Origin: Gammaproteobacteria bacterium
GTDB taxonomy: Bacteria > Pseudomonadota > Gammaproteobacteria > Pseudomonadales > Pseudohongiellaceae
Direction: 5' to 3'
Assembly (NCBI GenBank): GCA_030682575.1
Contig: JAUXNX010000016.1
Location: 1-64,000 of the forward strand
DNA: 64,000 nucleotides
Numbering within the stretch: the first letter of the stretch is position 1; each line of letters starts with the position of its first letter. The position numbers and the translations under genes were made by a program. The notes below the pieces were generated by a model. It saw only the letters and a list, made by a program, of their open reading frames with translations, did no database searches and had not been told where the DNA came from. Below are positions 1 through 64,000 of the stretch, piece by piece.

Positions 1-78
1 ACAACTGACACCTGGCTGACGAACCTGCTCAACCGCACCCTTCTTGAACTCCAAACTGAACTTTCTTCGCTTCGACAT
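1..78 (-). CDS. IS3-family transposase OrfA N-terminus, truncated by window edge
   Basis: Minus strand ATG at 78 reads MSKRRKFSLEFKKGAVEQVRQPGVSC..., typical of HTH_Tnp_1 OrfA N-termini; AGGAG ribosome-binding site just upstream. Absent from the ORF track because it is open at the edge. Confidence 0.75.
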   Translation of the reverse strand, partial: MSKRRKFSLEFKKGAVEQVRQPGVSC

Positions 79-110
79 AAACACTCCTTTTGCCTATTAT
101 GAGGCTTCTT

Positions 111-136
111 TGAAGTGTCCGTAAAATCGGGGTAGA
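111..136. repeat. Putative terminal inverted repeat of the IS3-like element
   Basis: tgaagtgtccgtaaaatcggggtaga lies about 35 bp upstream of the orfA start, the usual position and style of an IS3-family end; the partner end is outside the window. Confidence 0.4.
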
Positions 137-267
137 ACCCGTTTTGTGGTGACAGCTGAAAGGTGTCAGCCGAGCCTATCCTACTACGCCCCTTGGTATT
201 GCGAATCTGCTTCCCAAAACAACAGTTGTGCCCAAATTCCACCCCAGATATTTGGAAAGGCGGCATT

Positions 268-555
268 CTACACACCACATGAGCCGGCAGACGGGACCGT
301 ACGATCCAAGGAATTGCCGATAGCACTTAAGCGGAAATGTGGTTTGTCGGGTTGGATCTCAGCTTTAAGCTCTAGCGCTTGGATCTCTCTAATAAATTGA
401 CACAGCATCTGTTTGGCTTCGGATTCATACCTAAAGGGGCCTACATCGTGGCCTTCTCTGGTACGGAAATACCACAGGCCACTAGCGTTGAATATGCGCT
501 CACTGCGGATTCGAGCGGCGGCATCTGAATGCTCTTTGCGTCGGAGGCTTGTCAT
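268..555 (-). CDS. Small DUF6316-like protein
   Basis: 95 aa with RSERIFNASGLWYFRTREGHDVGPFRYESEAKQML, a pattern I associate with DUF6316. Confidence 0.55.
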   Translation of the reverse strand: MTSLRRKEHSDAAARIRSERIFNASGLWYFRTREGHDVGPFRYESEAKQMLCQFIREIQALELKAEIQPDKPHFRLSAIGNSLDRTVPSAGSCGV

Positions 556-578
556 TTTTGTATCCCCTTATTGGTCTC

Positions 579-646
579 CGTCAGCTCAGGACAGTTCTGA
601 ATCCATGTTCAGCCTCAACCCTTTGAGTGGCAGTCCTGAGCTGACG
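579..646. repeat. Nested inverted repeat (14-bp perfect outer arms plus two internal hairpins)
   Basis: cgtcagctcaggac (579-592) and gtcctgagctgacg (633-646) are perfect reverse complements; the interior holds CTGAA/TTCAG and CTCAA/TTGAG stems. Confidence 0.8.
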
Positions 647-970
647 AGTGAGAGTCAAGATATGCGCGTGTTTTGAATCTGAGAAGAGCGCAAAATGTAT
701 GCCATTTTTTGCCGGTCACGATTATAGTGGCGCTCGCGCTGCAGAGGAATAAATTATATTAAATCAGTCAGTTATATCGTAATCTAAAGATAGAATCCAT
801 CTCTCAATCATCAGGCTAATCAGTGCGTTAGCACCTGAAATTAATCACGAGATTTTCATTGCCCGTCAATCGACACTTGACAACTTAGGATGCATTGAGG
901 ACTTTTTTTTCTTTTGAATTTAGCAGGTTAAATAATAGGAAAAATATTTTCCCAATTCTGAAGTTTCACC

Positions 971-1711
971 TCATTGCCGGGGCAGTAGGCCAATATGCAA
1001 TCTGGCTTTATCCAAATCGTGCGGACTATTGATGTTTAGAAAGTGTTCTGTCGAAGATCCATCAATTTCCAGCAATACATGGCGCGTAGAAAGGATAAAC
1101 TCCATGGGGCTATATACATGTTGCCGTAGTGCGGTTTCAAGTTCATCATGAAGCTTCATCGACCATAGAGAGAACAGGGGTTGGTATTGACCATCAGTTC
1201 GAAGCCAACCTGTCTCGCTGTCGTTCGCCAGCATTTTAGTAGCGACCCTTTGAACAATATCTTGCGGAAACCAAGGCACATCACCGGGAAAGCAGGCGAC
1301 GATACCTCGGTCATGGCCATGCGCCTTGCACCATTTCATCGCTGACAACACACCTGCAAGTGGGCCGACATACCCTTCCACGCAATCCCCAATGATTGGG
1401 ATTCGGAACTGAGCATATTTCTCTGTGTGACGATTTACGTTGAGTAGCAATTCAGCGACTTGTACCTTTGCATTCTCGATTATGTACTCAATGATTGGCT
1501 TACCCCCAAGGTCAAGCAGAGGTTTATCCTCATAGTTTAGCCGTGAGCCTTGACCGCCAGCCAGGATGACGCCTGTAATTCGGAGGGGCTGGGCAATCAT
1601 ATGCTGGTGTTCTCGTAGGTAGTCAGATCGGAGGACAGTCAAAAATGCCGTGACTGTTGATGCTGCCAAGTTATTTTCAAAACGGGGGGCGCCTCGAAGC
1701 GTCCGGAGCAT
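971..1711 (-). CDS. mobA: Molybdenum cofactor guanylyltransferase MobA (start probably 1600)
   Basis: ITGVILAGGQGSRLNYEDKPLLDLGGKPIIEYII nucleotidyltransferase motif and PGDVPWFP. Confidence 0.85.
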   Translation of the reverse strand: MLRTLRGAPRFENNLAASTVTAFLTVLRSDYLREHQHMIAQPLRITGVILAGGQGSRLNYEDKPLLDLGGKPIIEYIIENAKVQVAELLLNVNRHTEKYAQFRIPIIGDCVEGYVGPLAGVLSAMKWCKAHGHDRGIVACFPGDVPWFPQDIVQRVATKMLANDSETGWLRTDGQYQPLFSLWSMKLHDELETALRQHVYSPMEFILSTRHVLLEIDGSSTEHFLNINSPHDLDKARLHIGLLPRQ

Positions 1712-1980
1712 AGTCCAGCCCCATTGTTACAACAAGATTATTTATTGAATCAAATCAAGCTATATGGGACAATCGCGCACTCCGAATTTCAGGAAAGACT
1801 GCCTAACTCTTTGATATTCAATCAGTAACTTTGAATTTCGAAATTCAAGCGCAGCATCAATCCTGATAGATTAAATTCCCAATTCGTTTTTATTTAGTGA
1901 CCTGTAAGATTGTGCAGTTTCTTTTACTATTGATGACTATCAGTGGACATACGGTTTCCGCTGATTTTTGAGGATATTTC

Positions 1981-3300
1981 ATGCAAGTTTCTATTGAAAC
2001 CACAACTGGGCTCGAGCGTCGCATGACGGTTGAGGTACCTGCCGCTGTCGTTGAGAGCGCGGTCATAGCTCGTTTGCAGGAGGCAGCCGGCAATGTCCGG
2101 CTGAACGGTTTCCGCAAAGGCAAGATTCCTCTGAAGGTCATCAAAGGGCGTTTCGGCAGAGGAGTTCGGCAGGAGGTCGTTGGCGAGGTAATGAGCAAGA
2201 CCTATTACCAGGCTATCAATGACCAGAAACTGAAGCCTGCAGGCCAGCCAAGAATTGAACCCAAGACATTGGAGGAGGGAAAGAATCTTGAATTTGTTGC
2301 TATTTTCGAGGTATTCCCTGAGATCGCGCTGGAAGACTTCAGCAAGTTGAAAGTAGAAAAACTTGTCTCAGAAGTAGCAGAAGAGAATATCGACAAGATG
2401 ATAGAGACTTTGCGCCTGCAAAGACAAACTTGGGAAACCGTAACGCGCCAGAGCAAAAATAAAGATCGCGTTAATATCGATTTCAAAGGAACCATAGGAG
2501 GAGAAGAATTCGCCGGTGGCTCTGCAGAGGGTACCAATCTGATTCTCGGTTCCGACCGCATGATTCCGGGATTTGAGAAAGGTTTGTTAAAGAAGAAGGC
2601 AGGCGATGACGTCGTGCTTGACCTGATTTTTCCAGAAGACTACCACAATAAGGAACTCGCCGGTAAAGCCGTCCAATTCACAGTGAAGATTAACTCTGTC
2701 AGTTCATCTGTTCTGCCAGAGTTGAATGACGAATTCTTCGCGGTATTTGGCATCGAAGAAGGTGGCGAGGTTGCTTTCCGAAAAGAAGTAGCTGCCAATA
2801 TGAGCCGAGAACTCAACAATGCCAGTAAAGCAAAACTCAAAAGCCGGGTTATGGATCTGTTGATAGCGCAGAACAAGGTCTCACTGCCTGTGAGTTTGGT
2901 AAAGAGTGAGATCGAAGCACTTCGTCAGCAGGCATTGCAACAGTTTGGTGGAGGAAAGCAGAATATCGATCTTGCTATGCTACCAGATGACCTCTTTCGT
3001 GAGCAGGCGGAAAAGCGCATTGCGCTGGGCCTGATCCTAGGGGAAGTGATCAAGACTAAGAATCTGAAAGCCGATCCTGCGCTGGTCAAAAGTACTATCG
3101 AAGATATCGCTTCGACGTACGAGACTCCCGAACAGGTCGTGCGCTGGTACTACAGCAACAAAGATCAACTGGCCGCAGTAGAGTCGTCTGTGCTTGAGGA
3201 TCAAGCATTCGATGCGATCCTTGCGGAAGCGCAAGTGACTGAAAAGAAAGTCAACTATGACGACGTCATCAAACCAGACACCCCGAAGACCAGCAAGTAA
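1981..3300 (+). CDS. tig: Trigger factor
   Basis: [21 protein letters not shown]... with FKBP-type PPIase region; followed by clpP and clpX. Confidence 0.97.
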
Positions 3301-3308
3301 CAGCAACT

Positions 3309-3923
3309 ATGAAAAATGAGGAAGATTTGGTGATGTCGACTCTGATCCCGATGGTGGTAGAGCAAACTGCACGTGGGGAACGTTCGTACGATATCTACTC
3401 CAGATTGCTCAAAGAAAGAGTGATATTCGTCGTTGGCCCAGTGGAAGACTATATGGCTAACGTTGTAGTGGCACAGCTTCTGTTTCTTGAGTCAGAAAAC
3501 CCGGACAAAGACATCCATTTGTACATTAACTCTCCGGGTGGTTCTGTGACTGCTGGGCTCTCGATCTATGACACTATGCAATTCATCAAACCTGATGTAA
3601 GTACAATGTGTATAGGGCAGGCAGCCAGTATGGGCGCGCTACTGCTCGCTGGCGGCACCAAGGGCAAACGCTTTGCATTGCCACACTCGCGCATGATGAT
3701 CCATCAACCGAGTGGCGGAGCCCAAGGACAGGCTGCCGATATCGAGATTCAGGCCAACGAGATCATCAAGTTGCGTCATCAACTGAACCGGATCATGGCA
3801 GCTCATACAGGGCGAGAGCTTGATGTAATAGCTCGGGATACCGAGCGGGATAACTTCATGAGCGCCGAAGAAGGTGTGAAGTATGGTTTGATTGACAAGG
3901 TATTTGCCAACCGCTTGCTGTAA
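3309..3923 (+). CDS. clpP: ATP-dependent Clp protease proteolytic subunit
   Basis: [46 protein letters not shown] and [14 protein letters not shown] active-site motifs. Confidence 0.98.
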
Positions 3924-4133
3924 TCGAGAGATATCTGTCCTGTCAAGAGTTCACATATCCGGATCGTACTGCTTGTTGAGGTCTCCCGGCTGAATGGTAT
4001 TATCCGAACTACGGTAGATCACGTTCTGCCGATGGTGTGGGAAGAGCGGCAGCAGGCTCTGTATGAGGCAATGTAAGTGACGGGCTTCGGGTCTCGTGTA
4101 GCTGGTTCCGCATAGAATTTGAGAGGTAGTTTA

Positions 4134-5426
4134 ATGTCAGATGATCGGTTCAACAAAGGCGATGACAGCGGCAAGCTGCTCTATTGCTCGTTTTGCGGTA
4201 AGAGCCAACACGAAGTCCGAAAGCTGATTGCTGGACCTTCCGTATTCGTATGTGACGAATGTGTTGACCTTTGTAATGACATTATCAGAGAAGAGATTCA
4301 GGAGAAAGATTCCGAATCAGGCAACAAAAAATTGCCAATCCCTGAAGAGATCAAGAAAACACTTGATGAGTATGTCATTGGTCAGGAGACAGCCAAGAAA
4401 GTACTGGCGGTAGCGGTTTACAACCACTACAAGCGTCTGAATTATGACCAGCCAAACGGTGGCGTTGAGTTAGGAAAGAGCAATATCCTGATGGTGGGGC
4501 CTACCGGAACGGGTAAGACTTTGCTCGCTGAGACACTGGCGCGTCTCTTGGATGTTCCTTTCACGATTGCTGACGCCACCACTCTCACCGAGGCTGGCTA
4601 TGTGGGGGAGGATGTTGAAAATATCATCCAGAAACTGTTACAAAAGTGTGACTATGATGTCGAAAAGGCCCAAATAGGTATTGTCTATATCGACGAAATA
4701 GACAAAATTTCCCGTAAATCTGACAACCCCTCCATCACCCGTGATGTTTCTGGCGAAGGTGTACAGCAGGCCCTTCTCAAATTGATCGAAGGAACTGTTG
4801 CTTCCGTCCCGCCACAGGGTGGCCGCAAGCACCCGCAGCAGGAATTTTTGCAGGTCGATACATCCAACATCCTTTTTATCTGCGGTGGAGCGTTTGCCGG
4901 CCTGGAAAAAATCATACGTGATCGCTCCGAAAAAGGTGGCATCGGGTTTGGTGCTGAAGTACGCAGCAAGGATCTGGATCAACGCATGGGCGAGACCCTG
5001 AGGGACGTAGAGCCCGAGGATCTCGTGAAGTATGGGCTGATCCCGGAATTCGTAGGCCGCCTGCCAATGATCGCTACTCTGGACGAATTGGATCTGGACG
5101 CATTGGTACGAATTATCAAGGAACCCAAGAACTCGCTTATAAAGCAGTACCAGAAACTGTTTGAAATGGAAGGCGTCGAAATCCAGTTCCGCGACGAAGC
5201 ACTCAAAGCTGTCGCCCAGAAAGCCAAGGAGCGAAAAACGGGAGCGCGTGGCTTACGGTCAATCATGGAGAGCGTGTTGCTGGATACCATGTACAAGATT
5301 CCTTCCATGGAAAAAGTCACCAAAGTGATTATCGATGCTGCGGTTATCAATGGCGAGTCGGAGCCCTTGCTGATGTATGAAAACCGCGAACAACAGCCAA
5401 CTCGAGCTGCTACGGAGGACCACTAA
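4134..5426 (+). CDS. clpX: Clp protease ATP-binding subunit ClpX
   Basis: N-terminal zinc-binding CSFCGKSQ...CDECVDLC, Walker [12 protein letters not shown]-loop region IGFGAEV; ATG at 4134 preferred over 4119. Confidence 0.98.
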
Positions 5427-5526
5427 AGTCGCCTGGGGCTCCTCGCATCTACGAGATAGAAAGCTGGTACCGACTGCCCATTCGACAATACTGGTCCCTC
5501 ATCTCGAGCTTGTCGATGCTGCTGGA

Positions 5527-5554
5527 TTGAAATAGCAGCCTATCACCCCAACAT
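5527..5554 (+). promoter_or_regulatory. Putative sigma-32 heat-shock promoter of lon
   Basis: TTGAAA - 13 nt - CCCCAACAT, close to the E. coli RpoH consensus (CTTGAAA / CCCCATNT). Confidence 0.6.
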
Positions 5555-5608
5555 GGGGGAGTGAATAATCCGATTGAGCTCCGCTCACACACTTTCAGGA
5601 TACAAGCC

Positions 5609-8044
5609 ATGGCCCCTTTGTCAGAAGCAACCAAGACCAGCAAAATTGTACTGCCGCTGCTGCCGCTTCGAGATGTTGTTGTATATCCGCAGATAGTCCA
5701 GCCTCTGTTTGTTGGCAGACCAAAATCAATTCGAGCGCTTGAAATCGCAATGAACACTGGCAAGCAGGTACTGCTTGTAGCTCAAAAAAATCCCACTGAG
5801 GATGAACCCAACGTTCAGGACATCTTCGAAATCGGCACCATTGCCAGCATCCTTCAATTAATCCGTCTTCCCGACGGAACAGTGAAGGTGCTCGTTGAAG
5901 GTGTCAGCCGTGCCCGTATACGTTCTGTCGAATTGGAGTCCGATTATTTCCAGGCCCACATCAGTACTGTACTCGCAGAGCCATTGGCAGAAAAACAGTC
6001 AGAACTTCTTGTTCGATCCTTGCTTTCGCAGTTTGACCAGTATGTTCAACTAAGCAAGAAAATTCCACCGGAAGTACTGACCTCCATTTCCAGCATTGAT
6101 GAACCAGGCAGGCTGGTCGACACCATTGCGTCGCATATGTCGTTGCAGTTGCAGGAAAAACAGAATCTTTTGGAACTCGTTGGGCTACAACCTCGAAGCG
6201 AACATCTGATGGGGTTGATCGAATCGGAAATCGATCTCTTCCAAGTAGAAAAGCGTATTCGGGGACGTGTCAAAAAACAGATGGAAAAAAGTCAACGTGA
6301 GTATTATCTGAATGAGCAGATGAAAGCCATTCAGAAAGAGATGGGAGAGCTAGAAGATACTCCTAACGAGGCGGAAGAGCTAAAACAGCGTATTGAAGAT
6401 GCAGGAATGCCGCAAGAAGCTCGAGATAAAGCCCTTTCCGAACTGAATAAACTGCGCATGATGTCACCAATGTCGTCAGAAGCTTCAGTAGTCCGTACTT
6501 ATATAGACTGGATGGTTAATATTCCGTGGAAGGCGCGCAGCAAAGTTCGCCTTGACTTGGATAAAGCAGAGCAAGTTTTAGAAAACGATCACTATGGCCT
6601 CGAAGAGGTGAAAACTAGAATCCTCGAATACTTGGCAGTTCAGAAGCGCGTAAAAAAACTGAAAGGACCTATACTATGTCTCGTTGGCCCCCCAGGTGTT
6701 GGTAAAACGTCACTTGGTGAATCTATTGCCCGTGCTACAAATAGAAAATTTGTCCGCATGGCTCTGGGCGGTGTGAGAGATGAGGCCGAGATTCGCGGTC
6801 ACAGGCGCACTTACATCGGTTCACTACCTGGCAAATTATTGCAAAAACTAGCAAAAGTAGGCGTCAGGAATCCCTTGTTTCTACTTGATGAAATTGACAA
6901 GATGGGTATGGACAATCGTGGCGACCCCGCCTCTGCTCTTCTCGAAGTGCTTGATCCTGAGCAGAACCATAATTTCAACGACCATTACCTTGAAGTGGAT
7001 TATGACCTGTCTGAAGTAATGTTCGTGTGTACCTCCAATACTATGAACATTCCAGGCCCGCTTCTGGATCGCATGGAAATCATCCGTCTTCCGGGCTATA
7101 CAGAGGATGAAAAAATCAATATCGCCAGCCGCTATCTGGTGCCCAAGCAGCAGAAGAACAACGGTCTGCATAAAGGCGAACTCGTTATCAACGAAGATCC
7201 AATCAAGGATCTTGTGCGTTACTATACGCGTGAGGCCGGCGTCAGAGGGCTCGAGCGAGAAATCGCCAAGATATGTCGCAAAGTGGTGAAGCAGAACTCG
7301 CACCTTACCAAGCCTGAACCGATTATTCTCAATGGTGAAATGCTCGAGCAATACTCGGGCGTACGCAAGTTTGATTTTGGAATCGCTGAAGAAAAAAATC
7401 TGATCGGTCAGGTCAATGGCCTTGCCTGGACCCAAGTAGGCGGAGAGCTCTTGACCATAGAAGCTGTTGCACTGGAAGGTAAGGGTAAGACCATCAAGAC
7501 CGGGTCACTTGGGGATGTCATGCAGGAATCCATTCAGGCGGCAATTACAGTTGTTAGAAGTCGGTCAGCAGTTCTGGGACTAAAATCCGGTTTCCACGAG
7601 ACAGTGGACCTGCATATACACGTCCCGGAAGGTGCTACGCCAAAAGATGGCCCAAGTGCAGGTATCGGTATGTGTACTGCACTGGTTTCAGCTTTGACAG
7701 GAATTCCGGTTAAAGCAGATGTCGCGATGACAGGAGAAATTACTCTGCGAGGCCAGGTTCTGAGAATTGGCGGATTGAAGGAAAAGCTGCTTGCGGCCCA
7801 TAGGGGCAATATAAAAACCGTCATCATCCCTGCCGACAACGAGAGAGACTTGCGCGAGATTCCAGACAATGTCAAAGCCGATATGAATATACGTCCAGTC
7901 AAGTGGATTGATCAGGTGCTTGAGCTCGCTCTGGAGTATCTGCCAGTTCCGAATCAAGAGCCTGAAGTGGCGAAAACAGCGATTGGGGGAAGCGGGGATG
8001 ATGCTGACAAGATCAAGGATGAAAAGCATATAAATACGCACTGA
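5609..8044 (+). CDS. lon: ATP-dependent protease Lon
   Basis: GPPGVGKTSLGESIARA Walker A, PKDGPSAGIGM catalytic Ser motif; start MAPLSEATK at 5609 (ORF track start 5561 coincides with the expected transcription start). Confidence 0.97.
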   Translation: MAPLSEATKTSKIVLPLLPLRDVVVYPQIVQPLFVGRPKSIRALEIAMNTGKQVLLVAQKNPTEDEPNVQDIFEIGTIASILQLIRLPDGTVKVLVEGVSRARIRSVELESDYFQAHISTVLAEPLAEKQSELLVRSLLSQFDQYVQLSKKIPPEVLTSISSIDEPGRLVDTIASHMSLQLQEKQNLLELVGLQPRSEHLMGLIESEIDLFQVEKRIRGRVKKQMEKSQREYYLNEQMKAIQKEMGELEDTPNEAEELKQRIEDAGMPQEARDKALSELNKLRMMSPMSSEASVVRTYIDWMVNIPWKARSKVRLDLDKAEQVLENDHYGLEEVKTRILEYLAVQKRVKKLKGPILCLVGPPGVGKTSLGESIARATNRKFVRMALGGVRDEAEIRGHRRTYIGSLPGKLLQKLAKVGVRNPLFLLDEIDKMGMDNRGDPASALLEVLDPEQNHNFNDHYLEVDYDLSEVMFVCTSNTMNIPGPLLDRMEIIRLPGYTEDEKINIASRYLVPKQQKNNGLHKGELVINEDPIKDLVRYYTREAGVRGLEREIAKICRKVVKQNSHLTKPEPIILNGEMLEQYSGVRKFDFGIAEEKNLIGQVNGLAWTQVGGELLTIEAVALEGKGKTIKTGSLGDVMQESIQAAITVVRSRSAVLGLKSGFHETVDLHIHVPEGATPKDGPSAGIGMCTALVSALTGIPVKADVAMTGEITLRGQVLRIGGLKEKLLAAHRGNIKTVIIPADNERDLREIPDNVKADMNIRPVKWIDQVLELALEYLPVPNQEPEVAKTAIGGSGDDADKIKDEKHINTH

Positions 8045-8070
8045 ATCACACGAAAACGCTGTGTTTGCTG

Positions 8071-8100
8071 TTGACACAGCTTTCCGTGGCTTGGTATAAA
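8071..8100 (+). promoter_or_regulatory. Sigma-70-like promoter of hupB
   Basis: TTGACA (8071-8076), 18 nt, TATAAA (8095-8100) in the lon-hupB gap. Confidence 0.65.
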
Positions 8101-8240
8101 GTGCCGGTCGTATTGGATATCAAGCCATCTCTTGGATAAAAAATCAGACAGATTATCAACACTTGGAGCGGGATTTGTATTGTCATTTCGCTGCCTGGGT
8201 CTTCGAGTAATAACTCAACTTACAAAAATAAGGGGATAAC

Positions 8241-8516
8241 GTGAATAAATCAGAATTAATCGATGCTGTTGCTGCGAGTGCGGACATACCGAAAGCTGCT
8301 GCGGGACGAGTAATAGATGCCATGATTGATGCCATCACTGACTCACTGAAAAAGAGCGATCCTGTCGTTCTCGTAGGATTCGGAACTTTCACAACCAAAG
8401 AGCGCGCAGCACGTCAGGGACGCAACCCTCAAACTGGCGCAACTATTCAGATCAAAGCAGCAAAAGTCCCAACTTTCAAAGCAGGCAAAGCCTTGAAGGA
8501 TGCGGTTAATCTGTAA
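8241..8516 (+). CDS. hupB: DNA-binding protein HU-beta
   Basis: [33 protein letters not shown]...[21 protein letters not shown]. Confidence 0.95.
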
Positions 8517-8638
8517 CTGAGTAGCCAAAATTCGTAAGCGGGATATATCTGGACGAGACTGATACTAGAGCAGTTTGAAAGCGGAATCCGATTAGTTCGA
8601 AACTACTAAATCCTGTCACTGGCTTATGAGTTTTAGAG

Positions 8639-8662
8639 GGCGCATCTGTGATGCGCCTTTTT
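8639..8662 (+). terminator. Rho-independent terminator after hupB
   Basis: GGCGCATC-tgt-GATGCGCC followed by TTTTT. Confidence 0.85.
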
Positions 8663-8743
8663 AGTTTAAGTAGGTTTCATTTATTCAATCGAGTGGACAA
8701 GTTCGAGTGCCGTGCTGATGTCGGCAATGCGACAGGAACAGAT

Positions 8744-10654
8744 ATGCTGCAGAAGATAAGAGACAATTCCCAAGGCATCGTTGCCAAAGTGATCATCGGT
8801 TTCATTATTGCCGTCATGGCTCTGTTTGGTGTTGAATCAATAATGAGTGGATTTGTCGGAAATGCGACGGTAGCAGAGGTTAATGGCGTCGAGATCACTG
8901 AGCCAGAGCTTGCAGCGAGTGTACAGAATCTCGTAGCAAGTATTGGTGGCAACATCGGCACGCTGGACGAAAGTCTCCTCAGACAGATTGCCCTGAATCA
9001 GATAATCGAAGATCGGCTTCTCTTGCAAGCCGCGAGAGATTCTGGCATGAGCATTTCCAGTGACGCGATTGACCGTCAGATCATCAATACACAACAGTTC
9101 CAGATCGGAGGTATTTTCAACTCGGATCTTGCTGTTCGTACCATGGCTACTCAGGGATTCACCGTTCAAGCATATCGCAACGCACTTGCTGATCAGATGC
9201 TTGTAGGGCAGCTTGCTAACACATATGCCGCATCCAGTTTTGTAACCGAGAGCGAGCTCGCGCGAATGGCTGCGCTTTCCTCACAAACACGTGATTTTCG
9301 ATTCCTTTCCATTACACTCGGCAATCGTACTGCCGGGGAACCAATTCCTCCTGAACAGATTGATGCCTATTACCAGAACAATCAGTCCCAATTCATGCTG
9401 GAGGAAGAACTTGGGATAGATTATGTGCTTCTGGACAAAAGCGCCATTTTCGCAGAAGCTGATGTCAGCGATGCCGACGTACAGGCACAGTATGAGACTG
9501 AACGTGCGGCATTTTCCTCAGCATCACAACGTCGCGCATCTCACATTCTGCTGGAGGTGAATGGATCTCTCTCCGAAGAAGCAGCGCTGGAGCGCGCAGC
9601 CGTTCTAAAGGCACGTCTAGATCAGGGAGAAGACTTTGGTGCAATTGCTTTGGAGGCTTCCAGCGACACAATATCTGCGGCCGCTGGCGGTGATATTGGT
9701 TATTCCAGTGGCACGGCTTTCCCGCGCGAACTGGAAGCGGCTCTGGCTTCGCTTGAAGTCGGACAGATAGCTGATCCAGTCGTTACAGAGTTCGGCGTGC
9801 ACATCGTGAAGTTGACTGAGTATGATGTAAACCAATTTCCGCCTCTGGAAGAAGTGGCTGATCGCATCAGGCGTGAGCTTAGTACTGCCGAAGTAGATCA
9901 ACTCTATTTCGCCAGACTGGAAACACTTGCAAATTTGGCATTTGAAACTTCAAATTTGCTGGAGTTGTCTGAAGAGCTTGGTTTGCCAATTATACAGAGT
10001 GAAACTTTTACTCGCTTGGGCGGTAGCAGTGAAATCACTACTAACAGCAATGTAGTAGCTGCTGCATTCTCAGCAGAGGTGCTGGTTGACGGCAATAACA
10101 GTGAAGTTATAGAGCTTGATGACTCAAGGGCCTTGGTACTCAATATCCGTGAACATGCCGAAGCCACTCTTCGTCCTATCGAAGAGGTGCGCGGAGAAAT
10201 TGCGGCTATTCTGCGAACCGAGCTTGAGAGGGAAAGGGCTCAAGCTGTCGGTGAAGAAATACTGACTGCGTTGCGAAGTGGAAACTCTGTTGACGATCTG
10301 ATCGTTACCAACGAACTGCAGTGGATTGAGCAACGTAATGCTTCTCGCAATCAAATCGGCCTTAACAACGAGGTACTTCAGAACGCTTTCTCAATGTCTT
10401 CACCCGCCGGAAACAATCCGGCATTCCAAGGTTTCTCACTTAACAACGGGACATATGTTGTGCTTGAGTTACAGGGTGTCAATCGTGGCAGCCTGGAGCA
10501 GATGGATGAAGCGGCAAGACAGACACTTGCAAACGGGTTTGTCGAGAGTGAAGGTCGTACAGCCTTTGATGCTTTCCTGACGAATACGCGGAATAACGCA
10601 GACATCACAGAATATCTAAGTACAGAGACTACAAACGATTTTTTCGTTCTGTAA
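8744..10654 (+). CDS. ppiD: Peptidyl-prolyl cis-trans isomerase PpiD (SurA_N / PpiC domains)
   Basis: MLQKIRDNSQGIVAKVIIGFIIAVMALFGVES N-terminal anchor, RASHILLEV parvulin motif; ORF start at 8648 overlaps the terminator, so 8744 preferred. Confidence 0.92.
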   Translation: MLQKIRDNSQGIVAKVIIGFIIAVMALFGVESIMSGFVGNATVAEVNGVEITEPELAASVQNLVASIGGNIGTLDESLLRQIALNQIIEDRLLLQAARDSGMSISSDAIDRQIINTQQFQIGGIFNSDLAVRTMATQGFTVQAYRNALADQMLVGQLANTYAASSFVTESELARMAALSSQTRDFRFLSITLGNRTAGEPIPPEQIDAYYQNNQSQFMLEEELGIDYVLLDKSAIFAEADVSDADVQAQYETERAAFSSASQRRASHILLEVNGSLSEEAALERAAVLKARLDQGEDFGAIALEASSDTISAAAGGDIGYSSGTAFPRELEAALASLEVGQIADPVVTEFGVHIVKLTEYDVNQFPPLEEVADRIRRELSTAEVDQLYFARLETLANLAFETSNLLELSEELGLPIIQSETFTRLGGSSEITTNSNVVAAAFSAEVLVDGNNSEVIELDDSRALVLNIREHAEATLRPIEEVRGEIAAILRTELERERAQAVGEEILTALRSGNSVDDLIVTNELQWIEQRNASRNQIGLNNEVLQNAFSMSSPAGNNPAFQGFSLNNGTYVVLELQGVNRGSLEQMDEAARQTLANGFVESEGRTAFDAFLTNTRNNADITEYLSTETTNDFFVL

Positions 10655-10662
10655 ATCTGTTG

Positions 10663-12330
10663 TCAATTCAACTTTGATTCGCCGGGACGCAGGACCAACT
10701 GTTGTCCTGGATGGATCAAATCCGTTTCGCTAATATTGTTCCAAGTCGCAAGCTCGGACACTCCTACTCTGAATTGTCTGGCTATGCGGGCCAGTGAATC
10801 CCCTGATCTAACCCGATAGATAACTGTTTGATCGACTTCATGATCTATGTGCTGCGCTACGGTTGAATCCGCTGCAAGGTTCAATATCTGTCCAGGTCTC
10901 AGCACAGCACTTTCGTCAATATTGTTCCAGCGAGCTAGAGCTGTTGTCGTGAGATTATAGCGATTGGCTATTCTCCATAGACTATCTCCTGATCGTACTT
11001 CGTAGCGCGTTGGGGCAGTGATCTCATCTGATGAGTAGGCAGCACCCGACACATATTGGGGAGCATTCGGCATTTGTAGCGGCAAAGCTGCATTATAAGC
11101 TCGGGGAATCAATAGCGATTCTCCCGCGACAATGCGACTTCCTTCGATATTATTTGCCTGCTGCAGGGCGGTGACTTGAGTTCGAAACTCTATTGCAATC
11201 TTGCCAAGAGTATCTCCCGGTTTGACCACATAACGATCCCAGGTGACTTGTCCTTGATCTCCTCGAGAAGCCAATGCCGCATAGAAGGTTTCGATGTGAG
11301 TAACTGGTAATAATAAGCTATGTGGCCCATCAGGATGAGTAGCCCATTGTCTAAATCCGGGATTGAGTTGATAAATTGTTTCCCGTTCTACACCCGCGAT
11401 ATCAGCAGCCAGTGAGAGATCTATTTGACCACTAACTTCCACAGAAGCAACCACTCGCTCATTCTTGATGTCGGCAAGTTCAAGTCCGTATTGCTCAGGC
11501 GTCGAAAAAATTCGGCCAAGCGCGATCAACCTGGGGATGAACTCTTCAGTCACGGGGGGGAGATTCAATGACCAGTAATCAATGTCACGTGAACGTCTGC
11601 TATTGACATCCATAGCATTGCGAACGGTGCCTTGTCCGCTATTGTACGCTGCCAGCGCCAGCAACCAGTCTTCATCAAACATTTGATGCAGGGTTGAGAG
11701 ATAGTCAAGAGCTGCAGATGTCGAGGCAATTGGATCGCGACGTCCGTCATACCACCAGTCCTGCTTCAACCCGAGACTACGTGCAGTGGTTGCGATAATT
11801 TGCCATAACCCAACAGTATTTGATGATCCAGTAGCATTTGGATTATATGCACTTTCGATAATTGGCAGCAGAGCCAATTCCATTGGCATTCCACGTCGCT
11901 CCAACTCCTCGACAATCTCAAATAAAAAAGGGCTGGCGCGCTCGGACACCATATTGAGAAATTCCACATTCTCACTATAAAAAAGGATTTGACTGTCAAT
12001 TTTTTCATTATCGTGGGAAAAACTGAATTGAAGTCCATTGCCAATTCTGTCCCACACTGTTTCAAATATTTGACTTTCGTCTCGGCTGATGACGCCCGGT
12101 TCAATGTTGACTCGCGCGCCGGCATTCCTGTTTCCAATCGCACGCTGTGATTCGATACCCACACCGGTCTCATTCGAAACGCTTCCCGGAGGTGATTGTA
12201 TGGTTCCGCATGCACTGAGCAAGGTTGTGGCGGCAATCGAAAAACTCAGTCTGCGTAATCCCAAAAGGCGTTTTACTGGTAGATAGACGATAGAATGATC
12301 GGGGTGATTCTTAGAGTAAGTTGTTTGCAT
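10663..12330 (-). CDS. mltD: Membrane-bound lytic murein transglycosylase D with three LysM domains
   Basis: Lipoprotein-like LLSACG signal, ALLPIIESAYNPNATGSSNTVGLWQI SLT motif, three LysM repeats (VKPGDTL, VRSGDSL, VRSGDSL). Confidence 0.92.
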   Translation of the reverse strand: MQTTYSKNHPDHSIVYLPVKRLLGLRRLSFSIAATTLLSACGTIQSPPGSVSNETGVGIESQRAIGNRNAGARVNIEPGVISRDESQIFETVWDRIGNGLQFSFSHDNEKIDSQILFYSENVEFLNMVSERASPFLFEIVEELERRGMPMELALLPIIESAYNPNATGSSNTVGLWQIIATTARSLGLKQDWWYDGRRDPIASTSAALDYLSTLHQMFDEDWLLALAAYNSGQGTVRNAMDVNSRRSRDIDYWSLNLPPVTEEFIPRLIALGRIFSTPEQYGLELADIKNERVVASVEVSGQIDLSLAADIAGVERETIYQLNPGFRQWATHPDGPHSLLLPVTHIETFYAALASRGDQGQVTWDRYVVKPGDTLGKIAIEFRTQVTALQQANNIEGSRIVAGESLLIPRAYNAALPLQMPNAPQYVSGAAYSSDEITAPTRYEVRSGDSLWRIANRYNLTTTALARWNNIDESAVLRPGQILNLAADSTVAQHIDHEVDQTVIYRVRSGDSLARIARQFRVGVSELATWNNISETDLIHPGQQLVLRPGESKLN

Positions 12331-12368
12331 AGAAGATTCTTGAGTTTGATAAAAGCCTGAATTGACCG

Positions 12369-13277
12369 TCAGGAGCGAAAATTATCTTTCCAATGCCGTA
12401 GAGCCGCGAATACTTCTACTGCTTTGCCGAAGGAATCCGTCGCACCAGTCTCAATGTCTCGGTTAGCGACGTGAATATGACATCGCATGAATGGATTAGT
12501 TCTTAACTCCAGTTCGATAGTGGACGGCAAGGTAGGTTGTCCCGCTCTGCGAGTCTCCTCAGCTAGGGCAAACCTCTCAGGTATCGCGGAGTTATGAGGC
12601 TCTGCAGCCAGTGCAAAACGCAGATTTGCCACCGTATACTCATGCGCACAATAGACCAACGTAGAGGCGGGCAGGCTGCTCAATTTTCTAATTGAGTGGT
12701 ACATGATTTCAGGTGTGCCTTCAAAAATTCTGCCACATCCTGCAGCGAAGAGTGTATCTCCGCAGAATAACAGTCCTCCCTCCTCTATACCCATAGCAGG
12801 CACAAAGTATGCGATATGATCCAAGGTGTGGCCTGGAACTGTCAACACTTCAAAACGCCTTTGCAGCAATTCAAACACATCTGCATCACCCAACGGTACG
12901 TCCACTGAATCAATCTTCGGTGATACCGGGCCGTATACAGTAGCGGACGGGAAAAAGCCCAGAAGCTGTCTGACACCCCCAATGTGGTCCGCATGATGGT
13001 GAGTCAAAAGGATAGCCGAAAGCTCAAGCCCTTCAGCGCGCAGGAGCCGAAGCACTGGCTCAGCATCACCTGGATCGACAACGCATACGCCCCGACTACT
13101 GGAGTCATCCAGTATCCATATATAGTTGTCATTGAAGGCCTCTATAGGCCTGACTCGTAAGCTCATAAAACAAGTTCTTGATTCAACTGAAAAGCAATCA
13201 TAGTGGCTAAGTGGCATTAAACAAGCATTTTTTGACCTGATCGAATACGATTGCCCTACTTGTGTTAAAACGTACAC
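12369..13277 (-). CDS. gloB: Hydroxyacylglutathione hydrolase (glyoxalase II)
   Basis: MSLRVRPIEAFNDNYIWIL and metallo-beta-lactamase THHHADHIGG; internal start MSLRVR likely. Confidence 0.93.
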   Translation of the reverse strand: MYVLTQVGQSYSIRSKNACLMPLSHYDCFSVESRTCFMSLRVRPIEAFNDNYIWILDDSSSRGVCVVDPGDAEPVLRLLRAEGLELSAILLTHHHADHIGGVRQLLGFFPSATVYGPVSPKIDSVDVPLGDADVFELLQRRFEVLTVPGHTLDHIAYFVPAMGIEEGGLLFCGDTLFAAGCGRIFEGTPEIMYHSIRKLSSLPASTLVYCAHEYTVANLRFALAAEPHNSAIPERFALAEETRRAGQPTLPSTIELELRTNPFMRCHIHVANRDIETGATDSFGKAVEVFAALRHWKDNFRS

Positions 13278-13324
13278 AGGTACATGGTTGGTGCTAATAG
13301 AGTAAGAGGGAGTTCAGGAAAATC

Positions 13325-14149
13325 ATGAGGTTCATATCAGAATACACCGCGAGATGGCAGCGGCGCCACGAACTTCCAGAGCCCTCAACCGTGTACCGCC
13401 AGATGGCAGATTGGTTGCATACACCTCTTGGCAAAACTTTACTCACCAGTGAGAGGCGTATGCTGGAACCTCTACTTGCACGGGTATTTGGTTATCATAT
13501 TTTGCAAGTGGGATGCAGCAACCAGTCTATGCTTGACGACAGCCCGGTTGGTCATAAAATCCTCTTTATCCCTGCGATCGAGACAGGTGCCAATGCCCCG
13601 GTAGCCAATAATGAAGCGTTGCCTTTAATGACCGAAAGCGTAGACGCCGTTCTGGTTCATCACGCACTGGATTTCACCCCCGACAGTTACAGACTTTTGC
13701 GAGAGGCCGCCAGAGTCGTGATTCCGGGTGGAAAGTTGTTGATAATTGGCTTCAACCCACTAAGTACATGGGGGGTGCGCAAGCTTTTTCGCTGGAGGAA
13801 CAATCTTCCTTGGAATGCGCGCTTCATATCAAGCCTTCGGGTTAGTGATTGGCTGAAACTGCTCGATTTCAAGATTGACAAGGTGGAGCATGGCGCTTAC
13901 ATGTTGCCGCTCAACCAGCTGCGAGTTGTCAATTCTGCAACCCGCCTCGAATCCATAGGGCGACGCTTTATTTCTCCTTTTGGAGCTGTTTATCTGATTG
14001 TCGCCTGTAAACAGGTGATGCCTGTCACTCCTGTCATACCCCGCTGGCCGCGAATTCCAAGGCCTGTTATTGTGCGTCCGGTTGGTGAAACGGCTGGCGC
14101 CCGAAGAGGTCTCAGACAGAAACAGGCAAAAAGTTCATACAATGAGTGA
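13325..14149 (+). CDS. SAM-dependent methyltransferase adjacent to rnhA
   Basis: Class I methyltransferase fold motifs ([21 protein letters not shown]); conserved gloB-methyltransferase-rnhA-dnaQ order. Confidence 0.85.
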
Positions 14150-14628
14150 TTCCTCCCAGAAGCAATCAGGAAGCTGCCGGCTTGTCGAAAATAGTTGAAA
14201 TGTACACAGATGGAGCCTGTCGGGGAAACCCGGGCAAAGGAGGGTGGGGTGTTTTGCTGCGATATGGCGATAACGAGAGGAGGCTGTACGGTGGGGAAAT
14301 ACTGACTACCAACAATCGTATGGAACTGACTGCAGTCATTGAAGGGCTGAACGCTCTGACACGCCTTGGCTGCGACGTCCATATTGTGAGCGACTCCCGA
14401 TACGTACTTTCTGGAATCACAGAATGGTTACCCAATTGGAAAAAGCGCAATTGGAAGACTGCTGGCAAAAAGCCAGTGATGAATGCAGATCTTTGGCTAC
14501 AGCTTGATGAACTGGCGGCTCGCCATAAAATCACGTGGGAATGGGTAAAAGGGCACAGCGGTCATGCTGAAAATGACATTGCAGATGAACTCGCCAATCT
14601 GGGAATTGATGAGCTGCCATCCGATTGA
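14146..14628 (+). CDS. rnhA: Ribonuclease HI (possible true start TTG 14182)
   Basis: [50 protein letters not shown]. Confidence 0.96.
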
Positions 14629-14680
14629 ACTCCGTTCTACAATCAAGTTTATTCCGAATTATCAATGATCCAGAGAAGCC

Positions 14681-15391
14681 ATGAGACAAATCGTACTTGA
14701 TACCGAAACTACCGGGTTGGACCCTGCACAAGGTCATCGTGTCATTGAGATCGGCTGCGTGGAGATTGAAAACAGAAGACTGACAGGCCGACATTTTCAT
14801 TGCTATCTCAATCCTGATCGCGAGATTGACGAAGGGGCTGTCCAAGTGCACGGTATCACCACCGCGTTTCTCGCCGACAAACCAAGATTTCCACAAATAG
14901 TCGAAGATTTCCTGCGCTTTGTGGCTGGTGCTGAACTTGTCATACACAACGCGCCATTCGACCTTGGTTTTCTCAACAGCGAGTTGCAGCTTGTTGGTAA
15001 CTATCCCGCTATCGAAACACAGTGCACGGTGACTGACACACTGGTGATGGCCAGAAAAAAGCACCCAGGTCAGCGCAATAGTCTCGACGCATTGTGCAAA
15101 CGATACGAGGTAGACAATTCTCAGCGGGATCTCCATGGTGCCTTGCTGGATGCCGAAATCCTTGCAGACGTTTATTTGTTGATGACCGGTGGTCAGACCA
15201 ATCTGCTGCTTGGCAGTGAAGAGAACGTTGTTGAAAAGCGAGACAATCCAATCCGAAAATTGAATGTTGAAAGAGGGCTGCTTGTCACCCAGCAACTGGA
15301 TGACGAAGAAGCAGCAGCACATCAACGACTGCTCGAGCGTATCAATAAAGACAGCCGTAATCGTTGTATCTGGACAACCCAGGACGCCTGA
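14681..15391 (+). CDS. dnaQ: DNA polymerase III epsilon subunit
   Basis: RQIVLDTETTGLDPAQGHRVIEIG ExoI motif, HGALLDAEILADVYLLMTGGQ ExoIII motif. Confidence 0.96.
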   Translation: MRQIVLDTETTGLDPAQGHRVIEIGCVEIENRRLTGRHFHCYLNPDREIDEGAVQVHGITTAFLADKPRFPQIVEDFLRFVAGAELVIHNAPFDLGFLNSELQLVGNYPAIETQCTVTDTLVMARKKHPGQRNSLDALCKRYEVDNSQRDLHGALLDAEILADVYLLMTGGQTNLLLGSEENVVEKRDNPIRKLNVERGLLVTQQLDDEEAAAHQRLLERINKDSRNRCIWTTQDA

Positions 15392-15414
15392 GTGTATCGA
15401 GCTAACCTATTGTC

Positions 15415-16218
15415 ATGAACCGCACCATAGGCTATTTTTTTCGACAACAGGACCTCGCTGGCGATGAGCATATAGTCCTGTTTCACAACGGTAGTGTTTT
15501 ATTGCGGGAGGACAAGATTTTCTGGCCAGTCTCCATGCTGCAGCACCTCAATTTACGGAGTCATCATTCTCTGTTGGTCGGGCGTTTCCAGAATCGAAAT
15601 TGCATGGCCTTTGCGCTCCTGGACGACCATGTTGCTTCCCTGAATGCAGTGAAAAAAACTCCGCGTCAATTGCTGCTCGAACGCGGATTGGACGACTTTG
15701 GGCTGATTGGGCAATCTAACCAATTGCTCAACTGGTTACAAAGTCACCGATTCTGTGGACACTGTGGAAACAAAACAGTCCCCCATGACAGTGAAAGAAC
15801 TCTGGTCTGTCCTGCCTGCAGATTGCATTTCTATCCGAGGATTAATCCTTGTGTCATCGTGCTGGTATGTCGCGAAGACAAGTTATTGTTGGCTCGACAC
15901 AACAAAGCGAGCAGTCCGTATTTCAGTTGTCTGGCAGGATTCATGGAAGCAGGGGAAACTCCCGAAGAAACAGTCGCAAGAGAGGTGCGTGAAGAAGTTG
16001 GGATTGAGGTAGAAAATATTCGCTATATAAAGAGTCAATCCTGGCCGTTTCCATCACAGTTGATGTTGGGGTTTTTCGCAGACTACAAGTCGGGAGAAAT
16101 CGAAGTGGACGGCAAGGAAATCGCTGAAGCCCACTGGTATGAGCGAGATTCTTTACCGCTCTCACCAGCAGCTGGTATCAGTGTCGCAGGCCAGCTCATT
16201 GAGCTATTCTTGCAATAA
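15415..16218 (+). CDS. nudC: NADH pyrophosphatase (NAD-capped RNA hydrolase)
   Basis: Zinc ribbon CGHCGNKT...CPACRLHFYPRINPCVIV and Nudix box GFMEAGETPEETVAREVREEVGI. Confidence 0.94.
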   Translation: MNRTIGYFFRQQDLAGDEHIVLFHNGSVLLREDKIFWPVSMLQHLNLRSHHSLLVGRFQNRNCMAFALLDDHVASLNAVKKTPRQLLLERGLDDFGLIGQSNQLLNWLQSHRFCGHCGNKTVPHDSERTLVCPACRLHFYPRINPCVIVLVCREDKLLLARHNKASSPYFSCLAGFMEAGETPEETVAREVREEVGIEVENIRYIKSQSWPFPSQLMLGFFADYKSGEIEVDGKEIAEAHWYERDSLPLSPAAGISVAGQLIELFLQ

Positions 16219-16258
16219 TCTTGATCGAAGACCATCGTGAATTCTGAGGAGAAAATTT

Positions 16259-17338
16259 TTGGAGTACTTAATCGAATACGGCATGTTCCTGGCGAAGGTG
16301 GCAACCTTGGTAGTGGCCTTCGTCATCCTGCTCGGAGCAATTATTTCTGTGGGTTCGCGGAGTCGACGTCAGGCATCCGGCAAAGGAACCATCAGCGTGG
16401 TTCGACTGAATGACGAACTGGAAGATATGCGTGATGCCATGAAGAAAGTTGTGTATGACAAACCTACTTTCAAACACGAGCAAAAACTTGAAAAGAAGCG
16501 ACACAAGGAAGAAGAGCGCGAACGCAAACGTCAACTAAGAGCCGAAGGTGCAGATGCTGCCTATATGGATGACCATATCAAGAAAAGAGTCTATCTTCTG
16601 GATTTTGATGGTGATATAGAAGCCAGCGCTGTCGATTCGCTGCGCGAGGAAATTACTGCAGTGCTCACTCTGGCGACACAGAAGGACGAAGTAATTCTCC
16701 GCCTGGAAAGCCCCGGTGGGATGGTACACGCCTATGGGCTGGCATCATCGCAATTGTTAAGAATCAAGGACAGCGGCATAGCTCTGACGATCTGCGTCGA
16801 CAAGGTTGCGGCCAGTGGTGGTTATATGATGGCCTGTCTGGCCGACAAACTCATTGCAGCACCTTTTGCGATTCTGGGCTCGATAGGCGTGTTGGTGCAG
16901 TTACCGAATTTCAATCGTCTCCTGCACAAGCATGATGTCGATTACGAGACTATCACCGCTGGAGAATACAAAACGACGCTGAGTACTTTTGGTGAAATTA
17001 CCCAGAAAGGCCGGGACAAGGTCAAGGAGGATGTGGAAGAGATGCATGTTATCTTCAAGGACTGGGTCAAACTTCATCGCCCAGTAGTCGATATTGACAA
17101 TATTGCTACAGGCGAGACTTGGGTAGGCCTGCAAGCACGGGACAAAAACATGATTGACGAAGTGATGACCAGCGACGAGTGCATCGTCAGGGCTTGCGAC
17201 GATGCAGACGTCTTTGCTGTCAGTTACGAGATCCGCAAAAGTATCGGAGACAGGCTCGGCGTCGCCGTTCACAAAGCGCTGGATCGTACAATTCTCGCCT
17301 GGCTGAAACGAGCGCGGGAAACCAGTTTTTACTCCTGA
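16259..17338 (+). CDS. sohB: Protease SohB (S49 family); TTG start
   Basis: N-terminal TM segment, RLESPGGMVHAYGLASSQL, VDKVAASGGYMMACLADKLIAAPFAILGSIGV. Confidence 0.92.
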   Translation: MEYLIEYGMFLAKVATLVVAFVILLGAIISVGSRSRRQASGKGTISVVRLNDELEDMRDAMKKVVYDKPTFKHEQKLEKKRHKEEERERKRQLRAEGADAAYMDDHIKKRVYLLDFDGDIEASAVDSLREEITAVLTLATQKDEVILRLESPGGMVHAYGLASSQLLRIKDSGIALTICVDKVAASGGYMMACLADKLIAAPFAILGSIGVLVQLPNFNRLLHKHDVDYETITAGEYKTTLSTFGEITQKGRDKVKEDVEEMHVIFKDWVKLHRPVVDIDNIATGETWVGLQARDKNMIDEVMTSDECIVRACDDADVFAVSYEIRKSIGDRLGVAVHKALDRTILAWLKRARETSFYS

Positions 17339-17366
17339 ATTCAAAAACCCTTACGGATTCCAGCCC

Positions 17367-18389
17367 ATGAATTCAACAGATGTCGCGTTTAAATGCTTCA
17401 GAGTATCTGAGAAAGCAGACGGAGATTCATCACGCTTCATTGGTGAGAGATCAGAGCGCAAACTGAGCGAACTGCCCCCAGGTGACGTGTTGATCAAAGT
17501 TCACTATTCCTCGCTCAATTACAAAGATGTTTTGTCTGCCAACGGAAATAAAAGCGTTACACGTCAGTATCCGCATACGCCAGGTATCGATGCCGCTGGG
17601 ACAGTAGTCAACTCAGACATCGCGCAATTCAAATGTGGCGACCAGGTTCTTGTAACAGGCTATGACCTGGGCATGAACACGGATGGCGGATTCTCAGAGT
17701 ACATTCGCGTACCAGCAACATGGGTATTACCACTTCCTGTAGGTTTAACCCTGCATCACTCCATGGTGCTTGGCACAGCAGGCTTCACAGCCGCACTATG
17801 TGTAGAAAAACTGATCCAGACTGGTTTGAGCCCGGACAAGGGCGAGATCCTTGTCACTGGCGCTACAGGGGGTGTAGGCGTCATTGCTGTTGCTCTGTTG
17901 GCAAAGCTCGGCTACACGGTCACTGCATGCACTGGCAAGCACAATCAGGAATCGTTTTTGAAAGATATTGGTGCAACTTCAATAATCGACCGTGCGGGGC
18001 TTGCTGAGCCGTCGACGCGGCCACTATTGAAAGAGCGCTGGGCAGGGGCAGTCGATGTCGCAGGAGGTGAACTTCTCTGGAACATTCTCAAATCACTTCA
18101 GTACGGGGGCAGTGTTGCTTGCTGCGGCCTTGTGGGAGCGCCAACACTTGATGCCACCGTGTTTCCCTTCATCTTGCGTGGTGTGAATCTACTGGGAGTA
18201 GATTCTGTGAACTTGCCCCTAGAGAAGAAAGGCGCCATCTGGGCGCTGCTGGCGAGTTCATGGGCGCTTCCGAAGCTTGAAACTATTGGAACAGATATTA
18301 CATTGTGGGAGCTTGCAGAAAGCCTGCAAACCATACTGGAGGGCAGGGCAGTCGGACGAATGATTCTTAACCTTTCACGCCCCAACTGA
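17367..18389 (+). CDS. acuI: YhdH/AcuI-family acrylyl-CoA reductase / quinone oxidoreductase
   Basis: HYSSLNYKDVLSANGNKSVTRQYPHTPGIDAAGTV and VTGATGGVGVIAVALLAKLGY. Confidence 0.88.
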   Translation: MNSTDVAFKCFRVSEKADGDSSRFIGERSERKLSELPPGDVLIKVHYSSLNYKDVLSANGNKSVTRQYPHTPGIDAAGTVVNSDIAQFKCGDQVLVTGYDLGMNTDGGFSEYIRVPATWVLPLPVGLTLHHSMVLGTAGFTAALCVEKLIQTGLSPDKGEILVTGATGGVGVIAVALLAKLGYTVTACTGKHNQESFLKDIGATSIIDRAGLAEPSTRPLLKERWAGAVDVAGGELLWNILKSLQYGGSVACCGLVGAPTLDATVFPFILRGVNLLGVDSVNLPLEKKGAIWALLASSWALPKLETIGTDITLWELAESLQTILEGRAVGRMILNLSRPN

Positions 18390-18405
18390 TCTCGCCAAGT
18401 CAGAC

Positions 18406-18909
18406 TTATGCACGGCGTCTGAACAGGGGCAGGGGCTTGTCTGCGCTGACTTGATAGCCGTCATTGAAATCCTCAAACGCACCCAGCGCTGACTCCAAAT
18501 TCTGATCCGCACGCATGGTAAAAGCATCAAAGCCACAGCGAGACATATAGAAAAGCTGGTCTCGCAGGACGTCGCCGATTGCACGAATTTCCCCCTTGAA
18601 ACCCAGATTGAGTCTTAATTCCCGTGCAGAGGAATACGCTCTGCCATCTGTAAACACTGGAAAGTTCAGCGCGATCAACTCCAGAATATTCCAGTCATCG
18701 CCAAGGGCAGACGGTATCTCATGGCTGTCCAACCAGACAGCACTCTTGCCACTGCGCTGCTGCAGAGCGTCCCGGTTCTCGAGCCAGTAGGGCAGTGGCA
18801 CGATCAGATTCAATTCCGCAGAAGATAGCGCTTCCGCCTGCTCCATCAGATCGCGGACGAGTGTCCATTGGTCATCAATGATCTTACGATTCTTAATCAG
18901 CTTTGGCAT
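18406..18909 (-). CDS. DUF934 protein associated with sulfite reductase
   Basis: MPKLIKNRKIIDDQW...FPVFTDGRAYSSARELRLNLGFKGEIRAIGDVLRDQLFYMSRCGFDAF; overlaps cysI 3' end; start 18909 preferred over track start 19002. Confidence 0.88.
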   Translation of the reverse strand: MPKLIKNRKIIDDQWTLVRDLMEQAEALSSAELNLIVPLPYWLENRDALQQRSGKSAVWLDSHEIPSALGDDWNILELIALNFPVFTDGRAYSSARELRLNLGFKGEIRAIGDVLRDQLFYMSRCGFDAFTMRADQNLESALGAFEDFNDGYQVSADKPLPLFRRRA

Positions 18910-20551
18910 ATACCTTCTCCCTGAACGGCTCAATGCCAATGCGGTTAAAAGTGTCCAGGAACCGCTCTCCGGCCCGACGCTGAGTGGTATAGACGCTGAC
19001 AATCTTGTCGATCACGTCTGGCACTTCCTCCTGGGCAAACGATGGCCCCACAATTTGACCCAGTGATGTCTGATCCTCGACAGAACCACCGAGAGATATC
19101 TGGTAGAACTCCGCACCTTTCTTGTCGACGCCAAGAATACCGATATTGCCTACATGATGATGTCCGCAGGCATTCATGCAACCGGAAATATTAAGGGACA
19201 GGGCACCGATATCGCGTAATGCGACCGGATCACTGAAACGGCGCTGAATCGATTCTGCAATCGGGATTGACTTGGCATTGGCAAGTGAACAGAAGTCACC
19301 GCCGGGGCAGCAAATGATGTCTGTCAGCAGACCAAGATTATCGGCGTTCAAATCCTGTGACTTCAGTTTCTGCCAGAGCGTATATAAAGACTCCTTCTCG
19401 ACGTCAGCAAGAATGACATTCTGCTCATGACTGACACGGAGCTCGCCAAAGCTGAAGTGATCCGCCAGATCCGCTATGAAGTTCATCTGATCGGTCGTGA
19501 CATCGCCTGGAGCAGAACCCGTCTTCTTCAAACTGATTGTCACAATGGCGTAGCCTGGCTTCTTGTGAGCATTAACGTTCTGATAGTACCAACTGGCGAA
19601 CAGCACATCGCTACTGAGGGCCTTGTCAAGTATCGGATTACTGTCCGACATGGGCTTGTAGGCCGGATCATGGAAGAAGCTCTTGCAGCGTTCAAATTCC
19701 GCATTGGTCAAAGTCAGTGGCCCATCTTTGAGATCAAGCCATTCCTTCTCAACCTTCGCTCGGAACTCGTCGACACCAGTTTCCTTCACCAAAATCTTGA
19801 TTCGCGCCTTGTACTTGTTGTCGCGGCGTCCTTCGCGGTTATATACACGTAGAATTGCATCGAGGTAAGTCAACAAGTGTTGCTTTGGCAGGAAGGGACG
19901 GATTTCCTTGCCCACGACTGGTGTCCGCCCCAAACCACCACCTACAAGTACTCTGAAGCCGATCTCGCCAACGTCATTTCGAACTATGAACAAGCCAATG
20001 TCGTGCACCTGAGTCGCAGCCTGGTCATCCTGTGTGCCGCATACTGCGATCTTGAACTTACGTGGCAGATAAGCAAATTCCGGATGGAATGTGGACCACT
20101 GACGAATGATTTCGCAGTAGGGCCGACTGTCCTCGATTTCATTCACGGCACAACCAGCGAACTGGTCAGTGGTGGTATTTCTGATGCAGTTGCCGCTGGT
20201 CTGTATGGCATGCATTTCGACTTCTGCCAAATGCGCCAGAATATCCGGCACATCAGCAAGAGCAGGCCAGTTGAATTGGATATTCTGCCGGGTTGTAAAG
20301 TGGCCATAGCCTTTGTCGTAGTAGTCAGCAATGTATGCGAGCTTGCGCATCTGTCGACTGGAGAGCATGCCGTATGGAATAGCGATACGAAGCATCGGCG
20401 CCAGACGTTGCACGTAGAGTCCATTCTGCAGACGGAGAGGCAGAAACTCGGGGGCCGCAAGCTCACCCTTCAGGAATCGATCAGTCTGATTGCGAAACTG
20501 GGCAATGCGATCAGTGAGCATCTGGTGGTCGTAATTATCGTATCTGTACAT
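18893..20551 (-). CDS. cysI: Nitrite/sulfite reductase hemoprotein (CysI-type)
   Basis: NCIRNTTTDQFAGCA..., siroheme/4Fe4S ligands CCPGGDFCSLA and NISGCMNACGHHHVGNIG. Confidence 0.92.
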   Translation of the reverse strand: MYRYDNYDHQMLTDRIAQFRNQTDRFLKGELAAPEFLPLRLQNGLYVQRLAPMLRIAIPYGMLSSRQMRKLAYIADYYDKGYGHFTTRQNIQFNWPALADVPDILAHLAEVEMHAIQTSGNCIRNTTTDQFAGCAVNEIEDSRPYCEIIRQWSTFHPEFAYLPRKFKIAVCGTQDDQAATQVHDIGLFIVRNDVGEIGFRVLVGGGLGRTPVVGKEIRPFLPKQHLLTYLDAILRVYNREGRRDNKYKARIKILVKETGVDEFRAKVEKEWLDLKDGPLTLTNAEFERCKSFFHDPAYKPMSDSNPILDKALSSDVLFASWYYQNVNAHKKPGYAIVTISLKKTGSAPGDVTTDQMNFIADLADHFSFGELRVSHEQNVILADVEKESLYTLWQKLKSQDLNADNLGLLTDIICCPGGDFCSLANAKSIPIAESIQRRFSDPVALRDIGALSLNISGCMNACGHHHVGNIGILGVDKKGAEFYQISLGGSVEDQTSLGQIVGPSFAQEEVPDVIDKIVSVYTTQRRAGERFLDTFNRIGIEPFREKVYAKAD

Positions 20552-20679
20552 GATGAGCTTCTGAATCAGATGAAATTGAAACGCGGTTTTTCAGGGTAAT
20601 GAGAGTTTAAGCATTTGCTCGGCCAAATGGGGCCGTAATTGTAAATCAAACATCCGGACGAGCGCCAGCCACTGTAAAC

Positions 20680-20713
20680 ACTTGATATTGACACACAGTT
20701 GTCACTATCAAGT
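20680..20713. promoter_or_regulatory. Near-perfect inverted repeat, putative operator
   Basis: ACTTGATATTGACA-cacagt-TGTCACTATCAAGT, 13 of 14 arm positions complementary; partial third half-site ACTTGATT at 20731. Confidence 0.65.
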
Positions 20714-20732
20714 CTTGTTAGGCAAATTTCAC

Positions 20733-20760
20733 TTGATTCTATGGGGTGACGGATTAGAAT
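20733..20760 (+). promoter_or_regulatory. Putative sigma-70 promoter for the 20826 small ORF
   Basis: TTGATT - 16 nt - TAGAAT. Confidence 0.45.
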
Positions 20761-20825
20761 ATTTGACTGATTTTTTTGCCAGACACTCGCATCATTCAGT
20801 CAACATCATATAGACAGGATTTATT

Positions 20826-20963
20826 ATGAGTCATCATGAAGTGCACACCAGCAGTGAAGTCGATCATGAAGAAATGGACAGCAACAGTCGCGCTGATGCA
20901 ATTGCCATACTGTCACTGGTAGTAATTATCGTCGCCATGGCGGTTTTCTACGTCAGCCGCTAA
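20826..20963 (+). CDS. 45-aa single-span membrane microprotein, not in ORF track
   Basis: MSHHEVHTSSEVDHEEMDSNSRADAIAILSLVVIIVAMAVFYVSR*; His/acidic N-terminus plus one hydrophobic helix; promoter-like sequence upstream. Confidence 0.65.
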   Translation: MSHHEVHTSSEVDHEEMDSNSRADAIAILSLVVIIVAMAVFYVSR

Positions 20964-21019
20964 GTCAACCAGTCCTGTCTTCCGCAGTTTCAGCCCAGTT
21001 GCTCGGAATCGCCGAAAAA

Positions 21020-21253
21020 TCAGGGTAGTACAATGCTCACTACGCCCACAATCACCAGCACAAACACGACAGTGAAAATGAGTGCGGCCACCACGAATCC
21101 CGTGATTGAACCACTGGAAAAGTCCCTCTCCTTGTTCTCCTTGTTCTGCACGCCGAAGCTGGCCTGCATGACGCTCAGCATCATTCGCCAGAAAGGGATT
21201 TTCCTTGGCAGCTCATTTGCGGAAGTCACTTCTTCTTTCTGTGAATTCATCAT
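21020..21253 (-). CDS. DUF2970 small membrane protein
   Basis: FWRMMLSVMQASFGVQNKENKERDFSSGSITGFVVAALIFTVVFVLVIVGVV, typical DUF2970 pattern. Confidence 0.8.
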   Translation of the reverse strand: MMNSQKEEVTSANELPRKIPFWRMMLSVMQASFGVQNKENKERDFSSGSITGFVVAALIFTVVFVLVIVGVVSIVLP

Positions 21254-21268
21254 TGTGCCTCTTGAAAT

Positions 21269-24200
21269 CTATCCGACTATGTTCGGACTCAGTAGTCGAG
21301 AAACCTCTTCAATACTCTCCCCCCGGCGTTCCGCAATCGATTGCACCTGATCAGTATCAATTTTTCCGACTGCAAAGTAGCGGGATTGCGGGCAGGCAAA
21401 ATAGAACCCACTGACACTCGCGGCTGGACTCATTGCAAAGCTTTCTGTCAGTGACATTGAAATGCTGCTATTGACTCCAAGGATATCAAATAGAATACGC
21501 TTGTCTGAGTGCTCAGGACAGGCAGGATACCCGGGGGCAGGCCTGATTCCTTGGTACTTTTCCTGGATCAATTCTTCGTTGCTAAGTTTCTCGCCAAAGG
21601 CATATGGCCAGAACTCCGTACGCACGCGCTGATGCAGATGCTCTGCGAAAGCTTCGGCCAGTCGATCCGCCAGTGCCTTGACCATCAGCGCGTTATAATC
21701 GTTGTTCTCGCTCTCATACTGCTTCGCCAACTCGTCGGCACCAACCCCGGTAGTGACAGCGAATCCACCGAGATAGTCAGGCAAACCGCTGTCTAAGGGC
21801 GCGACAAAGTCCGAAAGACAGAGATTTGGCACTCCGTCAGCCTTGATCGTCTGCTGCCGCAGGAAATTGAAACGTATCAGCTCCTCGGTCCTGCTCTCGT
21901 CGGTATAAAGCGCCACATCATTCATTCCGACCTGCGCTGCGGGCCAGAAACCCACTACAGCCTGCGCTTTAAGAAGTTTGTTCTCTAAGATGTCCTTCAA
22001 CATGGTCTGGGCATCACGAAACAGGTCTGTAGCCGCTTCACCTACAACGGAGTCGGTAAAGATCGCGGGATACTTGCCAGACAAACTCCAAGTAATGAAG
22101 AAAGGTGTCCAGTCGATGTACGGTACTAGATCCGCAAGCGGATAGTCCGCAAAGACTCGAGTACCGAGAAAAGCGGGAGCGGCAGGTTTTGCATTCTGCC
22201 AATCCACTCTCAATGCATTGCTGTTGGCCTGCACAAATGAAATGATGTTCTTGCGGTGATCCCTGTCGGCATTGCGTGCGCGTACTGCATCGTATTCTTC
22301 CCGCACATGGCGTTTGAATTCCACCTTGCCATCGTCGCTGAGCAAACTGCTGACTACTGTCACGCTGCGTGAGGCATCTGGTACGTACACTGTCGCACTG
22401 TTAAGGTAGTTTTGCTCAATCTTGACGGCCGTATGTGCTTTGGATGTTGTAGCTCCACCAATCAGCAATGGAATTGTGAATCCCAAGCGTTGCATTTCCC
22501 GGGCGACATGCACCATCTCGTCGAGAGATGGGGTGATCAGTCCACTCAGGCCAATGATGTCCACTTTCTCGTCAATGGCAGTCTGCAGGATGCGCTCACA
22601 GGAAACCATCACGCCAAGATCGACGATATCGTAGTTGTTGCAGCCGAGCACAACGCCTACGATATTTTTGCCAATGTCATGCACATCTCCCTTGACGGTA
22701 GCCAACAGGATCTTTCCTTTGGCTTTAATCTCTTTGCCCAGTTTCTGAGCTTCGATGTATGGCTGCAGATAGGCAACTGCCTGCTTCATGACTCGGGCAC
22801 TTTTGACCACCTGAGGCAAGAACATTTTGCCGCTGCCGAACAGGTCACCAACCACATTCATGCCTGCCATCAATGGACCTTCGATGACTTCGATGGGTTC
22901 TGTACACTGCTGTCGAGCCTCTTCGGTATCCTGTTCGATATAACGCGTGACCCCCTTTACTAAGGCATGGGTAATCCTGCTCAGCACATCGCCTTCCCGC
23001 CAACTGAGATCCTCATGGCTTTCAGTCGATGATTCGCCGCTGAACTTGCGAGCAATTTCCATCAGCCTGTCCGTACCATCAGGACGTCGATTAAGGATGA
23101 TATCCTCAACGCGTTCCTTCAATTCGGCGGGAATAGTATCGTATACAGTCAGTTGACCTGCGTTCACGATGCCCATGGTCAGACCGGCCCGAATGGCGTG
23201 GTAGAGAAACACTGAATGAATCGCCTCGCGGACCGTGTCGTTGCCTCGGAAGGAGAATGACACATTACTTACGCCACCGGAGATCAGCGCGTGAGGAAGT
23301 TCGCGCTTAATGTAGATGCAGCTTTGAATGAAGTCTACGGCGTAGTTGTTGTGTTCCTCAATGCCAGTTGCCACGGCAAAGATATTCGGATCGAAGATGA
23401 TGTCTTGCGGGGGAAAGCCTATCACATCAACCAACACATCGTAGCTGCGCTTGCAGATGATGCACTTCTTTTCGAAGGTATCAGCTTGCCCCTGTTCATC
23501 AAACGCCATCACGACAACAGCTGCACCGTATTGCATACATAGTCGAGCCTTGACAATGAAGTCTTCCTCACCTTCCTTCAAGCTGATCGAATTGACGATG
23601 CCCTTGCCTTGAATGCACTTCAGACCTTCTTCGAGGATCTCCCATTTCGAGGAATCAATCATGATGGGTACACGGCTGATGTCCGGTTCAGAGGCAATCA
23701 GCCGCAGGAATTTCGACATTGCCGCTTTGGAATCGAGCATGCCTTCATCCATATTGATGTCGATGACCTGAGCCCCGGCCTCGACCTGCTGCAGAGCGAC
23801 ATCAAGCGCCTCTGTGTAATTTTCCTCACGGATCAATCTGGCAAACTTCTTGGAACCGGTAATATTGGTGCGCTCACCGACATTAACGAAGAGCGAGTCA
23901 GCGCTTATGTTGAAGGCTTCCAGTCCGCTCAATCGACAGGCTGGGGGGATGCTGGGTATTTTTCGTGGTTTGTGCTGTGCTACTGCCTGTGCAATGGCAC
24001 GTATATGGGCAGGTGTTGTTCCGCAGCAGCCACCCACAATATTGAGGAATCCGCTTTCGGCAAACTCTTCTATAATCTCTGCCATTTCCCGAGCACTTTG
24101 GTCGTACTCACCAAACTCGTTTGGTAGCCCGGCGTTGGGATGCGCAGAAATACACGTGTCAGCGATTCGTGAGATTTCCTCAATGTGAGGACGCAACTGT

Positions 24201-24970
24201 GTGGCACCCAGCGCACAATTGAAACCAACCGAGATAGGGTTGGCATGCGCAACGGAATTCCAGAAGGCTTCCACGGTTTGTCCTGACAACGTCCGGCCAC
24301 TGGCATCAGTTATGGTTCCGGAAATCATCACAGGAAGCACTTTGCCCTGTGCTTTCATCTGCTCCTGGACCGCGAATATCGCAGCCTTAGCATTGAGTGT
24401 ATCGAAGACAGTTTCAATAAGTAGAACATCCGCGCCGCCAGCAATGAGGGCGTCTGCACAAACTTTGTAGTTCTCTACCAACTCATCGAAATCCACGTTG
24501 CGGAAAGCTGGATCATTAACGTCAGGTGATATGGAGGCAGTGCGACTTGTGGGGCCGAGGACGCCAGCTACAAAGCGAGGTTTATCTGGAGTTGTGGCCG
24601 TGATTTCGTCGCAAACTGCACGAGCAAGACGCGCACCTTCATAGTTCAATTCATGTGCAAGGGCCTGTAAGCCATAGTCAGCCTGAGATATGGCAGTTGA
24701 ATTAAAGGTATTCGTCTCGACAATATCGGCTCCTGCCAGCAGGTACTCGCGATGTATCTGACTGATGATCGCAGGCTGCGTCAGCGTCAGCAAATCGTTG
24801 TTACCAGCAAGATCTGTGGGCGAAGCCAGAAAGCGATCCCCGCGAAAATCTGCTTCCTTGAGTTTATATCCCTGAATCATCGTGCCCATGGCTCCGTCAA
24901 GAACAAGGATTCGGTCGTTAAGAGCTCGGTTTAAGGATTCGTCAGAGAATTGGTATGCCATATAAAACAC
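21269..24970 (-). CDS. metH: Cobalamin-dependent methionine synthase (start probably 24961)
   Basis: [47 protein letters not shown] cobalamin site, C-terminal activation domain [15 protein letters not shown]. Confidence 0.97.
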
Positions 24971-25099
24971 TCGCGGGCAGGAGGGTCTTGCGGCACCGAG
25001 CGCCGCTCGAGCCGAAAAAGAGCCGCATTCTATCAGATGTCTGGAAAGCAGGCATTGGCAAATCAGCTGTTAACCCACCACAAAACTGCTGGCCAACCA

Positions 25100-25124
25100 A
25101 TAACCCAGTAAAATAGTCGACTAT
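25100..25124. promoter_or_regulatory. IscR type-1-like binding site upstream of nfuA
   Basis: ATAACCCAGTAAAATAGTCGACTAT matches 22/25 positions of the E. coli type-1 consensus ATASYYGACTRWWWYAGTCRRSTAT (recalled). Confidence 0.6.
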
Positions 25125-25188
25125 TTATATTATGTGAAACATAGCGTAAACTGCACGCATTTCGAACTTGCTGGAAACAGGACAATCT

Positions 25189-25770
25189 ATGATCAACATC
25201 ACAGATTCTGCACAGGACTACCTGGCAGAACTGCTCAAGAAACAGGACTGTGAAGGAATCGCAGTGAGGATTTTCATTCTGGATGCAGGTACACCAAAAG
25301 CAGAGACCTGTATTTCCTTCTGCCGCCCGGGAGAGTCACAAGACTCGGACGAAGTGAGACAGTATCCTGCATTTAATGCCTATATCGAACAACGCAGCAT
25401 TCCTTTCCTGAAAGATGCAATAGTGGACTACGCGAAAGACGCCATGGGCGGGCAACTCACTATCAAAGCTCCCAACTCAAGGCTGCCACAGATCAATGAT
25501 GACAGCACAATCCATGATCGTGTTAATTACATCCTCTACAACGAGATCAATCCGTCTCTCGCTGCACATGGTGGCGTGGTCACCTTGGAGGAGATTTTCG
25601 AAGACTCCATCGCTGTACTGAAATTTGGCGGCGGGTGCCAGGGTTGTGGCATGGTAGACGTGACCCTAAAGGAGGGCGTAGAGAAAACCTTGCTCGAACA
25701 GATTCCCCAATTGACAGAAGTCCGGGACATTACGGATCACACCAACCGGGATAACGCGTACTTCAAATAG
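25189..25770 (+). CDS. nfuA: Fe/S biogenesis protein NfuA
   Basis: A-type-like N-terminus plus Nfu domain [42 protein letters not shown]. Confidence 0.95.
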
Positions 25771-25799
25771 TAAACAGCGCGGGAGGGGCTATAACGAAG

Positions 25800-26465
25800 T
25801 TACAGCTGATAACGCTTGGCCAGTTCGCGATACAACAGGTCGGGATAGTTCTCGTCCTCTGGATTAAGCAATGTCATTATTTCGACAAGATGCTCGTTGT
25901 CTTCCCGCCCCTGCCAATTCTTCCTGTACGTACCTTCTTTATAGCCGTTATCTTGACGGAAGAAATTCAACACATTCTTGCTCACATACTGACGAAATAA
26001 AGAATCCCAATCCATCTGACAATCCAGCATGAGGGATTTAAATAGCCCCAGCTCCACGCGTCTCGCGACAGATACACCAATGAGTAGTTCGAGTTTGGAC
26101 ACCAGATCAAGTGAATCCAGATCATAGTCGCACTCGTCGAATCTTAATACGTTACATGACACGTCGGTGATATTGACCAGCAGCAGCTTCTGTACTGCCA
26201 GAACCTGGTCATCCTCGGTGTGGATTAGAAGCTCTGACAAGACAAAGTGCCAGATATCAACAAGTTCCATCTGTAGCTGAGACAAGTCACAGTGCTGCTT
26301 CTTCCACCACTTCCAACCGTGATGCTCAATCGCCTCTGCCCCCTCGATCACTACCGCACGTAGATAAGGAAACCTCACTGAGACCCATTGAGCCTCCACT
26401 TTGCTGTTCATACGAGATTGTAGGGCCAGCATGACAAGGGCCTGGGTAGTGGAGAGTATACTCAT
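25800..26465 (-). CDS. Dimeric dUTPase-like protein (dUTPase_2 superfamily)
   Basis: RAVVIEGAEAIEHHGWKWWKK...QMELVDIWHFVLSELL matches the helical all-alpha NTP pyrophosphatase pattern. Confidence 0.8.
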   Translation of the reverse strand: MSILSTTQALVMLALQSRMNSKVEAQWVSVRFPYLRAVVIEGAEAIEHHGWKWWKKQHCDLSQLQMELVDIWHFVLSELLIHTEDDQVLAVQKLLLVNITDVSCNVLRFDECDYDLDSLDLVSKLELLIGVSVARRVELGLFKSLMLDCQMDWDSLFRQYVSKNVLNFFRQDNGYKEGTYRKNWQGREDNEHLVEIMTLLNPEDENYPDLLYRELAKRYQL

Positions 26466-26543
26466 GGAATGTCTGCCTGATTTCTGAGATGGGGTTGCGG
26501 TATGCAGGGATGATATAACGACTGAAGAAGAGCGGAGTGTAGA

Positions 26544-26792
26544 TCAGCCTTCTGTGTGTGACTCAGACAATTTCGTCAAAGCCTGAAACATTTCCTTACG
26601 GCTCCTCAGCATATCTCTGTAGGCAATGCGGGCGTCTGCCGCCGCCATATCGGCGACATCAGCTCTTTCGAGTTCGTCCAGCCAGCTTTGCAGAATCTCA
26701 ATTTCACTTGACAACTGAGCCGTTCCTTCTGCGATGAGTCGCTGATCGATGCTGATGGCACTTCTCATCCTGCGCTTTTCTTTTATGTCCAT
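26544..26792 (-). CDS. Small coiled-coil hypothetical protein
   Basis: 82 aa, charged helical composition; no family recognised. Confidence 0.5.
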   Translation of the reverse strand: MDIKEKRRMRSAISIDQRLIAEGTAQLSSEIEILQSWLDELERADVADMAAADARIAYRDMLRSRKEMFQALTKLSESHTEG

Positions 26793-26947
26793 TTATGGCC
26801 GCCTCAGGCGAATCTTGATAATCAGCAGTCTGTACGTTGTACTATTACCCCTCATCGGGTGATGATATCGGCAACTAATCAAATTTACTGAGAGTTATAT
26901 CAAACTAGGAAGAGTCGATAGATCAGACAATCAGCAGAGGGAGAACG

Positions 26948-27079
26948 TTGCGGGAGTACTCGCGGGTATTTGGACAGTTCAGGCTGGAATGCCAAGCACT
27001 GCTCAGGCACTCAACAGACTACCTGAATACCCTTTCTGAAACCCAGCGCAATGAGGTGAAGATTCTCACACGCTATTAA
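26948..27079 (+). CDS. Possible 43-aa small ORF (TTG start)
   Basis: GAGGGAG ribosome-binding site then TTG; (M)REYSRVFGQFRLECQALLRHSTDYLNTLSETQRNEVKILTRY*. Confidence 0.3.
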   Translation: MREYSRVFGQFRLECQALLRHSTDYLNTLSETQRNEVKILTRY

Positions 27080-27168
27080 AGGGGTCAAGCCACAAAAGTA
27101 GCAGTTTTTTTGTCGCTTTATCATGCATACCTGTCACGGAGCACGGTATCAATTGCAATATAAGAGCG

Positions 27169-27858
27169 CTAGCGTGTGCCAGAGGAGACCAGTATCTGCT
27201 GCCAGGCGCCCATGTGGAAATCTCTCACATGACGGTGACGATTAGGGGCACCCCATATATTTCCCATCATTTTGAGATCGGTGGCGGTCAGAAGCTTAAG
27301 GTGGGCGAATCCTAACTCCTTGTATGGCATGGAAAGTTTTTCAAACTCCGCATATGGGACTTTCTTGAGAGCGCTCGCTGACAGCACGGGTGTGTCCGAG
27401 TTTTTCTCGTGGAAAAGTGCAGCCATTGCGCAGACTTTATACAGTTCGGCAAGACATTCCTCAACGTCCTTCCCGCGTCGTTTCAATTCACGAATTTCAG
27501 CACGCAACAAAATACACGATTGTTTGAAAGCCCCCATTTGGGGGTAAGCAGAGCGACAGACACCAAGTGCTCGCCGGAACTGTCCGTCATCCTTTAATTG
27601 TCTTGCCACAACCTGCCAATCGTGATCTTCCTGCACGGTTAGTTGGTCCTGCCAATTGTCTTCAACTATTTGATGTAATGACAGTGGTGGCAAAGGGGAG
27701 CTGCGATCAACGGATTTTTCCTTTTCTTTCTGCTGGAGCTTGTGCAACACATAAACGATCAGCAACAGCAGAACTATAGCTGCGAAAACTCCGAAAATTA
27801 CGATCATCAAGTAACGTACTCCGTTTCCAGGATCAATGCTGGGACTCCAACCTGGCAC
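27169..27858 (-). CDS. Hypothetical membrane-anchored protein
   Basis: Single N-terminal TM (YLMIVIFGVFAAIVLLLLIVYVL) then soluble helical domain; 229 aa. Confidence 0.7.
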   Translation of the reverse strand: MPGWSPSIDPGNGVRYLMIVIFGVFAAIVLLLLIVYVLHKLQQKEKEKSVDRSSPLPPLSLHQIVEDNWQDQLTVQEDHDWQVVARQLKDDGQFRRALGVCRSAYPQMGAFKQSCILLRAEIRELKRRGKDVEECLAELYKVCAMAALFHEKNSDTPVLSASALKKVPYAEFEKLSMPYKELGFAHLKLLTATDLKMMGNIWGAPNRHRHVRDFHMGAWQQILVSSGTR

Positions 27859-28045
27859 TTTCTAGTTGAGTATGTATCTGCTGATCCTGCTGTCGATTCT
27901 AGCAATCTTCTCATCTTGGGGTCGATGATTTTAGGAGTTGCTCAGAATTTCATTGACGTCGGTGGCACCCGTCGAAATGATAGTGATCTCATTTGTGCAG
28001 CAAGACGAAAAGTAAGCTTTTTCTGCAAAATCTGGCATTTAACTC

Positions 28046-28074
28046 TTGACGACAGCTTGCAGGCTTCCTAAAAT
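28046..28074 (+). promoter_or_regulatory. Promoter of tRNA-Glu
   Basis: TTGACG - 17 nt - TAAAAT followed by a GC-rich discriminator (gcgccgcc). Confidence 0.75.
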
Positions 28075-28116
28075 GCGCCGCCTTCTGTGATTAGGCAGAA
28101 GCAGATTTTTACTCTA

Positions 28117-28192
28117 GTCCCCTTCGTCTAGAGGCCTAGGACACCGGGTTTTCATCCCGGCAACGGGGGTTCGAAACCCCCAGGGGACGCCA
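28117..28192 (+). tRNA. tRNA-Glu (TTC)
   Basis: GTCCCCTTCGTCTAGAGGCCTAGGACACCGGGTTTTCATCCCGGCAACGGGGGTTCGAAACCCCCAGGGGACGCCA, full cloverleaf with encoded CCA. Confidence 0.98.
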
Positions 28193-28197
28193 AATTC

Positions 28198-28225
28198 AAA
28201 GCCTGACTATGTCAGGCTTTTTTTT
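28198..28225 (+). terminator. Rho-independent terminator after tRNA-Glu
   Basis: GCCTGAC-tat-GTCAGGC followed by T8. Confidence 0.93.
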
Positions 28226-28354
28226 GTCCGAGATCTTTGCTTGTGCCCCGCTTGGTTCGCCTGTCTCCGTCTTATTTGTTACAATGCTCAACTATCCGGC
28301 AAACCCGCCTGACAGTTCAATCCATTCCAATGCGATCATCCAGAAGCCTTCAGT

Positions 28355-29317
28355 ATGACGAGCGCACTCTCTATCAGTGATCTTTGTAAAACTTATACCA
28401 ACGGACATGAAGCACTCAAAGGCATAAGCCTGGAGGTTCAGACACGTGACTTCTTCGCTTTACTCGGTCCGAATGGAGCGGGCAAATCGACAATCATCGG
28501 TATCATCTCCACCTTGATCGGACAATCGTCTGGAGCAGTGTCCGTCTTTGGAAAAAATGTGGCGACACATGTTTACGAAACAAAGCTGAATTTTGGTGTA
28601 GTTCCACAGGAAGTAAATTTCAGTCCTTTCGAAAAGGTTGCAGACATCGTCATGACACAAGCCGGGTATTACGGCCTGCCACGCTCGCTAGCCAGCGAAC
28701 GAACCGAGAAGTACTTGCGCAAACTGGGACTCTGGGACAAACGTGATAATCGCTCGCGCATGCTTTCTGGCGGAATGAAACGTCGTCTCATGATCGCGCG
28801 CGCCTTGGTACATGAACCAAAACTTCTCATCCTTGACGAACCAACTGCAGGGGTAGACATCGAACTGCGTCGCTCCATGTGGGACTTCCTTCAGGAAATC
28901 AATCAGAGTGGCACTACAATCATTCTGACGACTCATTATCTTGAGGAAGCAGAAAACCTCTGTCGTAACATTGCAATTATCGACGAAGGCAAAATCATCG
29001 AAAATACCAGCATGAAGTCCCTACTTGGCAAACTGGACTCACAGACTCTTGTATTCGATGTCCGAGATGAACTTCAGAGTGAGACATTTGCCACTATTGG
29101 GCTGGCAAGGAGCCGATTTCTTGACTCTCATTCATTCGAAGTAGACATCGGTAAAGATGAAAATATCAATGATGTCTTCAGTCATCTGGAAATAAAAGAA
29201 GTGAAAGTTAAAGGGGTGCGTAACAAGACGAACAGGCTGGAACAACTATTTATCTCCAGACTCAAAACGCCTAATAATTTTCCAAATACCGACAAAGGTG
29301 AAACGACGTTATGCTAG
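28355..29317 (+). CDS. ABC transporter ATP-binding protein (YadG-like)
   Basis: GPNGAGKSTIIGI Walker A, MLSGGMKRRLMIARAL signature, LLILDEPTAGVD Walker B. Confidence 0.93.
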   Translation: MTSALSISDLCKTYTNGHEALKGISLEVQTRDFFALLGPNGAGKSTIIGIISTLIGQSSGAVSVFGKNVATHVYETKLNFGVVPQEVNFSPFEKVADIVMTQAGYYGLPRSLASERTEKYLRKLGLWDKRDNRSRMLSGGMKRRLMIARALVHEPKLLILDEPTAGVDIELRRSMWDFLQEINQSGTTIILTTHYLEEAENLCRNIAIIDEGKIIENTSMKSLLGKLDSQTLVFDVRDELQSETFATIGLARSRFLDSHSFEVDIGKDENINDVFSHLEIKEVKVKGVRNKTNRLEQLFISRLKTPNNFPNTDKGETTLC

Positions 29318-30084
29318 GCAACCATAAGTACATTGCTTTTGAAACAATCCTCATTAAAGAGATAAGGCGTTTTGCCCGTATTTGGGTACAAACATTGGTG
29401 CCGCCAGCAATTACTATCGGGCTTTATTTTCTGATTTTTGGCAATTTGATCGGTAGCAGAATTGGCGAAATGGGTGGCTTTTCCTACATGGATTTCATTG
29501 TGCCTGGTTTAATTATGATGGCAATCATCCAGAACTCATACGCTAACGTCACCTCATCTTTCTTCAGCCAGAAGTTTCAACGCTCCATCGAAGAACTGTT
29601 GGTTTCTCCTGTCCCAAACTATATCATTCTTGCTGGCTTCATTGCCGGAGGGATAGTACGCGGACTGGCGGTGGGTACTATTGTTACAATCATGTCTTTT
29701 GTATTCACTGACTTCTCAATTCACAATTTCCCCGTAACAGTTGGTGTTGTACTTATGACCGCAACAGTATTTTCGTTGGCAGGTTTTGTAAACGCACTGT
29801 TTGCCAATAATTTTGATGATATTTCCATCATCCCTACATTTGTGTTAACCCCGCTTATCTACCTTGGTGGCGTCTTCTATTCTGTAGAATTGCTGCCGGA
29901 AGCTGGCAGAATCGTCTCTGCATTCAATCCGATCTTCTACATGGTGAATACGTTCCGTTACGGAATTCTCGGCACCTCCGATGTTAATGTTTTCTGGGCT
30001 ATTGCAATGCTGGGTGCATTTGTAATCGCTCTTTTCGTGATATGTATTCTCTTATTGCGCAAAGGAACCGGACTTAGGCACTAG
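29311..30084 (+). CDS. ABC-2 type transporter permease (YadH-like)
   Basis: Six hydrophobic spans, GGVFYSVELLPEAGRIVSAFNPIFYMVNTFRYGILG typical of ABC-2 permeases; overlaps the ATPase gene. Confidence 0.92.
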   Translation: MLGNHKYIAFETILIKEIRRFARIWVQTLVPPAITIGLYFLIFGNLIGSRIGEMGGFSYMDFIVPGLIMMAIIQNSYANVTSSFFSQKFQRSIEELLVSPVPNYIILAGFIAGGIVRGLAVGTIVTIMSFVFTDFSIHNFPVTVGVVLMTATVFSLAGFVNALFANNFDDISIIPTFVLTPLIYLGGVFYSVELLPEAGRIVSAFNPIFYMVNTFRYGILGTSDVNVFWAIAMLGAFVIALFVICILLLRKGTGLRH

Positions 30085-30117
30085 TAGAAAGCCAAAAAAG
30101 TCAGCGAGAGGAATGTA

Positions 30118-30939
30118 ATGAGACAGAATCCTTTAGGGCGCAACACACAATATCCCCATGGCTATGATGCACAGTTATTGTTTCCAATAGCGCGTTCCGA
30201 AAACAGACTCAAACTCGGCATGACCTCTGTAGAAATACCATTTCGTGGTTATGATGCATGGAGAGCATATGAAATCTCCTGGCTTGATCCCCGTGGCAAG
30301 CCTGTAGTGGCAGCAGGTGAGTTCATCATTCCCTGCAACTCGGAATACATGGTCGAATCAAAATCGCTGAAGCTGTATCTCAACTCCTTCAACCAGACTT
30401 CGGTCGTCGATGTCGATGCAGTTCAGGAGATCATTGCCAGAGATCTTAGTAGCATGACGCGATCTTCTGTGATCGTGCATCTCTACCCCCTCGACCAAGG
30501 CAACGACTTTGTCATCTGCAAGCCAGCAGGCGAGTGTCTGGACCGTATGGACATTGAATGCTCCGTCTATCTACCTAATCCGAATCTGATAATGGTAGAC
30601 CGGGCGACCCATTCAGATGAAACACTATACAGCGACCTTTTCAGATCGAACTGTCCTGTCACCTCTCAACCGGACTGGGGGACAGTTGTAGTCAGTTATG
30701 CCGGTGCAGCAATTGATCGTAAGGGCCTATTGCAGTATTTGGTGTCATTCCGTACCCACGAAGGATTTCACGAAGACTGTGCTGAAAAGATTTTCACCGA
30801 CATATTGAAATATGCAGATCCGCAACGCCTTAGTGTCTCGATGAATTTCCTAAGGAGAGGGGGGGTGGAAATCAATCCCGTCAGAACGAATGTCCCCTTG
30901 GAGATGGATTTCCCAAGCCCGCGCTTCCTACGTCAGTAG
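30118..30939 (+). CDS. queF: NADPH-dependent 7-cyano-7-deazaguanine reductase (type II QueF)
   Basis: VESKSLKLYLNSFNQ, LFRSNCPVTSQPDWGTVVV, FRTHEGFHEDCAEKIFTDI. Confidence 0.96.
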   Translation: MRQNPLGRNTQYPHGYDAQLLFPIARSENRLKLGMTSVEIPFRGYDAWRAYEISWLDPRGKPVVAAGEFIIPCNSEYMVESKSLKLYLNSFNQTSVVDVDAVQEIIARDLSSMTRSSVIVHLYPLDQGNDFVICKPAGECLDRMDIECSVYLPNPNLIMVDRATHSDETLYSDLFRSNCPVTSQPDWGTVVVSYAGAAIDRKGLLQYLVSFRTHEGFHEDCAEKIFTDILKYADPQRLSVSMNFLRRGGVEINPVRTNVPLEMDFPSPRFLRQ

Positions 30940-31001
30940 TTCTGCTGCTTGTAATTGCCTATATGCTGTTATACAGTGGCGCGCCTTCAAAATGTCGTAC
31001 C

Positions 31002-31089
31002 GGTGAGGTGTCCGAGAGGCTGAAGGAGCACGCCTGGAAAGTGTGTATACGGAAACGTATCGAGGGTTCGAATCCCTCCCTCACCGCCA
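31002..31089 (+). tRNA. tRNA-Ser (GGA)
   Basis: GGTGAGGTGTCCGAGAGGCTGAAGGAGCACGCCTGGAAAGTGTGTATACGGAAACGTATCGAGGGTTCGAATCCCTCCCTCACCGCCA; long variable arm. Confidence 0.97.
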
Positions 31090-31180
31090 AATATTCAAGC
31101 CCTGTACCAGCCCCACCCGCCACCTCCAAAAAGTGATCAACATTCCGGTGGGGAGGGGTTCGAACCCGACAGAGGGCTCG

Positions 31181-31201
31181 ACCGATTGCATCGCAATCGG
31201 T
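31181..31201. repeat. Hairpin ACCGATTGC-atc-GCAATCGGT
   Basis: Perfect 9-bp inverted repeat with 3-nt loop downstream of tRNA-Ser. Confidence 0.8.
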
Positions 31202-31226
31202 AACGAGAGGCTTCGCGAGGCCCGCA

Positions 31227-31266
31227 GGGATGGTGATAGCAGCCTTAAGGCTGCTATCACCATCCC
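31227..31266. repeat. Perfect 40-bp palindrome
   Basis: gggatggtgatagcagccttaaggctgctatcaccatccc is its own reverse complement. Confidence 0.95.
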
Positions 31267-31338
31267 ATCCGCCCCCTTCCAGAACTCTCCTCAACTCCTG
31301 TAGTATTCAATCGACTGTACAACTAAAAAGGTCGGGCC

Positions 31339-33234
31339 ATGAACCCCCTCATTGTTGCTAGATCCCTCGCGTTTCTGCTTTTATCAGGCGCTGCTACTCA
31401 TGCGAGCGCCACCGATTGGCCATCTTATGGCAGTGACTCCGGATCCAGTAAATATGCTCCTTTCGATCAGATCAACGCCAATAATGTCACCTCTCTTCGA
31501 ACAGCATGGACGTGGCTATCTCCCGACAATGCCACAGTTGCCTCCAATTACGAACACCAGAATTTTCGCGCCACACCCGGGGCCTACAAAGTCACACCTA
31601 TCGCAATTGACGGTATTCTCTATCTCAACACCTCTTTCGGCAGAGTAGCCGCTGTCGATGGAGCGACCGGAAAGGAATTATGGGTATTCGACACCCGTTC
31701 CTGGGAGACTGGACGGCCGACAAATCTTGGATACAACCACCGTGGAGTAGCACATTGGAGTGATGGGGCCGAGGCACGCATTTTCATGCCCGCAAACGAT
31801 GCCTACCTCTGGTCCATAGATGCTCGAACTGGTTTGCCAGACCCATCCTTTGGTAACGAAGGACGCATCGATCTTACACTCGGGCTGGGCCGCGAGGTCG
31901 ACCGGGCGACATACACTATGATTTCAGCCCCCTTGATCATCGATAATGTCATAGTCGTGGGCTCCTCCATCAGCGACGTTCCCCGCAACAAGGAAGCACC
32001 CCCCGGGCATGTGCGGGGCTTCAACGCCATGACTGGTGAAGTCATCTGGATGTTTCACACTATTCCGCAACGTGACGAATTCGGTTATGAAACGTGGGAA
32101 GACGGCTCATCCGAATACACTGGCAACACCAACGTCTGGACGCTCATGAGTGCAGACGAGGATCTCGGATACATCTATCTGCCTGTTGGTACTCCCACCA
32201 ATGACTGGTTTGGTGGTCATCGGAAGGGCGACAATCTTTTCGCAGAGAGCCTTATCTGCATCGATGCGAAAACAGGAGAGCGAGTCTGGCACTTCCAGAT
32301 GGTCCATCATGGCGTCTGGGATTACGATCTTCCTGCAGCGCCAAATCTCATTGATATTGAAGTGAATGGCCGTCAGATCAAAGCGGTCGCTCAGATATCC
32401 AAGCAAGGTTTCGTCTACGTATTCGACCGTGCGACGGGTGAGCCCGTATGGCCAATTGAAGAGCGATCAGTGCCACAAAGCTCCGTGCCAGGAGAATCAC
32501 TCTCTCCAACGCAACCTTTCCCTACTAAACCAGCGCCCTTTGAGCCGCAGGGTATCTCTGAGGCAACACTGATCGACTTTACCCCTGAATTGCGTAACGA
32601 GGCCATGCAGAGCATCGAACGCTTCGACTATGGGCCACTTTATACCCCGCCCTCGTTGAGAGGTACAATCAACCTCCCTGGGTGGTTCGGAGGAGGGGGC
32701 TGGCAGGGCGCAGCAACAGATCCAGAGACGGGCATTATATACATCCCTTCCGGTAGCAGCCCGATCGTCGTGCAATTGGTTGAACCAGATCCCGCAGATT
32801 CCAATTTCACCTACGTGCGGGGAGGAGCCACTGCCGCACCAGGTCCACGAGGATTGCCGTTGACCAAGCCGCCTTATGGTCGCATCACCGCTATCAATTT
32901 GAATACGGGCGAGCATGCATGGATGGTTCCTCACGGTGAAGGGCCGCGTCAGCGTATCATCGACGAAGGGGCATTGGATCCGGGGCCAGTAGGGTCTCCA
33001 TCACGGACTGGGCCATTGTTGACCAAGACCTTGCTGTTTGTTGCCCAGGAAGATAACGGACGCTTTTTGTTGCGGGCTTTCAACAAAACTGATGGCACGA
33101 TTGTTCACGAGTTTGAGTTGCCGCTGCCCCCAAGCGGAACACCAATGACCTATATGGCTGATAATCGACAATTCATTGCAATTGCGGTAGGCGCGGGCAT
33201 CGATTCGCGTATTGTGAGCATTGCTTTACCCTGA
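31339..33234 (+). CDS. Pyrroloquinoline quinone-dependent dehydrogenase (secreted, glucose dehydrogenase-like beta-propeller)
   Basis: Signal peptide; DWPSYGSDSGSSKYAPFDQINANNVTSLRTAW, ALDPGPVGSPSRTGPLLTKTLLFVAQED quinoprotein repeats. Confidence 0.88.
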   Translation: MNPLIVARSLAFLLLSGAATHASATDWPSYGSDSGSSKYAPFDQINANNVTSLRTAWTWLSPDNATVASNYEHQNFRATPGAYKVTPIAIDGILYLNTSFGRVAAVDGATGKELWVFDTRSWETGRPTNLGYNHRGVAHWSDGAEARIFMPANDAYLWSIDARTGLPDPSFGNEGRIDLTLGLGREVDRATYTMISAPLIIDNVIVVGSSISDVPRNKEAPPGHVRGFNAMTGEVIWMFHTIPQRDEFGYETWEDGSSEYTGNTNVWTLMSADEDLGYIYLPVGTPTNDWFGGHRKGDNLFAESLICIDAKTGERVWHFQMVHHGVWDYDLPAAPNLIDIEVNGRQIKAVAQISKQGFVYVFDRATGEPVWPIEERSVPQSSVPGESLSPTQPFPTKPAPFEPQGISEATLIDFTPELRNEAMQSIERFDYGPLYTPPSLRGTINLPGWFGGGGWQGAATDPETGIIYIPSGSSPIVVQLVEPDPADSNFTYVRGGATAAPGPRGLPLTKPPYGRITAINLNTGEHAWMVPHGEGPRQRIIDEGALDPGPVGSPSRTGPLLTKTLLFVAQEDNGRFLLRAFNKTDGTIVHEFELPLPPSGTPMTYMADNRQFIAIAVGAGIDSRIVSIALP

Positions 33235-33275
33235 CGAACGTCACTTTTTTACGCGTATACAGGCAGTATCCTAGC

Positions 33276-33304
33276 TTGATTAATGGAGACGATTTCAACA
33301 TAAT
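33276..33304 (+). promoter_or_regulatory. Putative promoter of ffs
   Basis: TTGATT - 17 nt - CATAAT about 40 nt upstream of the folded 4.5S domain. Confidence 0.5.
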
Positions 33305-33346
33305 GCGCGGCTGTGATGGCACTGACAGTGTATGTTCACGCTTAAT

Positions 33347-33458
33347 GGTATCTCTTGCCGGTCCCCTCGCAATGATAGGCTGTGAACCCCGCCAGGCCTG
33401 GAAGGGAGCAACGGTAATAGCTGACTCATGTGCCGTGGTGTGGCTGGCAGGAGGTGCC
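33347..33458 (+). ncRNA. ffs: 4.5S RNA / bacterial small SRP RNA
   Basis: Conserved apical domain ...CCAGGCCTGGAAGGGAGCAACGG...; 5' GGTATCTCTTGCCGGTC pairs along 17 nt (with G-U) to 3' GGCTGGCAGGAGGTGCC; upstream of dnaX. Confidence 0.92.
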
Positions 33459-33592
33459 TCCAATCGCTACTTGTATATCATCACTAATTGGGCGGTATAC
33501 ATCGTTTCGCAGTGTCATCTCTTATTAAACCTGATCACAGGCATTCGGGAGATGAGTTCTGAATACACACTCTGGACACTTACCGGAATAAG

Positions 33593-35266
33593 ATGACTTA
33601 CCAGGTACTGGCGAGAAAATGGCGTCCCAAATCATTCAGCGACATGGCCGGTCAGGAACATGTGCTGCAGACGCTGATACACGCTCTCGACAATAACCGT
33701 CTGCACCACGCCTATCTGTTCACCGGGACGCGCGGCGTAGGTAAAACCACGATCGCACGAATTTTCGCTAAGTGTCTGAACTGCGAGATGGGCATCACTT
33801 CAACGCCCTGTGGCAAATGCAGCGCTTGTCTCGAAATTGCCGAGGGACGATTTATCGATCTCATCGAAGTTGATGCAGCGTCGAAGACTAAAGTTGAAGA
33901 TACGCGCGAGCTCCTGGAAAATGTTCAATATGCCCCCTCCCGAGGCCGCTATAAGGTTTACCTGATTGACGAAGTGCATATGCTATCTACACATAGCTTT
34001 AATGCGCTACTCAAAACGCTGGAGGAACCGCCGCCACACATAGTATTTCTACTGGCGACAACAGATCCGCATAAACTGCCAATTACAATACTTTCGCGTT
34101 GCTTGCAATTCAGCCTGAAAAATCTGAGTCCACAGAAAATTGTCGACTATTTGCGTTCGGTACTTATTGCCGAACAAATTCCTTTTGAAGAGGGGGCCTT
34201 GTGGCACCTGGCTAAAGGGGCGCAAGGGAGCATGCGTGACGCTTTGACCTTGCTTGATCAAAGCATTTCATTCTGTGCCGGTAATGTCCGCGAAGCAGAA
34301 GTGAGTGAATTGTTGGGCACACCGGATCAGACTCTACTTATTCGAATCATCGAGGCTCTGAAAGGCGAGAACGCATCGGGCTTGCTCGATTGTGCAAGTT
34401 CGATAGCTGAGCGCTCTTTTGACTATTTTATTTTCCTTGAAAACCTGCTTTCACTACTACATCGACTCGCCATTGCCCAGCTTGTACCCGGTGGCGTCGA
34501 CAACAGCCAGGGAGACAGGGAACAAGTGCTGGCTCTAGCACGCGAACTCAAGAGTGAAGACATCCAGCTCTATTATCAGATAGCACTGAACGGGCGACAG
34601 GATTTGGCCAACGCACATGATCCGCGCATGGCATTCGAGATGTTGTTGCTCAGGATGCTAGTATTTTCTCCTCAACCACCAGTGGACACTGCACTCCTGA
34701 TGCAAGTCGACACGCATTCTCCTATCCAGACTGCAGAGACACCTGCGATATCTGCAGAAAGACTTACACCGGAAGCTGCTGATTCGGAAAAAAAAAAGAC
34801 TGAACTGAAGGCGAAAGACTCAGACCCAGCCCCAGCCCCTGTTAAAGTCACTCCAATAGAAGATAGCGCATGCCTGACCCCACAAAGTTGGATAGCTCTG
34901 GTAGACGAGTTGGCGATTACCGGTATAACTGGAAACCTGCTCGCCAACTGCATTCCTGAGTCTCAGAATGAATCGTCTCTCGCCCTGATTCTGGATGAAT
35001 CACAGAGTTCTCTTTTCAACGATGAGCATTTGCGGCGTATTACACAATGTCTGTCCGGCTATTTTGGGAGGGAAATGCTGGTCAGGATCAGTATTGGCCA
35101 ACTGGATACAGAATCCCCAGCCCGCTTCAGACAACGTATGCAGGAGGAGCGCATACAGAAAACTGTCAAAAATTTCGAGAACGACGAGAACGTGCAAGCT
35201 ATCGTTCAGCAGTTCTCGGCACATATTCAGCAAGATAGTATCAGTGTTGCAAACGAGGTGAAGTAA
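33593..35266 (+). CDS. dnaX: DNA polymerase III tau/gamma subunits
   Basis: YQVLARKWRPKSFSDMAGQEHVL, GTRGVGKTTIARIFAKCLNC, zinc module; A10 slippery run at 34788. Confidence 0.97.
   Translation: MTYQVLARKWRPKSFSDMAGQEHVLQTLIHALDNNRLHHAYLFTGTRGVGKTTIARIFAKCLNCEMGITSTPCGKCSACLEIAEGRFIDLIEVDAASKTKVEDTRELLENVQYAPSRGRYKVYLIDEVHMLSTHSFNALLKTLEEPPPHIVFLLATTDPHKLPITILSRCLQFSLKNLSPQKIVDYLRSVLIAEQIPFEEGALWHLAKGAQGSMRDALTLLDQSISFCAGNVREAEVSELLGTPDQTLLIRIIEALKGENASGLLDCASSIAERSFDYFIFLENLLSLLHRLAIAQLVPGGVDNSQGDREQVLALARELKSEDIQLYYQIALNGRQDLANAHDPRMAFEMLLLRMLVFSPQPPVDTALLMQVDTHSPIQTAETPAISAERLTPEAADSEKKKTELKAKDSDPAPAPVKVTPIEDSACLTPQSWIALVDELAITGITGNLLANCIPESQNESSLALILDESQSSLFNDEHLRRITQCLSGYFGREMLVRISIGQLDTESPARFRQRMQEERIQKTVKNFENDENVQAIVQQFSAHIQQDSISVANEVK
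34788..34803 (+). promoter_or_regulatory. Putative programmed frameshift/slippage site in dnaX
   Basis: GAA AAA AAA AAG ACT GAA: A10 with embedded A AAA AAG; -1 frame reads AAA AAA GAC TGA. Confidence 0.75.
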
Positions 35267-35586
35267 TGACCGATCTGAATGAATTGATGAGACAGGCACG
35301 GCTCATGCAAGATCAGATGCAGAAAGCTCAGAAGGAAGCTGCCAATCTCGTCGTTGTGGGTGAATCCGGAGCAGGGCTGGTCAAGGTGCACATGAATGGT
35401 CGCCATGATGTAAAGAAAATCGAACTTGACGATGGCTTGCTGAGTGAGGACAAGGAGGTTATTGAGGACCTTCTTGCAGCGGCGATCAACGACGCTGTCA
35501 AAAAGCTGGAAGAACAGAATCGTGATGCGCTATCAGGCATGACTCAAGGTTTCAAACTACCTGAAGGATTCAAATTTCCGTTCTAG
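35266..35586 (+). CDS. ybaB: YbaB/EbfC family nucleoid-associated protein
   Basis: MTDLNELMRQARLMQDQMQKAQKEAANLVVVGESGAGLVKVHMNGRHDVKKIELDD. Confidence 0.95.
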   Translation: MTDLNELMRQARLMQDQMQKAQKEAANLVVVGESGAGLVKVHMNGRHDVKKIELDDGLLSEDKEVIEDLLAAAINDAVKKLEEQNRDALSGMTQGFKLPEGFKFPF

Positions 35587-35608
35587 TTCTATAGATCAAT
35601 AACGAGTT

Positions 35609-36220
35609 GTGGTGATGTTCTCAAGTCCTTTAATAGAAAAGTTGGTCGAATCTTTCCGATGCCTCCCTGGTGTCGGTCCGAAATCTGCGCAGAGAATGGC
35701 TTTGTACCTGCTGGAGAAAAATCGCGCAGGGGGCCTTCATTTGGTCGCTATGTTGGAAGAGGCTATTGAAAAAGTGGGAAACTGCCAACAATGCAGGACG
35801 CTCACTGAAGATACACTATGCCGAATCTGCACTAATCCATCCCGCAATCCTCGGCAGCTGTGCGTCGTGGAGTCACCTGCAGATGTTCATGCAATCGAGC
35901 AAACCGGAAGCTACAAAGGCCTCTATTTCGTACTGATGGGGCATCTATCTCCCATCGATGGTATAGGACCGGACCAGATAGCTATTCCCGAACTTCTCGA
36001 ACTGGTTCGTAGTCGCCCACTTGAAGAAGTGATATTGGCAAGCAATCCCACCGTAGAGGGCGATGCAACGGCGTACTATATTGCTGAGCAGATCAAAGGC
36101 TTCAATCTGATAGTTTCCAGAATTGCTCATGGCGTGCCAGTTGGTGGCGAACTCGAATTTGTTGATGGAGGTACATTGAGTCATGCGTTCAATGGCCGCC
36201 TGGTGGTCCGTAACACATGA
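35609..36220 (+). CDS. recR: Recombination protein RecR
   Basis: [20 protein letters not shown], zinc finger [16 protein letters not shown], Toprim region. Confidence 0.96.
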
Positions 36221-37359
36221 TGTTCGAATCCACTAAGCTTACTCATCCGGTATTAGTAACCGACAACAATGTGTTGAATCATCTGTGCTCAGTATGGCGA
36301 ACACTTCCTGTCCTTGCTCTGGACACTGAATTCATTCGTATAGATACCTTCTTCCCTCGTCTGGGATTGATTCAAGTTTGCGATGGCAGCGCCAGTTACC
36401 TACTCGACCCTCTTGCGCTGACAGACTGGGAGTCGTTTGCTGCTCTGCTGCATTCTGACTCCATCGTCAAAGTCTTCCATTCATGTTCTGAAGATCTGGT
36501 AGTCTTCAACGACTTCTTTAAGCAGCTCCCGCACCCATTGATTGATACTCAGAAAGCCGCCGCTTTCCTGGACTATGGCTACAGCATCAGCTATCAGAAT
36601 CTGGTCAAGAAAATTCTTGGTATCGACATCAGCAAGGGTGAGACTCGCTCGGACTGGTTACGTCGGCCGTTGAGCCAAGATCAACTTGCATATGCGGCAC
36701 TTGACGTCGCCTACCTGCCAGAAATCTATACAACACTACATCTGAGATTACAGGAAAAGCTGCGCTACACATGGCTGGAAGCAGAGTGTGAGCAAATGCT
36801 GGAACTGTCCTCTCTCGATAAGACAGAAACCGATTGGGATAGCTATTATTTGAACTTGGGTGGCGCATGGCGTCTCGATCTACAGCAGTTAGGTGCTTTA
36901 CAACGGCTTTGCTCGTGGCGCGAGCACGAAGCACGCAGACGTAACAAACCTCGCAGTTGGATAGCCAAGGATGCAGATCTAATCATCTTGGCAGAACGGT
37001 TGCCCGCAACCATAAACGAATTGAATACTATTGCCGAACTTCCCAGAGCAATGTTGCAACAGGATGGGATGATGCTTCTGGATATTATCGCCCAACCGCA
37101 TACCGGCCCTGAACTGCAGCCGGAACTGATTGAACAACCTCTGACGCCAGAGCAACGCAAAATCCTCAAAAAATGTCAGGAAGCAGTACGATTGCGAGCA
37201 TGTGTGCTGGGTATTGCGCCCGAATTGCTGGCTAGTAAAAAACAGTTGATCTCCCTGCTGGCAGGGTATCAGAAGACAGGTTCTATCTCGTGGCCGCATG
37301 CCATGGGCGAGTGGCGCAGGGAAATTCTTGAATCCGAATTGTTGGAAGTGTTGCGATAG
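36217..37359 (+). CDS. rnd: Ribonuclease D
   Basis: [22 protein letters not shown] exonuclease motif, HRDC-like C-terminus. Confidence 0.94.
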
Positions 37360-37396
37360 AATCTAACGCCTCCATCTCCCATCACGAAACAATCTT

Positions 37397-37849
37397 ATGA
37401 GCATGTCTGACAAATTTTGGGAAAAACCACTGACGGAACTTAATCGCGAAGAGTGGGAAGCTCTTTGCGATGGCTGCGGGCGCTGCTGCCTCAAAAAACT
37501 GGCAGACGAACGTACCGAAAAAATTTACTACACTCGAGTAGTATGCAAGTATCTTGTACAGGATTCCTGTACTTGCAAAGCATATGGTCGGCGCCAAAAG
37601 CTGGTGCCCGAATGTCTGGTACTGGATAAGGATATATTGGGGAAACTACACTGGATTCCAGATACTTGCGCCTATAGACTGCGACTGGATAACAAACCCT
37701 TGGAGGCATGGCATCCATTGCTGACAGGGTCGCGTATCGCTATGGAGGCAGAAGGAATCAGTGTGCGTGGCAAAGTCATATCGGAAGAATATGTGCACGA
37801 ACATGGACTGGAAGAACACATCATTCGCTGGGTAAAGTCCGCATGCTAG
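37397..37849 (+). CDS. YcgN-family cysteine-cluster protein (UPF0260)
   Basis: FWEKPLTELNREEWEALCDGCGRCCLKKLADE. Confidence 0.93.
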   Translation: MSMSDKFWEKPLTELNREEWEALCDGCGRCCLKKLADERTEKIYYTRVVCKYLVQDSCTCKAYGRRQKLVPECLVLDKDILGKLHWIPDTCAYRLRLDNKPLEAWHPLLTGSRIAMEAEGISVRGKVISEEYVHEHGLEEHIIRWVKSAC

Positions 37850-38214
37850 ACATATACGACTACATTCTCGGCTGGGCTATCTATATCGCGGCAGGCGCCC
37901 TGTGCTATCTCATATTCTATCGTGCTACTGGTACTATTCACTTCAAACCAATCGCCAATTGTCTGCGTGGCATAATGCTGGCAGTGATGTTTACCCCTTG
38001 GTACGTGACTGCAGAAGGCGATCTTCTTGCTCCCGCCATTATCGTGATGATGTTGGACATGGTAACGATTGGTGGGACATCGTTTGTAAGGGCGATGGTA
38101 CCTCTTGTGCTGTCAATATTGACGGCCATGATCATTGGATTAACGAGCAGACTTATCAGAAAGGCATTCTCCAGAAACAGACCGCAAACCAGTCAACCGC
38201 ACGGGCAGCAGTGA
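37843..38214 (+). CDS. Small multispan membrane protein overlapping ycgN
   Basis: ATG 37843 gives MLDIYDYILGWAIYIAAGALCYLIFYRATG...; track start 37708 lies inside ycgN. Confidence 0.75.
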   Translation: MLDIYDYILGWAIYIAAGALCYLIFYRATGTIHFKPIANCLRGIMLAVMFTPWYVTAEGDLLAPAIIVMMLDMVTIGGTSFVRAMVPLVLSILTAMIIGLTSRLIRKAFSRNRPQTSQPHGQQ

Positions 38215-38251
38215 CTTTAGCTTTCCAATAACTATCCATGCAAGGTGAAGC

Positions 38252-39097
38252 ATGAAGAGTTTCACAGGTACTTCTGAGTACATCGCAACCCAGGAATTGC
38301 AAATGGCCGTCAATGCAGCCGTCACTTTGCAGCGGCCACTCCTTATTAAAGGCGAGCCAGGAACGGGCAAGACGATGCTGGCAGAGCAGGTTGCAAGTGC
38401 ACTCAACTATCCACTTATTCAGTGGCATATCAAGTCCACGACCAAGGCTCAGCAAGGTCTCTACGAATATGATGCCGTATCACGACTACGCGACTCTCAG
38501 TTGGGTGATCCACGCGTGCAGGACGTCGCCAATTACATACTCAAAGGTAAAATGTGGGAAGCATTTGAAGCCGAGTCACCGGTGGTGCTGTTGATTGACG
38601 AGATCGACAAGGCCGATATCGAGTTTCCCAATGATCTCTTGCTGGAATTGGACAAGATGGAGTTTCACGTTTATGAAACGCGAAAACTCATCAGGGCGAA
38701 ACACCGCCCCGTCATCATCATTACCAGCAACAATGAGAAAGAATTGCCGGATGCATTCCTGCGCCGTTGTTTTTTCCACTTCATCAGTTTTCCTGATCCA
38801 TTCACTATGGAAAAAATTGTCAAAGTCCATTATCCCCATATCAAACAGGATCTGGTGCGGCAGGCGCTCGAAATATTCTTCGATGTACGTAAAGTTCCTG
38901 GACTGAAAAAAAAGCCCTCAACTTCAGAGCTTATTGACTGGCTGAAACTGCTGCTCTCCGATAACATTCCCGAAGATATTCTCAAGAGTCAGGACAATAA
39001 AAACGCAATACCCCCCTTGTATGGTGCGCTTGTGAAGAATGAGCAGGATGTCCATCTTCTAGAGCGACTTGCATTCATGCACCGCGCGAAGCGATAG
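38252..39097 (+). CDS. MoxR-family AAA+ ATPase
   Basis: LLIKGEPGTGKTMLAEQVASAL Walker A, VVLLIDEIDKADIEFPNDLLLELD Walker B. Confidence 0.93.
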   Translation: MKSFTGTSEYIATQELQMAVNAAVTLQRPLLIKGEPGTGKTMLAEQVASALNYPLIQWHIKSTTKAQQGLYEYDAVSRLRDSQLGDPRVQDVANYILKGKMWEAFEAESPVVLLIDEIDKADIEFPNDLLLELDKMEFHVYETRKLIRAKHRPVIIITSNNEKELPDAFLRRCFFHFISFPDPFTMEKIVKVHYPHIKQDLVRQALEIFFDVRKVPGLKKKPSTSELIDWLKLLLSDNIPEDILKSQDNKNAIPPLYGALVKNEQDVHLLERLAFMHRAKR

Positions 39098-39106
39098 AGA
39101 CTCAAC

Positions 39107-40318
39107 GTGCTGATACAGTTCTTCTATAGTTTGCGCGAAGAAAAAATTCCCGTCACTGGTGCAGAGCTGTTTACGCTTATCGAATGTCTGCAACATGGTT
39201 TTGCATTCGCTGATGTTGATGCCTTTTATTCTCTTGCACGACTATGCATGATAAAGGACGAAAAATACTTTGATCGCTTCGATAAGGCATTTGCCCGCTA
39301 CTTCAACACTGTCGAAAAAATTGATGACCTTCTGGAAGCATTAATACCGGATGAATGGCTGCGCAAACAATTCGAATCGGCTCTATCAGAAGAGGATAAG
39401 CATCGCATTCAATCTCTTGGAGGTCTGGAAAAACTCTTGGAGGAATTCCAGAAACGCCTGCAGGAACAGAAAGAAAAACATCAGGGTGGGAACAAATGGA
39501 TTGGCACTGGCGGCACATCCCCATACGGAGCCTTTGGCTACAATCCAGAGGGGGTCCGAATCGGGCAAGTTGAGCCGCGCTCACAGCGTGCGGTAAAAGT
39601 CTGGGACAAGCGCATCTATCGTGATCTCGATGATAACGTCGAAATTGGCACACGTAATATAAAAATGGCTCTACGCAGACTGCGTAAATTTGCCAGGATA
39701 GGGGCTCAGGACGAACTTGATATCGGCAACACTATCGCATCAACGGCACGCAATGCTGGATTATTGAACATCAAGATGGTGCCAGAGCGTCACAATGCTG
39801 TGAAAGTTTTACTTTTCTTCGATGTCGGCGGTTCCATGGCCCCTTATATACGTTTGTGCGAAGAGCTCTTTTCTGCAGCGCGTACTGAATTCAAACATCT
39901 GGAGTATTTCTATTTCCACAATTTCCTTTATGAGTCAGTGTGGAAAAAAAGTGTGCGACGCATGTCGGAAACGACTTCTACATTTGAGATCATGCACAAA
40001 TATGGCAAGGACTATAAGGTGATCTTCATAGGCGATGCTACCATGGCTCCTTATGAGATCAGCCATATCGGTGGCAGCATTGAACATTATAACGAAGAAG
40101 CAGGAGCCACCTGGATGCAGAGGATGCGGGAAACATACGAGAACCTCGTTTGGCTCAACCCCACTGGCAAGGAATATTGGGAACACAGCCACTCAATCAG
40201 TTTAGTGAGAGAGCTCGTCGATGATCGTATGTACCCACTGAGCGTAAATGGCCTGGAAGAATCTATGGCGTTCCTCAGCGGTAAATCACGCAGGGCCGTG
40301 GCGCCGCTCACACTCTGA
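39107..40318 (+). CDS. VWA/CoxE-like protein partner of MoxR (GTG start)
   Basis: VKVLLFFDVGGSMAPYIRLCEELFSAARTEFKHLEYFYFHNFLYESVW; 9 nt after the MoxR gene. Confidence 0.9.
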   Translation: MLIQFFYSLREEKIPVTGAELFTLIECLQHGFAFADVDAFYSLARLCMIKDEKYFDRFDKAFARYFNTVEKIDDLLEALIPDEWLRKQFESALSEEDKHRIQSLGGLEKLLEEFQKRLQEQKEKHQGGNKWIGTGGTSPYGAFGYNPEGVRIGQVEPRSQRAVKVWDKRIYRDLDDNVEIGTRNIKMALRRLRKFARIGAQDELDIGNTIASTARNAGLLNIKMVPERHNAVKVLLFFDVGGSMAPYIRLCEELFSAARTEFKHLEYFYFHNFLYESVWKKSVRRMSETTSTFEIMHKYGKDYKVIFIGDATMAPYEISHIGGSIEHYNEEAGATWMQRMRETYENLVWLNPTGKEYWEHSHSISLVRELVDDRMYPLSVNGLEESMAFLSGKSRRAVAPLTL

Positions 40319-40352
40319 CTCCACTGACAACAAGAACACGGAGAGGCGCACC

Positions 40353-42017
40353 ATGATAACGACACACACAACAGTCCTTACTGGCGACATGGATCCCAAC
40401 CTCTTTGCGACACTGCCTGCCTTATACGACTATTCGTGCAGAAAATTTGTAGACAAGCCTGCCTTCAGTGCCCTCGGCAAGACCATCACATATGGTGAGC
40501 TACATCACTACAGTCAGTTGTTCGCAGATTACTTGCTTGACCAAACAGATCTGAAACCAGGCGACAGAATTGCCATTCAATTGCCGAACGTATTGCAGTT
40601 TCCGATCGCCGCCATTGGCGCACTGAAAGCAGGACTCATTCTGGTCAATACCAATCCCCTCTACACCGCCCGTGAAATGAAGCAGCAGTTTAAGGACTCC
40701 GGCGCCAAAGCTGTCGTCATTCTTGTCAACTTCTGCGATAAACTCGAACGCATTCTTCCGGAAACTGACATCGACACCGTAATCACTACAGAACTCGGCG
40801 ATATGCTACCTTCCTTGAAACGAGTAGTAGTTAACGCCGGCGTACGTTATTTGAAAAAAATGGTTCCAGCCTTCAACCTGCCAAATGCAAAGCCATGGAC
40901 AAGCATATTCAAAAGTCAGGGCGTACCTTCCGAGAGAGCACCCGTTGATTCAGGTACCGACACAGCAATTATTCTCTACACCGGAGGTACTACTGGTGTG
41001 GCCAAGGGAGCAATGCTTACTCATCAGAATCTACTTGCGAACATGATGCAGTTACGAGCAGTCAGTAAACCGGTAATATACGATGGCCGCGACACCATCA
41101 TCGCGCCTCTACCGCTATATCATACCTATGCTTTCATGTTTCACTGCCTGACAATGATATACGCAGGCAACCACAGTGTGTTAATACCCAATCCACGTGA
41201 TATCGACGGGTTGGTCAAGGTAATGCGTAGTACCAAAGCGAATGGATTCGTGGGTATCAATACGCTTTACCTTGCGCTGTGCCGACACAAAGACATAGAA
41301 AAAGTAGACTTTAGTGACATGCGTTTCTCTGGGGCAGGAGGTATGGCTTTGACAATCAACGTTGCACAAGAGTGGACTCGTATCACTAACTGTGAGGTAT
41401 TTGAAGGCTATGGACTCACCGAGTGTTCACCCGTTGTCACTGTCAATCCTCCTGGACATGTTAAACTAGGTACCGTGGGACCAGCCGTACCCGAAACACA
41501 GATTAAAGTCGTGGACGACAATGGTGTCGAGTTGGGATTGGACGAAAAGGGAGAGCTTCTGGTTAAAGGGCCCCAAGTAATGAAAGGCTATTGGCAAAAT
41601 GAAAAAGCTACACAGGAAGCGCTGACCGATAACTGGTTTCGGACAGGCGATTACGCTCAGATCGATAGCGATGGTTACGTAAAGATTGTTGATCGCAAGA
41701 AAGATATGATTATCGTATCGGGCTTCAATGTTTTTCCGAGTGAAATCGAGGAGTTGATCAACTCTCATCCCGACGTTTTCGAAAGTGCTGTCATTGGTAT
41801 TCCAAATGAAAAAAGCGGAGAACTAGTCAAACTGTTCATTGTCCCAAGAAACTTCTCGTTGAAGACGGAGACGATACACGAATTCTGCAAAACCAATCTG
41901 ACTCCCTATAAAGTTCCAAAAGAAATAGTCTTCGTCAAGGACCTTCCCAAATCGAATGTTGGAAAAATTCTGCGCAGGGAGCTTCGCGAACGAGAAATTC
42001 AAGGAGAGTCCGCATAG
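40353..42017 (+). CDS. fadD: Long-chain fatty acyl-CoA ligase-type AMP-binding enzyme
   Basis: ILYTGGTTGVAKGAMLTHQNL P-loop, GYGLTECSPVV, DRKKDMIIVSGFNVFPSEIEE; start 40353 rather than 40248. Confidence 0.9.
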   Translation: MITTHTTVLTGDMDPNLFATLPALYDYSCRKFVDKPAFSALGKTITYGELHHYSQLFADYLLDQTDLKPGDRIAIQLPNVLQFPIAAIGALKAGLILVNTNPLYTAREMKQQFKDSGAKAVVILVNFCDKLERILPETDIDTVITTELGDMLPSLKRVVVNAGVRYLKKMVPAFNLPNAKPWTSIFKSQGVPSERAPVDSGTDTAIILYTGGTTGVAKGAMLTHQNLLANMMQLRAVSKPVIYDGRDTIIAPLPLYHTYAFMFHCLTMIYAGNHSVLIPNPRDIDGLVKVMRSTKANGFVGINTLYLALCRHKDIEKVDFSDMRFSGAGGMALTINVAQEWTRITNCEVFEGYGLTECSPVVTVNPPGHVKLGTVGPAVPETQIKVVDDNGVELGLDEKGELLVKGPQVMKGYWQNEKATQEALTDNWFRTGDYAQIDSDGYVKIVDRKKDMIIVSGFNVFPSEIEELINSHPDVFESAVIGIPNEKSGELVKLFIVPRNFSLKTETIHEFCKTNLTPYKVPKEIVFVKDLPKSNVGKILRRELREREIQGESA

Positions 42018-42073
42018 GAGATTCCGCCTATAACGCAACACAGGGCGCAATGAAATTGAAGGAATGAGACGCC

Positions 42074-45000
42074 GTGCTTGAAAAGCTTGCAATCGAAATA
42101 GGACACTGCCTTCTGCTGGATCAATTCAGGCTGAAAAAACAACTCGTCCAGTTGCTCCGTTTGCCAGCCGACTCCGAGAAGTATGCTCGAGAGCTGCAAA
42201 CACTAAACAACAGAGTACAGGAGTCGAGTGGGCGAGTTGCACAACGTCGTTCATCTATTCCCCCTCTAACATTCCCTGAACAATTACCGATTTCGGAAAA
42301 ACGAGAACTGATCGCGAAAACATTGGCCGCTCATCAGGTGATCGTACTTGCCGGTGAGACAGGATCGGGCAAAACCACCCAGATACCCAAAATTTGCCTT
42401 GAACTCGGACTAGGAACCCGGGGGCTGATCGGTCACACACAACCTCGCCGAATCGCAGCCAGATCCGTTGCTGCGCGCATATCCGACGAACTGAGAGTGC
42501 AACTAGGCCGCGAAGTTGGTTATCAAGTGCGCTTCTCTGACATTACGGAACCTGGCACGCTAATCAAACTGATGACTGACGGAATTTTGTTGGCCGAAAT
42601 CCAACAGGATCGCTATCTCAACAAATACGAAGTGTTGATCATTGATGAGGCTCATGAACGTAGCCTCAACATCGACTTTTTGCTTGGCTATCTTCGCGAA
42701 CTGTTACCCAAGCGTCCTGACCTCAAACTCATCATCACTTCAGCAACCATCGACGTTGAAAAATTTTCACAGCATTTCGGCAACGCCCCCGTTATTTCGA
42801 TAGCCGGTCGCACATTCCCCGTAGATATACACTATCGTCCTGCTATCGAGGGTAATTGTGAGGATGAGAAAGATTGTGATCCATTGATTGCGTCTATTGT
42901 ATCTACGCTCGCGGAGATAGAGCAATTGGAGCGGACTGGACGACAGCGTCCTGGGGATGTTCTTGTGTTCCTGAGCGGAGAGCGGGAAATACGCGACCTC
43001 GCCCTGGAGTTGCGAAAACATCCGCTACAAGACACAGAAATATTGCCACTGTATGCCCGGCTATCACCGGCAGAACAGTCCAGAATTTTTTCCTCTCATC
43101 CAGGAAGGCGTATTGTGCTTTCCACAAACGTTGCAGAGACTTCATTGACGGTGCCCGGCATCGTTTATGTCATAGACACTGGCTACGCACGGATCAGTCG
43201 CTATAGCGTTCAGAGCAAAGTACAGAGACTACCGGTAGAGCGAATATCTCAAGCAAGCGCTAATCAGCGAGCAGGGCGTTGCGGCAGAGTGAGTAATGGC
43301 AATTGCTATCGGTTGTACAGCGAAGAAGATTTCATAAACAGACCACAATTCACTGATCCTGAGATCCAACGCACCAATCTGAGTGCCGTCATTCTGCAAA
43401 TGCTGATACTTGGTCTGGGTGATATTGCATCATTTCCATTTGTCGAGAAGCCCGAGGTCAAGGCCATCAACGATGGATTCAAATTGCTCCATGAGCTTGG
43501 AGCAATCGACAAAGAAAGACAACTCACACCGATTGGTCGCAGGATGGCAGCGATTCCGGCCGATCCCCGCCTCGCACGTATGCTGATCGAAGCTGATCTG
43601 CGCAAATGCCTGTACGAGATGCTGATTATCGTCAGCGCCCTCAGTGTGCAGGATCCGAGAGAATTTCCTCCTGACAAGAAGCAGGCTGCTCGTGAGAAGC
43701 ATGACCAATTCGCCCACCCTGACTCTGATTTCCTGTCGTGGGTATTGCTGTGGACAGAATATGAAACACAACGCCAGACGCTCAGTCAGAGTGAATTGCG
43801 ACAATACTGCAGGAAGAGTTTTCTATCACTGATGCGAATGCGTGAATGGCGGGAGACCCATCGGCAGTTGCATCTTGCCTGCCAGCGATCCGGGATGCTG
43901 GAGAATCACGGGACAAGTGTGTCTTTCAATGTGCACAATATCAACTACGAAGCCATACACCGAGCCATTGTTCGTGGCTCCCTGAATCAGCTCGGCATGA
44001 AAACCGAAGACGGACAGTATCTTGGCAGCAGAGGACGAAAGTTTACGATGTTCCCAACATCTTGTCTGTTCAGGAGGCAGCCGAAATGGATAGTCACCGG
44101 AGAATTGATCGAGACCAGTCGCCTCTATGCAACACTTGCAGCAAAAATTCAGCCGGAGTGGGCCGTTGATGCGGCGCAACATCTACTGAAGCGGGACTAT
44201 TCCGAAGCACACTGGGAAAAGAACAGGGGGCAAGTAGTCGCCTATGAGAAACTGACGCTCTTTGGTCTTGTGTTGGTTGAAAGGCAAGCTGTCACTTATT
44301 CGAATATCGATCCTGTTCAGAGCAGAGACATTTTCATTCGCGAAGCTCTGGTCAGCAATAATCTGAACACCAAAGCAGCGTTTTACCAGCATAATCTGTC
44401 GCTGCAGGAGGCATTAAGACGCGAGGAAGAAAAGCAGCGTCGTCCCGACATTATAGCAAGCGAGGATCAGATCTACGAATTCTACGCCAGCCGCATTCCA
44501 GTCGGCATATGTGACACTCGAAGTTTCGAAAACTGGCTAAAGTCCACCATGCTGGAAGACACATCTGTTCTGCACATGACGCAGGCAGACTTGCTGCAGC
44601 GTGATCTGGATGAATCGGCAAAGACTGATTACCCCGACCATACCACCATCCAGAACAATGTGCTTGATATCGAGTACCGTTTCAATCCTGGTAGTACGGA
44701 CGATGGCGCCAGCATAAGTGTTCCGCTGCGAATCGTCGGCCAAATGACCGATGCTGAGCTGGATTGGGCCGTTCCCGGGCAGATCAGAGAACGGTGTATC
44801 GTTCTGCTCAAAGGGTTGCCGAAAGGACAACGCAAACATTTCATCCCCGTGCCAGACTTCGCTGATACCTTCGTAAGCTGGCTGAAGAGCACCCCTGCTG
44901 ACAAAGTGTCCAAAAGCCCTCTTATTGATTTGCTCAGGAAATTCGTTCACAACCGCAAGGGCATCGAATTGGATCGTGCGACACTCCAACAGATTGAGCT

Positions 45001-46000
45001 ACCCGTCTACCTGCGACCAACGTTACGTGTCATCGACGACGAGGGCAGGGAAGTGGAGCACAGTCAATCTCTTGCGGAGTTACAGCAACGATATGGCCGA
45101 AGCCCGATTACAAAGGCCACAACTGAAAGTCTGCATCCCATGGAGAAAGAACAACTTACTGGATGGGATTTCGGCGAATTGCCTGCTTCGGTGACTTTTG
45201 ATGTTGGTGTAAGGATTACCCGTTACCCGGCCCTGGTTGACCAAGGTGATAGCGTCTCACTACTGTTGCAGGACGACCCCCAAGTGGCGGCGATGCTGTC
45301 GCGCAAAGGCCTTGCAAGACTGTTCATGCTCAGAACCGTGCAACAACGCAACACAATGTTGAAAAGGTTGCGCCAACTGGAAAAGCAGTTGGCACTCAAA
45401 GTACCAAATACTGCCATTGATTTCGGTGAGGAGAGCCTGCTCGCTATCTACCAGATAGCTTTTAAGCTGGATTCAATAACATTGCCCCACAACAAAGATG
45501 AATTTGAACAACAACTGACTGCAGGCAAATCCGCTTTATTGAGTACGGGAGAAGACTTCGAAAAACTGCTCGTTCTTATCGTGGAGGGCTTTTTCGCTAT
45601 CAGGAAACGCCTGCAAAGACTTCAGGGCGCAGCTTTGAAAACAGTAATACAAGACATCAACGAACAAATTCAAGCCCTTGTTTACCAAAAATATATTTCG
45701 GAAACCCCTCCTCAATGGCTGATGGAATACCCGCGTTACTTCAAGGCGATAGAGTTACGCCTTGACAAACTCCCACACCAATTGAGCAGGGATCAGGAAA
45801 ACACTCGTATCTTAAACGGATTACAGATGATCTCTAATGAGATTGTGAAATCTGCGAACCCGAACAGTAAGGCCATAAGTGAACTTCGTTGGCATCTGGA
45901 GGAGTTAAGAGTTTCCCTTTTCGCCCAAACGCTGAAGACCAAAGTACTAGTATCTGAAAAACGTCTGAAAAAGATGCTCGACGAACTTAGGAAAGCATGA
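42074..46000 (+). CDS. hrpA: ATP-dependent RNA helicase HrpA (GTG start)
   Basis: VLAGETGSGKTTQIPKICLELG, DEAHERSLNIDFLLGYLRELL, TNVAETSLTVPGIVYVIDTG, QRAGRCGR; DUF3418 C-terminus. Confidence 0.97.
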   Translation: MLEKLAIEIGHCLLLDQFRLKKQLVQLLRLPADSEKYARELQTLNNRVQESSGRVAQRRSSIPPLTFPEQLPISEKRELIAKTLAAHQVIVLAGETGSGKTTQIPKICLELGLGTRGLIGHTQPRRIAARSVAARISDELRVQLGREVGYQVRFSDITEPGTLIKLMTDGILLAEIQQDRYLNKYEVLIIDEAHERSLNIDFLLGYLRELLPKRPDLKLIITSATIDVEKFSQHFGNAPVISIAGRTFPVDIHYRPAIEGNCEDEKDCDPLIASIVSTLAEIEQLERTGRQRPGDVLVFLSGEREIRDLALELRKHPLQDTEILPLYARLSPAEQSRIFSSHPGRRIVLSTNVAETSLTVPGIVYVIDTGYARISRYSVQSKVQRLPVERISQASANQRAGRCGRVSNGNCYRLYSEEDFINRPQFTDPEIQRTNLSAVILQMLILGLGDIASFPFVEKPEVKAINDGFKLLHELGAIDKERQLTPIGRRMAAIPADPRLARMLIEADLRKCLYEMLIIVSALSVQDPREFPPDKKQAAREKHDQFAHPDSDFLSWVLLWTEYETQRQTLSQSELRQYCRKSFLSLMRMREWRETHRQLHLACQRSGMLENHGTSVSFNVHNINYEAIHRAIVRGSLNQLGMKTEDGQYLGSRGRKFTMFPTSCLFRRQPKWIVTGELIETSRLYATLAAKIQPEWAVDAAQHLLKRDYSEAHWEKNRGQVVAYEKLTLFGLVLVERQAVTYSNIDPVQSRDIFIREALVSNNLNTKAAFYQHNLSLQEALRREEEKQRRPDIIASEDQIYEFYASRIPVGICDTRSFENWLKSTMLEDTSVLHMTQADLLQRDLDESAKTDYPDHTTIQNNVLDIEYRFNPGSTDDGASISVPLRIVGQMTDAELDWAVPGQIRERCIVLLKGLPKGQRKHFIPVPDFADTFVSWLKSTPADKVSKSPLIDLLRKFVHNRKGIELDRATLQQIELPVYLRPTLRVIDDEGREVEHSQSLAELQQRYGRSPITKATTESLHPMEKEQLTGWDFGELPASVTFDVGVRITRYPALVDQGDSVSLLLQDDPQVAAMLSRKGLARLFMLRTVQQRNTMLKRLRQLEKQLALKVPNTAIDFGEESLLAIYQIAFKLDSITLPHNKDEFEQQLTAGKSALLSTGEDFEKLLVLIVEGFFAIRKRLQRLQGAALKTVIQDINEQIQALVYQKYISETPPQWLMEYPRYFKAIELRLDKLPHQLSRDQENTRILNGLQMISNEIVKSANPNSKAISELRWHLEELRVSLFAQTLKTKVLVSEKRLKKMLDELRKA

Positions 46001-46131
46001 GTTATGCCTGAGCGATTGTGACGGAATACTGACAGCTTTGTGAACTGGAGCCTGTAAATTGTGGAATTGACGGGATTCTTCGCAAGTACAATGTAAAACC
46101 TCTGCTGACTTTGTGATAATGCTTCAGTCGT

Positions 46132-46151
46132 GCCCCCCCGGACAGGGGGGC
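46132..46151. repeat. GC-only hairpin GCCCCCC-cggaca-GGGGGGC
   Basis: Perfect 7-bp inverted repeat in the hrpA-mlaA gap; no T-run on either side. Confidence 0.6.
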
Positions 46152-46273
46152 GTTATGCATTGCGGTCCGTGGTATATAATCGCCGCATTCCACTAGGAAC
46201 TGATTCGGGTTTAAAGCATAATGCGCGCCGTTCTGCCTGTCTGAGCCCCGTATCGGGAATGACTTTGAAATCA

Positions 46274-47035
46274 ATGGATATGTTTTCCGAGGGTTGCATC
46301 GTGTTTGATGCAGTAAAATTTTTTCACCGCAACCAGACACGTCTACCAACTTCCACCCGACGGATGGCAGCTGGCGTTGCCGCCAGCTTGTTATTCCTGG
46401 CTAGTCCTGCCTGCCTAGCCAACGACCCTTGGGAAAGCACTAACACCCGTATTTACGCGTTCAATAAATTTCTGGACACCTGGTTGCTCAGACCTGTTGC
46501 AGTTACTTATAGCAATGTTCTTCCAGGCATCGTCAGACAGGGCATAGGTAATTTTTTCAGCAATATAGATGATGTGAATGTGCTGGCCAATGATCTACTG
46601 CAACTCAAGCTCCGTGATGCTGCTACAGACTCCGGGCGCCTTGTGATCAACTCCACAGTGGGTATAGGCGGGATCATCGATGTAGCATCTTCCGTAGGGC
46701 TGAGCAAGAATGAAGAGGATTTTGGACAGACATTCGGCCGCTGGGGGGTAGGCTCTGGTCCTTATGTTGTATTGCCTTTCTTCGGACCAAGCTCTGTGCG
46801 AGATTCCGTTGGTCTGGTCCTGGACACGCTGTTCAACCCCATCCAATATCACAATGATGATTCCACCCGGAGCACTCTACTGTTATTGGGGCAACTGGAT
46901 GATCGAGCTTCTGTGCTCGCGATGGAGGGCTTGATTTCAGGTGATGAATACCTGTTCATTCGCGAAGCCTATCTGCAACAGCGCGAGTATCTCGTCAACG
47001 ATGGTGCTTACTACGACGATTTCGACGATTTTTGA
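46274..47035 (+). CDS. mlaA: Phospholipid-binding lipoprotein MlaA/VacJ (start uncertain, 46259-46280)
   Basis: ANDPWESTNTRIYAFNKFLDTWLLRPVAVTY..., FGQTFGRWGVGSGPYVVLPFFGPSSVRDSVG. Confidence 0.92.
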   Translation: MDMFSEGCIVFDAVKFFHRNQTRLPTSTRRMAAGVAASLLFLASPACLANDPWESTNTRIYAFNKFLDTWLLRPVAVTYSNVLPGIVRQGIGNFFSNIDDVNVLANDLLQLKLRDAATDSGRLVINSTVGIGGIIDVASSVGLSKNEEDFGQTFGRWGVGSGPYVVLPFFGPSSVRDSVGLVLDTLFNPIQYHNDDSTRSTLLLLGQLDDRASVLAMEGLISGDEYLFIREAYLQQREYLVNDGAYYDDFDDF

Positions 47036-47048
47036 TTCTGAAGAACTG

Positions 47049-47522
47049 CTATTCCAGCAGGGTACTCAGGGCATCGCGCACCTTCAGCTTGCTTCTGATG
47101 AAATCACTGTGGTTGACATAAATCAGATCTGCAATTTTACGAACCAGATGTTCTTCGTAGCGATCCACACTCGCATCCGCGAACGCTACACGCCACAGAT
47201 TCTCGAGTAGCTTGACGCGTTGCTCATAGCTATATCCCGCATTCACAAGAGACGTAAATTCGTAGAGCGATGTCGACTGATGCGACTCCTCTTCTGCAAG
47301 TGCTATTACGTGCGCAAGTTCTTCTCCATCCAGTTTGAAAGTCTGCTTCAATACCGCAGCTAACGCGTCTGTTTCTCTTTGATCTATTTGCAAATCTGCC
47401 TTAACCAGCTCAAATAACAGGGCGGCGGTTGCAAGCTCTATACGATGATCTGTGCTCTGTTCAGAATCATTGCCGTTGACTTGCAAATTATCCTCGAAAA
47501 AGCGCTTTATCGCCAAAATCAT
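47049..47522 (-). CDS. TerB-family tellurite-resistance-like protein
   Basis: AALLFELVKADLQIDQRETDALAAVLKQTF...LLENLWRVAFADASVDRYEEHLVRKIADLIYV. Confidence 0.9.
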   Translation of the reverse strand: MILAIKRFFEDNLQVNGNDSEQSTDHRIELATAALLFELVKADLQIDQRETDALAAVLKQTFKLDGEELAHVIALAEEESHQSTSLYEFTSLVNAGYSYEQRVKLLENLWRVAFADASVDRYEEHLVRKIADLIYVNHSDFIRSKLKVRDALSTLLE

Positions 47523-47588
47523 TGTCGTTTCATCCTCTCATACGCGGTTCATAACGACTGCATCATCAGAATCCAAACTCCAGGACCA

Positions 47589-48581
47589 CTATCGGACACA
47601 ATTCATGGCATCCTCCAACACCGTAATCGTGGCATTTTTGCGAAATGCATTCTCACTCAGATGACGTCGAAAGGCCTTTCCTCCAGGGACGCCGTGGAAA
47701 AGACCGAGGATGTGCCGAGTCAAATGTTGCAAGGGTGTACCATCATCCAGTTGCTCCTGCACATAAGGCAGAAACTCGTTCAGCACATCATGTCGAGAAC
47801 GGATTTTCGTGGATTGACCAAAGATTTCAGCATCAACATTCGCGAGAATCCATGGATTATGATAGACCTCACGCCCGAGCATCACGCCGTCCACTCGCTG
47901 CAAGACGTCACGACACTCCTGCAGGGTCTTGAGGCCACCGTTCAGAATTACCTGCAGATGTGGATATATCTCCTTAATGCGAAAAACTCTTGGGTAGTTG
48001 AGAGGGGGAATGTCCCTGTTCTCTTTGGGACTCAACCCTTTGAGTATGGCGATACGGGCATGAATGATGAATGTGCTGCAACCCGCGTCGGCGACGTGAT
48101 CAATGAAGCTCTCTAAGTACTCGTCACTGTCGTATGCATCAACTCCAGCACGACATTTGATCGTTATCGGGATAGACACCGCTGCTCGCATGGCGCGAAT
48201 ACAAGCCGCCACGAGCGTTGGATCCGCCATCAGGCAAGCACCGAATCTACCCGATTGAACGCGATCGCTGGGACAGCCTATATTCAAATTGATCTCATCA
48301 TAACCAGCTGCAGCGGCAAGCTCTGCACATCGTGCCAAATCCTTCGGATCGCTGCCCCCGAGCTGGATGGCGACTGGATGTTCTGCATGGTTATAACGCA
48401 GATGCCGTGGAGCATCACCATGTACAATTGCGCCACTCGTGATCATCTCCGTATATAGCATGGCGTGTCGACTCAGCAAGCGCAGAAAATACCGCTCGTG
48501 CCTGTCTGTCCAGTCCAGCATGGGAGCAACGCAAAATCTATGCCCATGAACTGATGGTAATCTGAGAAAGTCTGGCATCAA
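47589..48581 (-). CDS. dusA: tRNA-dihydrouridine(20/20a) synthase DusA
   Basis: FCVAPMLDWTDRHERYFLRLLSRHAMLYTEMITSGA, INLNIGCPSDRVQSGRFGACLM. Confidence 0.95.
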   Translation of the reverse strand: MMPDFLRLPSVHGHRFCVAPMLDWTDRHERYFLRLLSRHAMLYTEMITSGAIVHGDAPRHLRYNHAEHPVAIQLGGSDPKDLARCAELAAAAGYDEINLNIGCPSDRVQSGRFGACLMADPTLVAACIRAMRAAVSIPITIKCRAGVDAYDSDEYLESFIDHVADAGCSTFIIHARIAILKGLSPKENRDIPPLNYPRVFRIKEIYPHLQVILNGGLKTLQECRDVLQRVDGVMLGREVYHNPWILANVDAEIFGQSTKIRSRHDVLNEFLPYVQEQLDDGTPLQHLTRHILGLFHGVPGGKAFRRHLSENAFRKNATITVLEDAMNCVR

Positions 48582-48732
48582 GCTGCAATACGCTCAAAAA
48601 TTGTCGAGTTATCGGCCGCCTCAGCCGCCTATAGAAAGAAAGTAATTATAGCGGAGTATTCAGTCGCAGACACAGCTTTCATCCTGCAGCGGACTCCTTG
48701 TTCGTTATTGCCAGCCCCAACGATGTTTAGCG

Positions 48733-48738
48733 TATAAT
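48733..48738 (+). promoter_or_regulatory. Candidate -10 element for gltX
   Basis: TATAAT about 42 nt upstream of the gltX ATG; -35 weak. Confidence 0.35.
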
Positions 48739-48779
48739 CTCCGCTTGAACCAGCAGCCTCGCCATTAATCAGGAATGAT

Positions 48780-50276
48780 ATGCAAAAAGTCAGAACTCGA
48801 ATCGCCCCCTCTCCTACGGGGGATCCCCATGTTGGTACTGCGTATATTGCCTTGTTCAATCGCTGCTTTGCTCATCAGCACGGCGGGGAATTCATCCTGC
48901 GCATAGAGGATACTGATCAGCTTCGCAGCACCGCCAAGTCAGAGAAGGACATACTTGATGCTCTCAATTGGCTGGGTTTAAGTTGGAGCGAGGGACCAGA
49001 CATTGGTGGCAGGTGCGCCCCATACAGGCAGAGCCAACGCAGCGCCCTGTATAGTTCTGAAATCCTTAAGTTGCTGGATAGCGGTCACGCATTTCCCTGC
49101 TTCTGTACAACCGACAGATTGCAGGAGTTACGAACACGTCAGATGGAAAACAAGATTAGTGTGGGCTACGATGGACACTGTCTGACTCTGACAGAGGAAC
49201 AGGTCGCACAGAAACTCAGCAGCGGCGTGGAACATGTCATTCGCATGCGAGTTCCAGAGTCGGGGGATTGCGTTTTCAATGACATGCTCAGAGGAGAAAT
49301 ACGCATCAACTGGCAACAGATCGACATGCAGGTACTTATCAAGTCAGACGGTTTGCCTACGTATCACTTTGCGAATGTAGTAGATGACCACTACATGGAA
49401 ATTAGTCATGTCATTCGTGGTGAGGAGTGGATCAATTCCACTCCGAAACATCTCCTGTTGTACCAGTATTTCGGATGGGAGACACCCATTTATTGTCATA
49501 TGCCATTGCTGCGAAATACTGACAAAAGCAAACTTAGCAAACGCAAAAATCCAACAAGTATCGGCTATTACCGTGACATGGGTTATCTTCCTCAGGCCGT
49601 AGTCAATTACCTTGGCATGATGGGATGGACAATGCCGGATGGCAGTGAAATGTTTTCGGTGGAAGAGATGACAACAAATTTCGATCTCTCTCGTGTCTCA
49701 CTCGGAGGCCCGGTATTCGATATTGCCAAACTCGACTGGCTTAATGGGAAATATATTCGCGAAACGCTCTCGGATGATGACTTTCTTCAGCAGTTTGCAA
49801 ACTGGGCGTTCAGGCCGGATAGAGTTTCCGGAGTCATTCCCCTCGTGAAAAACAGAGTAGAGCGATTCAGCGACGTTGTACCACTCGCAGGATTTTTCCT
49901 ATGTGGGCTTCCGGAATTGAATGAAACCAGCTTTGACAACAAGAAAGTAAACATGGATGAATGCAGAAAAATTTTGCAACTAACCCTTTGGCAGCTGGAA
50001 TCACTTCACGAATTTAATCGCACAGCTATCGAATCATCTTGCGTGTCTATTGCCGCGCATCTTGGCATCAAGATCAGAGATTTCCTGCTTCCACTGTTTG
50101 TGGCAATTTCTGGAAAAGAGATCTCGACTTCTGTCATCGACTCTATCAGCATTCTGGGTCTCGATATCACACGTGCACGAATACGCCATGCCATCAATGT
50201 GCTGGGGGGCATCTCCAACAAGGAGGCAAAAGAGCTGGAAAAGGACCTAAGAGACTTCGCACAGAAGACAGAGTAG
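48780..50276 (+). CDS. gltX: Glutamyl-tRNA synthetase
   Basis: KVRTRIAPSPTGDPHVGTAYIALFNRCFA, KSKLSKRKNPTSIGYYRDMGYLPQA. Confidence 0.97.
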   Translation: MQKVRTRIAPSPTGDPHVGTAYIALFNRCFAHQHGGEFILRIEDTDQLRSTAKSEKDILDALNWLGLSWSEGPDIGGRCAPYRQSQRSALYSSEILKLLDSGHAFPCFCTTDRLQELRTRQMENKISVGYDGHCLTLTEEQVAQKLSSGVEHVIRMRVPESGDCVFNDMLRGEIRINWQQIDMQVLIKSDGLPTYHFANVVDDHYMEISHVIRGEEWINSTPKHLLLYQYFGWETPIYCHMPLLRNTDKSKLSKRKNPTSIGYYRDMGYLPQAVVNYLGMMGWTMPDGSEMFSVEEMTTNFDLSRVSLGGPVFDIAKLDWLNGKYIRETLSDDDFLQQFANWAFRPDRVSGVIPLVKNRVERFSDVVPLAGFFLCGLPELNETSFDNKKVNMDECRKILQLTLWQLESLHEFNRTAIESSCVSIAAHLGIKIRDFLLPLFVAISGKEISTSVIDSISILGLDITRARIRHAINVLGGISNKEAKELEKDLRDFAQKTE

Positions 50277-50279
50277 CCA

Positions 50280-50308
50280 TTGACAGTTACCGGAACGCTG
50301 CTTAGAAT
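50280..50308 (+). promoter_or_regulatory. Strong sigma-70 promoter for tRNA-Ala
   Basis: TTGACA (50280-50285), 17 nt, TAGAAT (50303-50308), GC-rich discriminator. Confidence 0.8.
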
Positions 50309-50413
50309 GCGCGGACTTTGAATTGGCGACCATCCTAGGCGTCGATTTAGTTCGCAGAAACAGCAGTTTTGACTGATTCGAGTCCGTACTTCCTGCAAAC
50401 AGAAAGTGACAAT

Positions 50414-50489
50414 GGGGTCTTAGCTCAGCTGGGAGAGCGCAACGCTGGCAGCGTTGAGGTCATCGGTTCGATCCCGATAGGCTCCACCA
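50414..50489 (+). tRNA. tRNA-Ala (GGC)
   Basis: GGGGTCTTAGCTCAGCTGGGAGAGCGCAACGCTGGCAGCGTTGAGGTCATCGGTTCGATCCCGATAGGCTCCACCA. Confidence 0.97.
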
Positions 50490-50573
50490 TTTCCTCGTTT
50501 ACCTCAACAGCTACTACACCAATCCGCAGCCCGCAATCGTTTGCCAGCTTGGTGACGACGGTTCGTAAAAAAT

Positions 50574-51854
50574 CTACTTACCGGGATAGTCTCGTCTTGC
50601 ATGGCCGGTATACAACTGGCGCGGTCGGCCAATACGGTAGGGATTGCTGATCATCTCATCCCAATGGGATATCCATCCCGGCGTTCTACCGATGGCAAAA
50701 ATCACTGTAAACATAGACGTTGGGATGCCAATCGCCTTAAGGATGATGCCTGAATAGAAATCCACGTTCGGATACAGTTTTCGCTCGATGAAGTAGTCGT
50801 CTTCCAGTGCAATCTTCTCCAGTCTCCTGGCGATTCTGAACAATGGATCATTCTCCACCCCCAGATCGTCCAGCACTTCGTCACATATCTGACGCATCAC
50901 CTTGGCCCGTGGATCGAAGTTCTTGTACACCCGGTGTCCGAACCCCATCAGACGGAACGGGTCGTTCTTATCCTTGGCACGCCTGATGAATTCCTCGATT
51001 CGCGACTCGTTCCCAATCTCGTCCAGCATGGTCAATACGGCCTCGTTGGCGCCGCCATGAGCAGGCCCCCAGAGTGCCGCAATTCCTGAAGAAATACAGG
51101 CAAATGGATTGGCCCCTGTGGAACCTGCCAGCCTGACTGTTGACGTGGATGCATTCTGTTCATGATCCGCGTGAAGCAGGAAAATCGTGTCCATGGCCTT
51201 CGCCAGAATAGGATTGACCTTGGGCTCTTCACAAGGAGTGCTGAACATCATATGTAGGAAATTTTCTGCGAAACTGAAATCGTTTCGCGGATACATGAAA
51301 GGCTGCCCTATGGCATGTTTGTAACACATGGCTCCGATCGTGGGCATCTTGGCTATCAAGCGATAGGCGGCGATTCTGCGATGTTCATCATTCGTAATAT
51401 CGAGAGAGTCGTGATAGAACGCTGAAAGTGCTCCAACAACCCCGACCATAATTGCCATTGGATGGGCATTACGCGGAAACCCCTTGAAGAAATCAGAAAG
51501 TTGCTCCTGCACCATTGTGTGATATCTGATGCCGTTTTCGAATTTGGCTTTCTGGGCTTGGTCGGGTAACTCTCCATTCAGGAGCAAATAACAAGTCTCC
51601 AGAAAATCGGATTTTTCGGCCAGTTGTTCAATCGGATAGCCTCTATGCAGCAAGACACCTTCGTCTCCGTCGATGTAGGTGATCGCGGACTCACAGGATG
51701 CTGTAGAGACGAATCCTGGGTCATAGGTAAACAGGCCCTTGGCCGTCAAACCTCCCACATCGACAACATCGGGGCCTATTGTCCCTTGATGAATTGGCAG
51801 TTCAATTATCTCATTGCTGTCTTCAAGGGTCAGTTTTGCCATTTTCTTAGTCAT
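50574..51854 (-). CDS. gltA: Citrate synthase (type II)
   Basis: [81 protein letters not shown]. Confidence 0.98.
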
Positions 51855-52204
51855 TTAAAGCTCCTGAAAGGATCGTTGACGCGATTTCTACTGGCTAAGA
51901 TAAGATTAAATTTGTGTCACCACAAGCCGTTAACTCCACACAAGACAGCTTTTACGGCCTTTCCAGAAGCCCCAAAAGAGAGCATTCGTTACAGGCATTT
52001 CACAATCATTACTAGAATGACAAAGCGTTGTCAGATCGGGCAGAAAAGACTGAACATTTATTGTATTCAACAGGTGATGGGAATATACTCAGCGCCCGAG
52101 TTACGCATGCCCGTTTTGCACGCATAATCAATTAGATCGGCCCTTTGAGGTCGCTCTTTTCCACTAACCGAGCCCCTCATGGGCATAACGAAAATATAAA
52201 ATCT

Positions 52205-52579
52205 GTGAAAGACAAAAGACCTCGAAATCTGGATTTTACAACCATCCGCCTCCCATTACCCGCCATCACCTCAATTCTCCACAGGATTTCAGGTGCATTC
52301 ATTTTCGCGGGTGTCGCCGTCCTGCTGTGGCTCCTCAGCGAATCACTGGCATCGGAAGAAGCATTTCTCCGAGTAGGTCAGTGGCTTGATCTGTTGATAG
52401 TGAAACTGCTGGTCTGGACTATTCTGGCGGGCCTGTTATATCACCTGATTGCCGGCATCAAACATATGATAATGGATATGGGAATAGGGGAGACCATAGA
52501 AGGTGGATTGCTTGGCGCCAAACTGGTGGTTGCCTTCTCGACAATTGCAATCCTGCTAACCGGAGTCTGGTTATGGTAA
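52205..52579 (+). CDS. sdhC: Succinate dehydrogenase cytochrome b556 subunit (GTG start)
   Basis: KDKRPRNLDFTTIRLPLPAITSILHRISGAFIF, YHLIAGIKHMIMDMG. Confidence 0.94.
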   Translation: MKDKRPRNLDFTTIRLPLPAITSILHRISGAFIFAGVAVLLWLLSESLASEEAFLRVGQWLDLLIVKLLVWTILAGLLYHLIAGIKHMIMDMGIGETIEGGLLGAKLVVAFSTIAILLTGVWLW

Positions 52580-52941
52580 CGAATGTCACAAATTTTGGTC
52601 GTAGTGGCCTTTATGACTGGGTAATTCAAAGACTGACCGCGGTGGTTCTGGCAGTTTATTTTGTCTTCTTTCTCAGCTACCTGCTCTTCAATCCCGATGT
52701 GAACTATCAGCAATGGCAGGCACTATTCAGTACAACCTGGATGCGTATTGCAAGCCTTCTTGCATTGTTGGCGATCTGTGCGCATGCCTGGATCGGCCTG
52801 TGGACAATATCCACAGACTATTTAACCTCGGACATGATTGGTGCCAAGGCTACGGTCATCCGTTTCCTCTTCCAGACAGGGTGCGTTGTATTGATGTTCA
52901 TTTACCTCGTATGGGGTATTCAGATTCTATGGGGTATCTAA
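52573..52941 (+). CDS. sdhD: Succinate dehydrogenase hydrophobic anchor
   Basis: GLYDWVIQRLTAVVLAVYFVFFL, CAHAWIGLWTISTDYL; between sdhC and sdhA. Confidence 0.94.
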   Translation: MVTNVTNFGRSGLYDWVIQRLTAVVLAVYFVFFLSYLLFNPDVNYQQWQALFSTTWMRIASLLALLAICAHAWIGLWTISTDYLTSDMIGAKATVIRFLFQTGCVVLMFIYLVWGIQILWGI

Positions 52942-54717
52942 ATGTCTGGCATACGGACTCTGTCGTTTGATGCAGTAATAGTCGGTGGCGGTGGTGCAGG
53001 TATGCGCGCATCTCTACAGCTATCGCAATCAGGTTATAAAACCGCAGTAATCAGTAAGGTTTTCCCAACGCGTTCGCACACTGTATCTGCACAGGGAGGT
53101 ATTACCTGCGCAATCGCCAGTGACGATCCGAATGATGATTGGCGCTGGCACATGTACGACACTGTCAAAGGCTCCGATTACATTGGAGACCAGGACGCGA
53201 TCGAGTATATGTGCAGCGAAGGACCCCAGACCGTGTTCGAGTTGGAGCACATGGGCCTGCCATTTTCACGAACCGAGAACGGCCGCATCTATCAACGTCC
53301 TTTCGGCGGACAATCCAAGGATTTTGGCAAAGGTGGTCAGGCCGCCCGAACCTGTGCCGCTGCCGACCGTACCGGTCACGCACTTCTGCACACCTTGTAT
53401 CAAGGCAATCTCAAGAACAAGACAGTATTCTTCAATGAGTGGTATGCCACGGATCTTGTAAGAAATCAGGATGGTGTAATTGTCGGCGTTATCGCAATCT
53501 GCATCGAATCCGGCGAGACTGTCTATATCCAATCCAAAGCGACAGTCTTTGCCACCGGCGGTGCTGGGCGTATCTATGCATCAACAACCAATGCCATGAT
53601 CAACACTGGTGACGGCATCGGGATGGCCCTCCGTGCTGGCTATCCGGTCCAGGATATTGAAATGTGGCAGTTTCACCCTACCGGAATTTACGGTGCTGGC
53701 ACGCTGGTCACCGAAGGATGCCGTGGTGAGGGCGGATACCTGATCAACAAGGACGGCGAGCGGTTCATGGAGCGCTACGCGCCAAATGCAAAAGATCTTG
53801 CAGGCCGTGATGTAGTTGCCCGCTCAATGATCCTCGAAATTATCGAAGGTCGCGGTTGTGGTCCAGACGGTGACCATGTGCTCTTGAAACTGGATCACCT
53901 TGGTGAAAAAGTCCTCAATTCCAAACTTCCCGGCATTCTGGAGCTTTCTCGTACATTTGCGCATGTGGATCCGGTCAAGGAACCGATCCCTGTCGTGCCT
54001 ACCTGCCACTACATGATGGGAGGCATACCGACCAATATCAACGGACAAGCCCTAACCCAAGACTCCAATGGTCAAGACAAACTTATCGAAGGTTTGTTTG
54101 CCGTTGGTGAAGTCGCGTGCGTATCGGTGCATGGGGCCAATCGTCTCGGCGGCAACTCCCTGCTTGATCTGGTGGTATTCGGGCGTGCTGCAGGTATGCA
54201 TATCGAGAGTATGTTGCGCCACGGGATCACCGAACAGCGCAAGGCCTCTGAGTCAGATATCGAACAGGCCCTGTCCCGACTTACCCGCCTGAACAGCACC
54301 AAATCCGGTGAAAGCGTAGCGGAAGTACGCAGTGATCTGCAGACAATTATGCAGAACCATTTTGGCGTGTTCCGTCGTGGTGATTTCATGCGCGATGGAA
54401 TTGAGAAGCTCAAAGTTCTGCGCGAACGAGTTGCCAGCATCAATCTCGCAGACAAGAGCAATGCTTTCAATACCGCTCGCATCGAAGCACTCGAGCTCGA
54501 GAATTTGTTCGAGGTTGCTGAGGCCACTGCGATCGCCGCAGAAACCAGAGCGGAAAGTCGTGGTGCACACGCACGTGAAGACTATCAGGATCGCGATGAT
54601 GAGAACTGGCTCTGCCATTCGCTGTACTTCCCGACCACCAAAAGTGTGACGAAACGGGCAGTGAACTTCGCGCCAAAGACGGTTGAGAAATTTGAACCAA
54701 AAGTGCGCACCTACTAG
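52942..54717 (+). CDS. sdhA: Succinate dehydrogenase flavoprotein subunit
   Basis: [63 protein letters not shown]. Confidence 0.98.
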
Positions 54718-54783
54718 TCATAATCATTAATTAGCATCATAAGCATTGACGACCTGAAGAGCTCAGGAAAGGGTAGAGACAAC

Positions 54784-55488
54784 GTGTTAGTGAGTTTATA
54801 TCGCTACAACCCGGAAACGGATACCAAACCAACTATGCAGGATTATGAGTTGGACTTGCCCGCAGGCAAAGACCTCATGGTTCTCGATGTCCTGGAATTA
54901 CTCAAGCGCAAGGATGTGTCCATTGCATATCGGCGCTCATGCAGAGAAGGAGTTTGTGGATCCGACGGGATGAACATCAACGGTACCAATGGGCTTGCAT
55001 GCATAACACCAGTGTCCAGTGCAGCCAAAGGTGGCAAGCTGATACTTCGTCCTCTGCCAGGTCTTCCGGTCGTGCGTGACCTGGTTGTCGACATGGCTGT
55101 GTTCTACAAGCAGTTTGAGAAAGTTCAACCTTTCCTGATCAACGACCAGCCAACGCCAGCAATCGAACGACTGCAATCGCCAGAAGATCGAGAAAAACTG
55201 GACGGATTATACGAGTGCATTCTTTGCGCATGTTGCAGTACCAATTGTCCGTCTTTCTGGTGGAACCCTGACAAATTCATCGGACCCGCTGGCTTGCTGC
55301 AAGCGTATCGCTTTCTTGCCGACAGCAGGGATACCGCAACAGATGAGCGTCTAGCAAATCTTGAGGATCCGTTCAGTGTATTTCGCTGCCGCGGCATTAT
55401 GAATTGCGTTGCTGTATGCCCAAAGGGGTTAAACCCGACAAGGGCAATTGGTCACATCCGCTCCATGTTGCTACAGCGGGCGACCTGA
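54784..55488 (+). CDS. sdhB: Succinate dehydrogenase iron-sulfur subunit
   Basis: YRRSCREGVCGSDGMNINGTNGLAC and CILCACCSTNCPSFWWN, CRGIMNCVAVCPKGLNPTRAIGHIR. Confidence 0.98.
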   Translation: MLVSLYRYNPETDTKPTMQDYELDLPAGKDLMVLDVLELLKRKDVSIAYRRSCREGVCGSDGMNINGTNGLACITPVSSAAKGGKLILRPLPGLPVVRDLVVDMAVFYKQFEKVQPFLINDQPTPAIERLQSPEDREKLDGLYECILCACCSTNCPSFWWNPDKFIGPAGLLQAYRFLADSRDTATDERLANLEDPFSVFRCRGIMNCVAVCPKGLNPTRAIGHIRSMLLQRAT

Positions 55489-55582
55489 AAACTATTCGTC
55501 AATGAGGAGCAAGGCTGAGATACCTGCTGATTCTTGAACAAGAATAATCTACAGCATCCTCAATTATCCGGGAAATATAAAG

Positions 55583-58423
55583 ATGCACGACAGCATTATG
55601 GAGTTGATGTGGAGTACAGGGCATTTATCTGGCGGTAATGCCTCATACGTAGAACAGTTATATGACCAATTCCTGCAGAACCCTGAGTTGGTTCCGCAAG
55701 AGTGGCGAATATTTTTTCAAAATCTTCCTAAAATATCCGACTCCTCCCAGTCGGATATTTCTCATTTGGAGATACAGGAATATTTCAAGAAACTTGGTAA
55801 GACGAGCCGCTTCAAACCTGTTCTCAGCAATGATGCCGTAGTTAATTCTGAACATGAAAACAAACAGGTCCAGGTACTGCACTTGATCAGCTCATATCGC
55901 GTCCGCGGCCACCAGAAGGCAAAACTCGATCCATTGAATTTAATGCACAGGGAGCAAGTGCCGGATCTGCAATTGGACTTCCACGGCCTATCCCCGGTAG
56001 ATCACTCCACAGTCTTCCAGACTGGTTCACTCTTCATCAAGAAGGATAAAGCCCCACTTCGTGAAATAGTCGAAGTTCTGGAGAACATCTATTGCGGATC
56101 GATTGGTTACGAATTCATGCACATCGTGGATCTGGCCGAAAAAAAATGGATACAGAAGCGCATTGAGGCCAACCACGGGAATCCTGACTTTCCTGTGGAG
56201 GTAAAGCGCCACTTGCTGGAAAGACTAAGTGCAGCAGAGGGTCTCGAAAAGCATCTTGACTCAAAGTACCCCGGCACCAAGCGTTTTGGCCTAGAGGGTG
56301 GAGAAAGTCTGATCCCGCTGGTTGACGAACTCATTCAGCGCTCTGGCAGTTACGGTGCAAAAGAAATCGTGATCGGCATGGCACATCGTGGTCGCCTGAA
56401 TGTACTGGTCAATACTTTAGGCAAGAACCCTGCAGACCTGTTCAGTGAATTCGAAGGTAGAGCAACCTACAAAAGTTCCGGTGATGTGAAATACCATCAA
56501 GGTTTCTCATCCAACATCATGACGCCAGGTGGCGAAGTACACCTTGCAATGGCGTTCAACCCATCCCACCTTGAAATCGTTTCTCCAGTAGTCGAAGGAT
56601 CTGTGCGCGCCCGCCAGGATCGCCGTCTCGACAAGTTCGGCAACATGGTCGTCCCCATCATCATTCATGGGGATGCTGCATTTGCAGGCCAGGGTGTTGT
56701 GATGGAAACGTTCCAAATGTCAAAGACCCGCGCCTACTCTACTGGTGGCACCATGCACATTATCATCAACAACCAGGTAGGTTTCACTACACACCGCCAG
56801 GAAGACGCCCGCTCAACAGAATACTGTACCGATGTTGCAAAGATGGTGCAGGCACCAATTTTCCACGTCAACGGCGATGATCCAGAGGCCGTACTGTTTG
56901 TCACTCAGCTTGCTCTGGACTTCCGCTACGAATTCAAGAAAGACGTGGTCATTGACTTGGTCTGTTATCGTCGTCGTGGGCACAATGAAACTGATGAACC
57001 TGCCAGTACGCAGCCATTGATGTACAACAAGGTCCGTCAGCAGAAGACCACACGTACACTTTACGCCGAAAAATTGATCTCCGAATCCGTTGTCACAGAA
57101 GAAGAATCGGAGTTTCTCAATTCTTCATATCGGAATGCGCTGGACACCGGGCAGCACGTCGTGAAGTCGCTGATCAAGGAGCCTTCCGTTGAACTATTCG
57201 TGGATTGGAGCCCCTACTTGGGACATGAGTGGAGCCCACACTACAACACTACTATCAAATTGCATACTCTGCAGGCACTTGCCCGCAAGTTGGTCAACAT
57301 TCCGGCCAATATGAATCTGCACAAGCAAGTGCAGAAAATTATCGACGACCGTACACAAATGGCTATTGGTGAAAAATCTTTGGACTGGGGCTTCGCTGAA
57401 ACTCTTGCGTACGCCAGCATCCTCACCAGTGGCAACAAAGTGCGTATTACCGGGCAGGATGTCGGACGGGGAACATTCTCACATCGCCACGCTGTGTTGC
57501 ACGATCAACAGACTGGCAAGGAATTTATTCCCCTGCAGTCCCTGGCATCCGATCAGCGCAGTTTTTCAATCTATGATTCACTGCTTTCCGAGGAAGCCGT
57601 ACTGGCATTTGAATACGGGTACGCGACAACCACGCCCAATGCCTTGATTATCTGGGAGGCTCAGTTCGGTGACTTTGCAAATTCTGCTCAAGTCGTGATT
57701 GATCAATTCATAACCAGTGGAGAACACAAATGGCAACGTCTCTGCGGCTTGACCATGCTCTTGCCACATGGTTATGAAGGGCAAGGACCTGAACATTCAT
57801 CCGCGCGCCTGGAGCGATTCCTGCAATTGTGCGCGGAACACAATATCCAAGTGTGTCTGCCTACAACTTCTGCGCAGGTGTTCCACATGCTACGTCGCCA
57901 GGTCCTGTGTCCGCTACGTAAGCCTCTGGTCGTGATGTCACCGAAGAGTCTGCTTCGTCACAAGGAAACCACGTCCACGATGGAGGAGTTGGCTGATGGC
58001 ACATTCCAGGTTGTCATCGGTGAAACAGACGCGCTGCCGGCAAAGAAGGTCAAACGCATCATCCTGTGCAGCGGCAAGGTCTATTACGATCTGCGTCAAG
58101 AGCGCAGAACACGGGAAATCGACAACATTGCCATTATTCGTCTCGAGCAATTGTATCCATTCCCTTCAGATGATTTGCGGCAGGCAATGAGCGCGTTCCC
58201 TGACTTCACGGACGTAATGTGGTGTCAGGAAGAACCAATGAATCAGGGAGCCTGGTACTCTAGCCAGCATCACATGCGACGCGTGACACAAGAACTAAAA
58301 CCTACAGTTAATCTGACCTATGCAGGTCGGGAGGCCTCTGCCTCCCCTGCGGCAGGCTACCCCGCGCTGCACATTGAACAACAACGCACTTTCATCAATC
58401 AGGCAATGACACTGGCTGAATAA
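55583..58423 (+). CDS. sucA: 2-oxoglutarate dehydrogenase E1
   Basis: LIPLVDELIQRSGSYGAKEIVIGMAHRGRLNVLVNTLGK, GRGTFSHRHAVLHDQ. Confidence 0.98.
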   Translation: MHDSIMELMWSTGHLSGGNASYVEQLYDQFLQNPELVPQEWRIFFQNLPKISDSSQSDISHLEIQEYFKKLGKTSRFKPVLSNDAVVNSEHENKQVQVLHLISSYRVRGHQKAKLDPLNLMHREQVPDLQLDFHGLSPVDHSTVFQTGSLFIKKDKAPLREIVEVLENIYCGSIGYEFMHIVDLAEKKWIQKRIEANHGNPDFPVEVKRHLLERLSAAEGLEKHLDSKYPGTKRFGLEGGESLIPLVDELIQRSGSYGAKEIVIGMAHRGRLNVLVNTLGKNPADLFSEFEGRATYKSSGDVKYHQGFSSNIMTPGGEVHLAMAFNPSHLEIVSPVVEGSVRARQDRRLDKFGNMVVPIIIHGDAAFAGQGVVMETFQMSKTRAYSTGGTMHIIINNQVGFTTHRQEDARSTEYCTDVAKMVQAPIFHVNGDDPEAVLFVTQLALDFRYEFKKDVVIDLVCYRRRGHNETDEPASTQPLMYNKVRQQKTTRTLYAEKLISESVVTEEESEFLNSSYRNALDTGQHVVKSLIKEPSVELFVDWSPYLGHEWSPHYNTTIKLHTLQALARKLVNIPANMNLHKQVQKIIDDRTQMAIGEKSLDWGFAETLAYASILTSGNKVRITGQDVGRGTFSHRHAVLHDQQTGKEFIPLQSLASDQRSFSIYDSLLSEEAVLAFEYGYATTTPNALIIWEAQFGDFANSAQVVIDQFITSGEHKWQRLCGLTMLLPHGYEGQGPEHSSARLERFLQLCAEHNIQVCLPTTSAQVFHMLRRQVLCPLRKPLVVMSPKSLLRHKETTSTMEELADGTFQVVIGETDALPAKKVKRIILCSGKVYYDLRQERRTREIDNIAIIRLEQLYPFPSDDLRQAMSAFPDFTDVMWCQEEPMNQGAWYSSQHHMRRVTQELKPTVNLTYAGREASASPAAGYPALHIEQQRTFINQAMTLAE

Positions 58424-58453
58424 CAATAGATAACATAGCGACAAGGAAAAAAA

Positions 58454-61139
<2,686 letters not shown>

Positions 61140-61188
61140 CGGTCATTACCGACTTAACAAGTTACTTTAGGTTTTACGAGGAAGAGGT

Positions 61189-62358
61189 ATGAATTTACAC
61201 GAATATCAGGCGAAGCAACTTTTTGCCGAATACGGACTGCCAGTTTCCAAAGGCTATGCCGTTGATACCCCCGCAGAAGCAGCAGCTGCTACTGACAAGC
61301 TGGGTGGCAACAAGTGGGTCGTCAAAGCTCAGGTCCATGCTGGAGGTCGCGGCAAGGCAGGTGGCGTCAAACTGGTGACTAGCAAGGATGAGATCAAAGC
61401 TTTTGCCGAAAAGTGGCTGGGCAAGAACCTTGTGACTTATCAGACTGACGCCAACGGCCAGCCCGTCACCAAGATCCTGGTGGAAACCTGTACGGACATC
61501 GCCCAGGAACTTTATCTGGGAGCTGTCATTGATCGCTCCTCTCGCCGAATAGTCTTCATGGCCTCGACAGAGGGTGGCGTAGAGATTGAGAAAGTTGCTG
61601 AAGAGACGCCCGAGAAAATCCTGAAAGCGATCATCGATCCGCTGTGCGGGGCACAACCATTCCAGGCAAGAGAACTTGCTTTCCAGCTCGGCCTGAATGA
61701 TCTGCAGGTGAAACAGTTCACGCAACTGTTCCTCGGTCTTGCCAAACTCTTTGCCGACCACGACCTTGCACTGCTGGAAATCAATCCGCTCGTCATCACC
61801 TCCGAGGGCAATCTGCATTGCCTGGATGGCAAGATCAACATAGATGGGAATGCCATGTTTCGACAGCCCAAACTGCGGGCGATGCATGATCCCAGTCAGG
61901 ACGACGAGCGGGAAGCGCGCGCTGCGAAGTGGGAGCTGAATTACGTCGCCCTCGACGGCAACATCGGTTGCATGGTCAACGGCGCGGGTCTGGCCATGGG
62001 CACCATGGATATCGTGCAACTGCACGGTGGTCGCCCTGCGAATTTTCTGGATGTAGGTGGTGGCGCAACGAAGGAGCGGGTCACTGAGGCATTCAAGATC
62101 ATCCTGTCCGACAAGAACGTCAAAGCCGTTCTCATCAACATCTTCGGTGGCATTGTCCGTTGTGACATGATTGCCGAAGGTATCATCGGCGCGGTGAGCG
62201 AGGTAGGAGTTGTGGTACCAGTCGTTGTGCGACTGGAAGGGAACAACGCAGAACTGGGTCGCAAAGTGCTCGGCGACAGTGGATTGAATATTATCGCGGC
62301 AAGCAGTCTCACTGACGCTGCAGAAAAAGTGGTAGCAGCTGCAGGAGGTGCCAAGTGA
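61189..62358 (+). CDS. sucC: Succinyl-CoA ligase beta subunit
   Basis: [40 protein letters not shown]. Confidence 0.98.
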
Positions 62359-63227
62359 GTATATTGTTAAGCAAGAACACCCGGGTAATTTGTCAGGGAT
62401 TTACCGGATCACAGGGAACGTTTCACTCCGAGCAGGCCATTGCATACGGAACGAAAATGGTAGGGGGGGTAACTCCAGGCAAAGGGGGGCAAATTCATCT
62501 TGGTCTACCTGTGTACAATACCGTAAAGGATGCAGTTCGGGAAACCGGAGCAGAAGCCTCTGTTATCTATGTTCCAGCGCCATTTTGCAAAGATTCTATT
62601 CTTGAAGCGGCATTCGCAGGCATCAAACTAATCGTTTGCATCACCGAAGGCATTCCAACGCTCGATATGCTCGATGTTAAAGTGAAGTGCGACGAGCTAG
62701 GAGTACGCCTGATCGGACCGAATTGCCCAGGTGTAATTACTCCTGGCGAATCCAAGATCGGTATCATGCCAGGTAATATTCACAAAATGGGCAAAGTTGG
62801 AATTGTCTCCAGATCAGGAACTTTGACCTATGAAGCTGTCAAACAGACAACTGACTACGGCTTTGGCCAGTCTTCATGTGTCGGCATCGGCGGCGACCCC
62901 ATTCCGGGATCAAACTTCATCGACATCCTGGCGCTGTTTGAAAAGGATGACCAGACTGAAGTCATAGTTATGATTGGCGAAATCGGCGGAACCGCAGAGG
63001 AAGAAGCCGCTACCTACATCAAAACCAATGTAAGCAAACCAGTGGTTTCCTATATCGCTGGAGTGACTGCGCCGGCAGGCAAAAGAATGGGGCATGCAGG
63101 AGCGATTATTTCAGGAGGAAAAGGCACTGCCGTGGAGAAATTTGCTGCCCTGCAGGATGCCGGTGTGAAAACTGTCAGAAGCCTTGCAGATATCGGCAAT
63201 GGCGTCAAAGAAATCACCGGTTGGTAA
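62355..63227 (+). CDS. sucD: Succinyl-CoA ligase alpha subunit (GTG start)
   Basis: [58 protein letters not shown] active-site His loop. Confidence 0.98.
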
Positions 63228-63615
63228 AGTAGCAAGGCTACAAACCCATTCGCTGATAATGGCATTTTGGGCATAAATTTTATGCGCCAAGAGGTTCTAA
63301 AAAACGGATGTAATGTGGTAGGCTTAATACAGAATTTGACATGGATTGTCGGATTTAGCATGAAAAACAACAATTTTGTCGGCATTAGTTACCAAGAATC
63401 CCATTTTTGTATTTTATGGGCAAAAAGGTAACAAGGTGTTGAGAAATTCGCGTGACGGAAAGAACTGCCAATCAGGCCTGAGTATGTCGTTTGCGGGCCT
63501 AAGCAGAAAAACAGGATTAGTTTCACTAAAACACAAGTTGTCGGGTTTGTTGCTTGCAGTTGAAAGCAGGCGCTTAGGCAGACTTAGATAGTTCAACACA
63601 ATAATAGGATGGCAC

Positions 63616-64000
63616 ATGAATAACCGTCGATTATATTACAAGGTTCTAGCTCCTTTCGCTTCGTTGATTGTAGCTGGCGTAACACAAGCTGCTGAGGTTG
63701 ATACAAGCATCATAGATCAAGCCTTGAATATCATAGATCAGCAAAACCAGGCCGCTGTTCAGTCGCAAGAAGCAATTACCAGGCTGTCCAACTCGGCCAG
63801 CACTGCCTTCGAAGAGTTCAAAATCGAGAATGACAACCTTGAGGCCATGCTGGTACTGAACGCCGGTTTGCGCAAACAAATTTCCATCCAGGAAGAGCAG
63901 GTAGCAACCATCCAGCAATCAATTACGGATGTTGCTATCGTGACTCAGGAAATGCCTCTCCTTATGTCCAAGATGCTTGCCAGTGTTGAGCAATTTGTGG
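63616..64000 (+). CDS. DUF3450-family periplasmic coiled-coil protein, truncated by window edge
   Basis: MNNRRLYYKVLAPFASLIVAGVTQAAEVDTSIIDQALNIIDQQNQAAVQSQEAITRLSNSAS...LRKQISIQEEQVATIQQSITDV...EMPLLMSKMLASVEQFV; signal peptide. Not in ORF track because it is open-ended. Confidence 0.8.
   Translation, partial: MNNRRLYYKVLAPFASLIVAGVTQAAEVDTSIIDQALNIIDQQNQAAVQSQEAITRLSNSASTAFEEFKIENDNLEAMLVLNAGLRKQISIQEEQVATIQQSITDVAIVTQEMPLLMSKMLASVEQFV

Follow-up and report, generated by a model that had tools for sequence, protein, structure and literature searches.

The dnaX gene studied here raises the question of how a single reading frame for the full-length tau subunit of DNA polymerase III might also yield a shorter, gamma-like protein. 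Within the window, the whole stretch of 64,000 nt that was analysed, dnaX lies at 33593–35266 on the forward strand, as do all of its features described below, and encodes a tau of 557 aa in one ORF (NCBIfam PRK07994, E = 4.5e-227; TIGR02397, E = 1.7e-132). Domain III (Pfam PF12169, aa 232–364) spans 34286–34684, and the alpha-binding tau domain V (Pfam PF12170, aa 431–550), present in full-length tau only, spans 34883–35242. The linker joining the two domains contains a run of ten A's (34788–34797), a slippery tract proposed as a site of transcriptional slippage on the basis of its sequence, its conservation in the genus and the invariance of its codons. Codons 399–404 (34787–34804) read GAA AAA AAA AAG ACT GAA and embed an in-frame A_AAA_AAG heptamer (34792–34798), which may act as a minor ribosomal −1 site. 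Both non-zero frames are closed close to the tract, the −1 frame by a TGA at 34801–34803, giving a predicted product of 403 aa that ends EKKKD, and the +1 frame by a TGA at 34806–34808, giving predicted products of 404 aa (EKKRLN) or 405 aa (EKKKRLN). The sequence and coordinates of the tract, the heptamer and the two stops agree with the original prediction, as does the location of the tract downstream of domain III.

Pattern searches of the genome, and Markov models built from the window, were used to assess how unusual such a run is. Only three A10 runs are present on both strands of the 3.73 Mb genome, where 16–45 were expected, so A10 is avoided in this genome and one of the three remaining runs is in dnaX. 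Another lies outside the window, at G000:C2:206647-206656 (L002 1501-1510, minus strand), between two prophage genes, one for a tail assembly chaperone (phrog_1749) and one for the tail protein that follows it (phrog_337), immediately upstream of the tape measure gene. This is a location that we take to be the classic G/GT frameshift position, which would place two of the three A10 runs at likely recoding sites.

Conservation was followed in the genus of the window through the 12 dnaX genes recovered with the tract region, each from a separate species. All 12 retain A10G in the form xAA AAA AAA AAG, so the tract is not lost in any of the close relatives checked. The −1 stop is placed exactly one codon past the tract in each of them, and the +1 stop falls 2–10 codons past it, hence within 10 codons in 12/12. 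The three Lys columns of the tract use one codon each across the 12 species, despite poorly conserved flanks within the linker. By comparison, none of the 11 other invariant Lys columns in the genus uses a single codon, and 96 of the 100 other invariant two-codon columns vary in codon, with four using one codon only. The persistence of single Lys codons in the tract, amid invariant columns whose codons vary, points to selection acting on the nucleotide tract.

The same features were then surveyed in 137 genomes of the family, mostly fragmentary assemblies, from most of which dnaX was obtained and in which 109 genes were assessable for the tract. Runs of 9–12 A's are present in 97 of the 109 (A10G in 68, A9G in 17 and other forms in 12), the rest having A8 (one gene), A6G (two) or no run (nine). 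In 91 of the 98 genes with at least 8 A's, the run starts within or right after a GAA, CAA, GTA, CTA, ATA or TTA codon, as compared with only 22% of codons ending in A overall. The residue preceding the tract lysines varies (E, Q, V, L or I) while its terminal A's persist. As read from these sequences, the conserved entity is the nucleotide run and not the protein. Nine genomes with at least 9 A's have lost the closing AAG, the last codon of the run being ATA, AAC, ACA, AAT or AAA, and retain the long run nonetheless; 88 of the 97 genes with long runs have A_AAA_AAG. Stops lie within five codons of the tract in 87% of family dnaX genes for the −1 frame (38% expected from random linker or domain V codons) and in 81% for the +1 frame (25% expected), the +1 stops being nearer than for codons drawn at random from these genes (P = 2e-4). 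The frame that closes first differs by genus, being −1 in g1 and g6 and +1 in g2 and g3, with the −1 stop exactly one codon off in all g1 and 12/13 g6 genes. The earlier claim of an immediate stop in either direction therefore stands as a trend of the family in both frames, but within the genus of the window strict placement is confined to the −1 stop.

A small number of genes depart from this pattern. Nine genomes (L188, L200, L202, L204 and L206–L210) encode a shorter DnaX of 463–499 aa with no A run, an apparent loss of the gamma switch. In G049 (L146) the tract at codon 395 is A11 and not A10. Only a few codons further on, the zero frame is closed by a stop, and it is the +1 frame that carries an intact tau domain V; either tau would depend on slippage here, or the run length is a homopolymer error of the assembly. 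G022 (L141) has A6G with a strong Shine-Dalgarno sequence at codon 419; there AAG CCC TGA ends the zero frame, and the frame open through tau domain V is −1. Either the organisation is reversed, as has been reported in Chlorobium, or the assembly is in error. In G015 (L160), the zero frame runs into a stop past the A10 that follows codon 394, tau domain V begins in the −1 frame, and an apparent inserted repeat, SPTPLPQAGEG, is present in the linker.

Two explanations would dispense with a programmed event. The linker might be Lys-rich and merely A-rich in its codons, with one product made; linkers are low-complexity and charged, and AAA is a common Lys codon. Against this, codon invariance is confined to the tract, A10 is avoided elsewhere in the genome and the stops are specifically placed. 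We regard this explanation as highly improbable, and reject a chance A-rich linker on the codon invariance of the tract. Alternatively, the run might be a mutable DNA homopolymer serving phase variation, or an artefact of assembly, and the few assemblies with out-of-frame or reversed variants (A11 in G049; G015) speak for this. This is extremely improbable given that the same in-frame A10 recurs in each of the 12 genus members, all separate species, that dnaX is an essential replication gene and that nearly all runs preserve the tau frame. The programmed gamma/tau switch of the original prediction is backed by the comparative evidence from the tract, the stops and the codon constraint.

The remaining issue is whether such a switch would operate during translation or transcription, and the stimulators of the E. 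coli site bear on this directly. In the window, no E. coli-type internal Shine-Dalgarno sequence was found about 10 nt upstream, the best duplex being −3.5 kcal/mol, at the 20th percentile of its own gene. The GGAAG noted originally is present at 34771–34775, 12 nt before the A run and 16 nt before the heptamer, but is a weak Shine-Dalgarno-like string that forms this same duplex, does not occur genus-wide and is unsupported as a stimulator. None of the 12 genus members has a Shine-Dalgarno sequence in the top 5% of its own gene. Nor was a stable downstream stem-loop found in the window, where the 50 nt after the tract fold at −5.8 kcal/mol (79th percentile of the gene), compared with −19.1 kcal/mol for E. 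coli in the same test. Across the genus, the downstream region is at the 78th percentile within the gene, less folded than most of it, and neither a stem nor an upstream Shine-Dalgarno sequence exceeds the gene's own background.

Across the order, A-run lengths in the linker are bimodal, at 6–7 or 9–12, with A8 nearly absent. Long sites (at least 9 A's, n = 102) were compared with short sites (A6–7G, n = 38) from the family and from sampled, non-exhaustive outgroups, the short sites being picked by the A6–7G heptamer in the linker and not by a Shine-Dalgarno sequence or stem. The median Shine-Dalgarno duplex is −2.9 kcal/mol at long sites and −9.05 kcal/mol at short sites, and the median distance to the +1 stop is 2 and 16.5 codons, respectively. 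A duplex of −5.5 kcal/mol or better is found at 34/38 short and 17/102 long sites (p = 7.5e-6), the median downstream fold is −19.0 and −8.3 kcal/mol, respectively (p = 9e-5), and a +1 stop lies within four codons at 6/38 short and 80/102 long sites (p = 8e-6), each test using one value per group, which corrects in part for the kinship of sequences that are related and not independent. Because genes with long sites are somewhat lower in GC, within-gene percentiles were added, and these agree. E. coli K-12 dnaX scores as a short site in the same test, and the dnaX of the window is of the long type. On these sequence features, the short type (A6–7G, strong Shine-Dalgarno, stem and only the −1 stop near) is the E. 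coli type, presumably ribosomal, and the long type (A9–12, neither stimulator and both frames closed) is the Thermus type, presumably read by transcriptional slippage. Long runs are also present in families f3, f11, f15, f16, f24, f31 and f37.

The long-type architecture of the window favours slippage by RNA polymerase as the main source of a gamma-like DnaX of 403–405 aa, and the A10 run is very likely a programmed transcriptional slippage site. RNA polymerase would stutter on A10 to give dnaX mRNAs with 10, extra or missing A's. Transcripts whose run is ten A's long, or differs from ten by a multiple of three, would encode the 557 aa tau or a lysine-variant tau, and other lengths would lead to the nearby −1 or +1 stop and a gamma-like DnaX retaining the ATPase and domain III without the alpha-binding domain V. 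Transcripts with one extra A would end at the TGA at 34801–34803 as the 403 aa protein, those lacking one A at the TGA at 34806–34808 as the 404 aa protein, and those with two extra A's as the 405 aa protein. Ribosomal −1 slippage on the embedded heptamer may add to this and would produce the same 403 aa protein as transcripts with one extra A, so that, judging from the sequence, only length-altered mRNA or the 404 and 405 aa products would distinguish the two routes. That slippage happens, its efficiency and the use of gamma are what we infer from the observed tract, its conserved stops, the constraint on its codons and the absence of stimulators.

It is unlikely that the source of gamma is instead a programmed −1 shift of the ribosome at A_AAA_AAG, as in E. 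coli, with the extra A's incidental or an extended slippery run. The heptamer is in frame, the −1 stop is one codon on as in E. coli, and the genome of the window has only one tRNA-Lys, UUU, to read both AAA and AAG, also as in E. coli. A tRNA-Lys(CUU), a possible block to ribosomal shifting, is absent from the genome, so the tRNA set gives no preference for transcription over translation. However, the genus is without the internal Shine-Dalgarno sequence and downstream stem that A6–7G sites of sister families both have, long runs survive loss of the closing AAG, and +1-frame stops are enriched, which are useless for a −1 shift and would not be needed by a pure −1 device. Transcriptional slippage accounts for the length of at least 9, the closure of both frames, the long runs without a closing AAG and the lack of stimulators. 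The retention of AAG in most species, together with the single tRNA-Lys, leaves room for a ribosomal contribution, and the moderate Shine-Dalgarno scores at 17/102 long sites count against the transcriptional reading. The original prediction had suspected a mechanism unlike that of E. coli and left both routes open; the comparison favours the transcriptional one.

Bacterial RNA polymerase is prone to slip on runs of nine or more A's (PMC1088944, PMC5009743), and dnaX of Thermus thermophilus undergoes transcriptional slippage on A9 (Larsen et al. 2000, as described in PMC5009743 and PMC1088944). Both genes encode tau in one ORF, with at least 9 A's and near stops in both other frames; in T. thermophilus, mRNAs of the wrong length give gamma, whereas here slippage is predicted from the same architecture. 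Unlike in Thermus, the A10 ends in an in-frame AAG that preserves A_AAA_AAG, there is one tRNA-Lys and not two, and the host is a gammaproteobacterium, with the ribosomal signal present in the sister families of its own family. E. coli dnaX shares the in-frame heptamer, the −1 stop one codon on, a gamma-like product of about 400 aa and the single tRNA-Lys, but has A6, an internal Shine-Dalgarno sequence and a downstream stem-loop, and lacks the closed +1 frame. The GeneTack survey described two-ORF dnaX genes with 10 A's, read as transcriptional slippage (PMC3711429); there tau needs the shift, whereas here tau is in one frame and gamma needs it. Slippage in Blochmannia dnaX (PMC3017870) was considered and set aside as a different case, being within the tau-only region and rescuing a frameshift. 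Among the papers of the collection searched, none linked Pseudohongiella with dnaX.

In a tree built from the DnaX N-terminal region, in which some deep branches are weak, the family of the window forms one clade (97% support) with the long run as its prevailing state. The nine run-less genomes also form one clade (100% support), and the two A6G members (G014 and G022) fall inside genus g2. Over the order, the long state requires 12 changes, five of them forced by well-supported branches, counts that give no direction, and dnaX therefore appears to have switched its readout several times. It seems reasonably likely that, within one order, dnaX has switched repeatedly between a ribosomal (A6–7G, Shine-Dalgarno and stem) and a transcriptional (A9–12, both frames closed and no stimulators) route to gamma, with the family of the window an old, stable transcriptional clade in which the embedded heptamer may remain in use as well. 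The new element is the recurrence of the transcriptional kind beside the ribosomal kind within one order.

Transcriptional slippage in dnaX has been proven in Thermus, a lineage remote from E. coli. Within the Gammaproteobacteria, a family of the Thermus architecture that stands beside families of the ribosomal type would provide close pairs for studying how an essential gene passes from translational to transcriptional recoding of one of its products. That a mutable A10 is kept in the essential dnaX and avoided elsewhere in the genome implies that the benefit of gamma outweighs its cost, a point relevant to the long-standing question of what purpose gamma serves.
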